From Tubulanus polymorphus (taxonomy: Eukaryota; Nemertea; Palaeonemertea; Tubulaniformes; Tubulanidae), in contig NC_134033.1 in the NCBI RefSeq assembly GCF_964204645.1, forward strand, positions 15,564,155-15,628,154: a stretch of DNA of 64,000 nucleotides, given 5' to 3'. The translations under genes were made by a program, and so were the position numbers. Position 1 is the first letter of the stretch. Every line of letters starts with the position of its first letter. The notes under the pieces were generated by a model. It searched no databases. It was not told the DNA's origin and was given only the letters and a program-made list of their open reading frames with translations. Below are positions 1 through 64,000 of this stretch, in pieces.

Positions 1-697
1 AAATAGACTAAAAATCAAGGAAGTGGATATTCTTTTAAAAACGCTATTTTGGTAAAAGTGCAGATCCGCACCTCTCCGCGTAAACGGTTCAATCAATTAG
101 GCCTACACTACATTAAATATCATTGTTTCTGATTCAAAATGTCATCAGCAATTCAGTACATTTCCATTGGTTAATTTTAATATATCTTCAGTAGAAAGAT
201 TTTAGCCTGGATTTTGTCATTCTGCAGATTGTGTCAATCACGAGAGATGCGGATCTGCACTTTTACCTGCTATTTTGCCTATTATAGCTCAATCAGATTG
301 GTTACTGACACTGATTGCGCAAACCACGTAAACTCGCTCAGATTTTCTGTATCTCTGTTTTACGTTGCTACATCCAGATTTCGCCTATGCAACTGGAGAG
401 ATAAATCAATGTTAGGCGCTGGTCTGGGTAACGCAGAGGGCTGCTAGGAATCCCTCTGGAGCCTGTTTTATCTCTGGGTTGGTGATAACCTTGCGAGACT
501 GGCGCAGAATTTGAACCGCGAATGCTATAACGGAAATACCCTCTTGTGTTGATATTGTGTATTCATCCGTTATAAAGTTCCGATAAATAATTGGCTAGAT
601 CCGCACCTATAGTAGAATGCTTGTGTGCAAGCGTTCAATATTCGCGTTCATTCTGAAATGTTCCCGAATTTTGGAAATTGTTATTTTTTTGTTTCAG
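1..697. other. Intronic or upstream sequence of COPS6, repeat fragments
   Basis: No exon is recognisable here. The missing N-terminal coding exon(s) of COPS6 (about 70 residues in animals) should lie before the window. The stretch around 300-520 contains fragments shared with other places in the window: a TTACTGACACTGATT motif, and a block near 480-520 resembling parts of 12.5-12.65 kb and 25.15-25.2 kb. It looks like old interspersed repeat. Confidence 0.5.
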
Positions 698-4978
<4,281 letters not shown>

Positions 4979-5733
4979 ACGGCGGAAAACACCTAGCACC
5001 CCCGTGACTCTGTATAATAAACTGTGCCGTAACCCCCGCGCGGTAGAAGAATGGATCATTCTCTTGGTAATGCTAATGGATATTTCGCAATGCGCGTGTG
5101 ACATTCTCGTGTATGTCAACAAACACTAGGACGATCGATTGCTCAGGTTATGGATTATCTATTGCCACGCACATGACATGTCATGTGAGTCTTTGAAGTG
5201 GATTGTGTATTGCGCAGTTTTGCGATGCGTACATGTGATGATTCTCCACAGTGGATAGACATTGAGTGGATTTATCTGACGATTTGGTTTAAAACTGAAT
5301 TCACGTGACGACAGCAAACATCATATTGTTTATATACGATAGGTACTATAAGCGTAAACTGTTCGGATCAGTTGTTTGTCGTTAAGATGTGCTCGTTGCT
5401 ACTGGTGGATGAACCGCCATCACTAGACTAGAAAAACAAACAACCTTTCAACGATTCTATAAGATTGAAACCGTATTTATTTAACCTCAATCATTCACAG
5501 AATGTTGAATTAGACGCGTTAGTTTCAGTAAACCGTGTCTTGTGTTTGGTAGCGTTGAAGCTGTAAATATTAAAATTCACCTGGATCCAGTTCCACAGTT
5601 GTGAGTTAGAGTGAACTCAAGTTAAAATTAGTTCATTTTCAATCAGTTAACTCAGAGTTGACTCACAACTATGGAACTGGGTCCTAGCGTCCCCGAGTAA
5701 GGTGGAGTCTACTATAGTTCGTTTCGAAATAAA
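4979..5733 (+). other. COPS6 3' UTR and polyadenylation signal
   Basis: No further coding exon. AATAAA at 5728-5733 is the first canonical signal downstream of the stop and directly abuts the stop codon (5734-5736, opposite strand) of the convergent gene. A palindromic GTTCCACAG-family MITE occupies 5583-5685. On the minus strand an AATAAA at about 5475-5480 may end the opposite gene, so the two 3' UTRs probably overlap. Confidence 0.6.
5583..5685. mobile_element. GTTCCACAG palindromic MITE, full copy
   Basis: About 100 bp. Starts GGATCCAGTTCCACAG and ends CTATGGAACTGGGTCC, with TTAACTC repeats folding back in the middle around TTAGTTCATTTTCAAT. This is the commonest short element in the window. 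Other clear copies lie at about 3294-3375 (partial), 7487-7572, 7905-7980, 19323-19430, 20850-20959, 46975-47085, 48121-48341 (two), 49009-49216 (two) and 52394-52535. Confidence 0.8.
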
Positions 5734-8700
5734 TTAAGTTCCGCGATTATCGATAATTAAAAGTTTATCTATTTCTTCATCTTCTGCGGAAATATCTTTA
5801 AACGCGTTAGCGCCACCTAGTTTATCATCGAATCTTGAATCCGATTGGTCGGTTTTGTCGGTCCTCGATTCCAATTGGTGGTCGACGACGCTGAGACGTT
5901 TATTGGCTAGTTCGATTCCGTGATGTCGTAGTTTCATCATGAAATCTGAGTGGTACAAACCGTTGTCGGAGTAATCCAGGAATCTTTTATAATCCGTTTG
6001 TAAAGCCTGAATTAGAAAAGTAGATTATCGGTCAAAAACAGTGCAGCAGGGATTCTGATGGCATCGAGACTTGCCACGGTACAAAGCCCTGCCGCACTAG
6101 ACCGAGTGCGCAGATACTCGCGCAGCATAGATGATGTCACTATCAGTCAATCAGATATCCCTTTTATCTAAGCCCAGTTTAACCATTTATAGATCTTATG
6201 TGAAATTTGCCTCAGTGTTTATACAACGAGCAATCTGATTTGTGCCGCAAGTCTTCGTACGGTAAACCTGCGCACTCGGTCTAGTGTGGCAGGGGTTCGT
6301 GCCGTGGCTGAGTCTAGCGATGCCATCAGGTTCAAATCCCTCCAAAGGGAGGATGCTTACAATTATTGTAAATTTAGTTCGAAATATAAATTGAGACTCA
6401 AAAATTGAGAAGACTTAATTGAATTTGGCAGAGGATACAAACCAGAAAATCATTTTCCACACGTATTTTATGGTCCAATTCTTTCTTGTATTTGTGAGCC
6501 AATTTCGAATAACTGCAAGCAATATAGAAAAGAAGCATATATTTCAACACAGTTGCGATACTTGAAAATTAAGAATTCTAAAAATTTCGCTCGAAATCTT
6601 TTTGGTTTAAAGATATCCGTTCACCTTTTCTTCATCTGATTGATCTCTTCGCGATGTTGCTCGGCAACTCGAGCCGCCATTTCAGCGGCGAGTTTCGCGC
6701 ATTCCAGTTTCGTACGTTCGACGGCTTGTTGTTCCTCGCGTTTCAACTGAGCCTCGAAAATAAAAATACGTCGAATATAAGTAACATTTTCCGCTATGTA
6801 TCAGGTTTAACCGAGATTATGTCGGGGGATCGACGTTGGTCTTTACGAAGCATCCGCAAGACCTTTGAACTTTTGAGCGTCCCTTTCATTTAAAGGCACT
6901 TGATGCCCAAAAGGGCACAATGTTGTTCGTTAAAATCTAAATGGGGCAATTCATAAAGTATGATATAACTTAGGAAAAAATTTGAATGGTACCACTCCCA
7001 GAATAATAAGGAGCCAGGGATTTGTTTGTTTTTGCTTTACGTCGTTTGGATCTTGGTTTACCAAGACCTATTGGATTCTTGATTTAACGTCACAACAGCC
7101 TTTGAATCTTTGGCCGCACACTGTCAGCAGGAGCCATCGGGACTGGAACCCGCTTGTCACTTGGCACTAATAGTGAATGCTTATCCCACTGAGCTACAGG
7201 AGGGTGTTGATATTGCCCTTATAGTGGCCCCTGGTCCGTACGAGAGATACTAACTGCTTGTTGTCTGAGAGCGTCTGTTAAAGCTTTCTGTTGTTCGGCC
7301 GATAGTTCCTCGTATAGTCTTTGTTTCGCGGCTGCTACTGCTGCTTTCACTGCCTCATCTCGTTCCCTACAAATTGAATAGGACACTCACATCATACAGT
7401 CGTGTGTCATCAAATGATTTGAATTCAGACTCAAAAATACCAGAGACCAGGGGCTGAAGTTGCTCAAATGTTGGTAAAAGATAACTGGACCCAGTTCCAC
7501 AGTTGTGAATTAAATCTTGGTTCAAATCCTTAAACCCAGTCAAAAATTTTGGAACTATGGAACCGGGTCCTGGATTTTCAGTTAAGTTTGTGAAAGACTC
7601 AAATTCTAACAGACAGCAGTTGAAGAGAGGAGATATTGATATATTTTTCTCAATTACCGAAGCATTTGTTGTTTCTGTAATTCTAAAGCTTCGTCGGTGT
7701 TCTTTTCGTGTTTGCGTTCAAATTCTCGTAGACGTTCTTTCTCCAGACGGTCTCGTTGTTCTTGAACTTTTTCGGCGAGTTTCTTATAGAACTGTAACGA
7801 GTAGAGTCAGTGAGTAAGCGTCCGGGATGTATCCACTGTGGAACTAACTGTGGAATGTATCCACTTCGTAACCAGGTCTGGGATCTGTATCCACAGTGGA
7901 ACAGGATCCAGTTCCACATCTGTCTTAAGAGTTAACTCTTGAGTTAAAAATGAACTCACAACTGTGGAACTGGGTCCTGGAGCGTAGATCTTTCCAGGCC
8001 TGGGATGTATCCGCTGTGGAACTAGGTGTGTATCCCCAATAGAACTCGGTTAGGATGTATCCACTAAGTAACGTGGGATCTGTATCCACAGTGGAACTGG
8101 AGCGTACTTACATCTTTCTGTACATCGACAGCGCGACGTCTGGCGTCTTCTAATTCGATACGTTGTCGTTTTAAAGCGGCCCTCAATTCCCGCGTGGCTC
8201 TCTCCTCGGCCGCCTGTACCGCCTCCGATATCACTTTATCTTTAGAATCCTGTTTAACGTTTTGTATCTGTGCCAACAAACCGGAACCGACATCTTGAAT
8301 TCAAAAAATATGATTCAAGATGTAGAACATGAGAATCTTGTATTTTAAGTCAGATATAGATGTCAGTCTGTAATAAACCTCAAAATCTTGAAATAACTTA
8401 TATATGATAAGGGTTTGTCTCGAGAGTTGAGAGTAAATATTGTAAAACCTGCGGCCATTTGCAAAACTTAAGATACAGATGTTGCTATGTCAGTTTCAAC
8501 TTGCTAACTTTATCCATCTTTTGAGCAACTTGGTTCTGATTTTTCAGAGTCAGAGAGGCTCTACGTAATGCTAAGCGTTAATGTTACAGGCAGCGGCAGA
8601 TCCAGGGGACTTTTGAGACTTGCGCAAGTGTCCATCAAATCTTTTTTTTAGAGTCCTTTTTCAATAAAGATATCTGGTGTACAGTGCAGGTGTACCTAAA

Positions 8701-8907
8701 AATGCACTTTTGGGGTGTGATAAGTCTTGCAAAATTGACCCCTGTACTGCTAGCCCACTACTGCTGCTAGATATTATTCTGGCATATTTGCTGCTTACCG
8801 ATGATTTTATCATGGCAAACTCTCTGAGTTGTTAATGTAGTTTTATTCACCATTCGTTCGATGTAATCTAACGAACTTTGACTTCGCCTTAGAACTCTTC
8901 GTGACAT
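5734..8907 (-). CDS. Coiled-coil protein, possibly C6orf163-like, with an apparent 1-nt frameshift
   Basis: Seven exons on the minus strand: 8907-8799 (start ATG), 8293-8112, 7791-7659, 7366-7255, 6752-6625, 6514-6463, 6006-5734 (TAA). Phases agree at every junction except inside exon 3, where one base is missing between RDRLEK and ERLREFERKHEK (near 7740). With that base the protein is 329 aa. It starts MSRRVLRRSQSSLDYIERMV, continues DKIIDVGSGLL, then becomes one long charged coiled coil rich in A/E/K/R/Q (residues ~50-240), and ends in an acidic tail with EDEEIDKLLIID. Length and the IIDVGS segment recall vertebrate C6orf163, an uncharacterised coiled-coil protein, but I rely on memory for that. 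Exons are otherwise intact, so an assembly indel is as likely as a real mutation. It is convergent with COPS6. Confidence 0.82.
6042..6355. mobile_element. Fold-back element with tRNA-like ends, copy 1
   Basis: Inverted arms of about 90-100 bp. The right arm reads GCCGTGGCTGAGTCTAGCG ... GGTTCAAATCCC, i.e. an A-box-like and a B-box-like pol III promoter sequence. The left arm is its reverse complement. The second copy is at about 11533-11875. It lies in the last intron of the coiled-coil gene. Confidence 0.65.
7010..7203 (-). mobile_element. tRNA-derived SINE fragment
   Basis: On the minus strand the head reads TAGCTCAGTGGGATAAGC (A box) followed by GGTTCCAGTCCCG (B box with one mismatch), then an unrelated tail. 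The spacing and the missing acceptor-stem pairing argue for a SINE head rather than a working tRNA gene. Confidence 0.55.
7792..8111. repeat. Short tandem units derived from the GTTCCACAG family (intron)
   Basis: Intron 2 of the coiled-coil gene is filled with repeats of GGGATCTGTATCCACAGTGG-type units plus one palindromic MITE at about 7905-7980. Confidence 0.65.
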
Positions 8908-10778
8908 TGCGCAATCGCGCACCAGTGATCTTCTTGTATCTCCGTAACAAACTTGTATCTGTGGATGCTGTTATTCTTTATGTTTCTATTGTATTGTAAA
9001 TCAACTGATTTGTATTGTTAAATGTTGTTTCAGGCCGAAATAAAATCAATAAATCTTCTGCTAAACTCTATCTTTCTTATGGAGCATCAACTCTTTCACT
9101 TTCATTTCAGTTTCACTTGACTTTTTGCCGAAAAAAATGATTCATTTGATTTCGACAAATAGTGTTCAGTGATGGCTTGATTTTGTTAATTAACAAAGGA
9201 CAAAGAAGCTTTCTGGTCGAATGACTACGTTATCCAGTGATGAGTCTGCTTATTGTAGAATAACACTTGAAAATTGCATCCTATTTGACAGTTCTGCAAA
9301 CCAGGAAGTGTTGCTAGCATAAACAACAATACTGAGCTGTGGATATTTCCTATACCTTAGAAGAGAGTCAATATATTCAAACAGGTTCGAATCCTTATTT
9401 TTAGTGTTGTATTACGCAGTGACGCGCGGGGTGGTCGGTCGCGAATTGTCACTAATTCATTTCAAAACAAAGTAGCTCAACCTAAATTATACATTTATTC
9501 GAAACTCACTCGCATTTGAACTATATTTTTGGATAAAAACAATTTCTACTCGAAGCATAAGGTTTGAACAGTAATTAAGCTACTGTTCCTCTTTTATTCC
9601 CAGAGGGACCACTATGCCGCGACCGTGGTGTCCCATGCTTGGACCCAGTAATTACTGATACGGATTCTGAATGATCCTGATGCTTACTTAGCCTTATTAT
9701 ACATAAAATGCATGATACGACATGATCGCCATCTATTGGAATTTCGCTGAACTGTCAGATTTATGGAATCGCCAATAACGACGATTCGCACTGAACCATA
9801 TTTCACATGCGCCATCTTTTGCTAATGAGGGTCATATCATTTAAGAACGGGGGCGTCCCAGGCTCGAATCCGGCTGATTCCTAGAGCCACCAACTCTTCC
9901 TGATTTTCGGTATTTCGTAACTATTTATGACAAAAAATGCTGTTTTGATTTGTTTGACGAATACAGAAGTATGAAACATGTTACTGAGGGTTTTGGTAAT
10001 TGAGAATTTTCTTTCATATTTCGATAAAACCTTTGAACAAAATTCAATTGTTACTGATAGCACTTTTCGGATGTTGGTACGTGTTACCACAGCATTAAGA
10101 TAGAATTAGCTACAAGTGATGATTAGAATAAAACACATTGTCGTTTTTCTCATGAAATTTCGGTCAACGGACAATGACCTCGGGCTGACACTGATCCCCA
10201 GTTCCAGATCATAGAGGGTGAACGCAGAGGTGTCGTAGATTCGTTATTAATCGTTATATTATTCGTCGATTAATTATCGTTACTGATACCGATTCCAGAG
10301 TGACCCTGACCCGTTGCACACATATTAACTCAAGAAAATTTGCCATATCACATGAGGTAAAGGCATTTCGGCAGATCGGAACTAACTTAATTCACGGATT
10401 CTCATAACGCTAGAGGCCATGCTTAGATAAGCCATCCTCGCTTGCCAGGGTTTGATTGCCGCCCGCCCGAAGTTCACGCCAACACCTCGCCGTAAAATAA
10501 GGCCCTTCATCGGTTTATGCCCGAAGATTTCTTGGGCAGACAGGTTACCGTTTAAGCGGCATTCAGTAAATTCACCTTCAACATTTTCAAATTCATTTCG
10601 CATAAATCATGGTTGTTGTGAAATGTACCGGAAAAGATAACGTTGATTCTATTTGAACGATATAATATATTTTTATCACTGACAGTTTAATCGTTTTTTC
10701 CAAGCTGTGAAATTCTCATCGAAATCGACTCGTCACTCGTTCATTTCGTACATCGCTCCGTCACAGAAAGGCATCATC
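8908..10778. other. Intergenic, repeat-rich
   Basis: Upstream of the coiled-coil gene (promoter expected near 8.9-9.1 kb, no TATA seen) and of the prokineticin-like gene. It holds a copy of the 56-bp MITE family at about 9884-10077, two ATTACTGATACNGATTC motif blocks (near 9645 and 10258) and a CATCCTCGCTTGCCAGGG block at about 10432-10450 that recurs near 12345 and, inverted, near 25235. A TATAATATATTTTTAT string near 10661 could be the core promoter of the next gene. No coding exon is evident. Confidence 0.45.
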
Positions 10779-12244
10779 ATGAAAATCAGTGTGACTTTAA
10801 TGTTTTTAGCTTTCATCGGTGTTTCATTAGTGAGTATATCCACATCTTTTTAAAGTTTAGGTCTGCATATGATAATGAAACACCGCACTTGGTGAAACCT
10901 TGGAGTAATCATCATTCAAATGATAAGGTGAAGCCATTGAAACTCTCTTCCGTGATTTAAAGATAATATAAAACCGCACACTAAAGATTATGAAGATACT
11001 GCCTGAAATGTTTCCTCGCTAGTATAAAGTCGAATTTAGTAAACCCTTAACCCGGGACCCTAAACTAGTTCTGTGATTCGGGGTTCTTTCAATTCCGTCT
11101 TTCGTGGGGTGTAGCGTTGCGGTGCTACTAAAATTCTAAACGGTCACGCTGGAATTAAAAAAATTAAGAATTCAAAGCCAAGAGACTCAGGGTCGGTCCT
11201 ATGGTCCATTGATCGCGTGGTGCTCTTGCCGTTGCATCGCACGGGCGCTCCATTCAGAACAATGGAACGTTCTCTTAAAAGTCTTCGGATTTAACGATTT
11301 ATCGCGGTTTTTCGTCCCCCGACCAGTTCGTTGTACTGTTCGAGGTTCCAGTATAATGATGCACACAGTGTGCTGCGAGGTTCCAGTATAATGATGCACA
11401 CAGTGTGCTGCGAGGTTCCAGTATAATGAGGCACACAGTGTGCTGCTAGAAACTGCGGGTGGGCGTTGCCTGCAGAGTGTCTTGATTACTTCAACGACGC
11501 CTATCCCTTAAACGAACCCGCCGAACCCGGTTACACCATCCTCCCCCGGCAGGGATTCGAACCTGATGGCATCGAGATTGCCACGACACGAAACCCTGCC
11601 ATAATCGACCGTGTGCGCAGATACATGCGCAGTTCAGATGATGTGATTTTTAGCCAATCAGAAATCCCGTTTATTTTAGCCCGGGTTTTTCTCATTTAAA
11701 GTTATTTTGAAATTTGCCTCAACGATTATACAACGAGCAATCTGATTGGTGCCGCCAGTTTTCGTTCGGAAAGCTGCGCATGTACCTGCGCACCCGGTCT
11801 ACTGATGCAGGGGTTCGTGCCGTGGCTGAGTGTAGCGATGCCATCAGGTTCGAGTCCCTGCAGAGGGAGGATGGGTTTCACGGGCCTGAATTAATTAGTG
11901 ATGTTTCGATGAATTGTTTGTTGAATAATGAATTAAAGAATTAAAGGGAAATGTCGATTTTAAGTTGAATTGTTTATTTATAGGCGGTGCTCGACAAGGA
12001 ATGTCATTCAGACGACGAATGCGGAATATCGGAATGTTGTATGATGACTGTGGGGGCGCCACATGAGATGCCCGGAATTTGCTTCAACGCTCATTTGAAA
12101 GACGCACCGTGTGACCCGCGACAGTACGAAACCGTCATGGGCAAACATTTGTTCGACTGCCCATGCGCTAAAAACTTGAAATGTGACAAAAATACCGATC
12201 CTGAACATCTCGATTCGAGACCAATGATTTGTCAACCAAAATAG
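10779..12244 (+). CDS. Secreted ten-cysteine peptide, prokineticin/astakine-like
   Basis: Two exons: 10779-10829 encodes a signal peptide (MKISVTLMFLAFIGVSL) ending exactly at a GTGAGT donor; 11984-12244 encodes the mature domain after a TTTATAG acceptor, ending in TAG. The mature part begins AVLDKEC, and its ten cysteines follow the prokineticin order: C-x5-C-x4-CC-x12-C-x9-C-x16-CPC-x5-C-x15-C. The AV start, the CC pair and the CPC motif are family hallmarks (colipase fold). About 103 aa in total, close to family size. In vertebrates such peptides signal through GPCRs; in arthropods astakines act as haematopoietic cytokines; the role here is inferred only. The 1.15-kb intron contains a 35-bp minisatellite and a tRNA-like fold-back element. 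Confidence 0.85.
11342..11446. repeat. 35-bp minisatellite, 3 copies
   Basis: Units starting GAGGTTCCAGTATAATGATG at 11342, 11377 and 11412; the third has a single GATG to GAGG change. It lies in the intron of the prokineticin-like gene. Confidence 0.9.
11533..11875. mobile_element. Fold-back element with tRNA-like ends, copy 2
   Basis: Left arm about 11533-11635, right arm about 11770-11875, inverted and about 100 bp each. The right arm carries GCCGTGGCTGAGTGTAGCG and GGTTCGAGTCCCTGCAG (A- and B-box-like). About 130 bp of unrelated DNA separates the arms. Confidence 0.7.
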
Positions 12245-14860
12245 ATTGTTAATTAAAACATGAATAAGTATCGTATGTACGATTTTTCATTTATTGATGA
12301 TGATTGATGATGATGAAGACAAACGACTATTTCTTGAACTACCCATCCTCGCTTGCCAGGGGTCCGGTATCACTCCCGAACTCGCTTCAACCAGTAGTGG
12401 GTTCGAATCCCTTGACGGGTGAAGATGTGAACTACCCGGCGTGCCGGCCCGCTTTACATTAGTTCGCAGAAATTACGTTAGGGGACCGTATGGTGCTGCC
12501 ACCAAGCTAACCAGCTTGCCGGTCTCTACTTCAGCTATAGACTGGTTGTCGGTCTCTATCTTCAGTTAGACGGCGAATGCAGGTGGCGCAGAATTGGACA
12601 GGCGACCAGTCTATCCAGTTATAGGGATGTCCTGGGTTCGAACCTAGAAATTACTGACGCTGATTGTGAGTGATCTTCCAGGGACTTCCAGGACCAGTAT
12701 CAGTGATCCGTGGATACGGGAGTTGGTCATTTTTATGGACTTTCGCATTCGAAATTTGCTATCGCGAATATTCTTCCTTTGGTACAAATAACTTCCGAAC
12801 GAAGCTTAGTTTCTCTATGCGCTACTAAAACGAAGACCTACTGCACTCATCACTTGGGGCACTATCCGTGTATTTAACCACCTCTGTCAATGAGTGTAGG
12901 CTATACCAGATATAAACAAAGGCATATCAATCATAAATTGGTCGGTTTTCTCGGGTGCATAGTCTTCGTTTTAGAAGTGCTTTGTTTTAGTAACACTTGT
13001 TGCTTAACTAAATGAATGACAAATTTCAAAATCAATCATATTTATTCTCATACAACAATTATACAAAATGCCAGGAGTGCTCGAGGAATTATAACGTAAG
13101 CTCCTCAAACCCGTGGACTTTGAAAAACAGCTAGTCCAACCACGATAGGCGTATAAACTATAAACGAGAGTTTACGCCATGGTCCAACCATAGACTCTAA
13201 AACAAAAAAGTCTATTGCCCTAACCATGGACTCAATTTTCCATGGCCCCCGCACTAAAACCAGAGATACCTGGCCAAACTCTGGAAAGCGTAGGATTAAG
13301 TAATCAATCTGATTTACATTATTTACATCATTCTATTTTCACATTCCGTAACAAATTATTAACGTTTCGCTTATTTTCTCAAATTTTAATAGTGATTTTA
13401 TTTCTATCAATATACGTATGTAATTGTACTAACTTAAAAACCACAATTGTTACATTGGTATTTCGAAGTCTTTATCTACGATACATTTCCACTTCAGCTG
13501 ATTTATACAATTTGCATCAATAGGAAAATAACAAAAATACACAGAGGATTGTAAACTTTGATCCATAAAACACCGAAAATTGAAAATTATGAGTTATTTA
13601 AAAACAGTTCAAAATAAAAACACTAAACCTACAAATTCACTCACTCTGGAAAGCGTAAGGTTAACTCATTGATCAATCTTATTAATTACAAGAAAACTTA
13701 AAACATTTGTCTAATTTTCCTCATCTAAGAGATTTCTTTAAACATTATCAACTACCTTATTTCACAAATGTTACATTTGAAACAAAGCAGGGTCCGATCT
13801 AAGCACTGGTCCAATTGCCCGGGACAAGTAGGGCAATATGTAGGTTATCATTATCACTCGTCCACCGGGCTTGTGTAATTCTATGTCTCAAAGCTTTTAT
13901 CCCACTCGATCCAAGGGATGATTGTATCACAATCGGACTGCTCATGTAGGGCAAGTTGATTTTCTAGGGGGCAAGTGATAATACATATATGCTTGCACCA
14001 AGGTCAAGTGGCATTTATTCATTAGATCAAGCCCTGCAAACTATTATAAAGGTTTTTCTTCGTGATATTTTAACATAAATCAAGTATCTTCATATAAGGG
14101 TTTGACTGACAAAGCTACGGTAACTTCTTAATTGTATTATTCGACTTGATACATTTAGTACATCTACAATTCAGTAAATACTTAATATTTGTACGTCAAC
14201 TCTGGCCTAACGTATTCTATGTTTCCTAATTATGTGATATCTACACACACAAATAGCCACATTTGACTATGTTTAACTATGGTAAGTTCGAAGATTAAAC
14301 TCACAATATCATGTTGAAACTATATCTCAGTTTAGGAGTTAACTCAACAGACCTACGAGTTCAAACAAGGCGCTCGACGCGACCATTTACCCCATGTGAC
14401 TACATGAATACAACCATGGATCGAAGACCAATATCGTGAATTAATGGAGCTTAGCTTTTATTAGACTCTCATATTGCATAAAACATTATAAAATAGTTTC
14501 CTCGAAAACACTATATTATCCATCAGACTGGTATGAAAAAGGGTAATAAGTAACAAAAAACAATACTTTACTACAGAAGTCCACTATTGTCTTCGCCGCT
14601 CCTGGATTTCAGTGTTTATAACATGCACTATTGTTTATGCTGCTCCTAATAAGATACACTATTGTCTTTGCTGCTTTTAAAACAGCGTTTATCCTGAATC
14701 AGTGTTTATGAGATAATCCCGTAGCTGAATCAGTGTTTATAAGATTCACTATTGTCTCTGCTGCTCCTGATAAAATGTTTTATAGAAATCAACCACCGAT
14801 TGTAGAAGTATCCATCGTTGAGTGATTAATCCGTTGCTGGCTCCTCAACTTCTCATCTGG
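12245..14860. other. Intergenic or 3' UTR sequence, repeat fragments
   Basis: 12300-12720 holds tRNA-like and dispersed fragments (B-box-like GGTTCGAATCCC near 12401; GGTTCGAACCTAG near 12637). On the minus strand an AATAAA near 13030-13037 could end the 3' UTR of the gene at 14.9-17.4 kb. A block ACTCTGGAAAGCGTA occurs twice (about 13278 and 13645). 14570-14770 is an imperfect ~55-bp tandem repeat containing CACTATTGTCT. No convincing coding exon; the 93-codon open frame at 13242 has no family features. Confidence 0.4.
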
Positions 14861-17351
14861 GCTTCTTGTGAGTGTCTTCTTCAGACCATTATTTCCGAGA
14901 TGTAGTTTGGCTGAAATAAAGTGAAGCAAAACATTTCAGACAGATTTATCATAATTTACCGGTACATGTCATTTCAAATTACAAGCCACCGTGTTTTTCA
15001 CAAAGTAAAATTCATTGATGTCAATTGCTGATTTAAACCCTAATAATTAACTGCAGTAGTAGGACTAGTTCATCACTGTTTAAGACTAATGAAGATAAAA
15101 GTTTAAAGATAAAAGATCAGCCATGTGGACCGGTAAATAGATTTTGATGATAGTCACTTATCAAATGATATTCATATGAGGCCCGAAATTTCTGCATACC
15201 AGTAATTTCATGTATATCATGTATGTCAACTTACCTTTAAAGATTGCTGGGTTCAGTTCTGGCCTCTTCTGTGTCCTGTGCCAGTTTGTAGATTTGTCGT
15301 GCCAGGTTGTAGATTTTGGACTAGTTGATCTCAAGCAGGGCTTTTTCTTATAGTTGAAATTTAGCTGCAATCATTAAAAGATGGATGTCCTGTTATCACA
15401 AAACATTTCATTTAGAATTAATCGAAATAATCCATGAAAAATCAACTTACATTTCAAGTTTGCTGGGTTCAGTATCGGTTAGAATGTTCTCGGTTTATGC
15501 GTCTGACTTGGATTGTTCTGTGGGCTGAGCTAATCTGTAGATTTTCTGATTAGTAGTTGATCTCAAGCTGGGATTTTTCTTATTGCTGAAATTTAGCTGC
15601 AATGATTAAAAGAAGATATCCTGTAATGACAAAATATTTCATTTAGAATCAATCATAATAATTCCATGGCTATCAAGTTACCTTTTATGATTGCTGGGTT
15701 CATTATCGGCAATTATCTTATTAGTTCGTTGGTTGATAAGTTCAATTCTAGTTGGCCTCATCGGTGTGCTGTTCCAGTTGGTCGATTTTGGACGAGTAGT
15801 TGATCTCAAGCTGGGTTTTTTCTTTTTGAAATTTAGCTGCAATGATTAAAAGAAGATATCCTGTTATCTCGCAAAATTTCATTTAGAATTAATCATAATA
15901 ATTTCCATAAAAATCTGGGTTCAGTATCGGTGACGATCTTTTAGATAGGTTAGATATCAAGCTGGGCCTTTCCAGATAAAGTTTAGCTGAAATGAATAAC
16001 AGAACGATATTCTGTAATTGCAGAATCCTTTCTGCATCATACATTGTAATTTACATTAGTATCAACTTAACTTTCAAGATTGCAGAGTTCAGCAGCGACT
16101 AGGATTTTCTTGACGGTGGTTGAATCTTCAGAATCACTTAATTGTCTTCTTGTCTTCTTCGACGAAGCTACAAATGAATAAAACAACATTCTGTAGTCAC
16201 ACATTACTTCATTACTCCTAATTTACATGTATATCAACTTAACTTTCAAGATTGCCTAGTTCAGTATTCTTTTTTCGGCATCTTCTGTAGTCGCCTTGTT
16301 GCATCTTCGTCTTCAACTTCTTTGGAGTCCTGAAATGAAAAAAAAGAGAAGAGCGATGAAAACCTGGTACGGAACAAAACTAATGTCCGAAAGCTTTTCA
16401 GCTCTCCGTCGCCGGTCACATGCCGAGAACACCAGACAATGAGCCAGCCAGGAATATACTGCCCTCTACACGCCCTCACACAGAACGCGAAAACCAGAAT
16501 GACAACGCCTCACATTCCCCATCTAACTGCAGGATGTACTGGGCGACGTCAGTAACTGACACACCTGTAAAATTGCACGAAACACAAATAGCGCAGTACA
16601 ACCAGCTTGACCGGGTTGAGATTCAGGATCTCAACTAGCACTCAAAAGCGTGACAAGAGACTTCATCCACTGACCGAGGTTGTCACAAGGACACAATGAA
16701 ACTAGCACTCACAAGCCGACAAGAGACTTCATCCACTGACCGGGGTTGTCACAAGGACACAATGAAAACTAGCAATCAAACTAGAAATCAAAGAGCGTGA
16801 CAGTAGAATCATCCCTCAGCCGACTCAGAATACCAGAAACAAAGAGCGTGACAGTAGAATCATCCCTCATCCGGGCGGTCACAAGGACACAATGAATGCT
16901 AGTAGCGTGACAATCCAGTATAACCGCTCCATTTGTATCCCGCGCAATCTCGCAGATATGCCCGTCATTGACATCACTCAGCACACACTTTGTAGATAGG
17001 TGGGGGCGGTGAGGCCTCGTCATCCTGGTTTTCGTGTTCCGTATGAGGGCGTGTAGAAGGCAGCCATTTCCTGTCCGACTCTTTGTCTGACATCCTCGAC
17101 ATGTGACCGGCGAAGGAGAGCCGACGCTTTCGGACATTAGTTTTGTTCCAGCTAACGTTGAAATTCGACAGAGAAATCGGCCCTGAAAAACATAACGGGT
17201 TAGAAGCTGAAAAATAGAACGGATTAACGAACACGGAACAGTACAGGACAGCACGGAGACGAACGGTAACACATAAAACATAAAGACGTCGTTCCTCAGG
17301 AAGCAGGAACAGGAGCGCAGCGAAGATCGCCAGGAGAATCCACGGAAGCAT
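14860..17351 (-). CDS. Putative small secreted-protein gene with duplicated exons
   Basis: Not recognised. A TATA-like box (17396-17401) precedes an ATG at 17351 whose first residues form a strong signal peptide (MLPWILLAIFAALLFLLPEE). Downstream on the minus strand six short exon-like units share acceptors and 3' ends (TACTGAACCCAGCAATCTTG... then GTTAAGT or GTAAGT): about 16329-16244, 16167-16072, 15986-15905, 15836-15685, 15596-15455 and 15364-15235, then a distinct terminal unit starting at 14910. In one consistent phase they begin T-K-L/F or T-S-S. Some stay open (LKTKMQQGDYRRCRKKNTEL; KKTRRQLSDSEDSTTVKKIL), others hit early stops. The donor of the signal-peptide exon is not resolved, and the second unit in another frame ends MPKKEY-stop, so the exact CDS is uncertain. 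Confidence 0.4.
16370..17165. mobile_element. Two inverted remnants of a non-LTR retrotransposon 3' end
   Basis: The minus strand at about 17165-16900 encodes, across two frames, VRKRRLSFAGHMSRMSDKES and LSDVNDGHICEIARD, a pattern typical of the C-terminal end of non-LTR reverse transcriptases; frameshifts show it is dead. A second copy about three-quarters similar lies on the plus strand at about 16370-16560 (shared: ACTAATGTCCGAAAGC, CTACACGCCCTCA). Between them are short tandem duplications (GACAAGAGACTTCATCC; AGCGTGACAGTAGAATC), probably 3' UTR of the element. Confidence 0.6.
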
Positions 17352-17395
17352 GTCTGCACAGTGTGAGAGAGCGGAGGTGAATGAGCTCGCCTATG

Positions 17396-17401
17396 CTTAT
17401 A
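17396..17401 (-). promoter_or_regulatory. TATA box of the small secreted-protein gene
   Basis: Reads GTATAAGC on the minus strand, about 45-50 bp before the ATG at 17351. This leaves room for a start site near 17370 and a very short 5' UTR. Confidence 0.5.
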
Positions 17402-19834
17402 CACCGTGGTCAGCCGGTGACGTATTCCAATTGTGATTAATAGCGCGTGCGAATGATATCAACAACCCTGAAAAACCGCAATTGTGTCTCTATTGTTGAA
17501 TGGATTTACATTGAGAGCTTATAGAAGGTTCTACTGCCAGGTTGAATACGCGCCAGTAGTCAGCTGAACAATATCGTGGAACTTTGATATAAGGCCATAG
17601 AATAGATTACTTGATCCTCAAAAGCTCCCCTCCGAATTTAAAGCCGCCGCCTGTTTTTTTTTTCTTAACTGTTAGAATAATCTATAAACTATACCGACAA
17701 GTAGCTTTTCAGTTCAAAATTCACACCAACACAGGTCTTCATATCATATAGCTTTTGGGATATTTCATATCATACATACGGTACCGGTATGAAATATAAC
17801 ACTGTCTCCCAGACAATTTTACAACTTCTGACGAGAATCACGTATTTGCTGCTCTATGAAAAATCCCCAAAAGCACCAAGGTTTATCAGCTACTGTAATG
17901 TCGTTACTAAAACTATGCACTACTAAAACGAAGATCGAGAAGGCATGCACACCAGGTTATTTTTGTTAACATCGCATGTATATTCAAAACAATGGATTAT
18001 GATGGCAGTTAAAGACGAGTTGGATGAATACACGTTGAACTAAACTCTTCCAGGGGTCACATTTTAAGCTTGGCTGAGAAACTTGATCGTATGGACGCTA
18101 GCGAGAGGCATCAATGTATAGATTACGATTCATACTGTAACACCCGCCTTAGGCTAAAAAAGATTGATACTTAGTTTCTCAGCTCTGCTAAGCTTCAATG
18201 CTGACCCGGCCGGCCGCCTATCTACTGATTATAAATTTTATCCTATTTTACAAAAATGACCTGGCCGCTGCGGAGAAACAAGGTATCATTTTTGTTTAGC
18301 CTTACAATTACATATTTTACCAGGTGACATGTGGATAGCTTCCTTACATCCTTACATTACAGGAAAGTCCATATTAAGAATTTCGCTTCTTGTTACTGGT
18401 TTCATTCATTCACTATCAATTGTGACAAGTCCCTGCGAGTGATCCCTTGATGTGGAATAGAGGATGAATAGGCAGGCCATTTTATTCTCAGTGCCCACGT
18501 CATAAAACTCTGTCACCAGTATTTAAACCATCAATTGGGGGGTTGGAGATAAAGAACCACTGAAAGAAACTCAGTTACTGTCAAGAATACGAATACAAAT
18601 AAACTGCACTAAAGATACAAGACAAACAATTAAATCATTGATTTTCTGTTTAATTAACAAAAAAATTCCTATAATATATAACAAGCTTTATGGTTTATCG
18701 ATACAAAATACTATTTTTTTCGCAATATTCTTTTATCCTTTTAAACATGCTTCCCATGAGATTCTACCACAAACGGGAAAGGGATCTCGTTTATATACAC
18801 TGCAATAACAAACCTAGTATAACTAATTAAGCTAAAAAGAATTGATAACTAGTTTCTCCTTTCTGCTTAGGTTAAAAGTTGACCCGGCTGGCCGCCTATC
18901 TATCCTGTACATTTCTTTATTTCAAACCATGATTAATTTTACCATAACAGACCCAGCAGCTGTAGAAATAAACTGATTACAAATTCTATTATATTTTACA
19001 AAATGACCCGGCCGCTACGGAGAAACAAGGTATCATTTTTGTTTAGCCTAATAAACCTAGTATAACTCTGTGGTAACCATAATTAGGATTTGAATATTTG
19101 AGACGGATTTTAACATCGACGAATGTTTGAAACACTCACAAATACAAGGGTCAATCAAAATACAAAGTCGACAGTAGCAACAAGTTTTACAAAATCACAA
19201 ATAATCATCGTCACAAATCTAAAATTGATTAAATGATCTACAATGAATGAATATATCTATATAAACATTACTATCAAATGCAACTTATAAATTTCATGGT
19301 TCCTTATATAATAGAATATTGTGGATCAATTTCCACAGTTGTCCGTTTAACTGTTTGAGTCAAGATTAGTTAATTATATCCAATTCATGTAATAGTTTCA
19401 GGCTCAAATTTGAACTGCGGAACAGGGTTCAGATGATTGCGAATTGAAGCCAAATGCAAGTCGAAACCTCTCACTCAGATCTACTGGGCTCAGTTGCAAT
19501 TTATGTCCAAAAGTGGTCTTTAATCTTGAAACCGGTCTTAAGTTGTAAGATTGGCTACCGAACAAAAATGACTGGTTTTACATTAGATTGGTTATCTAAC
19601 ACAAATAAGCTTAACTAGTCACAAGTTGTTAGATTGACTGGCATAGAACCAAAATCAGCTTAGACTGGTCTTAAAAGTTGTTTGATTGTTTTTTTGAACA
19701 CAAATGAGCTTAGACTGCTCTGAAGTTGTCAGATTGGTTATAGAACCAAAATGAGCTTAGACTGGACTTAAATTTAAGCCATGAGTGTGCTAAACCACTA
19801 AACCACATGCCAGTCCTGAACCAATGTACACGTT
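17402..19834. other. Intergenic with MITE copies
   Basis: No coding exon seen. Holds two copies of a TIR element (18150-18302 and 18829-19049), a GTTCCACAG MITE (19323-19430) and reversed 47-bp family units (about 19475-19790). The last few hundred bases before 19835 may be the 3' UTR of the Kelch gene. Confidence 0.5.
18150..19049. mobile_element. Pair of MITEs with GGCTAAAAA...TTTCTC inverted ends
   Basis: Copies at 18150-18302 and 18829-19049. Each starts GCTAAAAAAGATTGATAC-like, ends GGTATCATTTTTGTTTAGCC and shares GACCCGGCCGGCCGCCTATC plus CGGAGAAACAAGG. Unrelated DNA lies between the copies. No coding capacity. Confidence 0.65.
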
Positions 19835-22800
19835 TTAGTGATTGGAAGTTGTGTGGGACGTCAGTAGCCGTTTCGGAATATTACTGACGCAACAATGGAT
19901 GCGTTTCATCATCGTCGAGTCAGCGCGGTTACGAATAGACGGTTTGTGCTTCCAACGCGACGTACCGTCGGCGGCCGAATTATCCAAATAGTAATAGCCG
20001 GTAACACCGGGGGAGCCACTCTCTCCGCTGATCATATACAATGTGTTATTATACTTCACTACACCTAGAAATATAAAGTAAAACATGTTCGACAAACTTC
20101 ATTCAATGTCGGCGATCTATGATTCGACATGTTTGCACTGATGTCTCATTCTTATACAACTTGCACCTCGCCACATTGGGGGGAGGGGTTTTCGACAAAC
20201 TCAGACAAAAACGAAATAATCTACCAATTGCCTAATGGTATTTTAGAATTGTTTTCTCTGAATTATTTCATACCAGCCCCATTTTAACCCTTTCAGTGCT
20301 GACTAATCAATACCCTATAGTGCTGGAGTTAATTTGAAAATTTTGAAAAATTCAACCCTAGTGTGTTGAATAATGGGAATACCGCTATAGTGCATCTACA
20401 CCGCAGCGCGGTGCATCGTTAGTTACTAGTATTTCACTTCACAGTCTTTCAATAGAGATATAAACTAATTACTAATTGAAAATCAATACACCGCAGTGAG
20501 GTGTACTAGCAAAATCCATCACCGATTCATACACCGCACTGCGGTGTATACGCACTGAAAGGGTTAATGAGCAGTTGATGTTATAACAGTTTATTCTGAC
20601 AGTTTCGAATTAATCAGTGATTACAACATAAGCGGCTACTAGTTGCTTTGGCTTTATCATAAGCAATTGGCCCCTTATTTTTAACATGTTATTTTTGTTC
20701 TCTGATGATGAAGTTTAGTCAAAACTGTCAGAATAAATTGTTAAATCATTAACTGTGGGTTTTGCTCATTGACTCTGAAATACCGAGATTACTGAGATTA
20801 ATATCGGTATTTCAGAGTCCCAATGTGTCTGAATAAGGTGTGGTCTTCTGGACCCAGTTCCACAGTTGTGAGTTAGAGTTAAATCTGAGCTAAAGTTGGT
20901 TCATTTTCAGTGATTTAACCCAAAGTTAAATCTTAACTCGGGACTGTGGAACTGGACCCTGCTGATGATTGAACATTATTTATACCGATGACAATGACAT
21001 AATAACTGTTTGTAATCAACCAACTCTAAATGCAGGCGTAAAACCAACAGTGGAGATAATTGCTCAGCGTTAAGGATTTCTTACCCGTGGCACCCATGGG
21101 TTGGGGTAACTCTGGACCGAAGCTCCACGATTCATCAGCAGGGTCGAATACTTCGATTTCCTTCAAATAATCCGAACCGTTTTCATTCCAAGATTTCTTG
21201 CCTCCTGAAAAAAATTGATCGAACTTGCGACATTTTGCTCCAAATCAACGGAGTTTCAAGCAATATTTTTAAAGCATTTTCTGTTTAAAAGGAATTTTCA
21301 AGAAATTCAAGGAGTCGTAGGGACCATGTAGTCACACTAAATGTTGGTTCAGCTGCCGGGATTTTATCCTTACCGCAGATATATATCTTATCCTGAAACA
21401 CGACGGCCGCCGTCAAAATACGACCACTTTTCATCGACGGCAACTTCGTCCAAACATCGAATGCGGGGTCATAGCTGGAAATAAAAAATACCGATTCATT
21501 CTGAAATCGCGGTTTACGAATTGAAATACCCTGAACTCTGTCTACCTAATACCTCTAATTGTAGCAGTTTTGAAAAGAAGTAATTTGATGACCACAAAAG
21601 CAGTTCAAGAGATATCAATATTTTTGGGAGGTGATTATTCAACAAATAGAGTAGAATCTACTCTCAAATATTCGTAGTCATCTCAAGTATTCAACCGTCA
21701 CAATGAAGTCCAACTCACCAGTAAGCGGTATTCATAACTTGCGGTCCGATTTCAAAGCTGTTCGTGTTTTTCGCGACTCCTCCGAATATGTAGAGTTTTC
21801 CTTTGAAGCTGACTCCGGCCATACACGCGAGGCCGACGGGCAGACAGGCGACTCTCGACCACGTGTCGCTCATTGGGTCGTATTTCTCGACGTAATTGTG
21901 AATGGTCGTTACATTGATGCCTCCGATCGCATACATAAACCTTTAAACAACGTAAATATAAAGCTTTAAACAGCGCACGTAATCAGAAAGTTCACATCAA
22001 TCTCGAAAAACAAGCAGCATGATATGACTGAGTAGTGGTCTGAAGCCATTAGCTTTAGAACTGAAATTTACTTAGTCTGGTCTCTAAGCCATTAGAATGG
22101 TTATGGAACCAAAATGATTCTAAACTGGTCTAAAGTTGTTAGATTCCTCATAGAACCAAAATGGGCTTAGACTGGACTTAAGTTGTTAGATTGGCTATGG
22201 AACCAAAATGAGTCTAAACTGGTCTAAAGTTGTTAGATTGGCTACAGAACCAAAATAGGCTTAAACTGGTCGTAAGTTGTTAGATTGGTTATAGAACTAA
22301 AATGATCTTAGACAGGTCTTAAGGTGTTAGATTGGTTATAGAACCAAAATAGGCTTAGACTGGTTTTGCTCGATTATCGAACTAACATAGAGTTTTAAGA
22401 CTGGTCTTAAGTTTTTTGATAGCATACAGATCTTAAATCTATGCCTTAAAAACTTTGATCTGTCCGTTATTTCTTATGTGATTTCCCTCCGTCCTTAGAC
22501 GAGATGTAAGATGTAATTTCGTTACCCCCCCCCCCACTGAGGCAGAACCGACAGACATACCGATCTACGACTACGAGATTGAAGAATGATCGTGGATCTT
22601 TCATGCGTTTCTTCTTCGTGATCGTGCCGGTCATCGAATTGAACGCGTAAACGTGTCGCGAGTCGGTGTTCGAAGGCGCCACCTGGTGCGCGGAGTCGTT
22701 ACTACGACACGTTCGTCCGCCGGCGATATACACCTCGTTATTCATCAGAGCGCAACCTGAAAAAAAAAACACGAAACAATCTGTGAAAACACGAAACGAA

Positions 22801-24362
22801 AAAACCTAAAACATGAAACATGAAAAAATAACCCAAAAACATGAAACATATTGTGATACACAGGGTGGAAACTTTCCAACCATTTACAAATCCAGAGTTT
22901 GCCCTGATTTATCCATGTTATAACACAATATGTTCAAAATGGTTCGATGTTTCTTTTTCCCAATGGGGAGAGACCAGTGAAGAACCTTCGACGAAAAAAC
23001 TCTGTTTGAACCCATAAACCCTGGATTAACGAGACCAGTGGCTTAAACCACTCGGCCACTGCGCCTCTCCACTGAGCCATCATATTAACAATGAGAAACC
23101 ATGGTTATAACTGACAAATTTCGAAATGTTCTGAGGGTCTATAATTTTGCTTCCACATCTATGAAACCAACAGTAGAACACTTACCGGGCATTTTAACGG
23201 TGTCCGGGAGCTGACCGAGAACGTGAGACGTCAATTGTCCGTTGCTGCCGAGCGTTAACAACGTTATATTCTGAACGCGTTCGCGACTCGTAGAGGGCGC
23301 TGTATGCGCCGGCATGCGACTGCCGTACATACCGACGGTGATGATACCGTGCGCGAACTGCATCCCGCGTCGCGGCATCAGATTCAGATCGCTCTCGTGT
23401 CGCCGATTCGGCAGCATGTTGAACGTGCGAACGCTCGCGATCAGCGGCGCGACTCTGTCGTCGTCCGAGAGCAATGCGTTCGTTTCGATCTTATCGTGCA
23501 GATAATACGAGTCGAGCAGCGCGAGTCGCACGTTCGCGAACACGGCGTAGACATTTGCGCGGCGCACGTCCAAACTGTGGTCGATCCATTTCAACGCGGC
23601 GCGAACGACGAACTCCTCGCTCGGGACGTTCAACGCGTCGGACGCGAGCGTTTCGAGCAGCAGGTCAACGGGCATTTCGGCGAACTCGGTCGTGTTCGAA
23701 ATCGCGACGAAATTCGAACAGATCTGCGTCCAACAACGCGTCGCCAAGGTGACGCACAAGTGCGCCTTCGCGAATACGAACATCTCGACGCAGTTACCGA
23801 GGGAAACGTGTCGCACCATGAAATCCTCGCAGATCCGTTTCAGTCCGTCCATTTGTAGCAAGTTGGCCGCCGATAACAAGTCCTGCACGTTATCCGTCGT
23901 GTAGCAACACCAGCCGCCGTATACGTACTCGAGTACGAGGTCGAGCGTGTCCTCGCTCATCGCCATGGTGATGACGCGTTCGCGCGACTCGAGGAAGTCA
24001 TGCGAGAACATCGCGCGGAAAAACGGACTGCTGACGATCAACACGATCTTGTGACACGGGAACTCGCGATCGCCAGCTTTCAATACGACGTCGGTGAACT
24101 CTTTCGAGTCGTACAGTTCGAACAGTCCGTTGAGTAACGCCGTCGATCGATGGCGGTCGTACTCGTGGTCGGGCGCGCGGTCGTCGTCGCCGTCGACAAT
24201 ACTGACCGATTGGTTCGCCTGCGCGAGCACGCGTCGATGAGACTGCAGGTTGTCGCCGTCGGTTGCCATGGCGGCGAGCGGCTGCGCGGGTCGGTGTCTG
24301 TTGTAGAGATGGCCGAATGGAAGACTGAGTTGGGATGAAGTGTCGCTATTATTGTCGGACAT
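19835..24362 (-). CDS. BTB-BACK-Kelch protein (KLHL family), complete
   Basis: Six exons on the minus strand: 24362-23186, 22756-22561, 21940-21719, 21474-21374, 21204-21085, 20064-19835; 2,046 nt, 681 aa, all borders GT/AG and in phase. Domains: low-complexity N-terminus, BTB at about residues 85-190 (LYDSKEFTDVVLKAGDREFP, CHKIVLIVSSPFFRAMFSHD), BACK to about 310 (CEDFMVRHVSLGNCVEMFVF, WIDHSLDVRRANV), then kelch blades marked by YIAGG, YAIGG, YIFGG, YICGG and YDPMSDTW, YDPAFDVW, FDPADESW. Such proteins usually act as cullin-3 ubiquitin-ligase adaptors; the substrate is unknown. Which KLHL this is cannot be told. An acceptor at about 24385 indicates a 5' UTR exon farther upstream. Divergent from KDM6A, about 1.1 kb between start codons. 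The first exon is strikingly GC/CpG-rich. Confidence 0.93.
20284..20567. mobile_element. piggyBac-like MITE, copy 2
   Basis: TTAA-flanked, ends TTAACCCTTTCAGTG / CACTGAAAGGGTTAA, same internal CACCGCAG-type palindromes as copy 1. It sits in the last Kelch-gene intron, beside a GTTCCACAG MITE (20850-20959). Confidence 0.85.
22030..22460 (-). repeat. 47-bp family units, reverse orientation (about 7 copies)
   Basis: Repeats of TTGTTAGATTGGCTATAGAA followed by CCAAAATG.GCTTAGACTGG, the reverse complement of the unit amplified at 38-39.6 kb, in Kelch intron 2. They are more diverged from one another than the 38-kb units, so probably an older expansion. Confidence 0.8.
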
Positions 24363-24385
24363 CGAGATGAATCCGAGCGGATTGA

Positions 24386-25482
24386 TCTGTCGAAAAATAA
24401 ATAGTAAACAGGAATTGAACTCACAGCAAGTGATTAACGGATCAACGACACAGGAATTAGTAAAATTAAAATTAGTACTACGCTTCACTGATTATGAGCT
24501 GGGCCCTGAGCCTGAGATCAATCTAAGTACTTGGACTTGGAGCGGTGGGGCCCAGTAGCGATCTACTACGATCTGGGAAGCCAGGTTGTGGGTTCGAGCC
24601 TCGTACATTGCCGTAGTGTCCTCGGGCAAGACACTTTTCTTCATTGCCTCTCTCCATCCAGGAGTAGATGGGTACCTGGTCTGATAGATGACTCCTGAGC
24701 GCTTGTAAGCAGCTCGGTGTTATTACTTGGTCAGAGGAATTCGCTACAAAATAGCGCACGAAAAATACATTAAAATTAAATTTGGAAGGATTTCTTCATC
24801 CAAAGAAGGACTTAGAGTCAAAAAGAAGGACAAAGATGATGTAAGCCCAAATATTTTCTAAAAGATGGACAAAGTCAAAGATTGAAGGAAGGACTTGGTT
24901 GGGCCCTTCGTCGTTCGTCGTTGGGGATGGACCGCTGAAAACCCTGCAATAATGTGTTGACCGTCCGAATGTGATTTCATTGACATGGAAGCATTCACAG
25001 ATCACGTCCCACACTTCCTTTTATCTTATCACCTTTAAAAAACTCACATTATTTATGTAGAAATATTCAAGTATTCTGCCGCGGTCATCGCGACTTAATC
25101 AGACGCCATATTGGTTCGCAGTCTATTGGAACCAATTCAATTCAATTCAGTTTACTCCTAGACTGGTTGCCGGTCTCTTGACCGCGAATGCAGGTGGCGC
25201 AGAATTAGACAGGCGACCAGTCTAGTTTACTCTGCCAAACCCTGGCAAGCGAGGATGTAAACAATCGGGACACGAATAACAAATTGGACAAACTAGCCCT
25301 TAATTCGTTGCTATTTTACTATTCGTATCATTTTGATATTTTTTCGTGTAGTTGCATACAGTTTAGATAATTTTTTGCCGCTTATTTTTTTTACATTTTG
25401 AGTCCGGCGGCGCCGTCCGATTTCGAGTCCAGGATTCTAAATCCCCGAAACTATTTCAGATTCTCGGCTCAAATGATCGAAA
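24386..25482. promoter_or_regulatory. Shared divergent promoter region of the Kelch gene and KDM6A
   Basis: Lies between a minus-strand splice acceptor (about 24385) and the KDM6A start codon. 24545-24765 is a tRNA-headed SINE and 25150-25258 is a dispersed repeat (CTAGACTGGTTGCCGGTCTC). 25070-25140 contains CpGs and a CCAAT-type ATTGG. 25390-25482 is the likely KDM6A 5' UTR. No TATA box is obvious. Confidence 0.5.
24545..24765 (+). mobile_element. tRNA-headed SINE
   Basis: B-box-like TGGGTTCGAGCCTCG followed by a body containing GTCCTCGGGCAAGACACTT, a conserved SINE core motif widespread in invertebrate genomes. The A-box half is degraded. Confidence 0.6.
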
Positions 25483-28400
25483 ATGCGACAAATAGCGAAG
25501 CTGGAAAACGCTGGCAAACAGCCGTCGCCTGTAGTAGAGGAATGTGTGATTAGCGTTGAAGGAGGACTAACCGCTGAACAGACGAAATTAATTCTAGAAT
25601 TAGACAGGTCAGTCCGACGGTTTAGTTTTGCTATTTACCGAAATATACCGGCCTAGGCGAAGTCGTCGTTTTCTACACTGTTAGATGATGTCAGATGTGC
25701 AGAACTTAAATCGGTTGTTTGTTACTGTAGTATTGTCACTTGTTGAAGTGATAAAAAAAGTTTCCCTTCCTTGAGTGAGTGGACTTTTTCGAATGTAGGT
25801 TACGTCCACGAGAAAGAATGAATGGGATACCATCTTTTACTGGCACCTCTTAGACTAGATTGCGCAACAAATCAATAGATTATTTGTAGTGAAATTCAGT
25901 TTTTTTTCTACAAAATTGCATTTGTTGATATCCTACTGGACACTAGTGGATCCTCGCTTGTCTCAATCAAGTGGAATCCTCTATTGCTGCGGTAGTCGAT
26001 AACCTACTGCACACTAGTGACACCTGGTGGATCCTAACTTGCTACAAATAGAATCCATTGCTGTGGTAGTTGAATAATATTGCACACTAGTGACACCTAG
26101 TGGCCTAGTGGTTCCTCACTTGCCACAGTTGACTGCGAAGTCCTGATTTTTTAATTTCAATTATTTTCAGCCGTCAGTTTGGTTTTATAAAACTGGAAGA
26201 TGGCAAAGAAACAACGAAGAAAGAATTGCTTGAAAAGGTGAGAGGCCGACCTTCTTATTAGGGGGCAGAAAACCCTATTGTTTATATGATTATTCCCTGA
26301 TTATCATTACGACACATTTTTTGCTTTTCTGGACACTTTTTACTGGAAATGAATAGTTTTTCTCACATCATCGCTATTTCCAACAAAATCAATAGATTAT
26401 CCAAGAAAATCAACATATCCTCACGATACTTCAATTGTATTCTGACAAAGACATCTTTTAAAGTGACCGCCTGAGGCCAGTTGTTGAAAAATTAGAGTTT
26501 CCAGCAGATAGTTGACATAGTGACAATTAAAAGTTCATTGTTTCTATGGTATTTATCCACTGGTTATCTTAAACCAAATTTTCAGTAGTTGCAGCCCCTG
26601 GAATTCAGATTTCTAAAGTTCAATATTTATTTGTTTTTTTTTTTTTTTCGTAGGCAATCAAACATTTCGAGGAGATATTGATCGCGAGTCAGAAAGAACG
26701 AGAGGCTGAGGAGATGGAGAAAAAACGGAATAAAACCGAGGTCGCTGCCGAGACCTCGAAAACTGAGGATAATGGACAACAACCGCAGGTGGCGCCACCT
26801 AGTGAGCCGGCGGAGAAAACGAAACAATGCGATAAAACGGACGCTGCGAGGACGGATGATGACGACGAAGAGGATACATCGGAACGGGAAAAACTGAGGA
26901 GGAAAATGGAAGGTCGTATTTACTGTTGTCTCGGTCATCTTCATTTACTGATGGGAAATTATATTAGAGGTAAGAATGATTTCATGATTATGGATAAAAT
27001 TGACTTCAGTTCCACAGTTCAGGACTGGTTCCACAATTCTGGACCAAGTTCCACAGTTCAGGATTCAGTTCCACAGTTCAGGACTGGTTCCACAATTCTG
27101 GACCAAGTTCCACAGTTCAGGATTCATGCCACAGTTCAGGACTGGTTCCACAGTTCCTGACCCAGTTCTACAGTTCAGGATCCAGTTCCACCGTTCAGGA
27201 CTTGGTTCCACAGTCTAGGACTCAGTTCCATAGGTCTGTGCTCAGTTCCACAGTTCTGGACCCTGTTCCACAGTTCTGGATCCAGTTCCACAGTTCAGGA
27301 TCTAGTTCCACTTAGCTTAGGCTTAAAGGTTTAACTTGTTTTGAATTTACGTGTAAGAGCCCTCAGTAGGAAGTGGATTAGATTGTCACAATCATCAATA
27401 TTAAGATATATCTATATCGATATGGTATAAAGGATTTATATGTATTTTTGATGGATTTGGAAATAGGAACACGTGGGGAAAATATGGGTGTAGAGAATGG
27501 GGGGGAGTTGGGTGAAATTGGAGAGTGAGAGGGAGGGAAATAGTGAGAAATGTAAGAGGGACAGAGTAAAGAAAGATGAATAAGTGAGAGGGAGGGAAAT
27601 AGTGAGAAATGTAAGAGGGACAGAGTAAAGAAAGATGAATAAGTGAGAGGGAGGGAAATAGTGAGAAATGTAAGAGGGACAGAGTAAAGAAAGATGGATA
27701 CGAGAGGCGAGTGAGAGTAAGAGAAAGAGGAGGAGTCAGTGAGAGAGTTGGATAAGGATAAGATGTGAGAGAGAAAGGGAGAGGAGAGTGAGAGAGATAG
27801 CAGTGAGAGAAACGTTGAGGAGAGAGCGAAAAAGAGAAAGATGATTATTAAGACAGGTGGAGATTGAGTAGAGGGAAAGAGGTGGACAAGAACGATGGGA
27901 AGAGAGGGAGAGAGAAAGAGAGAGAGAGAGAGGTTGGGGAGTGGGAAAAATAGAAAGATAATTGAGACAGACGTGGAGATTGAGTAGAGTGAGAGAGGCG
28001 GATAAGATGAGAGAGAGGAGGTAGAGAGAGGAGAGAGAGGTTGAGGAGTGAGAAAAATAGAAAGATGATTGAGACAGACGTGGAGATTGAGTAGAGTGAG
28101 AGAGGCGGATAAGGTGGGAGAGAGGAGGTAGAGAGAGGAGAGAGAGGTTGAGGAGTGAGAAAAAGAGAAAGATGAGTAAGACAAGTGGAGAGTGAGAAGA
28201 GTAGGAGTTGGGGATAAGATGGGAGAGAGGAGGTAGAGAGAGGAGAGAGGGAGTAGGTAAAGGAGAGAGAGGAGGTAGAGGAGAGAGAGGAGGTAGAGAG
28301 CTAGTAGTTGTAGGTTAAATGTGTGATGACAGACGGCTGAGTAAACATTAAGTAACAAACGCACGACGCGGACGCGCTGTCACACACACACGTGGGTGTT

Positions 28401-31400
28401 CTACAAACACTGACGACACGCTGTGATCGTAGTAAATATTACTATTGACGTCATAACTGTATCTGATACTACCACTATGCACCTGCGGCAGCAGCAGCAG
28501 CAGTGGCACCAGATAGTAGTCGTGGTTACGTCAGGTCTGCGCTGTATTACATTATAACCCCGAAGCTCCGTGTGCTTGTCGCGCGCGGGTACTTTTTTAT
28601 TGACGTCACCGACGCGATGCGTTTTGTCGTCACGTTTCTATTTCGAGTGGAGATGAATTTCCGATCGAAATTTTTTTACCCGGAAATAAATTAATTTTTT
28701 TACCGAATGATGGTGATGATGATGATGACGGGTATAGTAGGCGACTAGTGAATAGTTGTTTACCGAGCGAGCGATCAGTGAGGGGTGGGGAGAGAGGGTG
28801 TGTCATGAAACGGTTATTTATTCGCGATATGTCCCTATTAGGCAACAACCGATGCGCGTGGATGGCGTATAATTTACCGGTTCTGTTCTGAGTATTCATT
28901 CGCGCGGTCGTCGGTCGTAAAAGGTTGAAGAATTAAGCGACGATTGTTTCTTGAAAATTCTCCTTATTTATTACGGTTGATTCGGTTGAGTTCTACCAGA
29001 CACAACATCAATACCGCACGCAGTAAGAGACAGACACAACACTGTAGAACCTCGTTACAACAAACTTCAGGAGACCTGAATAATCTGTTCGTTATAACTG
29101 ATAGTTCTTTATACAATGGAACCTAGGTACAACAAACTTCAGGAGACCTGAAAAATCTGTTCGTTTTAACTGATAGTTCTATATACAGCGGAACCTCGTT
29201 ACAACGAACTTCAGGAGACCTGAAAATCTGTTTGTTATAACTGTATGGTTCGTTATAGGCCTATTCAGTACTTTTATGAAATTATCAAAATTGTCCTATT
29301 TGGGATGAAAAATTCTAGGTTTGTAAAAACGGATAAATCGTTATATCCAAGGGCGTTGTAACGAGGTTCTGCTGTAATTCACCAATTAGAATTTCGAAGA
29401 TTAAATTTCGATCTTAAGATTGAATTTTAAAAATTTTCAATTTCTCTTCAAGTAATTTCCAATGTGAAATTATATTTCTCAGTATTAGATAACGATATTA
29501 AATGTTTCCAATTTTGTCTCGACGTCGGGGAATTCAATCTCAGTCGAAAACAATTGTTTGGTTTTTAGAATGCCATTTTCGAATATAATTTCATGAATTC
29601 CGGGTGCTGGGAAATTACCGACTATCGTTACTCGTGATAAACGTTTGTTTTTACTTCCCTGATATCAGTTTGTATTCGATATTTCAGCGTTGTACGCTTA
29701 CCAGAAGTTCTACAAGTTAGAGTCCGATCACTGGAAGGTGAGTTCCTCAGCGTTGCGGCTACATAGGCTACCTGGTAATCGGGGAATTTTCTTTTCTTTT
29801 AAAAGTCAGGGAATTGTCTTTTCTTTAAAAATAAGTCGGGAATTGTCTTTTTTTCCAAGTCGGGGAATTTTCTAGAAAAAAAGCTACAAATCAGTGAAAA
29901 GTCAGTGGAATTTATTGAGATCCCCGGTAAAGTCAGAGAATAGTCTAGGAATTTTGTAGAATAGTTATAAATCTAGGAAAAGTCTAGAGAATTTAATTTT
30001 TTTTTTAAAGAGGGTCTCTAAGTTTCTAAAACAGATGATCAGTTGAATCTAGAAAGATTGTGCCTAGAATCGGACAGTTTTTTTCTCGATGTCTTAAGTA
30101 TTTGCCTGTGTAAATTGGATTGGATTCGTTGTCAGGGAATACAACTTACGTAAATACATGTCAGGGGGCAGTAAAATAAAATGTCAAACAATTTCTCAGT
30201 GATGTTGAATTAATTTTGTTTTTTTGTTTTTCATTTTAGGATATTAATTTTCTTTACGGAGTTGGTTTGGTTTACTATCACTACAACGCGTTTCCCTGGT
30301 AAGTCGCAACAGTTTCTTTCATCGTCTAGATTTCCATCTCAGTCTCAGCATTTCGCGACCACAAATAGAACGGAATAATTCGGAAAATTCATGTTAGTCG
30401 TTGTTTTCAGTCGGACATTTTCAAAAAATAGATATATTAGAATAGATTTTAATTACACAAGAAATACTGATTTGATTTACATAGAAATATGAAAGATTTA
30501 ATTGAGGGTCTTATTGTTGATTACTGATTAATTTGAACAGAAATATGAAAGATGTTACTGAGGGTCTTACTGTTGATTACTGATTAATTTGAACATTTTC
30601 TTTCACATTTCAATGAAATGTTACTGAAAAAACTCAATTTGTTACTGATATCACTTTATTGAGGTTGACAGCTTCAACTATTGGAGGCTTAAAGGGTATT
30701 CACAATTAATTACAAAACCAGAAAATTAAAGCATATTTTAAAAAAAAACATGACAGATGTTATTTACATTATTACGCTGTATCTACAATATTTATATACT
30801 ATCGAAGGGTTCTATAAACACTAAGACGTATTTAGATAAATTTAGCCGGTTCTAAAATTGGATCTATAAATACACCCGAAGTACGTGAAATGGTTTTTAA
30901 ATTCGAGTAGTTTTCATCGAATTCAGTTCATGAGTGTACTCTAGGAGGTGGCTCCCTCTACCGGTTGATATTGTAACTATCGATCAGCAGTAGTGTGTGT
31001 AGAGCCGGTGTTTGTGTATGTGTGTGCTGAGGTGAGGAGTGAGAGAGAGAGAGAGAGAGAGGGGAGAAGAGAGAGAAGGTATTGTGTTTGTGTTCAGTGT
31101 TTATTTGGCACGGTGCCTACGCCGGGTGCACGTGTGTATTAGTAAGGGCAGGAGACGAGAGAGAAAGTGTTTTGGAAACGGTTTCGGGGGGGATATACTA
31201 GTTATTTACGAGCGCGAACAGATCGACAGCCGGACGCCGCGATATTTGTCACTTACCAGAGAGGAATAGCTCGGGAATAGCGCGTTGTATTATTGATTAC
31301 TCTCGAACACACACAGTGTATACAGTGTATATTACAGTGTAGAGACTACTCTGCACACATGAACTCATAGACTTACCACCGGTGTAGAAATTAATTAATT

Positions 31401-34400
31401 AATCTATTAATAATCGTTTATTAATTAATTACCGAATTAACGGCGGATTATTATTTCAAGAATTGGATTACGTCGTTCGAGGAGGAATTTTTTGTATCGG
31501 AGAATCGCGTTAAAGTGCAAATAATTTCAACGCTGATTTGATTTGTTTTGAGACATGGACCGGTTACCTGATTTTGTATCGATTTAAATTCGTCGTTTTA
31601 ACCGGGCCGGCGCGGCCGCGGATTTCCGTTTAGAAAAACGTCCCCTCGGAATATAAACGTATCGCATTCACAGGTATGTCATGTCGGTGTATTTATTCAA
31701 AATGTGGTGAATTTCGTCGATTATTTTAGACGCGATATTCGCGAATGTTTTATCGTCTGCAAAAGTCTCAAAAAAATTAAATTTGATTTAATGATGTAGA
31801 AGTGATACCCGGGCTGTAAAAGCCCTTTCATCGAGGTCTACTGTACTAAAGTATGCTGCACTAGAAATTGGTCCGACTATTCACTCGCCCACACTCTCGT
31901 AAATTCTCTATAGTAAACAAAGCTGTTTTAGTTGTTACCGTGTCATTGGACTCTATTTTTTAGAGTCTCGGATGCTTCAACCGAACTATTGAGCCACTGA
32001 CGCGGGGACCGGGCAATTAAGAATCTCGGATTCTTTTTTTGATAACCGACCCAGGGACCAGACTCTCAGGTTTTGAACAACTGACCCGGGGACCAAGCAC
32101 CCGGACTCCTTAGGAATCTCGGATTCTTAAGAAATCTTGCCAACTAATGTCCCCCAGACAATTTGGGGTCGTCCATTCTAGATTGTTATTTTTGATGTCT
32201 GTAATAAATTCTCAATGGTTAGAAAAAAAAGAATCTCAGATTTTGAACAACTGACCCGGGGACCAAGCACCCGGACTCCTTAGGAATCTCGGATTCTTAA
32301 GGAATCTGGCCAACTAATGTCCCCCAGAAAATTTGGGGTCGTCCATTCTAGATTGTTATTTTTGATGTCTGTAATAAATTCTCAATGGTTAGAAAAAAAA
32401 GAATCTCAGATTTTGAACAACTGACCCGGAGACCAGACGTTTTTCACCTTCAGGTCAAATTTGAACTAGATCTGCGCAATGACCTCCTCAATGAGTCCAT
32501 ACAGATATCTATTGTAAATACTACATGTATATATTCTACTATTAAGGGTGTATAGTTAGTGACAGATTTGACCCAGATCTCATTCTGCTCTTATTGCTCT
32601 CACAGTCAGGGTTTGTTATTGATGATCTCCAGGAGTATAGTTTGAATGAACGTGAAGTGTATATTTAGACTAAACGATATCTATAAATACCTAGTGTTTA
32701 TAGTGTCTTTGTGCTCTGAATGTCTGGGGAGTTGAAACGCTGGCCTGGCAGCAGCAGCAGCAGCAGCGGTAGTAAACTGATTGACTGATTAAGTATTTAA
32801 ACGACCGATATTAGATCTAATATCGACCCAAGTGTTTGTAGAAATAATTACTAAGAATTGTAAACATGTCGCCGAGCAGGTTCAAGACAGGGGTGTTGGA
32901 AGCAATTTTTGATTGCCGCGGCAAAATGCCGATTTTGGACAGGTTCTAAATATTGCCGCGGCGAATTTACTTAATTTCTTCAAAAATGTGGTATTCAAAG
33001 AAAAAAAAAACGTCATTCAGTAAATAATTGCCGAACGCCACTGTAAGATGTCCTAATGCATGAGCGCCTCATACTAGAGTCCTAATCTTTCATATCCCTG
33101 CCCGATGGAGTCCCCACATATGGATATTGTCTACAGCCAGTGCGTCTCTATAACTCTTTGATGTAAAGTACAAAACGTTTACTAAAACGCGCGTCTGCTA
33201 AACAGATTCATATGTGTTTATCACGATTAACTGTGTGTTACGAAAAGTTCAGAATGCACCTCTATCTATATCTGTGGTAGTGAAAGCTTTTAGAGGTTGA
33301 GTCTCTCTGGGTGTTGAGGTGGACGGATATCTCCATCTCCATGGCTGCTTAAAGGTTTACTTCTCTGGGTGCTGAGAATAGGAGGTTTACCTCTCTGGGT
33401 GCTGAGAATAGGTGGTTTTACCTCTCTGGGTACTGAGAATAGGTGGTTTTACCTCTCTGGGTGCTGAGAATAGGTGGTTTTACCTCTCTGGGTGCTGAGA
33501 ATAGGTGGTTTTACCTCTCTGTATGCTGAGAATAGGAGGTTTACCTCTCTGGGTGCTGAGAATAGGAGGTTTACCTCTCTGGGTGCTGAGAATAGGTGGT
33601 TTTACCTCTCTGGGTGCTGAGAATAGGTGGTTTTACCTCTCTGGGTGCTGAGAAGGGAGGCTGAGAACAAGAGGTCATACCTCTCTGTATGCTGAGAACA
33701 AGAGGTCATACCTCTCTGGGTGCTGAGAACAAGAGGTCATACCTCTCTGGGTGCTGAGAACAAGAGGTCATACCTCTCTGTATGCTGAGAACAAGAGGTC
33801 ATACCTCTCTGGGTGCTGAGAACAAGAGGTCATACCTCTCTGGGTGCTGAGAACAAGAGGTCATACCTCTCTGTATGCTGAGAACGAGAGGTTGTACTAC
33901 ACGCTCGGAGGTATCAGTAGGTGTTCCGTGTATGAATAGTGCAAGTGAATGGAAGGTCGTATTCGGGTCACCTGTTTTAAGTACAATGACATCAAAGCAA
34001 ATTGACGTGTCATTAACAACTTGTAGCAGGCCCCATGTGGCCCGTGGCCGGCCCGTATTGTGGTGGTGTTCATGGAGCTATAGCTCAATTATTGAAAATC
34101 TGTCCCTAGAAAACTGATGACAACTGCCGAAGTGGGTCTATTCTGATCGAATCGTTTAAACTTTCGGCCGTTAGTCCGACAATAAACAAAGGAATTTTTC
34201 TCCAAATCGGTGGAGCACAGTCACAGAGGCGGATCTAGGGTCTGATTCGAGAGGGTTGCACCCAAAATACGGTGTATCGTTTATAATCAAAAGGGCATCT
34301 CGAATGAAAGCTCATCAGAGATCATTAACTGAGTTTAGGAAATACAGAGGAGAAGCTTATATAATTATTAGGATCAGTTTAACATTTTTCGTTTTCTGAA

Positions 34401-37400
34401 ATATTTCAGGGTATGTTGAGATATTTTGGGGTGGGGGGGTTGTACCCCTGCACCCTCCTCTCGGATGCACGCCCCTGTGTTCGTCAGCTGGTCCGGTCAG
34501 CCAGCCTGTCAGCCTGTCAGCCAGTATACTCTGATACACTGTTTCAGATTTCATATTAATCAAGGCCACTGTGTGTAGTGGATATCGTCTGCTCGCAGCT
34601 GGTGGTAGTTTCCTACGTACATGCCTCGTGTCACGTCACTTCTAGGAATGTACGTCTGATACCTCAGCCGTTATCGCCCGCTGTTGCCGTTAGTTACGGC
34701 GTATATCATTCCGCTGATGAGAACGCACTGGATATCACCCGGTAATTCCCGTCTCTGGAAGCTCGCCGCGATGGGGCGAGTTAATCGAAATTCGCAGAAC
34801 GATATTTTAGGGAAGGGGGTCGATATAAGTCATAGGCACGGGGGGGTGAGGGGTGCAGTCGCTCGAAGGTTCCCCAGTCTCGCTATGTCAACTATCAAAT
34901 ATGCATAGAGATTGTTTATTCAATTTATTCATCATAAAACCTGTACATACAAAGATCGTCAATTTTTTTTTCTTTTAGATTTTTTTTATACAGATTAATT
35001 CGATTTCTATCAAAAATAATATACATAATAATTGATAAGAATTGACATAATAGAAAGCCTATACATCATCTTTATCTGGCAACACGCCACATGAAGAAAG
35101 TCGATGAACAAAGGACGGAATTTTGCCAGTGCGGCTGAAATACTCAAGATAAACAACATTAAGAGAAAGAATGCAAAACGCGTCTTTTTGCAACTATCCA
35201 TTGGTAACTCAACCCGACTTTTGAGCATATGTCGCTAGTGGAATTTAGGAAATGGTTTTTAATGTGGGTTTTAAGTCGAATAAAAGATATTCTATAAACG
35301 ATATAATGAATGGAGGCGCTCCTTTTTCTTCTCGGAAACTTTAAAAGAAAGATTTCTTTAAGATCTACGGTTAACCGCAATCTGTAGTTTATTTATTTCG
35401 CGGATCTCAGATAATGTTCCGCTCTCAGCTGTATAGGTGAGAATTGCCGGAATCTGTTGTTGAGTCGGCATAAAGAATCTGAGAGGAAGCGACTCTTGAA
35501 GTCGTTGAATGACGACGACTCCTGTAGTCAGTAATTACGTGAATGCATTGATAATAATACTGACTGATTCAGTGATTCTCGTTATTATTTGAATCATCTC
35601 GTGTTTACGAGACGTTCAATCGTAAGGTGACGAATTCAATCCAGGTCATGGTACGTCATGAATGGATACCTCATTCTCTCTTCTCCCTCCCTCTTCTCCG
35701 TCCTCTCTTTCTCGTCTCTTCCTCTATATCCCTCTCCTCCTCTGTCCCTTCTTCCTCCCTCCCGCTCTCTATCCCTCTTCTCTCCGCTTTCCCTCTTCTC
35801 CCTCTCCTTTTCATCTTTCCCCCTTTCTCTTTTCTCTCCCTCTTCTCCCTCTCCCTTTCTCCTATCCCTCTTTTCTCTCTCTTCTCTCCCCTCCCTTTCT
35901 TTCTTCTCACCCTCTCCTCTCACTCTCCTCTCTCTCCATTCTGCTCTGTCTCTCTGAGTCTCTATTATGATTATACGAGCCGCTCCTTGGCCTCAGGCAG
36001 CAGATCTCTCACAAACACTCCCTCACTTGCCAGTGCTCGATTGATTCTAATACTGCAGGCTATTGATGAATCATCAAACCCCGATGCTGGATTTATTTCT
36101 ACATCTTGTGTTAAATCATATTCAATCATTCATTGTTCATTTCATTCCGGAACTTAAACCAAAAAATGTGGATCATTCAGAAAAGAAGGGAAGGGAGAAG
36201 AAACAGTTGTACGGTTATGCAGTTGCACAGTTCTTTAATTATGCAGTAGTACGGTTGTACAGTTGCCCAGTTGTTTCGCTATGCAGTAGTACAGTTGCAA
36301 AGTGCACAGTTGTGCATTCGTACAGTTGTGCATTCGTACAGTTGTGCAGTTGTACAATTGTGCAGTAGCACAGTGGTACAGTTACTGCATTTGTACAATT
36401 GTGCAGTAGTACAGTTGTTTGGTTATGCATTAGTACAGTTGCACGGTTGTACAGTTGCAAAGGTGCACAGTTTACAATTGTGCTGTAGTACAGTTGTACA
36501 GTTGCACAGTTGTAGTTGTGCAGTTGCACAGTTGTGCATTTACCATAGAATGATGACAGAGATAATTTTGGGATTTTCTCATAGTTGAAACTGGTCGTTG
36601 TAGTGTTTATTGTATCTGTTCGAGATGAATATCATCATCATTTTCATCATCATCATCATCATTTTCATCATGCGAGTCTCTATAATCATACATACGCATT
36701 AAATCCACATAAAGAAATGAAAACTATTGTGTGATTTGGTTGCTATAGTAACCGCAGTACGCTGCAGTGCTGGCTGCTCTCTGGTATCGCGTGTCAGTCA
36801 GATTGTCACTCTCTCTGTTAGACTGAATCGACCTTCATCTTCGTCATTGGCCCAGTAACCTTTACGAATCATATTTTAGCGTATAATTCGGGGTGATTTG
36901 CACTGATTTGTCTTAAGAAAAATGTTTTGCTGTTTTTGCTGTTAGCTCTCACAACCTTCCTTAAAAGGTGTAAGATTTTCGACTTATGACCGGTATTAGG
37001 ATTTGAGACTACTTTTAGACTACTTTTAGACTACTTAGGACTTCTTTCATGGTTGCACTTGCTGGGACAATGGGGCCGGTTTGAATTATGGCTTAGCTTA
37101 AGCTCATTTTGGTTCTATTTTTAACCAACCTTTACAACTTAAGACCAGTCTAAGCTCATTTTGGTTCTATAGCCAATCTAACAACTTAAGACCAGTCTAT
37201 GCTCATTTTGGTTCTATAACCAATCTAACAACTTAACACCAGTCTAAGCTCATTTTAGTTCTATAACCAATCTAACAGCTTAAGACCCGCGTTTAAGCTG
37301 ATTTTGGTTCTATAACCAATCTTAACAAAGACCAGTCTGAAGATTTAAGGCCACTTTTATCTAATCCCTGTTTTCGTACGTTTGATATTTTTCAGGGCTA

Positions 37401-40400
37401 TAAAAGCGTTTCAGCACGTGTTGTATCAGGACCCGGGTTTCCCGTGCGCCAACGAGATTCACAACCGGCTGGGATTGATCTTCAAACTCAACGGAAACTT
37501 CGAAAGCTCGTTGAAAGTAAGTTCTCTCTCTCCCCCTCTCTCTCTCCCCCCTCTCCCTCTCTTTCTCTTTCCCCCTCTCTCTCTCCTCCCTCCCTCCCTC
37601 ACTCTCTCACTCTCGATTGTGAAACCTTATTCCAGGTCGAAACTAATCTTTCGTTATCAGACATCAAATTATCTGGAGATCTATTTTTAGCATTCGTGGT
37701 CTAGATTTGATTATTCAGTGAACTTGAATGATATCATTTTACAATTAATGCAAATTTTTTTTTTCAGCATTTCAGACAGGCTTTGAACGATTCGAGTCCG
37801 TGTTCGCTGACGAAGGGCGAAGGTACGTTTCAAACAATGATTTACTGGAACCTCGTTGCTACAAACTTCTGGGGCCGGTTGCATAGTCATGACTTAGACT
37901 TAAGACCAGTCTAAGACCAACTTAGTTCTATGGCCAATCTAACAACTTAAGGCCAGTCTAAGACCAGCTTAGTTCTATGACCAATATAACAACTTAAGGC
38001 CAGTCTAAGACCAGCTTAGTTCTATGACCAATATAACAACTTAAGGCCAGTCTAAGACCAGCTTAGTTCTATAGCCAATCTAACAACTTAAGACCAGTCT
38101 AAGACCAACTTAGTTCTATGACCAATCTAACAACTTAAGGCCAGTCTAAGACCAGCTTAGTTCTATAGCCAATCTAACAACTTAAGACCAGTCTAAGACC
38201 AACTTAGTTCTAGGACCAATCTAACAACTTAAGGCCAGTCTAAGACCAGCTTAGTTCTATAGCCAATCTAACAACTTAAGGCCAGTCTAAGACCAGCTTA
38301 GTTCTATGACCAATATAACAACTTAAGGCCAGTCTAAGACCAGCTTAGTTCTATGACCAATCTAACAACTTAAGGCCAGTCTAAGACCAGCTTAGTTCTA
38401 TGACCAATATAACAACTTAAGGCCAGTCTAAGACCAGCTTAGTTCTATGACCAATATAACAACTTAAGGCCAGTCTAAGACCAGCTTAGTTCTATAGCCA
38501 ATCTAACAACTTAAGACCAGTCTAAGACCAACTTAGTTCTATAGCCAATCTAACAACTTAAGGCCAGTCTAAGACCAGCTTAGTTCTATAGCCAATCTAA
38601 CAACTTAAGGCCAGTCTAAGACCAGCTTAGTTCTATGACCAATCTAACAACTTAAGGCCAGTCTAAGACCAGCTTAGTTCTATGACCAATATAACAACTT
38701 AAGGCCAGTCTAAGACCAGCTAAGTTCTATGACCAATATAACAACTTAAGGCCAGTCTAAGACCAGCTTAGTTCTATAGCCAATCTAACAACTTAAGACC
38801 AGTCTAAGACCAACTTAGTTCTATAGCCAATCTAACAACTTAAGGCCAGTCTAAGACCAGCTTAGTTCTATAGCCAATCTAACAACTTAAGGCCAGTCTA
38901 AGACCAGCTTAGTTCTATGACCAATATAACAACTTAAGGCCAGTCTAAGACCAGCTTAGTTCTATAGCCAATCTAACAACTTAAGACCAGTCTAAGACCA
39001 ACTTAGTTCTATAGCCAATCTAACAACTTAAGGCCAGTCTAAGACCAGCTTAGTTCTATAGCCAATCTAACAACTTAAGGCCAGTCTAAGACCAGCTTAG
39101 TTCTATAGCCAATCTAACAACTTAAGGCCAGTCTAAGACCAGCTTAGTTCTATAGCCAATCTAACAACTTAAGGCCAGTCTAAGACCAGCTTAGTTCTAT
39201 AGCCAATCTAACAACTTAAGGCCAGTCTAAGACCAGCTTAGTTCTATGACCAATATAACAACTTAAGGCCAGTCTAAGACCAGCTTAGTTCTATAGCCAA
39301 TCTAACAACTTAAGACCAGTCTAAGACCAACTTAGTTCTATAGCCAATCTAACAACTTAAGGCCAGTCTAAGACCAGCTTAGTTCTATAGCCAATCTAAC
39401 AACTTAAGGCCAGTCTAAGACCAGCTTAGTTCTATAGCCAATCTAACAACTTAAGGCCAGTCTAAGACCAGCTTAGTTCTATAGCCAATCTAACAACTTA
39501 AGGCCAGTCTAAGACCAGCTTAGTTCTATAGCCAATCTAACAACTTAAGGCCAGTCTAAGACCAGCTTAGTTCTATGACCAATATAACAACTTAAGACAA
39601 GTCTTAAGATTCAAGACCACGTTTTGGACTTAAGCCATGACTGTTCAACTGGCCCCTGGGGACCTAAAAATCTGGGGCCGGTTCCTCACAAGTCGGTTTA
39701 GAGTTAACCAGTGGATTGTTGACATAGTGACAATTGAAAGTTCATTGTTACTGCAGATTTTATCCGCCGGTTATCTTCAACTAACTTTTGAGCAACCCGT
39801 TCCAGCTGTTCGTTATAACCGATAGTTACAGCGGAACTTCTAAACCTCCCCCTCCAAACTCCCCCTCCCTGTACGCTAAACCTCCCCCTCAGCACTTCAG
39901 TTCTCTCTATCATCTGTTGTCACGTACGCCAGTTGTTAGTGTGTCGAGGTCATTGACTAGTGGCAGCACTGTCTACTCAACTAATACCAACACACCTTAG
40001 TTCATAAGTTCAACTGTAGATGGCAGCACACTTCGACTTCTGCCACAATAGTCACAGACGATGAGCAGAAGACTGAGTTCCTGCAGTTGAACAGGGTCCC
40101 TACGACTCCTTGATTCCTTGTAAACTCCTTCGAAACCAAAAATGTTTTTCAAACTCCTTGAATACCCTTGAATTTGAATAAAATGCCCAAAAGTCCTAGA
40201 AAACTCCTTGAAATCAAGAATGACTGATTTGTAGGGACCCTGGAGCAACTCCCATCTTTTAGATTAAACTTATTAATATTACAATTGAGTTTGAGAGTAA
40301 ATTTCATAATTATTCTTTCGATTTAGCTGGTTTTTCTTAAACATGGATACTAACCGGAGACCCTTCGATGAATGTATAATTATTTTGTGTGTTTTTCAGT

Positions 40401-43400
40401 TCGGTTTCATATCGGACACCTGTTCGAAGTTGAAGGTCGCGTGAAGCAGGCGAAGGAATCGTACGAACAACTCGTGCAAATCGACAACATAACGAACACG
40501 GTTAAGGCGAACGCGTTACGACAACTAGGTACGTATAGTAAATATATCATTGTTTCATCGTAAAATCATTCAGTTTTAATTTTCATCGCGCGTTAAGTTA
40601 GATTTAGAAAAGAAAAAAATACAATTTCATCGAAATTTGATGAGAAATTTTAATTAGTTAATATGAAACTTCTTTGAATTTAAATATTTGTTCTCTAAAT
40701 CTGGCCTAGCATCCTATTTTATAAGAACTGGACTGGTTGCATAGTCATGGCTTTGACTTAAGACCAGTCTAAGACCAACTTAATTCTATAGCCAATCTAA
40801 CAACTTAAGACCAGTCTTAAGATTTAAGGCCACTTTTGGACTTAAGTCACGACTGCAACAGGCCCCTGGGGTTAGTTGCGCAGTCTTAGCTTGCTTCTAT
40901 AGCCGATCTAACAACTTAAGCCCGGCCTTACGATTAAAGACAATTTTTTGACTGACAGTAGGCCACTGGGCCCTGATTCAGGTTAACTTAACACACCTGG
41001 CTTATAGTTAGTCCAAAATGTGGTCTTAAGTCTTAGAATTGGTCTTAGATTGTCCCTAGAACTAAGATGGTCTTAGACTGTTGTTAGATTGGTTATAGAA
41101 CCAAAATGAGCTTGGACTGGCTTAAATCTGAGGTATCGCTGCAACCAGATTGTCGAAGATTTTCACATTCTGATGATTCAATGATTATTTTTCGTTTTGA
41201 AGGTTGGTTATATTTTACGTGTGATCAATTGGGCGAGAAAACCACACGCGAGACAGCCGCCGTTCTACACCTTCAGAAATCATTAGACGTCGATCCATCT
41301 AGTGGACAATCGTGGTACTATCTCGGCAGGTACGTACGCGCGCATAATACTACTAGTAACGCCCTCTACTGGCTGTAATCTGTATCGTATTTTGAAGAAG
41401 TAACGTTTTATTGTTTTATTTCGCTCAGATGTTTTTCGAGTTCTGGTAAAGTGCACGATGCGTTCGTCTCCTATCGGCATTCAATCGATAAAACAGAGGC
41501 TAGTGCTGACACCTGGTGCTCCATAGGGTAACTATCTTTTGAACAATGCCGTAAAATTATGATTAGTTACTGATAACGACCATATCATTCTCAATGACTT
41601 CAATGATTCAGTAAAATTACAATTGCCAGACCTTCTCATTCTCGATGACTTCAACAATTCAGTGAAATTATGATGCCTTCTCATTCTCAATGACTTCAAC
41701 AATTCAGTAAAATTATGATTCCTTCTCATTCTCAATGACTTCAACAATTCAGCAAAATGATGATGCCTTCTCATTCTTAATAACTTTCAACGATTCAGTG
41801 AAATAATGAAATGTGATGATTAGTGATGATGTATTGTATTTTGTAGAGTTCTATATCAGCAGCAGAATCAGCCTATGGATGCATTGCAGGCGTATATATG
41901 TGCCGTACAGTTAGATAAATCACATGTCGCCGCTTGGACCGACCTCGGAATTTTATACGAAAATTGTAACCAACCTAAAGATGCTTTGACTTGTTACGTT
42001 AATGCTGCCAATAACAATGGTAACTATTCTGATATTCTAAGTCAAAGACGTTCATAAAGATCGGAGGGAAAATCAGGCAATCTTGGATTTATTTGTCCCT
42101 GCAGGGAAAATTAGGGAATTCTGACTTTTTTTAAAAATCAGGGAAAGGTCAGGGAATTTTGTTGTCTTGTTGTTCTTGCTGGTGATGAGTGGCACAAGGA
42201 ACCTCTTGATAAGAAACAGCCCCCACTGAGGATATCTTATAATTCAATCAGGGAATTTGAATTTTTGGTGCCTTGTTGTTCTTGCTGGTGACGAGTGGCA
42301 CGAGGAACCTCTTGATAAGAAACAGCCCCCACTGAGGATATCTTATAATTCAATCAGGGAATATTTGGTCAAGGGTCAGGGAAATATCAGGGAATTTTGG
42401 ATTTATTTTTCTGTTCAGGGAAAATCAGAGAAATCTGACTCCTCTTGAAAATCAGGGAATTTTGAATTTTTGGCGTCTTGTGCTTGCTGGTGACGAGTGC
42501 CACAAAAGGAATCTCTCCATAACAAACAGCCCCCACTGAGAATATCTTATAATTTAATCGGGGATTGGTCAAGGGTCGGGAAATTAGGATATCTTGATCC
42601 GTATCGACGCCGCCCTTTTCAGACCATAAACTATAGTATTTCAACAATTGAATATTTTTCAGATTCTATCAATCCGAATTTGATAACTCGAATTCAGTTC
42701 TTACAGAAACAGTTGAGTCAAATTCCGATACAACACTTTCAAAACAAGTAAGTCACAGTTAAACATTTATTCACGCTGTTTATTCAATGTTTTCAAGGGG
42801 ATTTTTTGCCGTCGGTCTCCTGGCGGTTTTCTCACAAAGGAAGCACGATTCTTATTTTGATTCCGTTTGCTGATTTTATGCTGTGGAATTTTGTACGAAT
42901 CGCACAAACCCTCTAGACCACTTAGCCAGCCTGGCATGTTCTAATAATGATCATCAATCCACAAAGTTGGTCATCTTCCTATGAAACGCTTGAAGATAAA
43001 TGAAAAATGATGAATTAAAATCGATACCGAAAGGAAAATATTATTTGTTTCACGAAAGCAGTTATGATTATGGCGAAAACTTTTTCCCTAGTTTAACTTA
43101 TTTCTGCTGAGGTGGATTTGTTACTTAATGGTTATTTTCAATTTCTTGTTTTATATTTGAGGATAAACCTTCACGAACAAACCCTCTAGACCACTGAGCC
43201 AGTTAGGCACGTTCTATTAACGATAAACGCAGCTATCTCGTAGCTGTTAAGAGTTAAGTGACGGGTGTATACCACAGTACGCTCGTGATCTCCTCAGTTG
43301 AATATGGAACTGTACTTTCAGTCACCTCCCCTTGCAGACTGATTGTACTTGCAAACATTCCCTCCCTGCACATTTACAGGATACTTATTCGGTCATCTCC

Positions 43401-46400
43401 CTGTTCGCCTTGCAGACTGATTGTATCCTTACATTATCCCCCATTTCCATCTCTAGAGGATAGGTCTCTTAGTCAGCTCCTCCGCCCTTGCGGACTGATT
43501 GAACAAACCCCTCCCTCATTGGTGGATAGTTCTCTCAATCAGCCCCTCCACCCTTGCAGACTGATTGAACAAACCCCTTCCCTAATCGCTGGATAGTTCT
43601 CTCAATCAGCCCCTCCACCCTTGCAGACTGATTGAACAAACCCCTTCCCTAATCGCTGGATAGTTCTCTCAATCAGCCCCTCCACCCTTGCAGACTGATT
43701 GAACAAACCCCTTCCCTAATCGCTGGATAGTTCCCTCTATCAGCCCCTCTACCCTTGCAGACTGATTGAACAAACCCCTCCCCCAATCGCTGGATAGTTC
43801 CCTCTATCAGCCCCTCCACCCTTGCAGACTGATTGAACAAACCCCTTCCCTAATCGCTGGATAGTTCTCTCAATCAGCCCCTCCACCCTTGCAGACTGAT
43901 TGAACAAACCCCTTCCCTAATCGCTGGATAGTTCTCTCAATCAGCCCCTCCACCCTTGTAGACTGATTGAACAAACCCCTCTCCTAATCGCTGGATAGTT
44001 CCCTCTATCAGCCCCTCCACCCTTGCAGACTGATTGAAAATATATCTTAAAACTTTGGGCCCAGTTACACAAAAATAATTTCAGCCTAAATCTATTTACG
44101 ACAAACTGAATTAACAAAGAAATTGAATGGATTAAAAGGTAAAACATTCTTGTGAAACTGGACTCTGTTCGCGCGGTTTCTCATTATTTGTCGAACATTC
44201 GAATAAATTTCCAGTGAATACTTGTTTAACAGACGTCTTTTATCGATATTGCAGAACGAAGACATTGCCGGACATCGAGCAGGCGTGGTCGCTGCCGATT
44301 CCGGCCGAGTTGACCTCGCGTCAGGCCAGAATGGTCAATTCCAACGAGAAATCGTCACCGGCAACCGTTCAACAGATCAACGCCTCCGCGAGTCCTCAAC
44401 AGATGGAGCCGCCGTTCGGCGATGAACCGTCCCCGAAACGACGCAAGACTTCGGCGAAAAAGAAGGTGAATTTATTTTTTTTTAATTTTTATTTTATCCG
44501 TCAGAAATACTTGCGGAAAAATTTGCAAATTTTGAATTCATGTAAAAATGTGGAAACCGCGTAATTATCCACGGTGTTAACTTATGTACGATCGTTGTGT
44601 ATTCAAGGATGGAACTATCTCTCCGACGACGCAGCATCCGGCAGTCGTCAGCACCGGTCCAGCCGCTCTCACTCCTCAACAGATGCAGATGTTGCAGTAT
44701 CTGCAGCAGAATCAGGCTACGTTGAATCCGCAGCAGATGGCGCTGTTGCAGCAGCTACAGCAGCAGCACTTCCTCAACCAGCAACACAAAATACAACAGG
44801 CTCAGCGTCAACAGCTGCAACAGGTAAAATTAACAACCGATAATCAGTTTGACAAAAACTCAGTTATTTTGATTTCAAAAGTTCTGATCAGGTTAAGTCA
44901 GGATTGATTTATACCTGCAGGGAATTTGAATTTTTGGTGTCTTGTTGTTCTTGCTGGTGACGAGTGGCACAAGGAACCTCTTGATAAGAAACAGCCCTCA
45001 CTGAGGATATCTTGTAATTTAATCAGGGAATTTGAATTTTTGGTGTCTTGTTATTCTTGCTGGTGACGAGTGGCACAAAGTACCTCTTGATAAGAAACAG
45101 CCCTCACTGAGAATATCTTATAATTCAATCAGGGAATTTTTGGTGTCTTGTTGTTCTTGCTGGAGACAAGTGACACAAGGAACCTCTTGATAAGAAACAG
45201 CCCTCACTGAGAATATCTTATGATTCAATCAGGGAATTTTTGGTGTCTTGTTGTTCTTGCTAGTGACAAGTGACACAAGGAACCTCTGGATAAGAATTAG
45301 CCCCCACTGAGGATATCTTATAATTCAATCAGGGAAATATCAGGGAATTTTAGATTTTTCGGGAAACCTTCAGTTCGAATCTTGTTTCAGGAAGCCTCTG
45401 TGACATTTTTCAGTTTTTGAAAATGGATTTTCTTCTTTTTTAGGGGTCGCCTGGAGGCCTCGGGTCGCAGACGTCCCCCGGGCAGTTTCCGAGCCCGCGT
45501 GGACCTCTACCGCCCGTCAGTTCGCCGCAGCAACAAGGCGGTAAATCAGCGCAATTCCGCCAGATGGCACCACTAGAGGTGCCTTACACAACGCAGCAAC
45601 AACAACAACAAAGATCAACAGAGCTACCTCAACAACAACAACCGCAACAGCAGCAGGCGGGCGTCCCGTTACAACAACCATCTAAACATTCCTCATTACA
45701 CGCCAACTATCACCAAACAGCTCCCCCTAGTGGCAGCGGTGGTAGTAACGCGGGCGAGATCGGAGCGTTAAGCGATCTCGGACTCGGCGCGTTGTCGAAG
45801 GACCCGACGTCGATGAGTGATCAGGAACTAACGGCGTTGCTATCTCAGAAAGACATCGCCACTTCGCTCGCCGAGGATCTGTTGGCGCACTTCGAGCAGG
45901 AGCCCGCGAAATCGGACGCCGGCGAGTTATCGGCGGCGCCACCAGGTGGCGCCGGCACCACGACGTCGACGTCCGTTTCTAGTCAGACAGCCGGCGATCG
46001 GACTACGCAGCTGAAAGAATCGGTTCACATGAACAGCGGATTATTGTTCTATAAACAATTCAGTCGTAAACAGGAATTATCAAATTTGTTTCCGAAATTG
46101 TCGACGAAAATGTCGTCGCGCGAGATTCTAGACGTTTGTAAAGGATTCGGTAAGTGACGACGAATTTCGTTTTCTCTGTGAACCAATGTCTATTTCAAAT
46201 TAGCTCGAGAAAACGTTGGGTGGTCTAGTTCTGTCAGTTTTAGTAGTACATTGCTGATATAGGTCCTGAGAGCACCAGGGCAGACATAACAGATGGGCAG
46301 CTGAACTTAAACATCGATTTTTAATCCATTTTACGCCGTATTGAAGGATTGCAAAAAAGTCTTTAAATGCAGTAGAATAGATAAAAGTGACTCCATAATT

Positions 46401-49400
46401 TGAATATGTAACAATATGTTTCCATGCCTACAAGCCACGGGTCCAGGGGCCGGTTCCTCAGTTTAGACTTAAGTCCAAAAATGGTCTTAAATTTTAAGAC
46501 TGGTCTTAAGTTGTTAGATTGGCTATAGAACTAAGATGGTCTTAAATTGGCCATGACTATGGAACTGGGCCCTGGATTGCAAACTTGTTGAAATGAGTTC
46601 ATTTTCAGTAATTTTCGTCGTATTCAAGATGGCCGCCAGGCAGCGTTATAGCGTATTGATTATTCTATTTCAGTTCGGAGTCGATCGTGTCGCAATAACT
46701 GTATCATACCGGATCACATGTCTCCTCCGACTCCTCCTTCAATTCCAAAAACCGTCCTCACCAAAGAACAACTCTATCCTCCAACTCCAAGCGTTTATGT
46801 AAGTGAAATGTTAAAATGAGGGGTTGGTATCAGATTTATAGGTAGGTGCTGTAAAAATAATAATCTGTTTATTCAGTGTCTACACATGAATATATGAAAT
46901 AGCAAATTCTATATGAAAGGTATTATATAAACACAGGATTAACAGATTATCGTTTTTACACTGCCTACAACTCTGGACCTAGTTCCAGAGTTCTGAGTTG
47001 AATTTGACTCTTAGAGTTGAAACATAGAAAATGAACTAATTTTAACTTGGAGTTAACTCTAATTCACAACTGTGCAACTGGTCCTACAGTAATAGGTTAG
47101 ATCGGTTAAAGCCCCGAAATTATCTCAGAATGAAGAGGATTGTCTCCTAAAAAGATTAACTGAATTTAGAAAAAACATTTATTCTATTGAAGCGCTTTAA
47201 AAACTTCTTTGTTAACCCCTATGCAGTGTAGATTTCGATTTTCAGTTTTTTAATTTTGCGATGTTTAATTTTTCAGCTCGAAAGCAAACGCGATGCGTTT
47301 TCACCGGAGTTAATGCATTACTGTTTGTCGCAACCGATCGCCGTAATCAGAGGTTTAGCGGGTGCTCTTAAACTAGGTCAGTGTCTCCGCCTATTAACTG
47401 TTCGGGAAATGAAGCGTAAACGGATCTTCAGAAACGCGAATGATTTTTTTCTTTTTACGATTTTAGATCTCGGATTATTTTCGACGAAGACCCTCGTCGA
47501 AGCGAATTCAGAACACAGAGTTGAAGTTCGAACTCAGGTATTTCACTTAACTATTTCATACTTTCAAAGGATTTGAATATGAAAAGACGATTTTATAGAT
47601 CAGGTATCAAAGTTACCCCCAGGGGCAAATCCTCAATCTTGGCCTGGTTTCGTAGACCGTGTATCAAAGTTACCCCTAAGGATAAAATATTTATGGCTCA
47701 TCAAAATTAAGTTGTTCTTATTTATTCTTTACAAAATTTACGTAGTTATCATATATTTACTTTTAATGTTGAAAATGCCGTTAGAGTAGTCAGGGTTAGG
47801 GAATATTGTATTAATGATGATAACAGGGATAACAATTTTTGAATGTATTTCTGTGCGTAGAGACAACAGGCGCCCGACGATAACCTGGATCAGTTCGGGA
47901 ATCAAGTGTGGAAATGCGAAAGCAGCCGATCTCATACGACGATAGCCAAATACGCTCAATACCAGGCGCTTTCGTTCCAAGAATCTCTGAAAGAAGAGAA
48001 CGACCGTTTGAAAGGGATTCATCGCGAGGCGAGTGATAGCGATTCAAACAGTTCGTCCGCTCTGTTTAAAGGGTAAGTCTGCGTCGTTTTATTTTCTGCG
48101 TCGAGTTTTCGCTGTTTCTTGATCCCAGTTCCACAGTTAAGATAAAAAACACAGTTGAGTTAAGATTTGACTCTGAGTAAACTCATCGAAAATGAACTAA
48201 TTTTAACTCAAGAGTTAACTCTAGTAACTCAGGACCCAGTTCCACAGTCGTGAGTTAAGATTTGACTCTGAGTTAAAACATTGAAAATGAACTAATCTTA
48301 ACTCAGAGTTAACTCTAACTCAGAACTGCGGAACTGGATCCCGAAATGTGGAACTGGATCCAGTGAATTCCGGCTCTTTCTTTCTTTTCTTGAAATTCAG
48401 GGAATTTCGAGGTGGCCACTTACCTGAAAATCAGGGAAAAGTCTGGGAATTTCCTTTTCTCTATAAAAGTCAGGGAACGGTCTGGGAATTTTGTAAAAAA
48501 AAAATCTAAAAGTCAGTGAAAAGTCAGAGAAATATATTGAGATTGCTGGGTCGCGCGTAAAATCAAACAGTTTCAAAGTTGTACGTACTTGACTGTGTTA
48601 AAATTGATTGGATTCTCAGCAGATCTAGTCACGGAAAACAACGTGCATGTCAGGGAATAGTCCAGGAGAAAGCTAGTCAAATAATGAAAGTTTACGGCAC
48701 TGAATTTTAATTTTTGGTCGATATCGTATTTCAGGTTGAAGAAGAAAGGCTACAAAGTGATACGAATGGGAACAAACGTCGATTTGTCGGACGAGAAAAA
48801 ATGGAAACCGCAATTACAAGAATTACAGAAGCTTCCGGCTTTCTGTCGAGTGAGTTGAAAACGGAAATTCTTAATTCCCTTTTTGGTCTAGTTTTCATTG
48901 ATAATTGATTACGGTAACTCAAAGAGAACATAAGTTGTTTCGATTTCAACAGAAACATAGAGGAAATTGAAGTGCAGATGACTTGAGTAACACTACTAGT
49001 GACATCTAGTCCAGTTCAACAGTTGTGAGTTAGAGTTAACTCCGAGTTAAAGTTAGTTCATTTTCAATGAGTTAAACTCATAAGAGTCAAATTTAACTCC
49101 ACAGTTGTGAGTTAAGATTTGACTGAGTTAACTCATTGAAAATGAACTAATTTTAACTCAGAGTTAACCCTAACTCACAACTGTGGAACTGGATCCTGAA
49201 CTGTGGAAGTGGGTCCTGGTGGATCCTCACTCCTCGTTCCCTGTTGCGAATTCTCTATTTCGAAATCGTAATTTTCAATGATATCTTCTTCCTTGAACAG
49301 GTTGTCTCCGCGTGTAACATGTTAAGCCACGTCGGACACACGATCCTCGGAATGAACTCCGTACAGTTATACATGAAAGTACCCGGCTCGCGGACGCCCG

Positions 49401-52400
49401 GACACCAGGAGAACAACAACTTCTGTTCGGTGAATATAAACATCGGTCCCGGTGATTGCGAGTGGTTCGGAGTTCCCGACGAGTACTGGGGCGTGCTGCA
49501 TCGACTCTGCGAACGGTTAGTACATCGATTCCCCCTATGACATCATCTACATTATCTATAGACCTATTGAGAAAACAATGCTTCTTCGATGAATCCCCCT
49601 ATGACATCATCTACATTATCTATAGACCTATTGAGAAAATGATAAGGTTACCTTGATGAATCCCCCTATGACATCATCTACATTATCTATAGACCCATTG
49701 AGAAAATAATACAGCCATCTAGACATCATCCAATGACAAGTAAAGCGTAGTCTCATCGAGAAATTAATGGCCACCTTCATGAGTCCCCCCTATGACATCA
49801 TCATTTTGCTTAATGACTTCCAGAAAAAATCGCTATTCCATCCTCCTATGATATCATCGAATCGGCTTTTGATTCGATCTATTGATTCTTAACAGAAAAC
49901 AATTACGGTCTTCATAGATCCCCCTATGACATCATTGAATTCTTTTGTGCGGCTATCGAAGTTGATATCTTTGATGAATCCCCCTTTGACATCATCGAAA
50001 CGCCGAGTCGGTATCAATCTATTTATCACCTGTTAAGAAATGAAATTGAATTGTGGTTGTTGATTATTTTTGTAGACACAATATCCAGTATTTAACCGGC
50101 TCGTGGTGGCCTCTCGTCGATGATATGTTTGAAGCCGGTATTCCGTTGTATAGATTTGTACAGAAACCCGGTGATTTAGTGTGGGTTAACGCCGGTACTG
50201 TGCACTGGGTTCAAGCTATCGTAAGTATTTCACGGTCTCTACGACGGTGCTTTAATTCCTTAAAAACTCCTAAACAGAAAATACATATGAAGACACTCGA
50301 AACTCCTTTAAAACTCGTTCAATTTTGAGAAATTGTCCATTAGAAATGTTTGTAGTTGTACAGTAAACTACACCTAAGTCGATACAGTTGGGACCAGGAT
50401 TTGTATCCTGGATCCTGAGTTCAGAGTACCTCTAACTCTCAGAACTGTGGAACTGGATCCTTATATCTAAGAATGACTGATCCGTAGGGACCCTGTATTT
50501 GGTTCTAGAGTCACGAGATGAAAATGCAGTCGATCTTACATAGTGTCGAAAAAGAATTAAATTTTTTTTCAAAAATCCGATTGCAGGGTTGGTGCAATAA
50601 TATAGCGTGGAACGTCGGCCCGGTGAATTATAGACAATACGAACTGAGTGTACAACGCTACGAATTCAACAAGCTACAAGGATTCAAATCGATCGTTCCC
50701 ATGGTGCATCTGTCCTGGAATCTGGCGCGAAATTTGAAATTAACCGATTCGAAACTAGTCAATTTAATACGGTACAAAAAATTGTTTATATTCCGGCAAT
50801 ATAATCATATTAATAATAACAATAATAATAATAATAATTTATTTTCATTTAACCGTGTTATGAGATGAGGTTATTTTGAAAATTTGAAATAAATAAAAGA
50901 TTTTGTTAATCCAGGGAATGCTTTTCAGGGCTGAACTTACAAATTGCCAGGCGCTGGACCTACGCGCAAATATTTAATTTTCACGCGCAAAATAAATCAC
51001 AAATTCAAAATTTTCGAGAATTGTTCTAATCGTATTCTATTTTGTTTTGCAGACACTGTTTAATGAAAACTCTCAGTTATTGTAAGATGACGTTGAATTT
51101 TCTGGATAGCATCGAGAAGGACGTGAAATGGCACGGACGCAGTAAGAACGAGGCCGCGCATTACTGTAACGAGTGTGAGGTCAGTATCGACCCGTTCTAT
51201 GGTTTCCTCCGTAAATTCCCCTTATGACATCATCGGTATATCGCTGGGATTGTTGCCTAAGATCATTCCCAAAAACATTGTCTACGTACCTCTAGAAATC
51301 CAAACTATGTCATCATCAGATATCGCCAGGATTGTATCTTAAGATCCTTCTAAAAAGATGTCTACCTCCATTGATCCCCTTATGACATCATCCAATGTCG
51401 CCAGGTTAATTATAATATATAATTCTAACTTAATATCTTAAGATCCTTCAAAAAAGATGTCCACCTTCATAAATCCCCCAAATGACATCATCTTGTATCT
51501 GGAAACCCTTTCGCCCCGAGTATATGGCTACGTTCATAAATCCCCCTATGACATCATCAAATTGTCAATCGATTAATTGTTATCTATAAACCTTCTTGAG
51601 AAGGTTTATTTCAATTCTTCAATCCCCCTATGCTATCATCAAAGGAATTGTCTACTGATTAATCCATTGACCCTCGTGAGATTCGACCTGAATTTTGATT
51701 GAAATGTTTCATCTTTTCGCAGGTTGAAGTTTTCAATTTCCTGTTCGTGACGGAGCAAGAGAAGAAGTTCGTCGTGCACTGTCAGGACTGCGCGTTGAGA
51801 ATCAGCTCGAAACTCGAGAACTTCGTCGTTCTGAACCAATACAAAATGGAGGAGCTGGTTTCGATTTACGATAACTTCCAAGTACATCAGGTAAAATCTT
51901 AGAGAAAAATCGATACCATCATTTCAGCTTCATTTCTAGCTTGCAACTAACAAAATATATCCAACAGGGTCCCCACGATTCCTTATAAAACTTCTGCTTA
52001 ATGGAAAATGCTTCCAAAAGTGCTTGAAATTGCTTTAATTTGCGTCAGAAAGCGCCTGAAACTCCTTCAAAAACTCGTTCAATTTTGAGAAATAGGCAAT
52101 AGAGAAATGTTTGTAGTTGTACAGTAGACTGCGCCTGAATCGATACAGTTTGGATCAGGATTTGTTTTCACCCAATTAGGCGGTTACCGATTTAGAAACT
52201 GAGTTTAGTGGTGTAAAGGGTAAAAGATATTTACAAAACCACTGAATTAAGGGTTTACCGAGATAAACAGTACCGATTTAGGAGGAGTCTACTGTAATTG
52301 GGATTAGATGAAAGTGATGCAGACGCTTTCTCTAAATTTAGAATTTTCTTGAAAACTCCTTATATCCAGAAACGACTGATCTGTTGGGACCCTGGATCTA

Positions 52401-52846
52401 GTTCCACAGTAATGAATTAGAGTTAACTCAGAGCTTGAAGTGTCTGATTACTCCAAGCTCTGAGTTAGAATTAGTTCATTTTCAGTGAGTTAACTCCGAG
52501 TCAAATCTTAACACACAACTGTGGAACTGGGTCCTGATGTCTAAAACTTGCGCATTCATAATCTGAGAATGTTGAGGTGGCTTTGCAAGGATTTCTTTTC
52601 CCTGGCTGCGGGGGTCAATTTCACAGTCATGGCTTCGACTATAGACCGGGCAAACACCATCTTAGTTCAATAGCAACCGGTGGCCCTGTTATATAGATAG
52701 GCTCTCATCTTATAGAATGCTCTTCTTCGGTATAATATCTCTCTAACTCTCTCACTCTGTCCGTCTCTTTCTTGTATCTCGTACTAAAACTATGCTATTG
52801 ATTTTGCTTGCAGCCTCTTCCTGCGGTGGAAACTAATAAACTATAA
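25483..52846 (+). CDS. KDM6A: Lysine-specific demethylase 6A (UTX), complete
   Basis: JmjC dioxygenase that removes methyl groups from H3K27me2/3 and acts in the MLL3/4 COMPASS complex in the nucleus. 26 exons: 25483-25607, 26171-26237, 26654-26969, 29688-29737, 30240-30298, 37396-37516, 37768-37822, 40400-40528, 41203-41329, 41429-41527, 41847-42019, 42663-42747, 44255-44465, 44608-44823, 45444-46149, 46674-46798, 47277-47376, 47467-47537, 47861-48072, 48735-48849, 49301-49515, 50076-50220, 50587-50771, 51053-51179, 51723-51890, 52814-52846; 1,344 aa (human 1,401). TPR repeats fill residues ~60-470 ([15 protein letters not shown]), then [16 protein letters not shown], a basic [12 protein letters not shown], a Q-rich linker and the JmjC domain. 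Iron ligands are visible: His~1089 and Glu~1091 in [19 protein letters not shown], His~1169 in GTVHWVQAI. The zinc-domain cysteines CNEC and CQDC are present. Catalysis looks intact. Confidence 0.97.
25940..26125. repeat. Imperfect ~85-bp tandem repeat (KDM6A intron 1)
   Basis: Two to three units sharing TGCACACTAGTGACACCT-GTGG and a TTGCTGTGGTAGT segment, alternating with CACTAGTGGATCCTC. Confidence 0.6.
27003..27312. repeat. Short tandem array of CAGTTCCACAGTTCAGGA units
   Basis: About 17 head-to-tail units of 18-20 bp right after the exon-3 donor. The unit equals the terminal part of the GTTCCACAG MITE family, so only one arm of the palindrome has been amplified. Confidence 0.85.
27470..28312. 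repeat. Polypurine tract with nested minisatellites (KDM6A intron 3)
   Basis: More than 800 bp of nearly uninterrupted A/G on the plus strand. It includes a ~59-bp unit repeated three times (27530-27690) and a longer ~115-bp unit repeated with GGTTGAGGAGTGAGAAAAA and AGACGTGGAGATTGAGTAGA. The long open frame on the minus strand (Ser/Leu/Pro only) is a compositional artefact. Confidence 0.85.
28340..28640. promoter_or_regulatory. CpG-rich intronic segment with two perfect CRE palindromes
   Basis: TGACGTCA at 28446-28453 and 28601-28608, in a stretch with many CGs (GACGCGGACGCGCTGTC, GTCGCGCGCGGG) that contrasts with the AT-rich intron around it. A candidate enhancer or internal promoter bound by CREB/ATF-type factors; inference from motif only. 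Confidence 0.4.
29042..29374. mobile_element. pogo/Tigger-like MITE with internal triplication
   Basis: Begins CTGTAGAACCTCGTTACAAC and ends GTTGTAACGAGGTTCTGCTG, the end type known from pogo-like elements. The left part (CTTCAGGAGACCTGAA...GTTCGTTATAACTGATAG) is repeated about three times with ~63-bp spacing. Confidence 0.65.
29765..30185. repeat. Dispersed repeat shared with intron 19 (48370-48700)
   Basis: Both introns carry the same order of blocks: GTCAGGGAATTGTCTTTTC-like units, AGTCAGTGAAAAGTCAG, TATTGAGAT, ATTGGATTC, then CATGTCAGGG. This is a transposon copy present twice within KDM6A. Confidence 0.65.
30950..31673 (+). promoter_or_regulatory. Possible alternative KDM6A promoter and non-coding first exon
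   Basis: In intron 5, a (GA)n-containing, CpG-bearing stretch ends in a strong donor ATTCACAG|GTATGT at 31673/31674, preceded by AACCGGGCCGGCGCGGCCGC. No acceptor is obvious at the left edge, so it resembles a transcription start plus 5' exon rather than an internal exon. Its transcript would join exon 6 onward and lack the first part of the TPR region. Confidence 0.3.
32061..32420. repeat. 170-bp tandem duplication
   Basis: TTTTGAACAACTGACCCGG occurs at 32071, 32241 and 32411, exactly 170 bp apart. The two full units differ at only a few positions. KDM6A intron 5. Confidence 0.9.
33350..33895. repeat. ~31-bp minisatellite with two unit types
   Basis: All units share ACCTCTCTGGGTGCTGAG. The left block carries AATAGGTGGTTTT between cores, the right block AACAAGAGGTCAT. 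GTATGCTGAG variants recur at intervals. About 17 units; KDM6A intron 5. Confidence 0.9.
35670..35965. repeat. Polypyrimidine tract, ~295 bp
   Basis: Almost pure C/T on the plus strand with CTCTCCCTCTTCTCC themes. Long open frames here on both strands are compositional. Intron 5 of KDM6A; together with the purine tract at 27.5-28.3 kb it could form triplex DNA. Confidence 0.85.
36205..36545. repeat. CAGTTGTACAGTTGTGCAG low-order repeat
   Basis: About 340 bp built of a 9-10 bp theme (CAGTTGTA / CAGTTGTG / CAGTAGTA) in all combinations. This gives spurious open frames rich in Q/L/Y/N or V/C. A (CATCAT) microsatellite follows at about 36640-36672. Confidence 0.85.
37066..37360. mobile_element. 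47-bp-family MITE with 5 units
   Basis: Begins TGGGGCCGGTTTGAATTATG. The middle has five units of CTAAGCTCATTTTGGTTCTATA..CCAATCTAACAACTTAAGACC. Intron 5 of KDM6A, just before exon 6. Confidence 0.75.
37870..39658. mobile_element. MITE with GGGGCCGGTT ends, expanded into ~36 copies of a 47-bp unit
   Basis: Left end GGGGCCGGTTGCATAGTCAT near 37870; right end TTAAGCCATGACTGTTCAAC then TGGCCCC near 39657. Between them the unit (GCCAGTCTAAGACCAGCTTA + GTTCTATAGCCAATCTAACA + ACTTAAG) repeats about 36 times. Two unit variants (TATGACCAATATAAC and TATAGCCAATCTAAC) alternate in recurring blocks. It occupies most of KDM6A intron 7. Unexpanded copies: 40735-40865 and 55045-55185. Confidence 0.92.
40092..40242. 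mobile_element. MITE with CAGGGTCCCTAC ends
   Basis: Perfect 12-bp inverted ends (CAGGGTCCCTAC / GTAGGGACCCTG), 151 bp, body made of AACTCCTTGAAA-type repeats. A longer copy lies at 51965-52394 and end-less copies near 50240-50490 and 53930-54330. CAGGG-type ends suggest hAT, but no clear 8-bp target duplication is visible. Confidence 0.7.
41576..41812. repeat. ~51-bp tandem repeat, about 4 copies (KDM6A intron 10)
   Basis: Units with CTTCTCATTCTCAATGACTT and CAACAATTCAGTAAAATTATG. Confidence 0.85.
42135..42560. repeat. ~115-bp repeat array (KDM6A intron 11)
   Basis: Three to four units containing TTCTTGCTGGTGACGAGTGG and AAGAAACAGCCCCCACTGAG followed by GATATCTTATAATTCAATC. Confidence 0.85.
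43490..44036. repeat. 67-bp minisatellite, about 8 copies (KDM6A intron 12)
   Basis: Units of GATTGAACAAACCCCTTCCC + TAATCGCTGGATAGTTCTCT + CAATCAGCCCCTCCACCCTT + GCAGACT; TCTCTCAATC/TCCCTCTATC variants are interspersed. Confidence 0.92.
44915..45345. repeat. ~115-bp repeat array (KDM6A intron 14)
   Basis: Four units of the same family as 42135-42560 (CAGCCCTCACTGAGGATATC variant). They lie in a different intron of the same gene, which points to an interspersed source element. Confidence 0.85.
46235..46440 (+). mobile_element. SINE copy related to the one at 63.6 kb (KDM6A intron 15)
   Basis: Shares CTAGTTCTGTCAGTTTTAGT, TTTTAATCCATTTTA.G, GTATTGAAGGAT and ACAATATGTTTCCATGCCTA with 63628-63840. 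Confidence 0.65.
48121..48341. mobile_element. Two adjacent GTTCCACAG MITEs (KDM6A intron 19)
   Basis: Head-to-tail palindromic copies, each with TTTGACTCTGAGT and AAAATGAACTAATTTTAACTC arms. A similar pair lies at 49009-49216 in intron 20. Confidence 0.8.
49520..50000. repeat. Array of CCCCCTATGACATCATC motifs (KDM6A intron 21)
   Basis: At least seven copies of TCCCCCTATGACATCATC or one-to-two-base variants, spaced about 55-130 bp. The first three are within near-identical ~65-bp units (CTACATTATCTATAGACC). The first copy is about 20 bp after the exon-21 donor. Confidence 0.8.
51220..51650. repeat. Array of CCCCTTATGACATCATC motifs (KDM6A intron 24)
   Basis: About six copies or variants of the motif seen in intron 21, the first about 40 bp after the exon-24 donor. 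Spacers differ between copies, so only the motif is kept. Confidence 0.75.
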
Positions 52847-52959
52847 TACATCATACCTATATCTAATACACACTGGTAGGTTTTAATATATACATATAAC
52901 CAAGGTTGAAGAATAACCGACAATTGAAAAGAGAGAACTGTAAAACTGGCTACGGGATT

Positions 52960-53430
52960 TAGTTCCACAGTTGTGAGTGTAAGTTAACTGTCAACTCAGG
53001 TTCCAATTCCACAGTTGTGTCAGATAGAGTTAACTCCAAACTCAGGATCCAATTCCACGGTTGTGTCAGATAGAGTTAACTCCAAACCCAGGTTCCAATT
53101 CCACAGGTGTGTCAGATAGAGTTAACTCCAAACTCAGGATCGAATTCCACAGTTGTGTCAGATAGAGTTAACTCCAAACCCAGGTTCCAATTCCACAGGT
53201 GTGTCAGATAGAGTTAACTCCAAACTCAGGATCCAATTCCACAGTTATGTAAGTTAGAGTTACTGTCAACTCAGGATCCAGTCCTACAGTTGTGGGTGTT
53301 AAGAGTTAACTCCAAACTCAGGATCCATTTCCATGTGAGTTAGAGTTAACTCTTACGTAACTCAGGATCCATTTCCGCAGTTGTGTGAGTTAACTTTGTA
53401 TTGAAATCAGTGCGAGTTAACTCTTAATAA
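52960..53430. repeat. GTTCCACAG/AGAGTTAACTCC tandem array
   Basis: About seven units of ~60 bp (CAATTCCACAGTTGTGTCAG + ATAGAGTTAACTCCAAACTC + AGGATC), an expansion of one arm of the GTTCCACAG MITE. Between the two candidate KDM6A last exons. Confidence 0.85.
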
Positions 53431-53661
53431 GAATATCTAGATTACCCGCAATAGTTTAGAAAAATTTTTCAAGCTGTTCTTTCGATTGTCGGTTTTTCTT
53501 TCAACGTAACGGACAGTTACGACTCGTTTATGATGAATTTCATTTTCCTTTTACCTTCATTTCTATTCACGTTGGGTCTGACTCAACCTCGACCCGCGTA
53601 CGATCGGCTCGTTTCACAACTCAAAACGCCGTTAACCGTATTTGAATTCGTTTCGTTTCAG

Positions 53662-53688
53662 ATACCGACCAACTCGTATTCGCGTTAA
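53662..53688 (+). CDS. KDM6A: Alternative last coding exon of KDM6A
   Basis: After acceptor TTTCGTTTCAG it encodes IPTNSYSR-stop in phase with exon 25 (CDS 4,029 nt, 1,342 aa). The competing exon 52814-52846 encodes [10 protein letters not shown]-stop, whose PLP recalls the vertebrate UTX tail, so I take that one as the main form. Confidence 0.4.
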   Translation: MPTNSYSR

Positions 53689-54814
53689 AAACGCTCGACA
53701 TAAACAACAATGAAAAATACTGCTGCTGCTGCTGTCGTTACGGTTACCACCAGTATTTCAGTCGAAATCGTTGCATTTAAACTGGCGGCGTATTTTACGA
53801 CGCGTCGCCGCGGAGATGGCGTTCTACGTCGACGCTATCTCGTCATCGACGGATGACGACCGACGAAAAAAAAAAAGTAAAACGTTATAGAAAATCGATC
53901 GAAGAACAGGCTACCTACAACTCGTTGATTCCTAAAAAAAACTCCTAAACAGAAAATGCTTTTGAAGGTGATTGAAACTCCCTTAATTTGAGCAAAATGC
54001 CCAAAACTCCTTTAAAACTCCTTCAATTTTGAGAAATAGGCGATTAGAAATGTTTGTAGTTTTACAGAAAACTTCGCCTAAATCAGTACAGTTGTGACCA
54101 GGATTTTTTCTTACTCAATTTTGACGTATCTGAATTATGAACCGAGTTTATTAGTGTAAAGGATAGAAATTTGCTTTCAAAACCACTGAATTACCGGTTT
54201 ACCGAGATAAACAGAACCAATTTAGGAGGAGTCTACTGTAATTGGGCTGTGAAAGTGATGCAGACACTTTCCTTGAAATTTTCTCCCATGAAAACTGTTT
54301 ATATCCAGAAACAACCGATCTGTAGTGAGCCTGAAGAAACAAACTGTGATAAAACCATCTGTCATAGTTACCGTATTACATGGCCACAAGTAACTAGCTA
54401 GCCGGCCAGATGGCGTTAGTAAAACAAGCATTGTGATATATTTACATCTGAAATCACAAAGGTGCTCTGTTGAATAATAATTATAGAATGAACTTCTAAC
54501 CTCGCCTGAGAAAACAAGGGTTCCCCCCTCAGTAGATACTGTAGATTATTTGCATGAGGGGCTGCAGTTGCTCAAAAGAACTGGAAGATCAATGCTATGG
54601 TTACGATACAATTTTGATTATCACTTTGTTAACTATCCACTGGTTAAAGCCCAACGCACACGGCACTGAAAAAAAGGTTTTCGCTGTTTTTTGTTATGCC
54701 GTGTGCGGGGGAGGCAAAACAAAAAACCCCAAACTGAAAGACGTTTTTTACGAGCAAAAAACGTTTTCTGAAAAACGTGTCAGCAACTGACCGTTAATTA
54801 TGAGAAAAATTTTT

Positions 54815-54986
54815 CAGTGGAACCTCGTTAAAACGAATTTCAGGAGACCAGAAAATCTGTTCGTTGCAACCAATCGTTTGTTATATCCAGTATGAAAATA
54901 TTGAAATTATCCTGTTATTTGGGATGAAATTCTAGGTTTGTGATAACCGATAAATCTGAGTTCATTTATATAACGAGGTTCCGCTG
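54815..54986. mobile_element. pogo/Tigger-like MITE, full copy
   Basis: CAGTGGAACCTCGTTAAAAC at the left, TATAACGAGGTTCCGCTG at the right; 172 bp, with GTTCGTTGCAACC inside. Related to 29042-29374, without its internal triplication. Confidence 0.75.
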
Positions 54987-55044
54987 TATATTCCGCAGGA
55001 AACGCGACAAAAAGTCTTTATTTCTACGGGGTTGACGTACACCG

Positions 55045-55185
55045 GGCGCCGGTTCCATAGACAGGACTTAGAATTAACACCGGTCTAAGACCAACTTAGT
55101 TCTATAGCCAATCTAACAACTTAAGACCAGTCTTAAGGTTTAAGACCACTTTTGGTCTTAAGTCTTGACTATGGAACCGGCCCCT
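55045..55185. mobile_element. Unexpanded founder-type copy of the 47-bp MITE
   Basis: 141 bp: GCGCCGGTTCCATAGACAGG ... a single GTTCTATAGCCAATCTAACA core ... CTTGACTATGGAACCGGCCC. Long inverted ends around one copy of the unit that is repeated ~36 times at 38-39.6 kb. Confidence 0.85.
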
Positions 55186-55558
55186 GTATAACGCGTCTCC
55201 TGTATAGACAAGGATACGAACGAACCCTTGAACTCGGGCGTCGGAAAAGTTTCATCTTTTACGTACGGTGCAAATATATAATATCGTGGAAATAATGATA
55301 AAAGCGCGAGGAAGTATGAACTAATGATATCAGGGATTGATCGATCCATCCTCTCAATACACTAAATCGATTGTTCTAGTGAACTCAAATATTTGTTGTT
55401 TGATGTGTGGGACCAACAACAACAACAAACAGGGGCCGATCTACGGGCGGTAGGTTCCGGGGGTCCGGACTCCTTCATTCCTGGCGTTGAGGCTGCCGAC
55501 ACTTTCATTTTGTCATTTCCGTCGCGGCTGCCGACGGACACTCATCGTAGAGATAACG

Positions 55559-55647
55559 TTAACCCTATACCTGCCATAATTTGACCCCAAACTGCCGCAA
55601 GTTACGATAAAAAAATGACTTAAAAATACTGGCGGTGAAAGGGTTAA
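55559..55647. mobile_element. Mini piggyBac-like element (89 bp)
   Basis: TTAACCCTATACCTGCC at the left and GGCGGTGAAAGGGTTAA at the right, with TTAA at both ends. Confidence 0.6.
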
Positions 55648-57118
55648 AACCTGCGTCGAATTCGACGACATTGATCTGCTCGGAAATTGAATCTTTTCAG
55701 ATGTATTTCTTGAAAAATTCCGAGGCGACCCCAATTGCGGCCTTTTTTGCGGCTGCTGTTTCTGAGGAATGACCTTTCTTTACTTTTGGACTCCTGTTTC
55801 CTATTTACCTCGATCCGGCCCCTGATTGAAGCACGCGTGTTTATTGTTGTGAGTGTGATTCAAAAAGAAAAAAACACAATTTGTTATACTTTTTTATAAA
55901 CATTGAATTAATGGATGCACGGCCAGTCGAAACGTACCGTAATTAATTATCGATATTACGATGATTATTATTACGATTTATATTAATATCGCTGTATAAG
56001 TTACGTATCAGGGAATTCGCGGGCGTTGTAAGTAACCGGCTGATAATTCAGTGCGCACGCGATTCGGATTCGAGGTCAGAAAAGTAACGTTGAAAAGTAT
56101 TACGTTACTTTTGCTATTGAAAATTTGAAGCTAAAATTATCAAAAGCGTACGAAAAACCAGCCGGTGATTGAAACAACGCCCTCCGGTGGTTCAGCTGAG
56201 AACTACACTAGAATCCGCTTAATTCGGATTATTTGGTACCAACCATAGTCATCTGGTTTATAAGAAATCTGGATTAAAATTTACTTGTATATTAATGAAC
56301 AAATGGACCGTAGATATTGTCCGGATTGGACCAAAATCCGGTTTTAGTCGGTTTGACTAGTTTTGGGGTATGTGCTGATTTTGAACGAACGCTTCTTAGT
56401 ATACGAAATACAACGCCCCCTGGTTGTTCACCTGAGAATTAATGTAGATATCGAAACGTCACGCTGATAACAAGCGGCCAGTATAGTTGATATTGTTGAG
56501 TATGAAACTGTTGAGCACAAATTATTACGCGCGTAGATATATGATTGGCAGCTAAAGCAGTCGACGCGCGTGAATGAGGTACCTCCGGCCCACACCAGAT
56601 GGCGCAACGATACACTCGGGTTATACTCAGTGGATGAAAGTTCGTTTTTCATGAACTTCGAACCAGATTTTTAGACTTAAAAACCCGAATATTAATGAAA
56701 ATGTCGTCGAATAGATATAAGATCGGCTTTATACGTATGATCATATAGTAAGAATTATTCTACTAATTCGAAAAGCTGATTCGAGATGTAGAAGAATTCG
56801 AATCCCGATTAGTATCCGCTAGTGACACCTGGTGGCTCACCCGCCCGCCGCAGCAACGGTACCTCATCGCGCGTTGGTTTATCAAAAAATCGAGTTATAG
56901 TAGTAGCACAAATTATTGTCGAACGTTAGACGTTGATTAGGATTTCCTGATGAAAAGAGTTTATTCAGGTTTTACTCTCTAGTTGTACATACTACACTCC
57001 TCACCTGGTGTTACATAGTTAACGGTAAATCTCGTCTCTTTTTATGTTTCTGTGCGCACTATAAATCTAGAAACTAAACTTATCAGTTCGCGTTACGAAG
57101 AATTAGTTTAGTCTCGTC

Positions 57119-57353
57119 TTAACCCTTTCAGTGTTGGCTAATTAATACCCTATAGTGCTGGAGATAATTTGAAAATTTTGAAAAATTCCACTCTAGTGTG
57201 TTGAATAACGGGAATAGCACTATAGTGCGTCTACACCACAGTGCGATGTATCGTTAGTTACTAATATTTCACTATGTTTAACAGGTGCTGCCATCTTTCA
57301 ACAGAGATAATTAGTAATTACTAATTAAATCAATACACCGCACAAAGGGTTAA
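57119..57353. mobile_element. piggyBac-like MITE, copy 3 (internally deleted)
   Basis: TTAACCCTTTCAGTG at the left and AAAGGGTTAA at the right, TTAA-flanked. The right part of the internal palindrome is lost compared with 3976-4264. Confidence 0.8.
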
Positions 57354-58186
57354 GAACCAAGACCAGTCTTGGACTGTCTTAGTTAAAGATAGAAATTCCC
57401 TTCGCATATGATATGTGGCGATGCGGATATTAATTCGGAATTCTAGGTCACATAACCTATGTCCAGTTAGACCCAGTTGTTTTAGAGAAGGCGATCTTGA
57501 CGAAAGTTTGTGAGAGACAAAATGAGAGAATTGAGCTGATTAAGTGTAAATATTGTCCGTTCTGTGTATATTGTATTTCTGAAAATATTTCGCGTAAATG
57601 TTCTCGTCGTTTCTACTCTTTTTTTCGATCGTTTCATTTTTTGTGTGTAATTTATTTATGTACATTGTTTGCAAAGTGTAAAATAGTCAGAAACTAAAAT
57701 TGCTTTCAGGGCTTTATTATTAATTTATGTGTAATCACGAAAAATACCAATTGTCGGTTCTTGTCTCTGAGAGGGGAGGGAAAATTCTCGTATTCTTAAC
57801 ACTTGAATTATAGAACTTCTTAGTTAACTTAAAGACTGCATATTTTGGTTCTAGGTTTGGGATTCGGTTATTTCAGCTTCCGGGTATTTATAGAATATGC
57901 TACTGGTTCCTGTTGCGCTGCGAGTGATCCACAATTTAGGATTAACCCGTCGGTTTAAAGTAAAAACCCGGGCTCCGGCCCTCCTTTATCGTGTAGTTTA
58001 AATGTTTGCGTCATATCAGGGAGGATACCCTGGCAATTGGGGTTTTGTAATTTGTACATAGAAGTATCGAATATTGTGAAAGAAAGGCACAATTTTTCAT
58101 GATTGTCTAGACAAGTTTTTGCTGTAACGTGTTTCTGTAATAACTATGTGTAAAACATACGAACATAATTTTTGTTACAATTCAGC

Positions 58187-58197
58187 AATAAATAAAG
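58187..58197 (+). terminator. Double polyadenylation signal
   Basis: AATAAATAAAG followed by a T-rich stretch (TTTGATTGTTTTAGTTTGTG) as expected for cleavage and polyadenylation on the plus strand. Confidence 0.45.
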
Positions 58198-59013
58198 TCA
58201 AATAATTTCAGATATTTGATTGTTTTAGTTTGTGGTGAACTGTTTCTTGTGAAGGACTGTATTTTATATTGGAATGAAGAGAAGGGATTTGAATTTGACT
58301 GCAGTGAACTGATATAAATCTCAGTGTAGTGTTAACGAATAAAAAAAACCCACAGTATCTGTAGAAAGTTAATTTCCTTAAAGTTTCAAGGTTAAAACTA
58401 AACCTCATCTTCGTTGTACTTTTTGTTCATCTGAAGATGAGATTTTGTTTTAACCTCGTAACTGTAAGGAAATAAACTGTTTCTACGGGTACTGCGGGTT
58501 TTCCATATGGATTTGAATATTTTTAAGCGAAGTTTCAGGTTTGGGAAAGCAACTCTAAACCCTTTTTGTTCGCCTAAGTTAATTCTCGTATTCACCGCCA
58601 ATGATATTCATGGGGGCAGCACGAGCCGGTCAACAGGTGATAGCTCGTTATTTATACTGTGGCACGCGAGTAACAAATTTAGTTTACGTATTCGCCGTCC
58701 AAGCCATAGTGGTAGCACGTGACGGTCAATATTTGACAAAGCTCAATATTCTAACTGCGGCATGCGAGTAAATTCAAACTTTATTCAGTTCGGAATAGTT
58801 CTATGGTTAAAACATTTACAACGCTTGCACCCGATATGAAATTTACACAAATGGCTATCTGAAAAAAAGACAGGGAAGGACATAAAACACAAAGTTACAT
58901 TCGGGTTGATTTAATTGCGTTCGTAGTTCGCGTGTTCCCCGTCTATATGTATATTGGTGGCAGCACCTGACGGTACATACTCGACTCCCGCAACAAGGAA
59001 GTCAGCCATTTAG

Positions 59014-61820
59014 GTCTGTCTGCAGAGTTTCCAGAACCTGTCATGTCAGGGCCCAAGACCTGACATGACAGGTGGGACCTCAGGTGACAGGTCGATTTGC
59101 TAAAATGAAAATCGTTATGACTGAACCGATGATAGGCGATTAGAAGATATGATAGGCGCGGATTTAAAACAAATGATAGCCGATAAGAAACAAAAAGAAC
59201 ATATCTTAGTGCTTTCTGAATATATTATTCAAAAACAAAAAACAAACTATGATGTGTTATGAATTCATTTAAGAATTTATGTTTGCCTTGTAAAGATGCA
59301 ATGATTGTGAATTATTTGAGAACATTGAAAGAAATTTTTACAATTAATTTATTTTTTTGTAACATGAAACATGAAAATATCAAGATTAGGCAATGATACT
59401 AGTAGTGCCTTATGTAATCATAATCAGCATTAATAACAATCATTATACTCACTATGATTAGGCCCTATATTATTATATATTATTATTAATTACTCGCAAT
59501 ATAATTAATTCACCAAGTGCACATACAATTTAAAAACATTTCAGTCCAAGCTTATAAGTTGACATAGATAAATTAGACATAACACTGATTAATTAGTGAG
59601 ACCTCACACGGCAACGCGCGCCATTTTGCAGAGCTTCTCGAGACCTGTGGTGACAGGTCTGCATTAAAACTGATGAAATGAAGGAAAACATTAATTTTTA
59701 TAGTCTCTTTATAGTAAAGAGTATAATATAAATTGCTAACCATGGATAGAATTAATCTAAAGTTACTATAAAACAATAATTATGAAGCGAGACCTGACAC
59801 GGCAGCTCGCGCCATTTTGCAGAGCTTCTCGGGACCTGTGGTGACAGGTCTGCACTAAAACTGATGAAATTGAAAAAACTTTACTTTTTATAACCTTTAT
59901 ATAGTAAAGAGTATAATATAAATTGCTAACCATGGATAGAGTTAATCTTAAGTTACTATAAAACAATAATTATGAAGCGAGACCTCACACGGCAGCTCGC
60001 GCCATTTTGCAGAGCTTCTCGGGACCTGTGGTGACAGGTCTGCTTGAAAACTGATGAAATGGAAAAAACTTTACTTTTTATGGTCTCTTTATAGTAAAGA
60101 GTATAATATAAATTGCTAACCATGGATAGAGTTAATCTTAAGTTACTATAAAACAATAATTATGAAGCGAGACCTCACACGGCAGCTCGCGCCATTTTGC
60201 AGAGCTTCTCGAGACCTGTGGTGACAGGTCTGCATTAAAACTGATGAAATGAAGGAAAACATTAATTTTTATAGTCTCTTTATAGTAAAGAGTATAATAT
60301 AAATTGCTAACCATGGATAGAATTAATCTAAAGTTACTATAAAACAATAATTATGAAGCGAGACCTGACACGGCAGCTCGCGCCATTTTGCAGAGCTTCT
60401 CGGGACCTGTGGTGACAGGTCTGCACTAAAACTGATGAAATTGAAAAAACTTTACTTTTTATAACCTTTATATAGTAAAGAGTATAATATAAATTGCTAA
60501 CCATAGATAGAGTTAATCTTATGTTACTATAAAACAATAATTTTGAAGCGAGACCTCACACGGAAGCTCGCGCCATTTTGCAGAGCTTCTCGAGACCTGT
60601 GGTGACAGGTCTGCATTAAAACTGATGAAATGAAGGAAAACATTAATTTTTATAGTCTCTTTATAGTAAAGAGTATAATATAAATTGCTAACCATGGATA
60701 GAATTAATCTAAAGTTACTATAAAACAATAATTATGAAGCGAGACCTGACACGGCAGCTCGCGCCATTTTGCAGAGCTTCTCGAGACCTGTGGTGACAGG
60801 TCTGCACTAAAACTGATGAAATTGAAAAAATTTTACTTTTTATAACCTTTATATAGTAAAGAGTATAATATAAATTGCTAACCATGGATAGAGTTAATCT
60901 TAAGTTACTATAAAACAATAATTATGAAGCGAGACCTCACACGGCAGCTCGCGCCATTTTGCAGAGCTTTTCGGGACCTGTGGTGACAGGTCTGCATTAA
61001 AACTGATGAAATGAAGGAAAACATTAATTCTTATGGTCTCTTTATAGCAAAGAGTATAATATCAATTGCTAATCATGGATAGAATTAATCTAAAGTTACT
61101 ATAAAACAGAAATTATGAAGCGAGACCTCACACGGCAGCTCGCGCCATTTTACAGAGCTTCTCGGGACCTGTGGTGACAGGTCTGCATTAAAACTGATAT
61201 AAGAAAAAAACTTCATGCTTTAAATTGATGAGTTGATTTAAAATCAGTCTCAATAAAATCAGTCTCTATATTGCATTCGGCTCTTTTACATGTACATCAT
61301 AAAGACAATGAATATAAATAGTGAGACTTCAGGACTTCAGGACAGTGAGGAGTGTTGCCGAACTGTGATAGTGAGCAGATAATTTTCAGTGTCTTATTGC
61401 GGAAACGAAATATCAAGACCTCGATTCATCTAGCGAAAATATTCTCTTATAATGTGCTCTTATTTCTACATTAATTAATTCATCTATGCCTGAAACTTAT
61501 TTTTTACCTTTAATACAGAAATAAGTCATAGTTTACACATAAATATTTTCTTCTTATAAATCAACCTTTCAAATGAATTATTTGTCAGAACATTTTCCTT
61601 ATCGTTATTGTTGAATCATTTTCGATATTAACGACGGGTCAGAATATTCATTCAACTCAAAATGTTCTTCCATTCGTCTAACACATGCCTAGATATTTCG
61701 CCGTTTCGTCAAATATTGTCATGAGTTTGGGTTTTTTCGGGACCTGACATGACAGGTCAGACCTGTCATGTCAGGTCTTAAGACCTGACATGACAGGTTC
61801 TGGAAACTCTGCAGACAGAC
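59014..61820. mobile_element. 2.8-kb element with perfect 37-bp inverted ends and a satellite core
   Basis: Ends at 59014-59050 and 61784-61820 are exact inverted copies (GTCTGTCTGCAGAGTTTCCA then GAACCTGTCATGTCAGG), and similarity continues imperfectly for about 30 bp more, including further CCTGACATGACAGG palindromes. Between them: about 500 bp unique DNA, the 190-bp array, about 540 bp unique DNA. There is no coding capacity. The architecture (inverted ends plus tandem core) resembles pearl/Helentron-related elements of molluscs, but assignment is inference. No clean target duplication; AAGTCAGC..CATTT occurs in both flanks with a 7-9 nt offset. Confidence 0.8.
59572..61197. repeat. 190-bp satellite array, about 8.5 units
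   Basis: The landmark GCGCCATTTTGCAGAG recurs nine times (one copy with TTTTAC) every 190-191 bp from about 59618 to 61142. Two unit types differ in the middle (GAAGGAAAACATTAATTTTT versus GAAATTGAAAAAACTTTACT) and alternate to give a ~381-bp higher-order repeat; the third unit is a hybrid. Each unit has the palindrome GACCTGTGGTGACAGGTC. Open frames on the minus strand are just the repeat read through. Confidence 0.95.
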
Positions 61821-61918
61821 ATCAATCAAGTCAGCGCCATTTCCTGACAGTAAATATTATTATTGTGTAACTGCGACTGAAGTTTTTGCCACCACCCACC
61901 GTCACCCCTCGCAGAGAG

Positions 61919-63526
61919 ATGACTATTTATAAGACGCCAGTGACCGAGAAGAAGCCGGAGGAGGACGGCAAGCTACCACCAGTTGTTATACCGGTAAGTA
62001 TAGATCGGGGAATCTACGTCGTCAAAAATGAAACGAACGAACAAATGAAATAATTGATCGGTATTTCCCCTCCTCCAGATTTTTATCCTTTTCTGACCCT
62101 GTTGATAACTAACTGCGTCGGAATGTTGCGATATGAAACGCCTGATTTTTGTGATACCCGATGAAAAGTTACTTTTAATCAAACAATTAAAATGGTTGAT
62201 TGAAGAAGTTCATTTCAATTTTTGTGCGATTGTGCCATCTATCAAGTTTAAAAGTTGAGTCCTCCTTTTATTACCGAGATGACGTAATTTACTGAGATCA
62301 ACCGAGATGACATGAAATATAACATATTTATTTATTCCTTATCGATTTTTAAACTTGAAATCATATCAGTAATAAATACCTGCTTGAATCATATTTTACA
62401 TATTTTCATCTATCAGCGATAGTTTACCGAAAATAGGCTCGCGTAAGTCAAAACGGCCTCCGCGAGCGTATGCCGAATAAAAACTATCATCGATTAATGA
62501 AAACACGAATCCCTTAATTTCAATAGTATCGTTGTTTCTCAATAGGTGGCAGCAGCGACCGAGTCGGAATCGACAGACGAAGCTCACGATAATTTCGTGA
62601 ATGTCTCGGTGAGACGATACGAGCGCCGACCTCAACGCACGACGAACGTCTGTATTTGTTTGGCCGCCTTGATCGTATTGATAATGGGTATCGTGGGAGG
62701 TATATACCTCTATAGACACCTCACTCATAAGGTAAGTACCTCATCGTCTGAGATAGGCAGAGATCAAGGGGCAGATCGGGGTAAACTGATTACCTTTTGA
62801 CAACAAAAAAATATCATTTATTTCGCGGGGCGTCTGACAAAAGTGTGCCTTAGTTTTATGCTATACAACATGCCCTTTTTAGATTTCTTGAATTTGATAT
62901 TTAGCATAAGACATTTATTAAGTGCCCTTGAATAAACAGACCTAATTAGGCCTATAACTGAAGGTAGTTTCTACTCTTTAAGAAATTCATCTCTCAAAAT
63001 TCGAATAGTTTTTTTAGTTCACTTTCGATGAAACCACTATTTTTCATTCATGTCAATTGTTCGAATTTTGATGAAAACTCCAAAATTATAGATATCTGAG
63101 TTATAGTCAGATCTGATTAGAGAGTCGGTTGATTGAGTTTGTTTAAACAGTCGTTGATGAAAAATTGATTTTTGGCGAAACCCATTGCAAGAGGTACCGA
63201 GTACCGATCTGATTGGTGGTTGATATGTAAGTGGTATTTTACGCGGATGTTTCTCATTTATGGTTGATATTTAAGGGGTGTTTAATGCGGATGACTGTTC
63301 TGATTGGTGGTCGATATTTATGGGACGTGTCTCGTTTCTATTTCAGACGTATCGTGCTATTTGCGATCTGCGTTACATCGACGACATGATGGTCGGCGAC
63401 GAACCGCACGCCGGATTCCTGCGCGAACACGTCGAGATCGACGAGTCTCAGAAAGCTCTCTCGCGAATCGAGGTGCCGAAATTCGATGAGTGTTCCAGCG
63501 CCGTCATACTTCACGCATTCTCTGTC
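61919..63526 (+). CDS. Integral membrane protein 2 (ITM2/BRI family), 3'-partial
   Basis: Type II membrane protein; in vertebrates ITM2B/BRI2 has a cytosolic N-terminus, one membrane helix and a luminal BRICHOS domain, and is furin-cleaved. Exons in window: 61919-61993, 62546-62731, 63347-63526 (25, 62 and 60 codons, all phase 0). The N-terminal MTIYKTPVTEKKPEEDGKLP plus VVIP corresponds to the family's cytosolic tail. The helix is CICLAALIVLIMGIVGGIYL followed by YRHL; after it come TYRAICDLRYIDDMM and RIEVPKFDECSSAVILHAFS, which match the conserved pre-BRICHOS region (Y.C...YI.DD, VP.F......I.HDF). The BRICHOS core and furin site lie beyond the window. The ATG lies 98 bp after the end of the 2.8-kb element; CCCCTCGCAG just before it could be an acceptor for a 5' UTR exon. 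Confidence 0.9.
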
Positions 63527-64000
63527 GTAAGTTTCACCCTATGACGTCATCGAAATTAAACGCCCGCGAACTACGAGGTATTCCACCGGATGGTGCTTGT
63601 AACTAATGTCTATTTCAACCTGACTTGAGAGCCTGACTAGCTCAGTCAGTTTTAGTAGTACATACCTGACAAAGGTCTCAATAGGACCAGAAAGGACGGG
63701 CAGTCGACCTAAATCATCATTTTTAAATCCATTTTAAAATGTATTGAAGGATATCCAAAAAGTCTGCATTGAGAGGGGTTCCTGAGAGAAAAGATCCCTC
63801 CATGATTTGAAAGTTTAACAATATGTTTCCATGCCTACGTACCAAACTTCAGTTGGTAGGCATAGAGACATATTGTTTAACTTTATTTAAGCTCAAATTT
63901 TTGTATTCATGACATCATTCATAGAATTTGAGAAATTTTGGATAGATATCAATTGTATCTCAGAGAAAAAATCAGGCATCGCCGCCACGTGGGTCCTCGC
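63527..64000 (+). other. ITM2 intron 3 with SINE
   Basis: Begins GTAAGTTTCACCCTATGACG, i.e. the KDM6A-intron motif CCCTATGACGTCATC directly after the donor. 63628-63840 is a tRNA-headed SINE. No further exon before the window ends. Confidence 0.6.
63628..63840 (+). mobile_element. SINE with tRNA-like head
   Basis: GCCTGACTAGCTCAGTCAGT resembles an A-box region of a tRNA; the body matches 46235-46440 closely. Confidence 0.6.

Follow-up and report, generated by a model that had tools for sequence, protein, structure and literature searches.

A gene-less transposable element family of Tubulanus polymorphus with a rapidly changing central array of 190-bp units containing an end-like segment

The window, a stretch of 64,000 nucleotides of Tubulanus polymorphus (contig NC_134033.1), contains at 59014-61820 a sequence for which many near relatives were found in the genome (268 Mb, 77 contigs). 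Thirty-five of these were extracted with their flanks and their ends were aligned, and 36 two-ended copies in total were compared. The alignment places each boundary 7 bp further out than originally predicted: the complete element extends from 59007 to 61827. Its features, together with the flanking duplications, are the following.

58999-59006, no strand assigned: left target-site duplication AAGTCAGC, with the same 8 bp at 61828-61835
59007-61827, forward strand: complete element, 5' CATTTAGGTCTGTCTGCAG ... CTGCAGACAGACATCAATC 3', its ends set by aligning 36 genome copies with different flanks
59007-59093, forward strand: 5' terminal repeat (inverted repeat I1), with the outer 7 bp CATTTAG, then GTCTGTCTGCAGAGTTTCCAG and palindromes of type ACCTGwCATGwCAGGT
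59094-59597, forward strand: 5' arm, non-coding and A+T-rich, about 88-100% identical with other copies, with subfamily differences
59598-61213, forward strand: core array of about 8.4 tandem 190/191-bp units, types ABAABABA, from Tandem Repeats Finder and unit classification
59627-59660, forward strand: end-like 34-bp segment of the first unit, TGCAGAG...CAGGTCT, from local alignment to the ends
59818, 60008, 60198, 60389, 60579, 60770, 60960 and 61151, forward strand: starts of the further end-like segments, the last of which reads TACAGAG
61214-61740, forward strand: 3' arm, non-coding, from module mapping; found directly after 1-3 units in older relatives
61741-61827, reverse strand: 3' terminal repeat (inverted repeat I1 plus a tandem row at 61741-61798), with three alternating palindromes and the outer 7 bp ATCAATC
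61828-61835, no strand assigned: right target-site duplication AAGTCAGC, with the same 8 bp at 58999-59006

The terminal inverted repeats (59008-59093 and 61741-61826; 86-nt arms, 86% complementary) measure about 87 bp, and are composed of a unique outer part and of alternating 16-18-bp palindromes of type GACCTGwCATGwCAGGTC. Dispersed copies on different flanks have these ends in common: besides the 36 two-ended copies, a genome-wide pattern search, allowing up to 3 mismatches, returned a total of 107 ends. The family amounts to about 45-55 copies, all gene-less, and no coding function was seen in the 5' and 3' arms. Ends, arms and core are shared by all copies of the young group, while the terminus of older relatives is GATTTAG, not CATTTAG. 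The motif GCCATTT, initially taken as flank, is resolved by these boundaries into the last 2 bp of the target-site duplication (GC) and the element's own terminus (CATTT). Since a perfect 8-bp duplication is present, in this register, in 30 of the 36 two-ended copies, and a 9-bp duplication in none of them, the element is assigned to the cut-and-paste transposons. As a whole, the best explanation, which we consider probable, is a non-autonomous DNA transposon with terminal inverted repeats, which duplicates 8 bp of its target and has a tandem array at its centre.

Insertion sites are far from random in sequence. The motif CGGAAGT/ACTTCCG occurs in 9 of the 36 sites (evaluated as 48-bp sites), compared with 1 of 2540 48-mers taken from the window as background. 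A very strong preference is observed, on either strand, for the target ACCCGG^AAGTNNNN, which is like an ETS-type promoter motif; it is found at 58999-59006 in the window, at L002, L008, L011, L013, L018, L026 and at other copies. The genome contains the sequence ACCCGGAAGT 1477 times, and six of the 36 insertions lie on it in exact register, with the cut after CCCGG and the duplication starting with AAGT. The preferred target is also present at the single-ended copies L034 and L074, and is mostly absent at the older relatives. A literature search found no report of transposon insertion at CCGGAAGT.

Three transposase domain families were searched in the genome, and none of the matches could be tied to the element's ends. 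The 20 genomic matches to PF21787 (P-type, TNP-like RNaseH) include none near the listed ends, and the same holds for matches to PF18758 (KDZ domain). One hAT match is located between two ends (C4:18585610); it is part of a different, nested hAT, whose terminus is of type CAGGGCTGCCAACC and which is also present on C5 without the element's ends. No autonomous partner was found when the copies with a single end or of unusual length (L040-L070) were inspected: the search yielded longer non-coding relatives, the nested hAT (L075/L076) with its own termini and a retroelement fragment (L046). Elements of the hAT superfamily produce 8-bp duplications, as does the present family, and are characterized by CAGRG-type termini and nTnnnnAn duplications; neither of the latter is seen here, the ends being CATTTAG/GATTGAT, with a T at position 2 in 7 of 31 duplications and an A at position 7 in 3 of 31.

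Other sequences were encountered during these searches. Two near-identical loci (L066, L067 and L070; C12:10958484-10969800 and C12:9345300-9347712) have an element-like 3' end adjoining open frames, which lie beyond the ends and, judged by eye from their translations, appear Polinton/Maverick-like (B-type DNA polymerase, packaging ATPase). One long element copy (L042, C4:18580088-18582500) contains at L042:1733-2371 a perfect (TG)n-type microsatellite of about 640 bp. The window itself hosts a 46-47-bp minisatellite family (TAGAACCAAAATGAGCTTAGACTGGTCTTAA...) at 19583-19772, 22092-22364, 37099-37328 and 37898-39609, in both orientations and once with 36 homogeneous copies, as well as a 56-bp unit, found in a 19-copy array and in a 2-copy array 29 kb apart (1008-2074 and 30483-30595).

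The units of the core, all in one orientation, form a single central array. They contain GCCATTTTGCAGAG...GACCTGTGGTGACAGG, with TTTTACAGAG in the last one. For the same array Tandem Repeats Finder also scored a period of 381 bp; the 381-bp higher-order repeat of the original prediction is thus present as a period, but the dimer is imperfect (ABAABABA) and is not general in the family. The repeat order varies by copy: the period is 2 in L015 and L020, 4 in L006 and 10 in L005, and some others have no clear order.

According to the original prediction, the units would be degenerate termini of the element. Aligned locally with the 5' end, the unit at best pairs TGCAGAGTTTC-CAGAACCTGTCATGTCAGG with TGCAGAGCTTCTCGGGACCTGTGGTGACAGG, 24 of 31 columns being identical; with the 3' end, the alignment extends to 27 identical columns of 34. 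Local scores of unit against end range from 31 to 38, shuffled maxima from 30 to 34, and the observed score was reached by none of 2000 dinucleotide shuffles and by none of 404 genomic 190-mers. As both unit and end contain the palindrome, the upstream part was also tested alone. When anchored at the palindrome, the part outside it was equalled by 39 of 100000 random genomic 19-mers, while the end without the palindrome gave a non-significant result in free local alignment (321/2000 shuffles). Because shuffles, genomic 190-mers and anchored 19-mers rarely or never equal it, the similarity is real and collinear, and it is limited to 31-34 of the 190 bp. An end-like segment, in direct order, is therefore found in each unit beyond chance, as predicted, and the alignment does better than its shuffled controls. 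The prediction does not hold for the remaining part of the unit, about 156 bp (about 82%), which shows no resemblance to the end, nor for GCCATTT, which falls outside the optimal alignment.

Similarity to the end does not vary with age. Intact units of older relatives score 27-31 against the 5' end (one rearranged unit scores 21) and the young group has a mean of 29.9; as old and young units score alike, there is no visible sign of a terminus decaying into a unit, old units being no more end-like than young ones. Within the unit, non-consensus positions amount to 3.9% in the end-like segment versus 6.6% in the rest. Other parts of the unit are conserved more strongly, the segment having rank 41 of 190 windows, so that selection on it, as a putative binding site, is only weakly suggested.

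The older, longer relatives (L056, L060-L063 and L068) contain about 1-3 units on their 3' side, their interiors being otherwise unrelated to the core. As these units adjoin the 3' arm, the unit has the appearance of a segment that was subterminal, on the 3' side, in the ancestral element and was tandemly amplified in the younger group. A common core was to be expected in all copies with the same ends; it is indeed shared by the 36 two-ended copies, but not by these relatives, which have the same ends and largely unrelated interiors. Since they also have only 1-3 units, the core is an add-on, expanded within the family. A high-copy repeat of about 1.35 kb (L061:1329-2674), with internal inverted repeats and more than 1300 candidate places in the genome, is located inside older relatives; its 66-bp tandem unit is also found in the window, at 16633-16780.

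Unit numbers, which are array lengths as assembled and may include assembly errors, differ widely between copies: 29 copies have from 4 to 31 conserved blocks, and others from 1 to 3. L005 and L006 show no differences in the compared arm segments, yet have 31 and 16 units; L018 and L033, also without differences in these segments, have 11 and 14. With arms 0.12-0.25% apart, the copies L014, L023 and L026 have 19, 6 and 5 units, and the window copy (L001) has 9, against 15 in L004 and 7 in L019. The 190-bp array is one that lengthens and shortens very fast. Units of one copy differ on average by 6.7%, while the median arm difference between copies is 2.9%, and a nearest neighbour from the same copy was found for only 140 of 354 units; hence a diversified array existed before the copies spread, travelled along with the element and afterwards changed its length in blocks.

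Genome-wide, two conserved stretches of the unit gave 557 and 520 matches, 512 and 490 of which lie inside the loci fetched around element ends. At least one pair of the remaining matches (C2:13072030) is located downstream of the 5' end of a further relative, L059. The largest array, of 31 units, is contained within an element, and no long independent array was found in the assembly. Because at least 92% of the unit matches fall inside fetched element copies, no free satellite of the 190-bp unit is seen in the assembled sequence covered by the search; the direct route from transposon end to satellite, which had been proposed as already taken, finds no counterpart here.

Several explanations of the array were considered. 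The direct conversion of a transposon end to satellite, with the core made of tandem degenerate copies of the terminus and its flank, is favoured by the one stretch of 34 bp per unit that matches both ends in order, but the core is not made of end copies, because about 156 bp of the unit are unlike the terminal repeat; GCCATTT is in part target duplication, the units of old relatives are no closer to the end, the unit of older copies is an internal 3' subterminal segment, and no free satellite is seen in the assembly, all of which makes this origin improbable. Alternatively, end and unit may independently hold sites for the same protein, either transposase or host factor, neither being a duplicate of the other. 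The strongest common part is an 18-bp palindrome of type GACCTG....CAGGTC, repeated several times in each terminal repeat, and units old and young resemble the end to the same degree, as this would entail; on the other hand TGCAGAG and TTC, upstream of the palindrome, match as well, with spacing within 1 bp, to an extent rare among the anchored genomic 19-mers, and we regard independent origin as possible, although unlikely.

The capture of a satellite that already existed in the genome, the origin suggested for miDNA4 of Xenopus, would account for the A+T-rich part of the unit, whose source was not detected in the terminal repeat, and for the different interiors of other relatives with the same ends. 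It is made very improbable by the distribution of the unit, since at most 30-45 of the 520-557 matches lie outside the fetched loci, at least the pair at C2:13072030 lying itself downstream of a further relative's 5' end, and by the oldest relatives, which have 1-3 units and no long arrays. The element has inverted terminal repeats and, in 30 of 36 copies, the 8-bp duplication, while Helitron-type elements are not known to make such a duplication. Because of these duplications a Helitron- or Helentron-type element with central tandem repeats is refuted. In its favour is the general architecture (ends and a central tandem array), which is like that of oyster CgHINE elements (PMC9659126). A functional reading, in which the internal array acts as an amplifier, offering one site per unit to the transposase, changing length by excision repair at nearly every mobilisation and so tuning mobility, with the same transposase aiming insertion at the preferred ETS-like target, is also given a low probability.

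Most likely, by analogy with Galileo and Tetris, the units provide extra putative transposase-binding sites, multiplied through unequal recombination or slippage. Close to the 3' end, a subterminal segment with terminal-repeat-like sequence would have been tandemly duplicated, its end-like part being most likely a secondary transposase-binding site. The array would then have been carried to new sites by transposition of the element, and its length would have been increased or reduced, by one to several units at a time, through unequal exchange, slippage or post-excision repair. The mobilising transposase would be encoded elsewhere, or lost. Within this assembly, the array has not been released from the element as a free satellite.

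Comparable elements are known. Tandem-repeat MITEs of bivalves (DTE of Donax trunculus, cited in PMC12628747) reportedly have inverted termini and a central tandem array, and are likened here by description only. The closest parallels are found with Tetris, a foldback transposon of Drosophila virilis with TIR-220 repeats (PMC4079207). Both are non-autonomous, with target-site duplications of 8-10 bp in Tetris and of 8 bp here, and tandem units of about 220 and 190 bp, respectively; the stretch common to terminal domain and repeat is 37 bp, about 80% alike, in Tetris, and 31-34 bp, 77-79% alike, here; in both, the number of units varies between near-identical copies, neither has been linked to a transposase, and for Tetris, too, the end-like segment has been proposed as a transposase-binding site (PMC4079207). 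In Tetris, however, an array is contained inside each long inverted repeat, whereas here a single central array lies between short terminal repeats of about 87 bp, and Tetris has also been amplified into kb-size satDNA arrays (PMC4079207), in contrast to the present family.

Galileo is a P-superfamily element with long, repetitive terminal inverted repeats, in which extra transposase sites within tandem repeats are bound by the THAP domain in vitro (PMC3688188). The units described here would similarly hold extra sites, as predicted from their resemblance to the terminal one; in Galileo, however, the repeats lie within the inverted repeats and copies with P-type transposase exist (PMC3688188), whereas no P-type transposase is linked to the present element. 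The satellite-carrying miDNA4, a Tc1/mariner MITE of Xenopus tropicalis, also has from one to many tandem monomers within an element with terminal inverted repeats, in variable copy number (PMC12628747, PMC9659126). It differs in being of the Tc1/mariner type, the present element having an 8-bp duplication, and an end-like segment, found here in the unit, is unmentioned for its monomer in the available portions of these descriptions.

Since Tetris, miDNA4 and the bivalve elements are precedents, the family illustrates well, as a new case, a route already known, and not a new one; it is caught before the release of the array. Satellites born from repeats inside DNA transposons have been documented in a few lineages (Tetris, miDNA4), and a repeat unit holding a piece that resembles the element's end is here met for the second time. 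The sharp insertion preference provides a handle for finding the transposase. The family displays the step that precedes release, and, because dozens of copies in one assembly combine nearly identical arms and exact duplications with arrays of 1-31 units, it becomes possible to measure how fast, and in what way, an array grows within a mobile element.
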